From IMG/VR virus record IMGVR_UViG_3300047994_000097, positions 1 through 24,563 of that record: a stretch of DNA of 24,563 nt. One strand, given 5' to 3'. Shown piece by piece: positions 1 to 24,563 of this stretch. The notes under the pieces are model-generated. The model saw only the letters and a list, made by a program, of their open reading frames with translations. It was not told the origin of the DNA and searched no databases. Origin of the DNA: a virus. Position 1 is the first letter of the stretch, and each line of letters begins with the position of its first letter. The position numbers and the translations under genes are program-made.

Positions 1-1245
1 GTTCTCGATATTCTCCTGATCAACTACGACGCGTTTTCCACACCAGGCGCGTTCCGGGTGCATCGCTCAGGCCCGAAGAAAGGCGAGTACCTGGAGGTCG
101 AGGGTACGAAGATCCGCTCGAAGAGCAAGGGCGGGCGCTATGACATGATCAAGAAGATCAAGCTCTGGATGCCCGACATGATCATTCTCGATGAGTCACA
201 CCGTATCAAAACCCCGAGTGCCAAGAAGTCGACAGCGATGCACACGCTTGGCAAGGGTGTCAGTCACCGCGTCATCCTCACGGGTACGGTGACCACGAAG
301 GCGAAGCGACTCTACGACGTCTACAGCCAGTGGCGATTCCTCAACCCGCAGCGATTCGTCGATCCCGACACTGGCAAGGTGATGACCTTCCAGGACTTCA
401 AGGCTCGCTACTCGCGGTTCCGGAACATGGGCAATTATGAGAAGTTCATCAGCAATCAACACGTGGATGAATTGCATGAACTTATTCACCGCGATGCGTT
501 TAGCATCACCCGAGAGGAATGCTATGACCTGCCGGCAGTGACGCCTCAGATCATCCCAGTCGAGCTCGAGGAGTCGGTCGAAGCATACATGCAGATGGCC
601 GAGGATATGGTCGCACGGATTCACACGGGCGAGATTACCGAGGCATCGATTCGGCTGGTGCAGACACTGCGACTGCAGCAGATCACATCGGGGTTCACCA
701 AGACCTCACCCACCAAGGAGTATCCTAAGGGTCGCCTCGTGCAGGTCGGTACCGAGAAGCTCCGCATGATCGAATCCCGACTCGAGGACCTCATGGAGGC
801 CGACGAGAAGGTAGTGATTGGAGCTCTGTTCAAACATGACATCGCCGCACTTCGTCATCTGGCCGAGAAGGTCCTCAAAGTTCCGACTTTCGTTATCTCA
901 GGAGACACCCCGCAACGAGATCGTGATGCTGCGCCCAAGGCCTTCTCCCGAGTATCTGGCGGCGCTATCTTCATCGGTCAGCCCGCGGCTGCTGGCGAGG
1001 CTATCGACCTATCGGCGGCTTCGATTCTGCAGTGGTACAGTCTCCCATCTTCGTGGGTCAACTTCCAGCAGTTCTCCGACCGCATCGCGCTGAGCGACCG
1101 GCCTAAGTTCCACGAGTTCTACCTCGCTCGAGGCACGGTGGATGAAATGAAGTATGAAACTCTGCTCGAGGATTCCGACATCGGCAAGAAGATGATTCAA
1201 AGCCCAGAGAGGCTGCTTGCACTGCGTCAGGCAGCGATCGATTGA
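1..1245 (+). CDS. SNF2/DEAD-like helicase, 3' portion (5' truncated by window edge)
   Basis: The reading frame is open from base 1, so the gene starts upstream; a GTG at 58 is internal. Visible superfamily 2 helicase motifs are an INYD segment near base 22, motif II DESH (Asp codon at 190), motif III ILTGT (about 271-285) and a motif V/VI stretch with AGEAIDLSAAS and QQFSDRI (about 990-1085). The final motif has DRI but lacks the usual RIGQ of SNF2 remodelers. Walker A must lie outside the window. Phage enzymes of this type are ATP-driven DNA translocases thought to act in replication or recombination, which fits the polymerase, nuclease and recombinase genes downstream. The stop codon lies inside the -35 of the next promoter. 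Confidence 0.85.
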   Translation, partial: VLDILLINYDAFSTPGAFRVHRSGPKKGEYLEVEGTKIRSKSKGGRYDMIKKIKLWMPDMIILDESHRIKTPSAKKSTAMHTLGKGVSHRVILTGTVTTKAKRLYDVYSQWRFLNPQRFVDPDTGKVMTFQDFKARYSRFRNMGNYEKFISNQHVDELHELIHRDAFSITREECYDLPAVTPQIIPVELEESVEAYMQMAEDMVARIHTGEITEASIRLVQTLRLQQITSGFTKTSPTKEYPKGRLVQVGTEKLRMIESRLEDLMEADEKVVIGALFKHDIAALRHLAEKVLKVPTFVISGDTPQRDRDAAPKAFSRVSGGAIFIGQPAAAGEAIDLSAASILQWYSLPSSWVNFQQFSDRIALSDRPKFHEFYLARGTVDEMKYETLLEDSDIGKKMIQSPERLLALRQAAID

Positions 1246-1270
1246 CAACCCAAACCCTGTAAGATAGGAT
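1242..1270 (+). promoter_or_regulatory. Sigma70-type promoter, leaderless arrangement
   Basis: TTGACA (1242-1247), a 17-nt spacer and TAGGAT (1265-1270) are followed by six bases and then ATG at 1277. The predicted transcription start coincides with the start codon. The -35 overlaps the helicase stop codon. It probably drives the nucleotide-metabolism operon 1277-5400. Confidence 0.75.
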
Positions 1271-1276
1271 GTTTAC

Positions 1277-1471
1277 ATGACCGCCAAAGCAGTCTACGGG
1301 ATTCCGATAGGAGCCTCGTTCAAGTCGGAGGGTGAGGTACTCACCGTTCTCGAGTTCATCACTCCGGCGAACCTCACACAACCCTGGCGTGCCCTGGTCA
1401 AGTCGAACGAGATCGTCGACCACCAGACCGTCGAGGTGAAGGACTTGCAGAAGATGGAGAGGATCGAATGA
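1277..1471 (+). CDS. Small hypothetical protein, first gene of nucleotide operon
   Basis: A 64-aa protein I do not recognise. It contains a run reading VLTVLEFITPANLTQPWRALV that resembles a small beta-strand-rich domain, and a charged C-terminus. No Cys pairs, signal peptide or membrane segment is visible. There is no Shine-Dalgarno sequence; ATG 1277 lies seven bases after the -10 hexamer, so translation is predicted to be leaderless. Its 3' end overlaps the start of the kinase gene by ATGA, which indicates translational coupling. Confidence 0.7.
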   Translation: MTAKAVYGIPIGASFKSEGEVLTVLEFITPANLTQPWRALVKSNEIVDHQTVEVKDLQKMERIE

Positions 1472-2010
1472 TCATCGTCGAAGGACCGGATGGGGCTGGC
1501 AAGACCACGCTCATCGCACAGTTGCGGGAGCGATGGCCTGACCTCGAAGTCGCACCGCGTGTCGTCTCTCAGCAGGCAGTCGAGATGACCGACTTGCAGG
1601 TGTGGGTCAATGACAACCTCGCCAAGGGGTTCGAGTACCAGATCTACGACCGGCACCGCCTCATCAGCGAATTCGTCTACGGCCCCGTACTGCGCAACGT
1701 CATGCGCCCGGGCTTCACAAGCCTCGGCTGGGTCTACCACTCGCTGCGTCGGTTCTACGACGAGGTCGACCCGGTGATCATCTACTGCCTGCCTCCGCTC
1801 GAGGCCGTGCAGAACAATGTCTTCGATGATCCTGACAATGAGGTCGTCGTAGACCACATCGAGGGCATTTACACCGCATATCTCATGCGCGCATCCATCG
1901 ACTCGGTGATGCGTCCCGACAAGACTCTCATCTGGAACTACCAGGTGGGACACGACCTCGCGGTCATCGATCCACTCATCAACTACGCAAAGGGCAGGGC
2001 AGAACTATGA
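1468..2010 (+). CDS. Thymidylate-kinase-like P-loop (d)NMP kinase
   Basis: A 180-aa protein with a classic N-terminal Walker A, GPDGAGKTT (residues 6-14), and a DRHRLISE segment (D61-R62-H63) that corresponds to the DR(Y/H) nucleotide-binding motif of thymidylate kinases. The family transfers phosphate from ATP to dTMP or a related dNMP in the cytoplasm. The length is slightly short for a bacterial Tmk (about 200-215 aa). Start ATG 1468 overlaps the upstream stop; the 3' end overlaps the pyrophosphatase gene. In this operon, beside two thymidylate-synthase-like genes, it could phosphorylate dTMP or a modified dNMP, as T4 gp1 does. Specificity cannot be read from sequence. Confidence 0.8.
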   Translation: MIIVEGPDGAGKTTLIAQLRERWPDLEVAPRVVSQQAVEMTDLQVWVNDNLAKGFEYQIYDRHRLISEFVYGPVLRNVMRPGFTSLGWVYHSLRRFYDEVDPVIIYCLPPLEAVQNNVFDDPDNEVVVDHIEGIYTAYLMRASIDSVMRPDKTLIWNYQVGHDLAVIDPLINYAKGRAEL

Positions 2011-2588
2011 GCCTCCAGTACTTTCTCAACGAGCAGAGCCGACTTCAGCGGGTGATGCAGGAGAAGTCCAACCAGGACCACCCCACTGACCTCTATGAGG
2101 AACTCGGCAACACGACCGATGGGCCCGAGGAGCAGGAAGCTGCCGCGGCGATCACCCGCTTCATGCAGTGGAACGACAAGGCCCTCATCCACGAGATCGT
2201 CGAGATGGAAGCCGAGACTGGCTGGAAGCCCTGGGCCAAGGGTGCCTTCCTCAATCTCGAAGCGGCACGAGGTGAGTGGATCGACATGTTCCACTTCATG
2301 CTGAACGGGGCGCTCCTGCTCGGTCTCGATGAGTCGGAGATTCGCCGGCGCTACGATGCGAAGCATGCGAAGAACGAGGCTCGCCAGCATGCGAGCTACG
2401 ATGGGGTCAGCACCAAGTGCTTCGGCTGCGGTCGTGCCCTCGATGACGACGCGGTTATCGCCGATGGCTGCTATGTCAAGGGTTGGTCGGATGGCGGGGA
2501 TGACGCTCGCCGCATCAAGCCCGGTTTCGAGGCACACGCTGCGAAGCTCGAGAAGTACTGCGCCGTCGAGAAGCGGTACGCCGCATGA
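2007..2588 (+). CDS. All-alpha NTP pyrophosphatase (dUTPase/dCTPase/MazG-like) with Cys-rich C-terminus
   Basis: A 193-aa protein with the metal-binding signature of the all-alpha NTP-PPase superfamily: E63-x2-E66 on one helix and E90-x2-D93 (EWID) on the next, 23 residues apart. This superfamily contains dimeric dUTPases, dCTPases and MazG. Such enzymes hydrolyse a (d)NTP to the monophosphate plus pyrophosphate. The C-terminal third carries CFGCGRALDDD, a zinc-ribbon-like CxxC knuckle with a further Cys near the end. It overlaps both neighbours by ATGA. Beside a dNMP kinase and thymidylate-synthase homologues it would supply dUMP or dCMP while removing the unmodified triphosphate. The exact substrate is not readable from sequence. 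Confidence 0.8.
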   Translation: MSLQYFLNEQSRLQRVMQEKSNQDHPTDLYEELGNTTDGPEEQEAAAAITRFMQWNDKALIHEIVEMEAETGWKPWAKGAFLNLEAARGEWIDMFHFMLNGALLLGLDESEIRRRYDAKHAKNEARQHASYDGVSTKCFGCGRALDDDAVIADGCYVKGWSDGGDDARRIKPGFEAHAAKLEKYCAVEKRYAA

Positions 2589-3613
2589 GGCACTTCCAGT
2601 CCGCCACGATGACGGACATGTACCAGGACCTCACCGACGCGCTGATCCATGGCACCGAGGAAACCCTCGACCTCATCAGCAGCGTCGATGTCCAGATCCA
2701 CGATGTCGTCGCCGAGGCCGACAGTATGGTGTGGGACTTCGACCTCAAGGACGCCTGGCTGACGGGGTCTCGCTGGTCGATGATGGTCAAGCAATATCTC
2801 GACCCGGCAGAACTGGAGAACTTCATTGGACTCGCCACGTCGCGCATCGGCCTCAAGAACCGAGGCGTCGCTGTCCTCCGCACCAACAAGGTCAAGCCGA
2901 GGGGAGGTGCCTCCACCGGTCACACCAACAAGCAGACCCGAACATGGGGAAGCTGCATGCTTAACATCAGCTATAAAGCCATCCCTGTACCGCAAATTAC
3001 TCTGTACAGCCGAACTTCCTACCTCGGCTACATCGGAGCCCTCGATATTGGAATCGCCTACAAGGTCGGTGAGTACCTTGCTCGAGAGCTTGGCACAGAC
3101 GTAAGTAAGTTCCGATTCGTCTGGTACAACCAGGCGGTGCAGTGGCACAACTTTAAGTCGCTCGCATTCATGCTGAACCATGTCGATGAGGGCAAGCGAG
3201 AGCATTACCGTCGCCTGCTGATCGCACCGAGTGGTCATTTGACTGTCGCTGAGAAGCGCGAGGTTCTCTCCCACGATGCCATCAAGCTGTCGCGCAAGTG
3301 GCTGCAAAAGGTGATTCGGGAGGACGCTACGGGACGAACCTATGGCGACTTCTCATACAACACCTTCCGTCGTATCGTTCGGCGATTCCACACCGAAGTC
3401 TACGGGCTCGAGCACGCAAAGACCTTCGAGGGCTGGTCGCACTACAAGCAGGGAGAACGCACCGGCGAGCAGAAAGAGTACTTCAAAGCGTATGGGGCGC
3501 TTCCGTCGGTTGATATCCATGGCCTCGACTTTGGTAAAATTGGCATGCCAGCCAATCGCAAGTACGGCGACCCCTTTGTCGGGGGCGAAGAAGAAGACGA
3601 GGATGACGAATGA
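2585..3613 (+). CDS. Thymidylate-synthase-superfamily protein, divergent (first of a tandem pair)
   Basis: A 342-aa protein. The core around C124 (WGSCMLN) aligns with the thymidylate-synthase (TS) nucleophile region. R143 sits 19 residues later in LYSR (TS: LYQR, 20 residues after the Cys). D154 lies 11 residues after R143, exactly where TS has the Asn that reads the pyrimidine ring; T4 dCMP hydroxymethylase has Asp there. The later TS HxY pair appears as VQW, so substrate contacts are altered. The C-terminus is a highly acidic tail. The N-terminal 100 residues match nothing I know. It overlaps both neighbours by ATGA. It may be a pyrimidine C5-modifying enzyme or a non-catalytic partner of the next gene product. 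Family assignment rests on motif spacing read by eye. Confidence 0.65.
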   Translation: MRHFQSATMTDMYQDLTDALIHGTEETLDLISSVDVQIHDVVAEADSMVWDFDLKDAWLTGSRWSMMVKQYLDPAELENFIGLATSRIGLKNRGVAVLRTNKVKPRGGASTGHTNKQTRTWGSCMLNISYKAIPVPQITLYSRTSYLGYIGALDIGIAYKVGEYLARELGTDVSKFRFVWYNQAVQWHNFKSLAFMLNHVDEGKREHYRRLLIAPSGHLTVAEKREVLSHDAIKLSRKWLQKVIREDATGRTYGDFSYNTFRRIVRRFHTEVYGLEHAKTFEGWSHYKQGERTGEQKEYFKAYGALPSVDIHGLDFGKIGMPANRKYGDPFVGGEEEDEDDE

Positions 3614-4509
3614 CACTTCGGATATATCGCACGGGCAACGCTGAGGGCTTCGAGACTCAGTTCCTCGCCATGCGACACGACCTGTACAACCAGGAGCCGA
3701 TCACACGGGGCGAGTGGCAGTCTCAGCAGATCAGCATGCCCATGCTCGAGATGCTGCACGTCGTGATGGAGATGCCGATGCCGACGATGCAGACCGTCGC
3801 CGCAGAGGTTACCGGGGCTCGCATGCCCTGGGCCGAGGATCACTTCCTCGAGCGAGTCGGGGGCGAACCGCTGAACCCCAGCCCGAGCGAACAGTGGTGG
3901 CCTTTCCGCAAGAAGTCGGCCGATGGCGACACGAACAAGGATCACAAGAGCGAGGGTGCAGCATTCTCGCACACGTACCCCGAACGCATGTGGCCGAAGA
4001 AAGCAGCTCCCGACGAGGGACTCAGTGATGCGGGTTCGGGCATCCACCATGGTATCCGATTCGCTTACGGCGATCTGCGCGATGTTGTCAAGCAGCTCCA
4101 CAAGGCGCCGCTGACTCGTCAGGCATACCTCCCAATCTGGTTCCCCGAGGATACGGGCGCAGTGCACGGTAAGCGGGTTCCTTGCACGCTGGGGTACCAT
4201 TTCATCATCACTCCCGAGGGCAAGCTCGACGTGAGCTACTTCATGCGGTCGACCGATCTGCTGCGGCACTTCCAGGACGACGTCTACATGGCGATCCGTC
4301 TGGCACAGTGGGTTGCCGACGAGTTCAACCTGCTGTCGATGACTGCTGCTGCTAAAGAGTACAGCGAGACCGGGGCATACACCTACCGCGAGGATCAGGA
4401 CAAGCTCGAGGTCGGCACGCTGGTCTTCCACACCGCCAACATGCACATCTTCGAGGGCGACAAGCCCATGATCGACTTCTGGAAAGCGAACAACCGGAGC
4501 TGGTTCTGA
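3610..4509 (+). CDS. Thymidylate synthase / dCMP hydroxymethylase-like enzyme
   Basis: A 299-aa protein and the more canonical TS-fold member of the tandem pair. It has the nucleophile in PC192TLGYHF, R213 in MRSTD (TS: QRSCD) and, 11 residues after the Arg, D224 in FQDDVYMA where TS has Asn. A late HTANMHIF segment (H279, F281) matches the TS HTLGDAHIY deoxyribose-binding pair. TS and dCMP hydroxymethylase transfer a one-carbon unit from methylene-tetrahydrofolate to C5 of dUMP or dCMP; the Asn-to-Asp change is the known dCMP-preferring substitution of T4 gp42. It therefore probably hydroxymethylates dCMP, or is a TS with altered specificity. It overlaps the preceding gene by ATGA and the next by one base. 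Confidence 0.75.
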   Translation: MTLRIYRTGNAEGFETQFLAMRHDLYNQEPITRGEWQSQQISMPMLEMLHVVMEMPMPTMQTVAAEVTGARMPWAEDHFLERVGGEPLNPSPSEQWWPFRKKSADGDTNKDHKSEGAAFSHTYPERMWPKKAAPDEGLSDAGSGIHHGIRFAYGDLRDVVKQLHKAPLTRQAYLPIWFPEDTGAVHGKRVPCTLGYHFIITPEGKLDVSYFMRSTDLLRHFQDDVYMAIRLAQWVADEFNLLSMTAAAKEYSETGAYTYREDQDKLEVGTLVFHTANMHIFEGDKPMIDFWKANNRSWF

Positions 4510-4658
4510 TGCCTCTCTATAACAAGGTCATCACAGTCTACCGCGAGGATGTCGGTCACGCCATCATCGACGTCGGCTTCAAGTGGAAGTGGCAGGCCAT
4601 CCTCTTTCATATGCTTCTCAACAAAAGCCGCGCTCATGTCGGCAATCGGAGATTCTGA
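4509..4658 (+). CDS. Small hypothetical protein (49 aa)
   Basis: ATG 4509 shares its A with the upstream TGA stop, and its own TGA at 4656-4658 overlaps the next ATG. The protein begins MPLYNKVITVYRED and contains an IIDVGFKWKWQAILF stretch that is amphipathic rather than a clear membrane helix. I recognise no domain. Support is the perfect overlap architecture on both sides within an operon. Confidence 0.6.
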   Translation: MPLYNKVITVYREDVGHAIIDVGFKWKWQAILFHMLLNKSRAHVGNRRF

Positions 4659-4807
4659 TGCGAACCATCGAGCTCATCTGGGAGGTCGACACGCCGGCGC
4701 TCGGCAGGTCATGGTTCGACGATGGGTCGGGACTGCGACTGTTCGAGGTCATGCCCGACGGCTCGCGAGAGCGAGTGATAGTGAATGTGAAACAAGTGAG
4801 GGTGTAA
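4658..4807 (+). CDS. Small hypothetical protein (49 aa)
   Basis: It starts at ATG 4658, overlapping the previous stop, and ends with TAA at 4805-4807, overlapping the deaminase ATG. The protein starts MRTIELIWEVDTPALG and ends VIVNVKQVRV, suggesting a small beta-rich fold. No motif is recognised. The chained one-base overlaps argue that it is translated in the operon. Confidence 0.6.
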   Translation: MRTIELIWEVDTPALGRSWFDDGSGLRLFEVMPDGSRERVIVNVKQVRV

Positions 4808-5400
4808 TGGAAAGGATCAGTCGTGAACAGATGCTCATCGAGGTGGCTCAGGTGGTTGCCCGTCGTGGCACTTGCTCTCGTGCTCAGGTGGGGGTGGTAT
4901 TCGCTCGCGAGGGTCGCATCCTGGCTACCGGGTACAACGGTGCTCCTCCTGGCATTGACCACTGTGTACATGAGTCCATCTACATTCCGGATCAGTGGGA
5001 GATTGATCGGGGTGCTACTTACGAGGTACCTCAGTGGCTGGCGACTGCGGATATCGGCTATCGCAACCAGGGCCATGGAGATTTTATACAGTTGGGCCGG
5101 CATTACTTCACCGACGGGGCGAGCATCACAATCAAGAACGGCCCCAACCAAACCGCCCCTGGATGCACAGTTGTCGAACATTCCGAACGGAATGCCATCG
5201 CGTACGCAGCAAGAGAGGGCATTCGGCTCGGTGGTTCTGACGCTTTCTGTACCCACGCACCCTGTCTCGATTGCGCACGAGCACTTCTCTCAACAGGCAT
5301 CGCGTCGCTCACGTTCCTGACTCCATACCGCATCACCAAGGGTGTGGAATTGCTGGTCTCCAAAGGCATCCGGGTAATTGACCTCGGCAATCCGGTTTGA
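4807..5400 (+). CDS. Deoxycytidylate (dCMP) deaminase
   Basis: A 197-aa zinc-dependent cytidine-deaminase-fold enzyme. The catalytic motif H125-S-E127 is followed by P-C153-x2-C156, giving the zinc ligands and the proton-shuttling Glu. The N-terminal segment ATGYNGAPPGIDHC is typical of phage and bacterial dCMP deaminases. It converts dCMP to dUMP, feeding thymidylate synthesis. A stretch of about 45 residues rich in aromatic and Gly residues lies between the N-terminal strand and the HxE motif; dCMP deaminases carry insertions there that often hold an allosteric site. ATG 4807 overlaps the preceding stop. It is the last gene of the operon; the polymerase promoter lies in its 3' end. Confidence 0.88.
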   Translation: MERISREQMLIEVAQVVARRGTCSRAQVGVVFAREGRILATGYNGAPPGIDHCVHESIYIPDQWEIDRGATYEVPQWLATADIGYRNQGHGDFIQLGRHYFTDGASITIKNGPNQTAPGCTVVEHSERNAIAYAAREGIRLGGSDAFCTHAPCLDCARALLSTGIASLTFLTPYRITKGVELLVSKGIRVIDLGNPV

Positions 5401-5406
5401 TAGGAT
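5378..5406 (+). promoter_or_regulatory. Promoter for DNA polymerase gene, leaderless arrangement
   Basis: TTGACC (5378-5383), 17-nt spacer, TAGGAT (5401-5406), six bases, then the GTG start at 5413. Spacing and -10 are identical to the 1242-1270 promoter. Confidence 0.75.
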
Positions 5407-5412
5407 TACTTC

Positions 5413-7953
5413 GTGATCTTTACTGACGAACCATGCGCCCTATGCGGCAAGCATTCCGAGCGCTCCTTCGCCACTGGCCCTGCCGATGCCAAGATCGTCG
5501 TGGTGACGAACCGCAAATCGAGCGGGGCATTCCAGAAGAACCTCGAGCAGCAGTTGACCGAGGTCGGCATCGACACCAGCGAGGTGTACTTCACCCCAGT
5601 GATCAAGTGCTCCGAGTTCGATATCTCGCTGTCGACTGGGCAACTGAAGGCACACGCTGCGGAGTTCTTGCAGCAGGAACTCTCGGCGATGAAGCCCAAG
5701 CATATTCTCATGCTGGGCAACGAGGCGCTCGTCACGGTAGCGGGTAAGTCGGGCATCACCAAATACAAGGGCAAATTCCTCGACACGCCGTATGGTGAGG
5801 CGATGGGCACTGTATCGCCCTCGTCGGTCAACCGCAACCCTGGTCAGAAGCCGTCATACATGGCTGACCTCAGGCTCTTCTCCAATAAGGTGAGGGGCCT
5901 TTCTTCTGGCGTACCGGACCCCAAGTACATCGTTGCCGATACGAAGGAAAACCTCCGTAAGGTGCTGAAGATCCTCGACCTGACCGACGAGATCTATATC
6001 GACATCGAGACAAACCGAGGCGAATACTACGAGCCCGCAGCCGCGATGGTAACTCTCGCCGCCACATGCATCGTGCGCGATACCTTCGGGGCACCGACGA
6101 AGCGGGCAGTCTTCGCTGTCCCACTCTTCCACCCTGAGTCCCCATGGCGATCAAAGTGGCGCGAGATTCTCAGGCTGCTCGGTCGACACTGCAAGAACAT
6201 CCGCAAGGTCGTCGCGCACAACGCAAGCTTCGACTGCAAGTGGTTGATCTGGTGCGGCATGGAGCTGTACCCCACCTTCGATACCATGCTTGCTGTTCAT
6301 CTGCTGAACGAGAACGTGCTCAAGGGTCTCAAGCCGCAGGCGATGAGCCGGCTTGGTGTGGAGGCATGGGGCATCGATACTGGCGACTTGCTGCAGAAGC
6401 CGCTCGCCGAGGTGCTGCATTACAACGTTCTCGATACCTGGTACATGTACTTCATCAAGCAGCAGATCGCTGACGAGCTGAAGGAGCAACCGCGCCTGGC
6501 ACGCATCTTCAAGTTCGTCACCATGCCGGCACAACGAGACCTGATCGATAGTGAGATTCGCGGCGCATGGATCGATGTGAAGCGACTCAACGAACGCAAG
6601 CCCATTGCTGAGCGCAATCTGTTGGAGGTCGAGCAGCGCATCCGTGAGGCTGCTGAGCTGCCGTCCCCCGATAGCGATGAGTGGCCCCACACCATCAAGC
6701 AGATGAAGACCATGAACAAGCGCATCAACATGGTCGAGAATTTCAATGCCTCGCACTTCGCTCGCTGGATGCTCTTCGAATGGTGCGAACTGCCGATCAC
6801 CGAACGGGGCAAGGACAAGCCCGATGGTTCGCCAGGCGACCCTAGCATGGCCGAGGATGTGCTGAAACATCTCGCTTCAATGCACCCGGTCGTACCAGCG
6901 ATGCTCGATCGTGTGACCAAGCAGAAGCACCTCAGCAGCTTCTTCAACCCTTACTCGGAGTTGTACGATGAGGATCACCGAATCCACACCACATTCAAGC
7001 TCTCGGGCACTGTTACTGGTCGTCTTTCTTCAGGCAAAGCCGATGCGGATAAGGTTTCGGGTAGCCGAGGCAAGCTACGAGGGGTCAATCTTCAGCAGGT
7101 CCCTCGTGACCCATTCATCCGCGGTCTTTTTGGTGCTCCGCCTGGCTGGACGTTCGTCGAGGCTGACTTCTCTCAGATCGAGCTGAGGATCGCCGCGTAT
7201 CTCGCTGATGAAACCACCATGAAGCATATCTATGCGACCGGTGGCGACATTCACCTCTCGACTGCGGCGCGAGTGACGGGGCTGCCCGAATCTCAGGTTA
7301 CGAAGGAGATTCGCAAGGTAGTTGGCAAGCCGGTCAACTTCGGGTTCCTCTATGGCATGGGCTGGCGCAAGTTCATCGAGACCGCGTTCAACAGCTATGG
7401 CTCGATCTTCACCGAGATGGAAGCCCAGGCAGCACGCATGGCTTACTTCGATCTGTATCCGAAGCTGCTTCCCTGGCACGCCAAGATGCGTCGACTGGCG
7501 AACGAATATGGTCGCGTCGTTAGCCCGCTGGGCCGCGTCCGTCACCTCCCTGACATCTACTCACCTGACAAGGGGGTGCGCATGGAAGCCGAACGGCAGG
7601 CAATCAACTCGCCAGTGCAGGGCTTCGGTAGCGACCTCGCCGTCATCGCCATGATCGAGATAAACCGTCGACTGCGCGAGCTCGGGTGGGATCAGTTCGC
7701 TCATTGCCTCGGTCTGGTGCATGACGCCATCAACTTCGAGATTCGCGATGACTACGTCGCTCGGGTGATCCCGATTATCAAGGACTGCATGGAAGACATG
7801 GCGCACGTCGAGCGCCTCTTCGGCACGGTGGTCGACATTCCGATCATCGCTGATGTCTCGGTGGGGCAGCACTGGGGCGACAAGATCGAGCTCACCCCCG
7901 AGCAGGTCTACGACTTCGACCTCAAGTACAAGTTTGCAAAGGCGGCAAAATGA
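5413..7953 (+). CDS. DNA polymerase I with N-terminal degenerate uracil-DNA-glycosylase-like domain
   Basis: An 846-aa family A polymerase. Residues 1 to about 155 resemble a family 4 uracil-DNA glycosylase: CxxC at C8/C11, a third Cys at C66 after VIK, a KPKHILMLGNEA strand, and SPS (135-137) where active enzymes have HP(S/A). The fourth Fe-S Cys and catalytic His appear lost. The 3'-5' exonuclease has DxE (D197, E199), NASFD (D274) and YNVLD (Y337, D341). Polymerase motif A is DFSQIELR (D585), motif B includes K639 and NFGFLYG, and motif C is VHDAI (D771) with Ala replacing the usual Glu. No 5' nuclease domain is present. GTG 5413 is chosen because it is the frame's first start and lies seven bases after the -10. 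Confidence 0.92.
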   Translation: MIFTDEPCALCGKHSERSFATGPADAKIVVVTNRKSSGAFQKNLEQQLTEVGIDTSEVYFTPVIKCSEFDISLSTGQLKAHAAEFLQQELSAMKPKHILMLGNEALVTVAGKSGITKYKGKFLDTPYGEAMGTVSPSSVNRNPGQKPSYMADLRLFSNKVRGLSSGVPDPKYIVADTKENLRKVLKILDLTDEIYIDIETNRGEYYEPAAAMVTLAATCIVRDTFGAPTKRAVFAVPLFHPESPWRSKWREILRLLGRHCKNIRKVVAHNASFDCKWLIWCGMELYPTFDTMLAVHLLNENVLKGLKPQAMSRLGVEAWGIDTGDLLQKPLAEVLHYNVLDTWYMYFIKQQIADELKEQPRLARIFKFVTMPAQRDLIDSEIRGAWIDVKRLNERKPIAERNLLEVEQRIREAAELPSPDSDEWPHTIKQMKTMNKRINMVENFNASHFARWMLFEWCELPITERGKDKPDGSPGDPSMAEDVLKHLASMHPVVPAMLDRVTKQKHLSSFFNPYSELYDEDHRIHTTFKLSGTVTGRLSSGKADADKVSGSRGKLRGVNLQQVPRDPFIRGLFGAPPGWTFVEADFSQIELRIAAYLADETTMKHIYATGGDIHLSTAARVTGLPESQVTKEIRKVVGKPVNFGFLYGMGWRKFIETAFNSYGSIFTEMEAQAARMAYFDLYPKLLPWHAKMRRLANEYGRVVSPLGRVRHLPDIYSPDKGVRMEAERQAINSPVQGFGSDLAVIAMIEINRRLRELGWDQFAHCLGLVHDAINFEIRDDYVARVIPIIKDCMEDMAHVERLFGTVVDIPIIADVSVGQHWGDKIELTPEQVYDFDLKYKFAKAAK

Positions 7954-8306
7954 AACGCGAAGCACTACTCCCCTGGGCAGCCGGCATCCTGGAAGGCTGC
8001 GGCGCTTTCTTGATCCAGCCGGAGCAAGGACCCTCTCGTAAATACCTCAGCATCACGATCAACTTCCCGGCGGGCAGTGAGGATCAGGTCACTCGATTGC
8101 TGGCGGTCAATAACAACGGCTCGCTGACGGAGGCGGGCTTCGAGGTCAGCGGCTACGTAGCAGTCCGAGGATTCCTGCACGAGATCTGGCCTCACCTCAC
8201 CTCCTCGGGTCGGGCTCAGGCGAACGAGGCGATCCGGTTCTTCAAGGAGAAGAGGAAGCTCATTGACAGTTCCATACAACGCCCAACTGATACGCCATCT
8301 GCGTGA
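7950..8306 (+). CDS. Degenerate LAGLIDADG-like small protein
   Basis: A 118-aa protein whose start overlaps the polymerase stop by ATGA. Residues 10-18 read AAGILEGCG, matching the LAGLIDADG helix (common phage form AGLIDGEG), followed by an FLI strand and ITINFPAG, as in single-motif homing endonucleases. The catalytic acidic residue of the motif is Cys17, so cleavage activity is unlikely. It may be a domesticated DNA-binding derivative. The gene is coupled to the polymerase rather than inserted in it, which is also unlike an active homing element. A short Ser/Thr/Pro tail follows the domain. Confidence 0.65.
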   Translation: MKREALLPWAAGILEGCGAFLIQPEQGPSRKYLSITINFPAGSEDQVTRLLAVNNNGSLTEAGFEVSGYVAVRGFLHEIWPHLTSSGRAQANEAIRFFKEKRKLIDSSIQRPTDTPSA

Positions 8307-8505
8307 GGACTGGGAGTTCACCTATGGCATGATCGCGGACTACCTAAACCAAAAAGGAATCGCGACAGCCTCAGGCGGGGTGTGGACAAAGGAGAATGTC
8401 TACAGCCAATATGGCCATTGGTATCTCGAGAATGAGTACCGACGCTTTCTTCCTACTGTGCCGCGCGGCAAAATATTTAGAACCATTGTATATCCTATCG
8501 TTTGA
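8263..8505 (+). CDS. Small HTH protein, recombinase-domain-like
   Basis: 80 aa from TTG 8263, preceded by a GAAGAGGAAG purine stretch. The segment IADYLNQKGIATASGGVWTK resembles the small helix-turn-helix of serine-recombinase 'Recombinase' domains (IA..LN..GI.T..G..W), but no catalytic domain is present. It is probably a short DNA-binding protein. It overlaps the upstream gene by 44 nt. The start is uncertain: a later ATG at 8328 would remove part of the HTH. Confidence 0.55.
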   Translation: MTVPYNAQLIRHLREDWEFTYGMIADYLNQKGIATASGGVWTKENVYSQYGHWYLENEYRRFLPTVPRGKIFRTIVYPIV

Positions 8506-8509
8506 GCCC

Positions 8510-8538
8510 TTGATAATCGCTGATATGATTGATATACA
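8510..8538 (+). promoter_or_regulatory. Promoter for 8562-9090 cluster
   Basis: TTGATA (8510-8515), 17-nt spacer, TATACA (8533-8538), in a locally AT-rich stretch. TATGAT at 8524-8529 is a weaker alternative -10 with poor spacing. The transcript would carry a short leader with an AGGAGG ribosome site at 8550-8555. Confidence 0.6.
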
Positions 8539-8561
8539 AGGCAATCAATAGGAGGTATGAC

Positions 8562-8750
8562 ATGGCCGCAAGAAAGAAGTGCAAGTTCGGGAAGGTAATT
8601 CTCCACACCGAGCTCGATGCGAAGATCGCCCTGGCCGATCATGTTCGGCGAGGCAAGGATGCCCAGCGATTCTACCAGTGCGACTCGCACACCGAACCGA
8701 AGCATTTCCACTTGAGCTCGCAGGAGCAGAAGACGGAGCGGGCAGCATGA
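8562..8750 (+). CDS. Small Cys/His hypothetical protein (62 aa)
   Basis: ATG 8562 follows a perfect AGGAGG six bases upstream, which decides the start. The protein has one Cys in KKCKFGKV and then YQCDSHTEPKHFHLSS, a pattern seen in small phage proteins with a possible zinc site. No function is known to me. The stop overlaps the next start by ATGA. Confidence 0.7.
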   Translation: MAARKKCKFGKVILHTELDAKIALADHVRRGKDAQRFYQCDSHTEPKHFHLSSQEQKTERAA

Positions 8751-8911
8751 CCTATCCACTGCAGGGCAAGCGAGTCCACGATACAACCGAGATGCTCGGC
8801 GATGGCACGGTGATCGAGCACAACGCGGTCGAGGCGCTCATCGACTGGGACCTCATCCCGGGCCCGCCTATGTGGGAGTCATGGCGCGACATCGAACTCG
8901 TCGAAGCATGA
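8747..8911 (+). CDS. Small hypothetical protein (54 aa)
   Basis: ATG 8747 overlaps the upstream TGA, and its TGA overlaps ATG 8908. It is an acidic protein beginning MTYPLQGKRVHDTTEM and ending in a Trp-containing WESWRDIELVEA. No domain is recognised. Chained overlaps support translation. Confidence 0.6.
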   Translation: MTYPLQGKRVHDTTEMLGDGTVIEHNAVEALIDWDLIPGPPMWESWRDIELVEA

Positions 8912-9090
8912 GCATCCAACGCATGATCGACGTCACCTGTGACGCGAAGGACTGCCTTGAGGTAACTGAGGGATCGAGCTGGACCGCCAAGGAGGCGCGC
9001 ATTCGTGCACGCGAGGACGGCTGGGTTAGGCGCTCAGGGCTTGATCTGTGCCCCCAGCATAAGGCGATTGACGCCCGCAAACCGCGATGA
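8908..9090 (+). CDS. Small Cys-containing hypothetical protein (60 aa)
   Basis: ATG 8908 overlaps the upstream stop. It has two Cys in TCDAKDC, a central basic helix (KEARIRAREDGWVRR) and a C-terminal LCPQH, giving a plausible CCCH zinc ribbon. The overall pattern recurs in small actinophage proteins of unknown role. The next gene's -35 overlaps its 3' end. Confidence 0.65.
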   Translation: MSIQRMIDVTCDAKDCLEVTEGSSWTAKEARIRAREDGWVRRSGLDLCPQHKAIDARKPR

Positions 9091-9096
9091 TAGGAT
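9068..9096 (+). promoter_or_regulatory. Promoter for recombination operon
   Basis: TTGACG (9068-9073), 17-nt spacer, TAGGAT (9091-9096). The -10 is the same as at 1265 and 5401, but here a leader of about 27 nt carrying CAGGAG (9119-9124) precedes the TTG start at 9130, so this transcript is not leaderless. Confidence 0.7.
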
Positions 9097-9129
9097 ACTA
9101 GTAACTAATTCTTCATCACAGGAGTTCAA

Positions 9130-10245
9130 TTGCCTGCTCTAATTCTGCCGTCAACCGCGGATGAGAATCGGGGAGTATACTGGGACCCATCAGCAAAAGA
9201 TGGCCAGGGCGCTCGCATCTCAACCCACTCCATGCTCAAGACGTTCCGCCGCTGCCCGAAGCAGGCGGAGTACAAGTACCACCATCGACTCAAGCCCAAG
9301 CGACTCGGCTCTCCCCTAAAGCGAGGAACTTGGGTACACGCGTTGTTGGAAGCCTATCACATGGGCGAAGACTGGCGCGATGTGCATGCCAAACTCAGCC
9401 ACCAGTTCAACCAGATGTTCGATGAGGAGAAGGACTTCTACGGCGACATGCCGACGGAGATCTTCAAGGTCATGGAGTCCTACATCTGGTACTACAAGAA
9501 CGACCCCTGGGAGTGGGTAGATGCAGAATTCCAGCTCGAGGCCGAGTTCCCCGATGGAACCATCTATCGTGGCAAGGTTGACTCGCTCATCCGGAACCAG
9601 TTCGGACTCTGGCTGGTCGATCACAAGACACATAAGACTCTTCCCAAGTCGAACTTCCGACTGCTCGACGCCCAGTCTGCCCTCTATCTATGGGCCGCGC
9701 GCGAGAACGGACTGAAGATCAACGGCTTCATCTGGAACTACATCAAGTGGAAGGCGCCGACCGTGCCTGCCCTCGTCGACAAGAACCGCCGGCTGACTGA
9801 CTCAGCGGTCGACACCGACTACCCGACGATGTACAAGGCGATCAAGCGCTACAAGGCGGATCACCCCGACACATTCAAGGTTCGCCAGAAGGATGTCGAC
9901 AAACTCAAGTATCTACAGGGGCTGCGATACGAGGTCGGCAAGACCCAGAGCTCTGAATTCTTCCGTCGCGACGTCCTCGAGAAGTCCGATGAGATGATCG
10001 ACCGCGTCGTCAAGGGCAACCTCCACACCAGCCTCAGGATGCACGATTACGACTTCAGCGATCCCGACTTCGTCGAACGAGTGGTCGAGCGATCCTGCGA
10101 ATTCTCATGCAGTTACACCGATGTCTGCGGGGTGGAACTGATGGGTGGCAACACACGACCCTTGATCCGCAGCAACTACAACACCGGCGACCCCAACGAT
10201 TACTACAACGACAAGGCCGGCGACTTCGAAAAGGAAGAGAGATAA
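9130..10245 (+). CDS. Cas4/RecB-like PD-(D/E)XK nuclease with Fe-S Cys set
   Basis: A 371-aa nuclease. Conserved positions are C42 in RRC, H70 in WVHALLEAYH, D151 in GKVDSL, D164-x-K166 in LVDHKTHK, and a C-terminal C323-x3-C327-x5-C333 cluster. With C42 these form the likely 4Fe-4S site of Cas4/AddB-type exonucleases. The family resects DNA ends to give single strands for annealing or recombination. The start is TTG 9130, with a ribosome site five bases upstream. Two genes downstream a Sak4-like ATPase and then an ssDNA-binding protein complete a phage recombination set. Confidence 0.85.
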   Translation: MPALILPSTADENRGVYWDPSAKDGQGARISTHSMLKTFRRCPKQAEYKYHHRLKPKRLGSPLKRGTWVHALLEAYHMGEDWRDVHAKLSHQFNQMFDEEKDFYGDMPTEIFKVMESYIWYYKNDPWEWVDAEFQLEAEFPDGTIYRGKVDSLIRNQFGLWLVDHKTHKTLPKSNFRLLDAQSALYLWAARENGLKINGFIWNYIKWKAPTVPALVDKNRRLTDSAVDTDYPTMYKAIKRYKADHPDTFKVRQKDVDKLKYLQGLRYEVGKTQSSEFFRRDVLEKSDEMIDRVVKGNLHTSLRMHDYDFSDPDFVERVVERSCEFSCSYTDVCGVELMGGNTRPLIRSNYNTGDPNDYYNDKAGDFEKEER

Positions 10246-10247
10246 CA

Positions 10248-10550
10248 ATGGATGGATCGATGAAAGGCTCGGCTCGTGACTTCGACGATGTCGAGTATGA
10301 AACCGGGTCTGTGCCCGAGCAGATGCAGAAGAACTACGCCATCATCAACGGGCTCGAGGACCTGGTCAGCCGACTCGAGGAGCGGATCAGCCCCGTGCTC
10401 AAGCCCGAGAACGACATGAAGAGCCCGGGTGAGAGCGACAGCCTTCAGCCGGTGCGGAGCCCCCTCGCCGATGACCTCGCCCAGCAGCATGTGCGGCTGC
10501 AGAAGCTGACCACCCGCGTCGCCGGCGTTCTGATGCGAGTCAACCTCTGA
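10248..10550 (+). CDS. Hypothetical acidic coiled-coil protein (100 aa)
   Basis: ATG 10248 lies just after the nuclease stop with GGAAGAG upstream. The N-terminal 30 residues are acidic. A heptad-like helix NGLEDLVSRLEERISPVL and a second helix near the C-terminus (DLAQQHVRLQKLTTRVAGVL) suggest a coiled coil. No known family is recognised. Its position between nuclease and recombinase suggests a role in the same operon, possibly as an oligomerising accessory protein. Confidence 0.65.
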   Translation: MDGSMKGSARDFDDVEYETGSVPEQMQKNYAIINGLEDLVSRLEERISPVLKPENDMKSPGESDSLQPVRSPLADDLAQQHVRLQKLTTRVAGVLMRVNL

Positions 10551-11353
10551 TGGCCGCCGTCAGCAAGACCAAGGACTATGCCGCGATTGCCGCCAAGGCG
10601 ATCAACAAGCCGACGGACACGAAGCGCTACCCTAAGATCCTCATCTACGCGCGGAACAAAAAGGGCAAGACCACCTTCGGCATCTCGGCTGGTGTGGACA
10701 AGACACTCGTCATCGACCCCGAACGCGGCACCGATGAGATGAAGACCACGAACCCCAACCGCTGGCAGATCGAGCGCTGGGAAGAACTGGATGACATCTA
10801 CAATTACCTCCGGTACAGCGAGCACCCGTACCAGTGGATCGTGCTCGATGGTCTGACGAAGATCAACAACATGGCGCTCAAGCACGTCATGAGGGTACAG
10901 GAGGAGCGCTCGCTCGACCGTATCCCCGGCTTCGTGCAGAAGCAGGACTATGGCAAGTCAGGCGAACTGATGAAGGATCTGCTCACGCGGTTCCACAACC
11001 TGCCGTACGGGGTCATCTTCACCGCTCAGGAGCGCATGGAGATTGCCGGCGGCGACAGCGAAGAGGACAGCGAGTCGGAAGAGCAGGGGGTCACTTACAT
11101 CCCTGACCTGCCGAAGGCAGTGCGCGGATCGGTCAACTCGATCGTCGACGTCATCGGCCGCCTGTACGTGATCAAGAACGACGAGGACAAGCGCGAGCGG
11201 CGGCTCTGGATCGAGGAGTCGGTTAAGTACGACACCGGCTACCGCTCCGACTACACGCTCCCGACGTTCGTCAAGAACCCGACCATTCCGAAGCTCGTGC
11301 GTCTGATCAGGACTGGAAGGGAGACCGCGCCCAAGCCGGCAGCAGCAAAGTAA
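10550..11353 (+). CDS. Sak4-like RecA-fold ATPase (single-strand annealing recombinase)
   Basis: A 267-aa RecA-fold P-loop protein. Walker A is ARNKKGKTT with K40, where Ala replaces the first Gly. Walker B is WIVLDGL with D100. An FTAQER segment near 159-164 fits the sensor region. Size and layout match the phage AAA_24/Sak4 proteins, short RecA-like ATPases that promote strand annealing together with a phage SSB. The SSB-like gene immediately downstream and the Cas4-like nuclease upstream fit that role. The start overlaps the preceding TGA by one base. The C-terminus is a short Pro/Ala/Lys tail. Confidence 0.8.
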   Translation: MAAVSKTKDYAAIAAKAINKPTDTKRYPKILIYARNKKGKTTFGISAGVDKTLVIDPERGTDEMKTTNPNRWQIERWEELDDIYNYLRYSEHPYQWIVLDGLTKINNMALKHVMRVQEERSLDRIPGFVQKQDYGKSGELMKDLLTRFHNLPYGVIFTAQERMEIAGGDSEEDSESEEQGVTYIPDLPKAVRGSVNSIVDVIGRLYVIKNDEDKRERRLWIEESVKYDTGYRSDYTLPTFVKNPTIPKLVRLIRTGRETAPKPAAAK

Positions 11354-11360
11354 GGGTTCC

Positions 11361-11390
11361 TTAGATCCGGTCAATCGCAACTGATATAGT
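11361..11390 (+). promoter_or_regulatory. Probable promoter for ssDNA-binding protein gene
   Basis: TATAGT (11385-11390) is a good -10. The best -35 is weak (TTAGAT 11361-11366, spacer 18). A leader of about 40 nt follows, with AAGGAG at 11421-11426. Confidence 0.5.
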
Positions 11391-11436
11391 TGCATAAGTC
11401 ACACCAACAACCAACTACCAAAGGAGAACACTCGAG

Positions 11437-12243
11437 ATGAGTGCATCTGCAAAACTGGTCGACTTCTCCAATGTGAAGGATGGTGGGAACTTCAACAAGT
11501 CCCGCATTCCTTCCGGAGACTACCTCGCCAAGATCACCAAGGTCGAGGACTCGAAGTCCAAGAAGTCCCAGGAATTCATGTACGAGTTCACGATTCAGCT
11601 CGTGAAGAAGCCCTCGTCGAAGTTCCCGTTCTACTGCGTCCTCACTGACAACCAGCTCTGGAAGCTCCGCAACCTGCTGATCGCCGGCGGGCTGAACGTG
11701 CCCAAGGCCAAGCAGAAGGTCGATGTGAACCGCCTGGTCGGTCGCACGATCGGCGTCACGGTCGAGGACACCGAGTACGACAACGACGGCGTCGTCAAGG
11801 AGCAGTCGGAAATCACAGGGGTCTTCCCCGCCGCCGAGCTCACGGACTCCGTGGTCGACGACGATAATGACGAGGCCGAAGACGAGGAAGCCGGCGACGA
11901 CGACGACCTCGACGACGATCTCGACGCCCCCGAAGCCGAAGAGGTCGAGGAGGAGCCGGAGGAGGAAGAGCCCGAGGCCGAGGAAGAGGCTGCCGAGGGC
12001 GATGAGTGGGACGCCATCACCGACCGCCTCGAGCTCCGCAAGGCGCTGAAGAAGGTCTCGCCCGACGTCGCCACCAAGGCATCGATGAGCGAGGACGACA
12101 TCCGCGACCTCATCCGCGCCGGAGTCGCAGCATCGGCCCCGAAGGTGGCACCCAAGCCGGCGGCGAAGAAGACCGCGGCGAAGAAGTCGACGAAGAACGT
12201 GTCGGACGAGGAGCTCGAAGAGCTCGACCTCGACGACCTGTGA
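11437..12243 (+). CDS. DUF669-like phage single-stranded DNA-binding protein with acidic tail
   Basis: A 268-aa protein. Residues 1 to about 135 match the DUF669/SSB-like pattern of phage replication genes (DFSNVKDGGNFN..RIPSGDYLAKITKVEDSKSKK and a central LWKLRNLLIAGGLNVP). An extremely acidic stretch (about 145-190) follows, then a small helical segment EWDAITDRLELRKALKK, an Ala/Lys-rich linker and the acidic terminus ELEELDLDDL. An acidic C-terminal tip is the usual partner-docking site of SSBs. It follows a Sak4-like ATPase, its typical functional partner. ATG 11437 has AAGGAG ten bases upstream. Acidic low-complexity length makes exact domain borders uncertain. Confidence 0.75.
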   Translation: MSASAKLVDFSNVKDGGNFNKSRIPSGDYLAKITKVEDSKSKKSQEFMYEFTIQLVKKPSSKFPFYCVLTDNQLWKLRNLLIAGGLNVPKAKQKVDVNRLVGRTIGVTVEDTEYDNDGVVKEQSEITGVFPAAELTDSVVDDDNDEAEDEEAGDDDDLDDDLDAPEAEEVEEEPEEEEPEAEEEAAEGDEWDAITDRLELRKALKKVSPDVATKASMSEDDIRDLIRAGVAASAPKVAPKPAAKKTAAKKSTKNVSDEELEELDLDDL

Positions 12244-12247
12244 GCTT

Positions 12248-12293
12248 CCAGGCCCCCAGCCTGGGAGTGGCCCTGAGATAGCGCGCCTCAGGG
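12248..12293 (+). terminator. Two stem-loops after the SSB gene
   Basis: CCAGG/CCTGG (12248-12264) and CCCTGAG/CTCAGGG (12271-12293) form two adjacent hairpins directly after the stop codon. There is no U-tract, so termination is inferred from position only. Confidence 0.45.
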
Positions 12294-12298
12294 TACCC

Positions 12299-12349
12299 AC
12301 GATGCCCCTGCCATAATCTCGTCCCCAAAACGAGTAGCGGGGGCATCGT
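12299..12349. other. Large nested stem-loop of unknown role
   Basis: Arms at 12299-12311 (ACGATGCCCCTGC) and 12337-12349 pair over 13 bp with one G-U. An inner hairpin CTCGT/ACGAG (12318-12334) sits in the loop. It lies between the SSB gene and the VRR-NUC promoter. It could be a terminator, a structured RNA or a replication or processing site. Confidence 0.55.
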
Positions 12350-12364
12350 TGGGTGTGGACGCTA

Positions 12365-12393
12365 TTGACATTTCGGGGACCCCCCGATAGAGT
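12365..12393 (+). promoter_or_regulatory. Promoter for VRR-NUC gene
   Basis: TTGACA (12365-12370), 17-nt spacer, TAGAGT (12388-12393). A short leader of about 20 nt contains AAAGGAGGG (12405-12413) before ATG 12419. Confidence 0.7.
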
Positions 12394-12418
12394 TATACCG
12401 ACAGAAAGGAGGGTTACA

Positions 12419-12718
12419 ATGACCCAGCGAGAATCGCGCCTCAGTCGACAGATCATGGATGCCCTCCGACTCGAGGGCTACTTCTGCTTCAAGGTGCATG
12501 GCTCTGAGTACATGATGGCGGGACTGCCTGACATCATGGTTTGTGCGGAAGGTCACTTCATCGGGCTTGAGACCAAGCTTCCCGAGTCACGAGGGAATGT
12601 CTCGCCAGTGCAGCGGCTTGTCCACACCAAGATCGAAAATGCAGGCGGCGCGGCGCAGGTTGTCTGTTCAGTCCAGGAAGCGCTGAAGGTTGTCAAGGGG
12701 GTAATCGATGGCCATTGA
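12419..12718 (+). CDS. VRR-NUC domain nuclease (Holliday-junction-resolvase-like)
   Basis: A 99-aa single-domain VRR-NUC protein with an N-terminal helix SRLSRQIMDALRLEGYFCFK, GLPD38 followed by E51-x-K53 (LETK), then SPVQ65 and a C-terminal strand-helix AAQVVCSVQEALKVV. These are the PD-(D/E)XK residues of the family, which in phages is thought to cut branched DNA. The start at ATG 12419 is set by a strong Shine-Dalgarno six bases upstream; an in-frame start upstream would lie in the promoter. The 3' end overlaps the next gene by 11 nt. Confidence 0.85.
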   Translation: MTQRESRLSRQIMDALRLEGYFCFKVHGSEYMMAGLPDIMVCAEGHFIGLETKLPESRGNVSPVQRLVHTKIENAGGAAQVVCSVQEALKVVKGVIDGH

Positions 12719-13007
12719 TAATGCGGCGCTCATGGAGGGCCTGGATGCCGATACGGAGGCGCTCGTGCGTCGGCTGCAATGGCGCGCAAAGCTCAACGAT
12801 GCGGACTGCCGCTCGCTCGCCTACGAGTATCGGGTCCGCGAGGATGGCATCAAGCACGGAGGCCTGCCCCCGGACGAGTGCTTGCTCGACGCCTGGCTGG
12901 AGTACAAGACCCGCTTCGGCACTGGCTCGCCTCAGAAGGAATTCGTATCCAGGCAGCGGCAATCATCGCTCAAGCGGAGTGACCGCAAGCGCCGGGATCG
13001 CTCCTGA
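12708..13007 (+). CDS. Hypothetical basic-tailed protein (99 aa)
   Basis: The start at ATG 12708 lies inside the VRR-NUC 3' end, so the two are probably translationally coupled. It is helical, with ALVRRLQWRAKLNDADCRSL and a DECLLDAWLEYKTRFG segment, and ends in an Arg/Lys/Ser-rich tail suited to nucleic-acid contact. I do not recognise the family. It is the last gene of the left block, followed by a repeat and a bidirectional terminator. Confidence 0.65.
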   Translation: MAIDNAALMEGLDADTEALVRRLQWRAKLNDADCRSLAYEYRVREDGIKHGGLPPDECLLDAWLEYKTRFGTGSPQKEFVSRQRQSSLKRSDRKRRDRS

Positions 13008-13044
13008 TCGACTGCGCTATCGCCCCCTCGTAATGAGGCATCGA

Positions 13045-13064
13045 GCGCATAATAGGCGATTAGG
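13045..13064. repeat. 20-bp dispersed repeat, copy A
   Basis: GCGCATAATAGGCGATTAGG differs by one base from the copy at 17273-17292. Both lie 25-40 bp after a stop codon in short non-coding gaps. Confidence 0.6.
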
Positions 13065-13135
13065 GATCAACCTCGCGCGCCTGACAGCAGCCTCAATCAT
13101 CGATCGATGCGCGCGATGCAGCGCACACGACACAA

Positions 13136-13176
13136 GAGAAACCCCCTGACTCATTCGGGTAAGTCAGGGGGTTCTC
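13136..13176. terminator. Bidirectional intrinsic terminator
   Basis: Left arm 13136-13151 (GAGAAACCCCCTGACT) pairs with right arm 13162-13176 (AGTCAGGGGGTTCTC), with one bulged A and a 10-nt loop. It sits between convergent genes ending at 13007 (+) and 13192 (-), so it can serve both strands. Confidence 0.8.
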
Positions 13177-13191
13177 AGCTGTGCGGGAGGG

Positions 13192-13893
13192 TTAGTCCTC
13201 GTCCTCCAGGTCCAGTTCCTCGTCGAGCTCCTCGTCCTCGAGCTCCTCGATTTCGAGCTCTTCGACCTCCTCGACCTCGGTGACCTCCGCGACCTTCGGG
13301 CCGCGCTTGCGGGAGGTGGTGCCGCCCTCGCCGGTGCGCTTCGATCCGCGGCTGGCGTGACCCGACTTCCAGGCCTCGAACTCCTTGGTGATCGTCGGCA
13401 GATCCGCCTCGGCGAACTCGTAGCGACCTCCCGAGCCGACCGGCTCGATCGTCGATGCCGTCGAGCGGAAGAACTGGCGGAGCGTCTTCGCCTCGGTGCC
13501 GAGGATGGTCGCGACCTGCTTGGCGGCGAGCGTCGATCCCTCTTCGCCGTCGGCTGCTGCTGCCTTCGGCTTCGCCGGGGTCTTCTTGGTCGTCTTCTTC
13601 ACCACCACTTCTTCGACAACGTCGGCCTCGATCTCATCTTCTTCGTCCTCGTCGGGCAGCTCTTCGTCGTCGAGCTCGGCCTCGTCGTCGGCCTCGTAGA
13701 CTTCGTCTTCGAGCTCCTCCTCGAGTTCCTCCTCGAGTTCCTCCTCGCCGACCTCGACCTCGAGCAGGGTCTCGATGATGTCTGCCTTGGTGAGCGTCGA
13801 GTCGGCCTCGTAGCCCTCTTCGTCGAGCAGCGTCTCGAGCTCTGCCTTGGTCTTCTTCGAGAGAAGCGCCTTCGTGTACTTCAGTTCAGCCAT
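13192..13893 (-). CDS. Acidic HeH/SAP-like DNA-binding protein with HTH-like central domain
   Basis: A 233-aa protein. Residues about 8-42 (LSKKTKAELETLLDEEGYEA and following) resemble a HeH/SAP-type helix-extended-helix motif. Then come a long Glu/Asp run (about 48-90), a Lys/Ala/Pro linker, and a domain at about 115-180 with VATILGTEAKTLRQFFRS and a GSGGRYEF turn, shaped like a small DNA-binding HTH. A basic segment (RGSKRTGEGGTTSRKRG) and a final acidic tail follow. The central domain resembles the protein at 21281. It may act as a nucleoid- or genome-organising protein, but this is inference. It is expressed from its own promoter with AAGGAG before the ATG. Confidence 0.75.
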   Translation of the reverse strand: MAELKYTKALLSKKTKAELETLLDEEGYEADSTLTKADIIETLLEVEVGEEELEEELEEELEDEVYEADDEAELDDEELPDEDEEDEIEADVVEEVVVKKTTKKTPAKPKAAAADGEEGSTLAAKQVATILGTEAKTLRQFFRSTASTIEPVGSGGRYEFAEADLPTITKEFEAWKSGHASRGSKRTGEGGTTSRKRGPKVAEVTEVEEVEELEIEELEDEELDEELDLEDED

Positions 13894-13923
13894 GGCTGAT
13901 CGTCTCCTTGAGTTGGTTGGTCA

Positions 13924-13943
13924 TATGCCCTTTAGCGGGCATA
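13924..13943 (-). promoter_or_regulatory. Stem-loop at predicted +1 of the 13893 transcript
   Basis: TATGCCC and GGGCATA flank a 6-nt loop. The predicted start of transcription on the minus strand is about 13942, so the hairpin would form the 5' end of the mRNA, or the same inverted repeat could be an operator. Confidence 0.5.
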
Positions 13944-13948
13944 AGAAG

Positions 13949-13977
13949 ACTATATGCGATGCCCGATAGCATGTCAA
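13949..13977 (-). promoter_or_regulatory. Promoter of the acidic DNA-binding protein gene
   Basis: On the minus strand, TTGACA (13977-13972), 17-nt spacer, TATAGT (13954-13949). A near-consensus promoter with a leader of about 50 nt containing a hairpin. Confidence 0.75.
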
Positions 13978-13990
13978 GGCTCCCGTCAAC

Positions 13991-14194
13991 TTATTTTGGC
14001 TGGAGTTCACCGGGGCAAACTTCATGGAACGAGAGCGTCGTGAGGGGCGCCCCGCATATATAGCATACGAGGGCATCATCCCCCTTGGAGGCCTCCTCGC
14101 CTGCCTCAGTTGTGAAGGTGTGGAGGGAGCCATCAGGCTGTTCCTCAACGTCGATCGGCTGGTAGTTCAGCGCGACCCAGAGGTGACCACTCAT
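13991..14194 (-). CDS. Small zinc-ribbon-type hypothetical protein (67 aa)
   Basis: The start ATG (14194-14192) overlaps the TGA of the upstream minus-strand gene. CYICGAPLTTLSFHEVCPG gives a CxxC plus a further Cys and His, a likely zinc site near the C-terminus. The N-terminal MSGHLWVALNYQPIDVEEQP has no match I know. It is translationally coupled to the gene before it. Confidence 0.65.
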   Translation of the reverse strand: MSGHLWVALNYQPIDVEEQPDGSLHTFTTEAGEEASKGDDALVCYICGAPLTTLSFHEVCPGELQPK

Positions 14195-14781
14195 GCGACG
14201 CGCACTCGATTCTTATCCCAGTTCTGGTGGTTGGCAGGGTGGCGGAGGTTGACCACCCGTTCGGATGCGGCGCAGATACTGCAGCGCAGGAGGGAGGGGT
14301 CGACGTTGGCGCCCATATTACCTACGCGCGCTTTCGTCATCGCCTTGTGAACCTCGAAGTAACCGAAGGCAGTGGGGCGCCGGCAGTAGGGGCACCAGTT
14401 GTGCTTCGACATCTCGGGAGTGATGCGCGGCTTCCACACCTCAGCCCGCGTGACGATGAGCGGCGAACCGTCCTTGTTGGTCTTGCCTTTGACCTTGGCC
14501 TGGAAGACCCTGATCGGAGGCTGCCAGTCGAGCCCGGGGCAGTTGATCACCATGTCGTAGATGTCGGGGTTCTTGAGCAGCTTCTTCACCGCAGCGAAGG
14601 CATCTTTGTATGTGCCGAATCGCTTGGTGCGCCACTGGTCCTCGCCTTTCTTGAGGATCATCAGCTTCCAGGGCTCGCTGTCGGGGGTGTAATGCTTGGG
14701 CAGTTTGGGCACCTTGAGAAAGTACGACTTGTACTGGGGGTCTTCCAGCAAGTCTCTCAGGGTGATCATGTCATGTGACAA
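14191..14781 (-). CDS. Hypothetical protein with CxxC zinc-binding pairs (196 aa)
   Basis: The best start is TTG 14781, five bases after GGAG (minus strand, near 14786-14789); an upstream TTG at 14808 and ATG 14769 are alternatives. A DPQYKSYFLKVPKLPKHY N-terminal stretch and a DAFAAVKKLLKN helix are followed by WCPYCRRPTAF and, about 35 residues on, RCSICAASERVV: two CxxC pairs forming a probable zinc finger. The overall family is unknown to me; HNH-like and recruitment roles are possible, but no HNH catalytic pattern is clear. Confidence 0.65.
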   Translation of the reverse strand: MSHDMITLRDLLEDPQYKSYFLKVPKLPKHYTPDSEPWKLMILKKGEDQWRTKRFGTYKDAFAAVKKLLKNPDIYDMVINCPGLDWQPPIRVFQAKVKGKTNKDGSPLIVTRAEVWKPRITPEMSKHNWCPYCRRPTAFGYFEVHKAMTKARVGNMGANVDPSLLRCSICAASERVVNLRHPANHQNWDKNRVRVA

Positions 14782-14817
14782 GGTCGCTCCTATCGCGCTC
14801 GCAATCAATTACTACTA

Positions 14818-14846
14818 ATGCTATATCGCGAGCTACCTCCCGTCAA
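14818..14846 (-). promoter_or_regulatory. Minus-strand promoter of the 14781-13991 operon
   Basis: TTGACG (14846-14841), 17-nt spacer, TAGCAT (14823-14818) on the minus strand. It is divergent from the plus-strand promoter 27 bp away. Confidence 0.6.
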
Positions 14847-14872
14847 GGCAGGAATGGACCCTATGCGCTTGA

Positions 14873-14901
14873 TTGACATAGGTTTGATTGGCGCATATGA
14901 T
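14873..14901 (+). promoter_or_regulatory. Plus-strand promoter of the primase operon
   Basis: TTGACA (14873-14878), 17-nt spacer, TATGAT (14896-14901): near-consensus. Predicted start about 14908, giving a leader of about 76 nt before ATG 14984. GTG 14908 opens an 11-codon frame that ends at 14940. Confidence 0.75.
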
Positions 14902-14983
14902 CGATGAGTGAGCCCGTCTACGCAACGAAACAGCCAGTAGACGAACACCAAGTGAACGCCAACGAAAGAGGGACGCAACAACC

Positions 14984-15193
14984 ATGGCCCAGTCAGATTT
15001 CGAGAAAGGCCGGAAGCTCGGCCAGAGCGAGGGCTTGATCGCCGCTCGCAAGGAGGCACTCGACTTCCTTCAGCACAAGTACATCGATGCGCCCGACCGT
15101 CCCGACCGAGGTACGCCGGAGGCTGATGCGATTCTCTCACTCGCGGGACAGCTCAGCGACCACTTGAAGGAGCGCAGTGGTAACCAGGGCTGA
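14984..15193 (+). CDS. Small hypothetical protein upstream of primase (69 aa)
   Basis: Starts at ATG 14984 with a weak purine-rich stretch (GAAAGAGGG) upstream. It is mostly helical: FEKGRKLGQSEGLIAARKEALDF and ADAILSLAGQLSDHLKERSG. No domain is recognised. It overlaps the start of the primase-helicase by 17 nt, so the two are coupled. Confidence 0.65.
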   Translation: MAQSDFEKGRKLGQSEGLIAARKEALDFLQHKYIDAPDRPDRGTPEADAILSLAGQLSDHLKERSGNQG

Positions 15194-17246
15194 GGTCGAG
15201 AAAGGTCTTCGTATCATCTCGAAGGCCTGGGGCCGTAAGCAGGCGGGGTACGTCTTCTTCCCCTACATCGACCGCGAGGTGCAGAAGCGCACGGGTCAGC
15301 GACGCAAGGGCTTCCGCGAGGGCCCCGCATTCATGTGGCCGAAGGACAAAGAGCAGATCATCGATCACTGCCTCGCCCACCAGAAGCATGACCTGTACTG
15401 GTCGACTTCGCTCTTCGAGTATCCCATGCGCCGCGAGGATGTGGCGATGGATGAGCACGCTCTCTGGGCTGACCTCGATGCCGTCGACCCCAGCACGCTC
15501 GATGAGTATCCGCCGACGGTCGCCTGGGAGTCCAGCCCCGGCCGCTATCAGGCACTATGGGTAGCGCAGACGGGCGACTTCCAGGGGGCGAGCTGGCCGG
15601 GCAACGAGAACCAGCGCATGACCTATCTCATCGGCGCAGATGCGTCGGGGTGGGATACGGTGCAGTTGCTGCGCATGCCCGGCTGGGAGAACCACAAGCC
15701 GGAGTATGAGGATGAGAACGGGCGGCATCCCAAGGGTAAGATCCTCTGGACCGATGGCCCGATGTACATGCCTGGCGACTTCGCCAACCTGCCCGAGGCT
15801 CAGGGTGCACTCACGGATCAGCTTTCCGATGCGCTCGCCTCAGACATCGATGGTGTGGACCGACTCGAGGTAATCGCCCGGGTCAAGCTGAAGTTGAATC
15901 ACACGGCAAGGGAGTTGCTGAATGCCCGAGAAGCGTCTGGGGACAAGTCCGATAAGCTCTGGTACCTCATCCGATGCCTCGCTGACGTCGGGCTCAGCAC
16001 TGCTGAAATCGTATCTGTCGTACGAGAAACTGTTTGGAATAAGTTCCGCGATCGTCACGACGAGCTACGACGACTCATTACAGAAGCAAGCAAGGCGATT
16101 GCGAAGCGTAGCGACGAGGTCACGGCGAAACTCGAGCAAGAGGGTGGCGCGAGTGAAATCGACCGGCCGGCACCGAATCGCCTCGGCTTCCTACTCAAGA
16201 ACATTAAGAAGCCGAAGTATCTGGTCCAGGGAGTCCTTACGGAGGGAGCTTGTGGTTTCATCGCAGGCGAGCCGAAGTGCTATAAGTCATGGGTTGGCCT
16301 CGATCTGGCTCTCTCCATCGCGACGGGCGCGGACTTCCTCGGCGCATTCAGAGTACAGAACCCTGGTCCCGTCCTTTACATTCAAGAAGAGGACCCGGCG
16401 CCAACACTCAAGAACCGTTCCGCCAAGATCTGGGTCAACAAGGCTACGGATAAGTTCGAGCTCGTGCATGAAGAAGATGCAGCGGGCCTCTACTGGCTTC
16501 CTCCTGAGCAAGACGCTGCCTTCGACCCTGACATCAATGCGTATATCCAGCAGGGCCTTGTTGTATCCGACGAGGCTTGGCAGATTTGGCTGGACGAGAC
16601 GCTCTCGCTTGGTATGGACAACCAGCCTTACCGCCTCGTGATCATTGACACGCTGATGATGACCGCGGGCGACGTCGATGAGAACCGCTCGCAGGAGATG
16701 ACGACGAAGATCTTCAAGCCGTTGAAGGTTCTGGCGCGCAAGCATAACGTCGCGCTAATGGTCGTTCATCACATGGGCAAGTCGGAGAAGTCGCGACCTG
16801 GTCAGCGCATGCTCGGGGCCGTCGCCAATCACGCCTGGGCCGAGGACAGCATCTATCTCGCTCGGTCGGGTGTGGATGACATTCGGATGGACCTCGAGTC
16901 GAAGACCGTGCCGGCAGCGACCTACCGCCTCAGCGATCTGAACAACACGGGATGGACCCCGAACGTGCAGACCTGGCGACCCGACGAGCCGAGCGATGAC
17001 TCCACACCCAGCACGATCAAGCAGGCCCAGGGTCGAGCAACCCGCAAGCCTAAGGGTGCCAGTCCCATCGTCAAGGCGCTTGCCGAGTCGGTCAATGGTA
17101 TGACCACGCAGGAACTGGCCAACGAGATCAACGTCAACCGTAGCACCGTGCACAAGCAGGCGGCACGACTCCTCGACCAGGGGGCTATCGAGCGCACCCA
17201 GTTGCCCAACGGCTCGAATATCTGGACGCTCGCTGGGCGCTCCTAA
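15177..17246 (+). CDS. Primase-helicase fusion: AEP/RepB-like primase, RepA-like ATPase and C-terminal winged helix
   Basis: A 689-aa protein. The N-terminal third has LWADLDAVD (D99, D101), AWESSPGRYQALWVA and LLRMPGWENHKP, the layout of archaeo-eukaryotic/RepB-type primases. Residues about 335-580 form a RecA-fold AAA_25/RepA-like ATPase with Walker A GEPKCYKS (K370-S371) and Walker B LVIIDTL (D491), followed by a VVHHMGKS motif. Residues about 635-689 (GMTTQELANEINVNRSTVHKQ and INLNGSNIW-like end) form a winged helix. It probably unwinds and primes at the phage origin. GTG 15177 has AAGGAG five bases upstream. No separate DnaB-like helicase is visible in the window. Confidence 0.85.
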   Translation: MVTRAEVEKGLRIISKAWGRKQAGYVFFPYIDREVQKRTGQRRKGFREGPAFMWPKDKEQIIDHCLAHQKHDLYWSTSLFEYPMRREDVAMDEHALWADLDAVDPSTLDEYPPTVAWESSPGRYQALWVAQTGDFQGASWPGNENQRMTYLIGADASGWDTVQLLRMPGWENHKPEYEDENGRHPKGKILWTDGPMYMPGDFANLPEAQGALTDQLSDALASDIDGVDRLEVIARVKLKLNHTARELLNAREASGDKSDKLWYLIRCLADVGLSTAEIVSVVRETVWNKFRDRHDELRRLITEASKAIAKRSDEVTAKLEQEGGASEIDRPAPNRLGFLLKNIKKPKYLVQGVLTEGACGFIAGEPKCYKSWVGLDLALSIATGADFLGAFRVQNPGPVLYIQEEDPAPTLKNRSAKIWVNKATDKFELVHEEDAAGLYWLPPEQDAAFDPDINAYIQQGLVVSDEAWQIWLDETLSLGMDNQPYRLVIIDTLMMTAGDVDENRSQEMTTKIFKPLKVLARKHNVALMVVHHMGKSEKSRPGQRMLGAVANHAWAEDSIYLARSGVDDIRMDLESKTVPAATYRLSDLNNTGWTPNVQTWRPDEPSDDSTPSTIKQAQGRATRKPKGASPIVKALAESVNGMTTQELANEINVNRSTVHKQAARLLDQGAIERTQLPNGSNIWTLAGRS

Positions 17247-17272
17247 TTCACGATCACATAATCAATCACGTC

Positions 17273-17292
17273 GCGCATATTAGGCGATTAGG
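17273..17292. repeat. 20-bp dispersed repeat, copy B
   Basis: GCGCATATTAGGCGATTAGG, 19 of 20 identical to 13045-13064, just after the primase-helicase stop. Confidence 0.6.
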
Positions 17293-17313
17293 AAGCGCAT
17301 AGGGAATCTGCAA

Positions 17314-17499
17314 ATGGCAAACCCATCATCACCGATCGATCGTGACGCAATCGCGCGCACACTCGAAGAAGCGAAAGACTTCACCCATCCAAACTTCGGG
17401 TATCGCTGGGCATCGAACAGCGACAGGTGGTTCGCATTGCCCTTGATCAAAGAACTCACGGAGGCACTTGAAGCCTTGACGCGGAATGACGAGGTCTGA
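17314..17499 (+). CDS. Small hypothetical protein (61 aa)
   Basis: Starts at ATG 17314 with no clear ribosome site. The protein is short and helical (DAIARTLEEAKDF, LIKELTEALEALTRND) with a central Trp-rich RWASNSDRWF. I recognise no family. Promoter elements for the next gene lie inside its 3' end. Confidence 0.55.
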   Translation: MANPSSPIDRDAIARTLEEAKDFTHPNFGYRWASNSDRWFALPLIKELTEALEALTRNDEV

Positions 17500-17505
17500 T
17501 AGCAT
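17476..17505 (+). promoter_or_regulatory. Possible promoter for the 17534-19689 cluster
   Basis: TTGACG (17476-17481), 18-nt spacer, TAGCAT (17500-17505). The same hexamers are used at 14818-14846 on the other strand. ATG 17507 would lie upstream of the transcription start, which favours ATG 17534. Confidence 0.5.
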
Positions 17506-17533
17506 AATGACAAGGCCAACCGAAGGAGACGAA

Positions 17534-17767
17534 ATGACACGGCCCGCAGACACAATCAAGGCTGTCCGCTCGTATGTCGTGCAGCACAACAGCACCACCA
17601 AGAAGCTCGAGGTGAAGGAGTCGCACTGGGTGCCGGGATACTCGACCGGCCACAAAGCGACGCCCGGAGAGGCCATCGAGCATGCCATCGTGCAGCGACA
17701 GGCGAACATGGTGCGGATCAACGATGAGATCCACGAGCTCGAGCTGATGACCATGGCCGACTTCTGA
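17534..17767 (+). CDS. Hypothetical protein (77 aa)
   Basis: ATG 17534 has AAGGAG (17523-17528) five bases upstream, which decides it over the in-frame ATG 17507. The N-terminal half is beta-like (AVRSYVVQHNSTTKKLEVKE), and the C-terminal half is helical with EHAIVQRQANMVRINDEIHE. No family is recognised. The stop overlaps the next ATG. Confidence 0.65.
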   Translation: MTRPADTIKAVRSYVVQHNSTTKKLEVKESHWVPGYSTGHKATPGEAIEHAIVQRQANMVRINDEIHELELMTMADF

Positions 17768-18033
17768 TGGACGCCGAGGAACTGGCTCGACGCGAGCTCG
17801 TCTATCAGGTGTGGGAGGAACTCGGCGCGATGCTCGAGGGTTACACCGTGATGGGTGGCAACCTCATGGGCGACCACCACATCGATGGCATCCAGGGTGA
17901 AGATCAGGACTTCTCCAAGGTCGGCCCCGATGGCACCTGGTATGGCCGGGAGATTCTCTTCACCGACACTGAGCAGAATCAGTTCAAACTCACGATCGAG
18001 CTGGCCGTGCCCGACAGGAGTGAGCATGGCTAA
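17767..18033 (+). CDS. Hypothetical acidic protein (88 aa)
   Basis: ATG 17767 shares its A with the preceding TGA. It is an acidic protein with an N-terminal helix ELARRELVYQVWEELGAML and a beta-rich rest (WYGREILFTDTEQNQFKLTI). No motif is recognised. It overlaps the next gene by 8 nt. Confidence 0.65.
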   Translation: MDAEELARRELVYQVWEELGAMLEGYTVMGGNLMGDHHIDGIQGEDQDFSKVGPDGTWYGREILFTDTEQNQFKLTIELAVPDRSEHG

Positions 18034-18469
18034 CACGGTCTGCGAGACGCTCGGCCACGACTGGTACAAGGGGCAGGCGACATGGGTGTGCAAGAGACTG
18101 GGTTGCAACGCAGCGATCAGCGCCACGAATGGGATAAAGGGAGGGTCTTCTATGGAAGGATCCTTCCAACTAGCCGCAGATGTCTTCTTTGTGGATGTCA
18201 CGAAACCAATCCCACACCAGCCTGTGATGGTGAACGACCTTCCTGAGTTCGTACTCGCGCGGCAGAACTCGATTGCGGACCCCATCCTCGGCGGCTTCGT
18301 CGACGGGTACGCCCACAAGAGGTCGATCAGCACGGGTTACTGCATCGACTGCGGCTCGCCCGAGTACGACTATCACGTCTCTCTGCCGCATGACTGGCCC
18401 ATCTATGCATCGATCATCCAGGGCGACCTCTGGCGCCCGCGACCCTGGGGGGAGTCGACCTATGAATGA
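18026..18469 (+). CDS. Hypothetical protein with two zinc-ribbon-like Cys pairs (147 aa)
   Basis: ATG 18026 has AGGAG five bases upstream. CETLGHDW and VCKRLGCN near the N-terminus and CIDCGSPEY near residue 112 form two Cys clusters, suggesting zinc binding. The middle, with ADVFFVDVTKPIP and VNDLPEFVLARQ, has no recognised fold. This resembles proteins of unknown function common in actinophage early regions. Confidence 0.65.
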   Translation: MANTVCETLGHDWYKGQATWVCKRLGCNAAISATNGIKGGSSMEGSFQLAADVFFVDVTKPIPHQPVMVNDLPEFVLARQNSIADPILGGFVDGYAHKRSISTGYCIDCGSPEYDYHVSLPHDWPIYASIIQGDLWRPRPWGESTYE

Positions 18470-18689
18470 GACCACGAGCGACTGGTGGTTCCGGTCATTC
18501 CGCAACATGGCGGATGGCCCGCGGTATGTGATCATCCGCACGCCTCGGCTGCACATCACTCTCCGCTTCGGCATCGAACGACGGCCTCTGTTCAGCGAGC
18601 GCAACCCTCAGATAATGACCAAGCGCAGTCGCTGGACCTACCTCTTCGGCCGCAGGGTTAGCTGGAGGTGGCAGCGGCGTGACTCGTGA
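18462..18689 (+). CDS. Hypothetical basic Trp/Arg-rich protein (75 aa)
   Basis: ATG 18462 overlaps the previous gene by 8 nt, with GGGGGGAG upstream. The protein is strongly basic with many Trp and Arg residues (SRWTYLFGRRVSWRWQRRDS at the C-terminus), which suggests nucleic-acid or membrane-surface contact. No family is recognised. Confidence 0.6.
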   Translation: MNETTSDWWFRSFRNMADGPRYVIIRTPRLHITLRFGIERRPLFSERNPQIMTKRSRWTYLFGRRVSWRWQRRDS

Positions 18690-18852
18690 GGAACTCATGG
18701 CGCTGATCGCGGCGCACAAGGTGCACGGTACATGGTGCTATGGGTGCAACAAGCAGGTCGGCAGACAGAGCGAACACCTCGCCTGGTTGATCATGCCGGC
18801 TGGTGTGGATTACATTCTCGAGGGAAGGGTGCTGCCGGATGCACAAGCATAA
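18679..18852 (+). CDS. Small CxxC protein (57 aa)
   Basis: GTG 18679 starts inside the upstream gene's 3' end, with GGAGG at about 18664-18668. The frame reads MTREELMALIAAHKVHGTWC and then YGCNKQVG, so a CxxC pair is present near residue 20. It ends at TAA 18850 and overlaps the next gene by 14 nt. Support is the tiled overlap and Cys motif. Confidence 0.55.
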   Translation: MTREELMALIAAHKVHGTWCYGCNKQVGRQSEHLAWLIMPAGVDYILEGRVLPDAQA

Positions 18853-19078
18853 GTTCAAGATCGTCGAGGTTGGGGCCTCGGGCTACATCAAGTTCCGATG
18901 CCAGATCATGGTGATGGAGAAGGATGCCAGCCAGATTCCTCGACCGCGTAAGTGCCGCGAGCGCATGTGGGGACACAGGTCATTCTTCAGGCACCTGACT
19001 CTGGGCAATGCCGCGCTGGTCAGGTCGAAGGCGCCCGGCCCTCAGTGGATCCTCGACTTCTGGGCACCCCGTGGGTAA
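18839..19078 (+). CDS. Hypothetical basic protein (79 aa)
   Basis: ATG 18839 overlaps the preceding frame. The protein is basic, with two separated Cys (FRCQIM and RKCRER) and a C-terminal WILDFWAPRG. The ribosome site GGAAGG lies about ten bases upstream. The family is unknown. Confidence 0.55.
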   Translation: MHKHKFKIVEVGASGYIKFRCQIMVMEKDASQIPRPRKCRERMWGHRSFFRHLTLGNAALVRSKAPGPQWILDFWAPRG

Positions 19079-19532
19079 GTCGCTGCGGGACCTCGCGCGG
19101 GAACTTCAGGCCGAGCACGAGAAGGCCAAGAAGAAGCAGCATGCCACCTTCCGCCGCGCACAGCTGGCCAAGCTTGAAGCTCTCGATGAGGGAATGGATG
19201 CTCTGGCCGCCACCCAGTGGTACGTCCGACACGGTTATAAGCAGGACATACGCTTCGAGCGCAGGAGCGCCCAGGGAGCCAGCTATTTAGTGCGCTGCCT
19301 GCTATGCGATGCGACCGGTATGGGCGCTTCAGGAAGCTATGAGGATGTGCTCAGGGCAGGTCCCCCCTATGGGTGGCAGGCCCGCTGCATGAACGCTCAC
19401 ATCTATGGGTGTGCGTGCGGCCTTTACTTTGTGACTATGCAACAGTGCGGGGCTCACGTCGCCGCCAACCGGAGGTGGCGCAATGCCGGACATGGCAGAC
19501 TCGACCAGCCAGCACACGATCCCATACTGTAG
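19071..19532 (+). CDS. Hypothetical coiled-coil plus Cys-rich protein (153 aa)
   Basis: GTG 19071 overlaps the previous stop by 8 nt. The N-terminus is a helical, likely coiled-coil, basic segment (LRDLARELQAEHEKAKKKQH). The C-terminal half contains RCLLCDATG, then RCMNAHIYGCACG and a later QQCGAH: at least six Cys, probably two zinc ribbons. It may bind DNA or RNA. No known family is recognised. Confidence 0.65.
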   Translation: MGKSLRDLARELQAEHEKAKKKQHATFRRAQLAKLEALDEGMDALAATQWYVRHGYKQDIRFERRSAQGASYLVRCLLCDATGMGASGSYEDVLRAGPPYGWQARCMNAHIYGCACGLYFVTMQQCGAHVAANRRWRNAGHGRLDQPAHDPIL

Positions 19533-19689
19533 GGGAGACCGCGCCAGTTATGTGCGGGGCTGCAGGTGTGGAGCAGCAAAGGCCGACGCAGCACGTTACG
19601 CCAGGGAATATCGAGCCAAGGCTGAGACCGCCGGTTATATCATGTACTCCCGCATCGAGCGATCAATCGCGTACCAGATCTTCGGCTGA
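19483..19689 (+). CDS. Small GCRC-motif protein (68 aa)
   Basis: ATG 19483 is preceded by GGAGG at about 19471-19475. It overlaps the upstream gene by 50 nt in another frame. The core GDRASYVRGCRCGAAKADAA resembles a recurrent actinophage motif (YxxGCRCxxCxxA) followed by a basic helix AREYRAKAET. One Cys of the usual pattern is Ala here. Function is unknown. Confidence 0.6.
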   Translation: MPDMADSTSQHTIPYCRGDRASYVRGCRCGAAKADAARYAREYRAKAETAGYIMYSRIERSIAYQIFG

Positions 19690-19737
19690 CACTAAGACGT
19701 TCTCTCTCGCGCGTGTATACGCGGGCGGGCGCGCCCC

Positions 19738-19766
19738 CTCACATATCCCTAAAGGGATATTGTGAG
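19738..19766 (+). terminator. Hairpin terminator after the small-gene run
   Basis: CTCACATATCCC pairs with GGGATATTGTGAG around a TAAA loop, with one bulged A. An outer TTCTCTC/GAGAGAA pairing (19700-19770) extends it. It separates the run ending at 19689 from the promoter at 19817. Confidence 0.6.
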
Positions 19767-19816
19767 AGAATAAAAGCAACAGCTATGCAGCAACAGGAAT
19801 AGAGAGTGCATGGCCC

Positions 19817-19846
19817 TTGACATTTAGTATCACGCAACGTTATGAT
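19817..19846 (+). promoter_or_regulatory. Promoter for HTH regulator, leaderless arrangement
   Basis: TTGACA (19817-19822), 18-nt spacer, TATGAT (19841-19846), six bases, ATG 19853. No ribosome site is present. Confidence 0.75.
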
Positions 19847-19852
19847 AGCTAT

Positions 19853-20197
19853 ATGGATTACTTCAAAGTCTCAATGCATGTTGAATCGGACCTGCCTCCC
19901 GAGGAAATCGAAGCCAAACTTCGAGCCATCATGGCAAAGCGGGGTATCGACGTTGAGTCATTCAAGGCGACTCAAATAAAGAAATCGGGGCGACCGGCAA
20001 CGAAAATCCCCGAGGTCGAATTCTGGCTGGCGAAGAGGACCAAGCCTTACTCCGTGAACCAGTTCGCCAAGTACCTCGGGGTGAGCTACGTGAATGCGTA
20101 TAAGAAACTTTCGAGACTGGTCGCAGCCGGGTCAGTGGAGAGGGTGAAGCGGGGAGGCTCGGTGGAGTACACGAACGTAGGCCCGACAGAACACTAG
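19853..20197 (+). CDS. Winged-helix DNA-binding protein, probable regulator (114 aa)
   Basis: ATG 19853 is the leaderless start; an upstream in-frame TTG lies inside the -35. The N-terminal half (VSMHVESDLPPEEIEAKLRA) is an alpha-beta segment. The C-terminal half has a winged helix: SVNQFAKYLGVSYVNAYKKL followed by LVAAGSVERVKRGGSVEYTN. This is the MarR/ArsR-like recognition-helix plus wing layout, which suggests a transcription regulator, possibly for the small units to its right. The target sites are unknown. Confidence 0.75.
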   Translation: MDYFKVSMHVESDLPPEEIEAKLRAIMAKRGIDVESFKATQIKKSGRPATKIPEVEFWLAKRTKPYSVNQFAKYLGVSYVNAYKKLSRLVAAGSVERVKRGGSVEYTNVGPTEH

Positions 20198-20283
20198 TTG
20201 CATGCATGCAGCCCGCGTGCCTTACGGCAGCGGTCCGCACTACATCACATCGAGAGGCCTCAAGTGGGGCTGGAGGGAAGACC

Positions 20284-20514
20284 ATGAGTGAGGGCTCGAG
20301 GGAAGGCTCGGGGGATGGCCGAATGGATGGCCACACGGATGGCCGAATGGATGACCAACTCAGGAGGGTCGAGGTCGAAGGTCGGGAATCACGGAGGCTT
20401 GTGATCGCAAGGACGGGGTTCTTGTGTCAGATTTGTGAGAGGAACCACCGGACTACTGACTGTCCTTACCGAGGTGGAGGAATGAGTTCATTTCAGGGGG
20501 GACTCGGACGGTGA
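20284..20514 (+). CDS. Small protein with CCHC zinc-knuckle-like motif and internal repeat (76 aa)
   Basis: ATG 20284 has GGAGGGAAG just upstream. The N-terminus is a Gly/Asp/Met repeat (GDGRMDGHTDGRMDD), encoded by a 17-bp direct repeat near 20313-20352. The C-terminus has C-x2-C-x3-H-x4-C (CQICERNHRTTDC), close to a retroviral-type zinc knuckle, which suggests single-stranded nucleic-acid binding. Composition differs from neighbours. An in-frame start at 20206 would add about 26 residues but lacks a ribosome site. Confidence 0.5.
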   Translation: MSEGSREGSGDGRMDGHTDGRMDDQLRRVEVEGRESRRLVIARTGFLCQICERNHRTTDCPYRGGGMSSFQGGLGR

Positions 20515-20952
20515 AGTGACTGGTTGAAAGTCTGGCAGGTGGGACTGGAAGGTTGGAATATCCGGGAAACCTATCGCGTTAGTTCAAGTCATGCGAGAAG
20601 TGGTCCGAGTCGATGCCAGATGCCACGTTCGGGGACTCTAACAAATCCAAGTCTCTGTAGAGGACCTGAGGGAATTGCCCATAGTCGGTGAGGATAGCGG
20701 AAAGGACACGCTCGGAGCACTCCAATTTATTTCCCCGACTCGGCCGGGCTCAGAGTAGGACGGGATTCTCATATGCACGGAGGCGCATGGAGAAGCGACA
20801 GCGCATGCACCAGCGCGTATGCGATACACGTGCGTATAAAACAAGTCAGTTTATTCCCGTCCAATTTATACGGAAGCATCTTCGACTCTACACCTCCCTA
20901 ACAAACCCCCCTCCCCGTACATACTTCCGAGGAAAACGAGCTCGTGAGGGGG
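20515..20952. other. Non-coding stretch, no supported gene
   Basis: Open frames here (e.g. 20688-20996) lack ribosome sites and phage-like codon use. I see a short inverted pair CCGAGTCG/CGACTCGG and a repeated TCCAATTTAT, but nothing I can assign. Confidence 0.5.
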
Positions 20953-20968
20953 TCAGGATCGATCCTGA
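20953..20968. repeat. 16-bp perfect palindrome
   Basis: TCAGGATCGATCCTGA is its own reverse complement. It lies just upstream of the first boundary repeat, and may be an operator or a hairpin. Confidence 0.6.
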
Positions 20969-20988
20969 GGGCGTTTCTAGGGGCGTAG

Positions 20989-21003
20989 AGGTCTAGATAT
21001 CTG
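20989..21003. repeat. Boundary repeat R1
   Basis: AGGTCTAGATATCTG. It lies within a larger stem: GGCGTTTcTAGGGG upstream pairs with CCCCTCAAAACGCC around 21017-21030 (about 13 of 15 positions). Just downstream, GGTCGG/CCGACC forms an inner hairpin. Confidence 0.7.
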
Positions 21004-21175
21004 GTCGGGAGCCGACCCCCTCAAAACGCCGCTGAGGGCCGCTGACGCCGGGCGTCATATTCCGGGCGTGCGCGAGCGCGCGTGATATACCATGCGTCGC
21101 TCCGTGTCAAGGCGGCGCGCCGGCATACAACCAAGTTGGTGATAGTCACAAAGTCGCAAAAAGTTGCTGCATCGC

Positions 21176-21205
21176 CTGGGGCGCGCGCATCATGCATGGT
21201 ATAGT
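21176..21205 (+). promoter_or_regulatory. Extended -10 promoter upstream of the HTH gene
   Basis: TGG directly precedes TATAGT (21200-21205), an extended -10 form. The -35 (CTGGGG 21176-21181, spacer 18) is poor. ATG 21212 lies six bases after the -10, so this can also be read as a leaderless promoter. Confidence 0.5.
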
Positions 21206-21280
21206 TGAAGCATGCAGGGGGGGGATGACGATTCAAATCCGAATCGCGCGAATCTCTTGCATGATACAAGGAGTCATATC

Positions 21281-21526
21281 ATGGCCGTTTACACCGTTGC
21301 CGAATTCGCATCGACGCTCGAGGCGAACCCCCGCGAGGTTCGGAAGTTCCTTCGCTCGATCACGCCGGTCGATGACCAGCCCGGCAAGGGGGCGCGCTGG
21401 TCGATCGAGAAGCGCGATGCGCGCCGCCTCACGAAGGCATACCACACCTGGAGCGAGGCGCGCAAGGTCGCGACCGAAGATGCCCCCCTCGACGAGATCG
21501 ATGACGCCGAGGTGATCGACGCCTGA
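21281..21526 (+). CDS. Small HTH-like DNA-binding protein (81 aa)
   Basis: ATG 21281 has AAGGAG 8-14 bases upstream. The in-frame ATG 21212, six bases after the -10, could give a 104-aa form with an odd Gly/Asp-rich extension. The core VAEFASTLEANPREVRKFLRS with a GKGARW turn and TKAYHTWSEA helix resembles the central domain of the 13192-13893 protein. The C-terminus is acidic. It is probably a DNA-binding regulator or architectural protein. It is followed by a GC hairpin terminator. Confidence 0.75.
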   Translation: MAVYTVAEFASTLEANPREVRKFLRSITPVDDQPGKGARWSIEKRDARRLTKAYHTWSEARKVATEDAPLDEIDDAEVIDA

Positions 21527-21540
21527 CGCATCACCGACTG

Positions 21541-21556
21541 CCCCCCGCGAGGGGGG
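21541..21556 (+). terminator. GC hairpin terminator
   Basis: CCCCCC-GCGA-GGGGGG hairpin 15 bases after the stop, followed by TGGTTTGGTG. Confidence 0.7.
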
Positions 21557-21721
21557 TGGTTTGGTGTCGTGTGTCAAGGAGAACCTTTGTTCGAAGAAAG
21601 TTGCTTCTCCGTCGAAACAGTGTCGGCGTTTCGTCCAGAGCGACGCGCTCGCGGTCCCGTTGGCGAACTGCCCCTGGGAAGCCTCAGGAGCGTTCTGGGG
21701 GCGTTATGGGGGGTAGGGCAG

Positions 21722-21736
21722 AGGTCTAGATATCTG
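21722..21736. repeat. Boundary repeat R2
   Basis: AGGTCTAGATATCTG, identical to R1. A G-run (about 21708-21713) and a C-run (about 21748-21753) flank it and can pair. Sequence upstream (GCGTTCTGGGGGCGT) also resembles that before R1. It lies between converging genes 21281 (+) and 22039 (-). Confidence 0.75.
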
Positions 21737-21799
21737 GGCCGACCAAACCCCCCTCAAACACGCGCGTGCGCCTGCCTGCTGGGTGTGGAGTCGAGGGAA

Positions 21800-22039
21800 T
21801 TACCCCCCGAACGGCACCTGTTGTGCGATTTGGAGAGGTCGCATAATCGCCTGATAACTAGCGATGCCGGCGTTTAGCGTTTCCCTGGCGACGTCGAATG
21901 GCATGGTGATAACGACGTCACCCTCATCGGTTTTGAACGTGAATTCTACATTGTGTAGCATTCCGGCATGGTGCGTGTAAACGGCACGGCATGCTGTTCC
22001 CTTTGTCGCGGTGAATTGGGTTTGCTTTTTGCGTGTCAT
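21800..22039 (-). CDS. Hypothetical protein on leaderless minus-strand transcript (79 aa)
   Basis: The ATG at 22039 is six bases after a TAGCAT -10, so it is predicted to be leaderless. The protein begins with a basic MTRKKQTQFTATKG and continues with a beta-rich VEFTFKTDEGDVVITMPFDV, then a helix. The function is unknown. It is transcribed divergently from 22141 across a compact 100-bp intergenic region. Confidence 0.7.
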   Translation of the reverse strand: MTRKKQTQFTATKGTACRAVYTHHAGMLHNVEFTFKTDEGDVVITMPFDVARETLNAGIASYQAIMRPLQIAQQVPFGG

Positions 22040-22045
22040 AATGCA

Positions 22046-22074
22046 ATGCTAATGCATGCTAATGCAGGTGTCAA
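22046..22074 (-). promoter_or_regulatory. Leaderless promoter with tandem operator-like repeat
   Basis: On the minus strand, TTGACA (22074-22069), 17-nt spacer, TAGCAT (22051-22046), six bases, then ATG. The spacer and -10 consist of a perfect tandem repeat of ATGCTAATGC (22046-22055 and 22056-22065), a probable regulator binding site. Confidence 0.75.
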
Positions 22075-22105
22075 TTTCCGTCGATAAATCGCCCCTAAAA
22101 AGTCC

Positions 22106-22134
22106 TTGGGTAGTCGAGGGGGGTATGGTAGTAT
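22106..22134 (+). promoter_or_regulatory. Leaderless promoter for 22141 gene
   Basis: TTGGGT (22106-22111), 17-nt spacer, TGG-TAGTAT (-10 at 22129-22134), six bases, ATG 22141. Confidence 0.7.
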
Positions 22135-22140
22135 TGTCAT

Positions 22141-22368
22141 ATGACGAACAACGATCACATCACCGAAACCCAAAAGTTCATCGATGAGCGAGTGCAAGGT
22201 CGCGACATCGAGAAACTGTTCGACACGTTCATCGAGGGGGTCACCGACACGCTCCTCGACGAGGTCGCTCACCCCGACGATGACGACGCCGCCAACGCGA
22301 TCATCGACTACATCATCGAGGCGACGATGTCAAGGTTCAATTACCGATACGTCGCCCCGACGGAATAA
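22141..22368 (+). CDS. Hypothetical acidic protein with MTNN start (75 aa)
   Basis: Begins ATGACGAACAAC, six bases after the -10, without a Shine-Dalgarno site. It is helical and acidic, containing KLFDTFIEGVTDTLLDEVAH and ANAIIDYIIEATMSRFNYRY. No family is recognised. A GC hairpin and boundary repeat R3 follow. Confidence 0.7.
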   Translation: MTNNDHITETQKFIDERVQGRDIEKLFDTFIEGVTDTLLDEVAHPDDDDAANAIIDYIIEATMSRFNYRYVAPTE

Positions 22369-22376
22369 CGAGGAAG

Positions 22377-22392
22377 CCCCCAGCAATGGGGG
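22377..22392 (+). terminator. GC hairpin terminator
   Basis: CCCCC-AGCAAT-GGGGG starting nine bases after the stop of the 22141 gene. Confidence 0.65.
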
Positions 22393-22450
22393 TGACCCGT
22401 GTGTGAGGAGCCTTCAGCGGCCGTATGAAGCCGTAGCGCGCTGGGGGTAA

Positions 22451-22465
22451 AGGTCTAGATATCTG
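22451..22465. repeat. Boundary repeat R3
   Basis: AGGTCTAGATATCTG, identical to R1 and R2. It is flanked by GGGGG (about 22443-22447) and CCCCCC (about 22476-22481). It lies between converging genes 22141 (+) and 22734 (-). Confidence 0.75.
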
Positions 22466-22533
22466 CCCGGAAGAAACCCCCCACACACGCCCGCCTCCCC
22501 CCGAGCAGGGCATTCATCTCGAGGGGAGGGGAG

Positions 22534-22734
22534 TCAGATCTGGTCGCTGTCGTCGAGGGGCGGCCAGAAGGCGGCATCGCGTCGGGCGATGATGACCTTG
22601 CCTTCCTTGGTGTCGATGCGGCACCTCAGGTGGTCGATGAGGCGCACCCGGGAGGTCGTGTGCGGTTCCCCGTCGGCGGTCTCGAAGCGGTCGCCTGCGG
22701 TGAGGTCTTCGGCCTTGATCATGTTGTTCGTCAT
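22534..22734 (-). CDS. Hypothetical beta-rich protein with MTNN start (66 aa)
   Basis: The ATG at 22734 begins ATGACGAACAACATG. AEDLTAGDRFETADGEPHTT followed by a strand-rich middle resembles a small beta-barrel type seen in other actinophage proteins (LxxGDRFxxADGxxYTV). Predicted leaderless; a -10 (TAAGGT) lies six bases upstream on the minus strand. Confidence 0.7.
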   Translation of the reverse strand: MTNNMIKAEDLTAGDRFETADGEPHTTSRVRLIDHLRCRIDTKEGKVIIARRDAAFWPPLDDSDQI

Positions 22735-22740
22735 ATGACT

Positions 22741-22769
22741 ACCTTACCATGCCGAGGGCGACCGCCCTA
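22741..22769 (-). promoter_or_regulatory. Extended -10 leaderless promoter (weak -35)
   Basis: On the minus strand, TGG precedes TAAGGT (-10 at 22746-22741), and six bases later comes ATG 22734. No good -35 is seen (TAGGGC or CTAGGG). Confidence 0.5.
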
Positions 22770-22814
22770 GGACATCGCGGCTATTGATAATGATTAGCAA
22801 GTGCCACGGTTGCC

Positions 22815-22843
22815 TTAGAAGATGCTGCAAGGCATGGTAAGAT
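22815..22843 (+). promoter_or_regulatory. Leaderless promoter for 22850 gene
   Basis: TTAGAA (22815-22820), 17-nt spacer, TGG-TAAGAT (-10 at 22838-22843), six bases, ATG 22850. Confidence 0.65.
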
Positions 22844-22849
22844 GCTTGC

Positions 22850-23080
22850 ATGACGAACAACAACAACCCCGCGATCGAGGTACTCCCTTGGACGCCGCCC
22901 ACCCCCGCGCCTGCCGGTTATGTCTCCGAGGCCGAGGTCATCCGCCACCTCACCGAAGATGAGGGGTACACCCCGACTGAGGCGGTCGACATGATGAACG
23001 ACGTCTACGCCGAATGGGGCGCACGCATCATGCTGACCTTCGACCAGTGGGAAATCGAAATCATGAGGCAGATCAATTAA
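22850..23080 (+). CDS. Hypothetical protein with MTNN start (76 aa)
   Basis: Begins ATGACGAACAACAACAAC (MTNNNN), predicted leaderless. A Pro-rich linker (LPWTPPTPAPAGY) is followed by a helical segment (SEAEVIRHLTEDEGYTPTEA) and an acidic-aromatic C-terminus. No family is recognised. Confidence 0.7.
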   Translation: MTNNNNPAIEVLPWTPPTPAPAGYVSEAEVIRHLTEDEGYTPTEAVDMMNDVYAEWGARIMLTFDQWEIEIMRQIN

Positions 23081-23094
23081 GTTCTGGGGTCGCC

Positions 23095-23124
23095 TTGACA
23101 AGGTGCTGAGGCGGCCCCTATAAT
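23095..23124 (+). promoter_or_regulatory. Consensus leaderless promoter
   Basis: TTGACA (23095-23100), 18-nt spacer, TATAAT (23119-23124): both hexamers are perfect consensus. Six bases later comes ATG 23131. It is the strongest promoter in the window by sequence. Confidence 0.85.
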
Positions 23125-23130
23125 TGAACT

Positions 23131-23262
23131 ATGACGAACAACAACCACCTCACCACCGCCGACATCGCGCGCATCGCTGCATCGCTTCGCACCGCGAACT
23201 TCAACCCGACCAAGGGGCGCACCACCCCGCGCACCACCACCACGAAGCGGAACAACCGATGA
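23131..23262 (+). CDS. Small Thr/Arg-rich protein with MTNN start (43 aa)
   Basis: Begins ATGACGAACAACAACCAC. A short helix (TADIARIAASLRTA) is followed by a basic Thr/Pro/Arg tail. The stop TGA at 23260-23262 overlaps the next ATG. Support is the strong promoter and overlap; function is unknown. Confidence 0.65.
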   Translation: MTNNNHLTTADIARIAASLRTANFNPTKGRTTPRTTTTKRNNR

Positions 23263-23384
23263 GGGCCCCCGACCACACGGGGGTCAACATCCCGGTGCTC
23301 TTCGCCGCTCTGGTCATGACCGCACTGGTCGCCTCGCCACTCATCGCTCTGCTCATCATCGGACTCCAGGAGGTCTTCGCATGA
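23259..23384 (+). CDS. Small single-pass membrane protein (41 aa)
   Basis: ATG 23259 overlaps the preceding stop and its stop overlaps the next ATG. VLFAALVMTALVASPLIALL is a clear transmembrane segment with short ends. It is probably an inner-membrane microprotein; its role could be exclusion or lysis-related, but nothing in the sequence decides this. Confidence 0.65.
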   Translation: MRAPDHTGVNIPVLFAALVMTALVASPLIALLIIGLQEVFA

Positions 23385-23521
23385 ACCGCCGCTCAACCAT
23401 GAAGTTCAAGGTCCGCTGGGACCGCCTCTTCGCATCGCTCTCCCTCGGCATCCTTCTCGGGTTCATGGGATGCTGGGCGCTCAACATCGCCACGGACCGC
23501 CTGCCTCCCTGCCAGTCATAG
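23381..23521 (+). CDS. Small membrane protein with in-frame amber stop (46 aa; readthrough 70 aa)
   Basis: ATG 23381 overlaps the preceding stop. A basic N-terminus (MNRRSTMKFKVRWDR) is followed by a membrane segment (LFASLSLGILLGFMGCWAL). The frame ends at TAG 23519-23521, but the next codons continue in frame as a protein-like segment ending DASEMGNGIGQDFIAP at TAA 23591-23593. It could be translational readthrough, a fresh nonsense mutation or a sequencing error. Confidence 0.65.
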   Translation: MNRRSTMKFKVRWDRLFASLSLGILLGFMGCWALNIATDRLPPCQS

Positions 23522-23615
23522 TCCGACTCGAGGTGCTACTGGGACGCCTCCGAGATGGGCAACGGAATCGGGCAGGACTTCATCGCCCCCTAAGACCTCC
23601 TCCAGTGAGGACCTC

Positions 23616-23650
23616 CTCCCCGGCACTGTTCGTCATAAACAGCCGGGGAG
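23616..23650 (+). terminator. Strong stem-loop terminator
   Basis: CTCCCCGG/CCGGGGAG, extended inwards by CTGTT/AACAG around CGTCATA, 23 bases after the readthrough stop. It ends the 23131 operon. Confidence 0.7.
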
Positions 23651-23705
23651 TAGAGGTGTGTAGCAGGGCCTGAGAGACTCCCTCGCGCGGGCATGGTGTG
23701 GGGGG

Positions 23706-23720
23706 ATATCTAGACATCTG
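23706..23720. repeat. Boundary repeat R4 (diverged)
   Basis: ATATCTAGACATCTG, 12 of 15 matches to R1-R3, preceded by GGGGGG. It has no matching C-run; instead a hairpin CCTCAG/CTGAGG lies about 30 bp downstream. It lies between the 23131 operon and the 23817 promoter. Confidence 0.6.
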
Positions 23721-23781
23721 GGTACTCTACTAGGGCCTCAGGGAGCCACTGAGGGCTACCAAGATGGCTGGCAAGAAGACC

Positions 23782-23810
23782 TTGGGTCTCACGGCATGCT
23801 GTGGTAAGGT
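23782..23810 (+). promoter_or_regulatory. Leaderless promoter for 23817 gene
   Basis: TTGGGT (23782-23787), 17-nt spacer, TGG-TAAGGT (-10 at 23805-23810), six bases, ATG 23817. The -35 hexamer is the same as at 22106. Confidence 0.7.
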
Positions 23811-23816
23811 AGTCTT

Positions 23817-24029
23817 ATGACGAACCACACCGCATACCACACCGATTCCACCTCGACGGTCGCACTCGCACCCGGGGCCATCCTCACAGACTTCCGAGGC
23901 GAGGAATGGGTCTTCGAGCAGATCACCCGACCCAAGACTGAGGGCCGCTCAGCCAAGGTCGAGGTTTCGCAGGATGGCCACACTCGCGAGTTCTACGCTG
24001 AGGTCTTCCCAGGACTGGAGGTGATCTGA
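23817..24029 (+). CDS. Hypothetical beta-rich protein with MTNH start (70 aa)
   Basis: Begins ATGACGAACCAC, predicted leaderless. It contains APGAILTDFRGEEWVFEQI and KVEVSQDGHTREFYAEVF, a small all-beta layout common in actinophage hypotheticals (G..L.DFRGE.W). The next gene's Shine-Dalgarno (GGAGGTGATC) lies inside its 3' end. Confidence 0.7.
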   Translation: MTNHTAYHTDSTSTVALAPGAILTDFRGEEWVFEQITRPKTEGRSAKVEVSQDGHTREFYAEVFPGLEVI

Positions 24030-24033
24030 TATC

Positions 24034-24240
24034 ATGTCGACCATGACAATCTGGCAGAAGGCAACCGAAGAGGTCCTCAGCAAGGCTGGGGCAAAGGCCA
24101 TCCGCCGAGGCAAGCCGTTGAAGGTCCGCTCCTCCAAGGATCTGCTCTGGTACCTCGACCATGGTTGGGAGGTCATCTCCCACACCGAGCCGTCCTACGC
24201 TCAGGGCGAGTTCTGGTGGTTGAAGGCTCCGAAGGAATAG
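24034..24240 (+). CDS. Hypothetical protein (68 aa)
   Basis: ATG 24034 follows GGAGGTGATC (24017-24026) by seven bases, four bases after the previous stop; an in-frame ATG at 24043 is an alternative. It is basic, with RRGKPLKVRSSKDLLWYLDH and an aromatic C-terminus (EFWWLKAPKE). The family is unknown. It is the last supported gene before the non-coding right end. Confidence 0.65.
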   Translation: MSTMTIWQKATEEVLSKAGAKAIRRGKPLKVRSSKDLLWYLDHGWEVISHTEPSYAQGEFWWLKAPKE

Positions 24241-24563
24241 ACAGAGACGGAAGCCGCACGGGCGCTCGCAGAAGGCCCCCCCAACTTCACCCCTTACGAA
24301 ACGACCGCGACCCTTTGATCGCTCTTGCCCCTCGATTTGATCGCATCGCGCGATTGAATCGGGGGGCATCATTGCGGAGATGCATGTCAGGCGGCATAGA
24401 AGCGTCATGGGAGCGATCAATCGCGCATCATGAGGGGGTAATTAGGGTAGGGCGCATTGAGGCGCGCAGAGGGCGTCAGGAGGCGCGTCATAGGGGAGGC
24501 ATATCATAGGGGGGTGTTATAGGGGCGTATATAGGGGGTGTCATGGCGGCATGTAAAAGAGTC
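24241..24563. other. Non-coding G-rich right end with inverted and direct repeats
   Basis: No supported gene. TTGATCGCTC (24315-24324) pairs with GAGCGATCAA (24411-24420), and GCGCGATTGA (24348-24357) with TCAATCGCGC (24417-24426). CCCC-T-CGATT (24328-24337) can pair with AATCGGGGG (24357-24365). From 24431 the strand is very G-rich, with ATAGGGG at 24490, 24506, 24519 and 24531. It is a candidate genome terminus, packaging or origin region. Confidence 0.5.

Follow-up and report, generated by a model that had tools for sequence, protein, structure and literature searches.

A phage nucleotide-precursor operon with two divergent thymidylate synthase homologues predicted to act in cytosine modification

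Introduction

Enzymes of the thymidylate synthase (TS) superfamily that carry an Asp at the position that reads the pyrimidine ring perform at least three different reactions, namely, the tetrahydrofolate-dependent hydroxymethylation by T4 gp42, the FAD-dependent 5-hydroxylation by AfhB of RB69 and HY126, and the methylation by the N229D mutant of TS. The Protein Data Bank (PDB) entries 9iqc and 9iqu, the titles of which name an FAD-dependent monooxygenase, the dCMP hydroxylase AfhB, show a protein to which RB69 ORF048 is almost identical. TS superfamily members that act as 5-hodCMP synthases have been described in Mosigvirus (PMC13390438), and the MetaGPA study reported that TS genes from modified-cytosine contigs carry Asp177 and a changed residue at position 147 (PMC8670742). 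In T4, gp56 is annotated as the enzyme that removes dCTP and dUTP.

Here we analyze a stretch of viral DNA of 24,563 nucleotides (IMG/VR record IMGVR_UViG_3300047994_000097, positions 1 to 24,563), referred to below as the window. A preliminary description, made from the sequence alone, had proposed that positions 1468 to 5400 harbor a T4-like precursor-modification operon with two Asp-type TS homologues, here termed TS1 and TS2.

Results

Gene content of the locus

The five proposed genes are all present between 1468 and 5400 and run in one direction on the plus strand, and only the start of the last one had to be amended. They encode a dNMP kinase, a dUTPase/dCTPase, TS1, TS2, and a dCMP deaminase, and a family A DNA polymerase (DNA polymerase I; 5413-7953, plus strand; phrog_17, 1.6e-134) comes next. 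The first four genes are joined by 4-base stop/start overlaps (2007/2010, 2585/2588, and 3610/3613).

The product of the first gene (1468-2010) is a P-loop dNMP kinase of the thymidylate kinase-like type (phrog_761, 1.2e-14). It had been matched to T4 gp1, which holds for the role and not for the family: in Pfam and PHROGs profile searches, T4 gp1 matches PF21448 and phrog_139, whereas the window kinase matched neither. Its likeness to gp1 is best described as a functional analogy only. The second gene (2007-2588) encodes an all-alpha dUTPase/dCTPase-type pyrophosphohydrolase (dUTPase_2, PF08761, 2e-8; phrog_18650, 3e-69), and its proposed correspondence to T4 gp56 proved to be one of homology, with phrog_18650 scoring gp56 at 1.2e-9 and blastp giving 5e-8. 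The C-terminal extension of the window protein contains a CxxC motif (CFGCG), a possible metal site that T4 gp56 lacks. The deaminase (PF00383, 2e-18; phrog_174, 4e-40) was correctly identified and ends at 5400; with its HSE and PCxxC zinc motifs, it probably starts near 4807 rather than at 4549. Between TS2 and the deaminase lies a small open reading frame (4583-4807, plus strand) that matches no known family, and phage Shrew has a small gene at the same position.

Elsewhere, the window encodes a Cas4-like exonuclease, a Sak4-like annealing protein, an SSB-like protein, a VRR-Nuc endonuclease, and a primase/helicase; no glucosyltransferase was seen within it. The closest sequenced phages, at about 70% DNA identity, are Curtobacterium phage Shrew and Microbacterium phages Huwbert and Triscuit.

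TS2 is an Asp-type member of the TS superfamily

TS2 (3610-4509, plus strand) matched PF00303 (8e-6; 25.7 bits versus a cut-off of 24.3) and phrog_160 (2e-30), a family that also contains T4 gp42 and RB69 ORF048. This profile match and the presence of the catalytic residues Tyr94, Arg126, Cys146, Arg166, and His207 (E. coli TS numbering) place the protein, a predicted dCMP-modifying enzyme, in the TS superfamily. All five residues were kept in 78/78 TS2 homologues, the folate-contact Asp169 was present in 77 of them, and the ring-reading position 177 was Asp in every one; position 147 was Thr or Ser, Thr being the residue of T4 gp42. The window protein carries C192, R213, D216, D224, and H279, of which R213 is the substrate Arg and D224, 11 residues on, occupies position 177. 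The Asp 11 residues after the substrate Arg, which had been claimed for both TS genes, was confirmed in TS2 (R213/D224) and in TS1 (R143/D154), and its invariance (D224 in 78/78 TS2 sequences; D154 in 55/55 and 80/80 TS1 sequences) argues against chance. Asn at the ring-reading position, the finding that the preliminary description had named as speaking against its proposal, was absent from both proteins on profile alignment.

Compared with the PDB, a TS2 profile of 66 homologues matched the CMP hydroxymethylase MilA (8e-9), AfhB (2.6e-7), and T4 dCMP hydroxymethylase (3.6e-5), and the N229D mutant of Lactobacillus casei TS (with dCMP) was also among the best matches. The same profile aligned with a TS/gp42/AfhB profile at an E value of 1.8e-21, and in structure alignments MilA was the top match of TS2 (tied), with AfhB among the top matches. 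The TS2 sequence stops soon after the last core strand, without the extended C-terminal tail by which canonical TS shields the hydride-transfer step. Annotators of sequenced phages label TS2 "thymidylate synthase"; judged from its residues, it is a gp42-like enzyme belonging to a separate clade.

Residues that distinguish gp42-type from hydroxylase-type enzymes

We compared 14 hydroxylase-type, 54 gp42-type, and 78 TS2 sequences at three positions (E. coli numbering), of which 169 and 80 are folate contacts of TS and 209 a ribose contact. Position 169 was Asn in 14/14 hydroxylase-type sequences, Asp in 54/54 gp42-type sequences, and Asp in all but one of the TS2 sequences. Position 80 was Tyr in 14/14, Trp in 54/54, and Trp in 78/78, respectively, the alignment around Trp80 being less certain than that around Asp169. 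Position 209 was Phe in 14/14, Tyr in 54/54, and Phe in 76/78. TS2 thus matches the gp42 type at the folate-contact positions, where the AfhB-type signature Asn169 plus Tyr80 is absent, and the AfhB type at the ribose-contact position. A grouping of TS2 with the gp42-type sequences was not found in the tree, which placed TS2 in its own clade, apart from the gp42 and AfhB types and nearer to neither.

This residue pattern favors, and does not prove, folate-dependent hydroxymethylation by TS2. A T4-like precursor operon for a modified pyrimidine, as initially proposed, is supported and can be narrowed to cytosine, but the Asp alone does not specify 5-hydroxymethylcytosine (5hmC), since Asp-type enzymes of the superfamily perform the three reactions named above.

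TS1 is an extremely diverged paralogue

TS1 (2585-3613, plus strand) belongs over its full length to phrog_13667 (2e-109), a family of unknown function in PHROGs, and its homologues in sequenced phages are annotated as "hypothetical protein." Direct sequence searches of TS1 against Pfam, NCBIfam, and solved structures gave no TS match; weak matches to xylanase (E value of 0.1) were discarded as chance. The AlphaFold model of TS1 (pLDDT of 92.4) has the fold of the TS superfamily, and the matches listed for it by Foldseek/VIA-align were TS-superfamily chains. AfhB (9iqu/9iqc; VIA Z of 15.9 over 185 residues) and MilA (15.6) were tied as the closest, followed by canonical TS at about 12.5, with alignments over about 180 residues. 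The C-terminal part of TS1, about 140 residues, is helical. Both phrog_13667 and phrog_34294, to which we return below, are assigned here to the TS fold.

Profile comparisons of TS1 with TS2 and with TS/gp42/AfhB gave the same register (C124 with C146, R143 with R166, and D154 with N177); the single-comparison E values of 0.002 to 0.003 are modest alone, and the register is the one predicted by motif and fold. The comparison between TS1 and TS2 gave no match when the profiles contained close relatives only and succeeded once remote members were added. The iterated TS1 profile reached remote proteins encoded at the same position (Serbin_051, Strzyga_00470, and PMBT14 gp48), and TS2 proteins came next at an E value of 0.002. 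In Serbin, Strzyga, and L044, the remote partner encoded upstream of TS2 matches phrog_34294, which has no function in PHROGs.

Tyr71, Cys124, Arg143, and Asp154 were invariant in 55/55 TS1 homologues, very remote ones included. In a further set, Tyr71, Cys124, and Asp154 were each found in 80/80 sequences; the seed patterns of that scan contained R143, Y146, and Q186, which were excluded as evidence there. From its place before the helix preceding the Arg126 strand, Tyr71 is probably the equivalent of Tyr94. The folate-contact Asp169 is replaced in TS1 by Tyr146 (Glu in remote members), and the ribose contacts His207 and Tyr209 by Gln186 and His188. TS1 was therefore assigned to the superfamily on its fold and register, and was not classed as a TS or a hydroxymethylase. 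The cross-subunit phosphate Arg (E. coli R126), invariant in TS2, is not conserved in TS1. Both proteins are thus Asp-type TS relatives, as had been claimed, but they are not equivalent. TS1 ends in a strongly acidic tail (GGEEEDEDDE; window positions 3560-3613) that is common to close relatives and missing from remote ones.

Pairing of TS1 and TS2 and phylogenetic distribution

TS2 lay directly downstream of TS1 in each of the 81 TS1-seeded contigs with enough sequence, whereas about 30 TS2-seeded contigs, many of them from large phages, contained no recognizable TS1. TS1 thus appears to need TS2, and not vice versa. No TS1-TS2 fusions were found among the loci examined. One phage (Phage DP SC_2_H4_2017, L104) contains two TS1-like reading frames close together, at 4964 and 6817, beside a TS2-like one at 7783. 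At least 85 sequenced phage records carry the module; they come from phages of Gordonia, Mycobacterium, Streptomyces, Microbacterium, and Curtobacterium and include Muddy, a therapeutic phage that has been used in patients. More distant versions were seen in phages of Serratia, Brevundimonas, and Pseudomonas. A TS1 search of bacterial genomes gave two matches, both in metagenome-assembled bins. We found no base analysis in the literature searched on Gordonia or Mycobacterium phages or Muddy.

Of eight complete relatives, four encode a separate ThyA or ThyX, so that TS1 and TS2 are not needed for dTMP in these four. In Huwbert, gene 68 (L096:11353-12156) is a third, canonical Asn-type ThyA directly after TS2, which is therefore not the source of dTMP there.

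Candidate tailoring genes

A match to family 2 glycosyltransferases (GT2) was absent from 7/8 complete relatives, and carbamoyltransferases of the kinds searched were absent from 8/8. Without tailoring by TS1 or another gene product, bare 5hmC would therefore be exposed to modification-dependent restriction. No TS1-like genes were found beside TS2 in the large-phage contigs, which instead carry metallophosphoesterases and asparagine synthase-like and glycosyltransferase-like genes at this place. A conserved calcineurin-like metallophosphoesterase precedes TS2 in six TS1-less contigs (L053, L064, L070, L071, L082, and L083). An asparagine synthase/glutamine amidotransferase-like protein just upstream of TS2 (L050:4671-6023 and L043) may catalyze an amide-forming tailoring step, and the reading frame after TS2 in L051 (6742-8280), with FkbM methyltransferase and GT34-like domains, is another possible tailoring enzyme for modified cytosine.

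Discussion

We consider it highly probable, from the genes and residues described, that the virion DNA contains a cytosine modified at C5 in some way, and we regard its derivation from 5-hydroxymethyl-dCMP as probable. The scheme that we favor, with reasonable though not high confidence, is T4-like: the operon would make a C5-modified deoxycytidine nucleotide before replication, with 5-hydroxymethyl-dCMP as the product of TS2 and TS1 working with TS2. The dUTPase/dCTPase would lower dCTP and dUTP levels and yield dCMP, the predicted TS2 substrate under the Asp177 rule. In TS2, D224 would read the cytosine ring and C192 attack C6, and a one-carbon unit would be moved from methylene-tetrahydrofolate to C5 with release of 5-hydroxymethyl-dCMP, a product suggested by the retention of the folate residues. 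The kinase would then phosphorylate this nucleotide, DNA polymerase I would incorporate the modified nucleotide into phage DNA, and the dCMP deaminase would maintain the dUMP/dTMP supply. TS1, as the paralogue of TS2, may act on the TS2 product or form a mixed complex with TS2, because it keeps Y71, C124, R143, and D154 but neither the folate Asp nor the ribose contacts. These two roles appear about equally likely, and a pure scaffold less so. More tentatively, TS1 and TS2 might constitute a two-protein TS-fold machine in which TS1 performs a second, undescribed reaction at C5 or contributes to a mixed active site, giving rise to a new cytosine modification in a large group of phages, a therapeutic one among them.

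Phe209 of TS2 (76/78), shared with all 14 flavin hydroxylase-type sequences, and the separate clade speak against 5hmC. TS2, or TS1, might be a dCMP 5-hydroxylase that uses flavin, as AfhB/RB69 ORF048 does, with 5-hydroxycytosine or a derivative in the DNA. AfhB is the top or tied top structural match of TS1 and among the top ones of TS2, the folate Asp is missing from TS1, and 5-hodCMP synthases of this superfamily exist in Mosigvirus. However, TS2 retains Asp169 and Trp80, neither of which is present in any hydroxylase-type sequence, and does not cluster with these sequences in the tree, and the Z scores of TS1 to AfhB and MilA are tied; we consider this reading unlikely. Alternatively, TS2 might methylate dCMP, and the 5-methylcytosine of the virion DNA would then originate at the nucleotide level, as it does in phage Xp12. 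This would require no sugar transferase, and according to Liu and Santi (1992), as cited in PMC8670742, N229D alone is enough to convert L. casei TS to a dCMP methylase. The mutant ranks among the best matches of TS2 in the PDB, but the absence of the canonical C-terminal tail and the gp42-like Thr/Ser, instead of His, at position 147 make a methylase an improbable solution as well.

That the gene set merely raises dTMP and dNTP pools in a phage with normal bases seems very unlikely: a kinase, a dUTPase, a dCMP deaminase, and a TS also make up the usual dTMP pathway, in keeping with the annotation of TS2, yet the ring-reading Asp is invariant in both proteins and several relatives encode a separate canonical ThyA or ThyX. 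TS1 as a non-catalytic scaffold or regulatory subunit, compatible with any activity of TS2, would fit its constant position beside TS2, the gene overlap in the window, and the unconserved cross-subunit Arg, but a scaffold would not need the four residues that are invariant in 55/55 homologues, and TS2 is found without TS1 in other phages; we hold such a role to be rather doubtful.

Modification of cytosine decides which restriction and CRISPR defenses act on a phage. If the favored scheme is right, many cultured phages without annotated DNA modification carry one, cytosine-type TS enzymes can occur as a pair of paralogues, and a protein family without function is provided with a fold and, probably, a role in catalysis.

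Among the described systems, T4 resembles the window operon in its gp56-family dCTPase/dUTPase and its dCMP deaminase, and T4 gp42 resembles TS2 in the catalytic set, Asp177, Thr147, and the folate-contact residues Asp169 and Trp80. In contrast to T4, the operon has no gp1-family kinase, no glucosyltransferase was seen in the window, and there is an extra paralogue, TS1; TS2 itself differs from gp42 in its clade, Phe209, a His at position 173, and an identity of 11% in the structure alignment. AfhB of HY126 and RB69 ORF048 (9iqc and 9iqu) share the TS fold, Asp177, and Phe209 with TS2, but AfhB-type enzymes have Asn169 and Tyr80 where TS2 retains the folate residues. AfhB also ranks first, alone or in a tie, among the solved structures matched to TS1, which differs from it in Tyr or Glu at position 169 and Gln and His in place of His207 and Tyr209. 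MilA, the CMP 5-hydroxymethylase of mildiomycin biosynthesis, is, as predicted for TS2, a cytosine-specific TS-superfamily enzyme and is the best profile match of TS2; unlike TS2, it comes from a Streptomyces antibiotic cluster and acts on CMP, and its ribo-specific Ala176 is Ser in 74/78 TS2 sequences.
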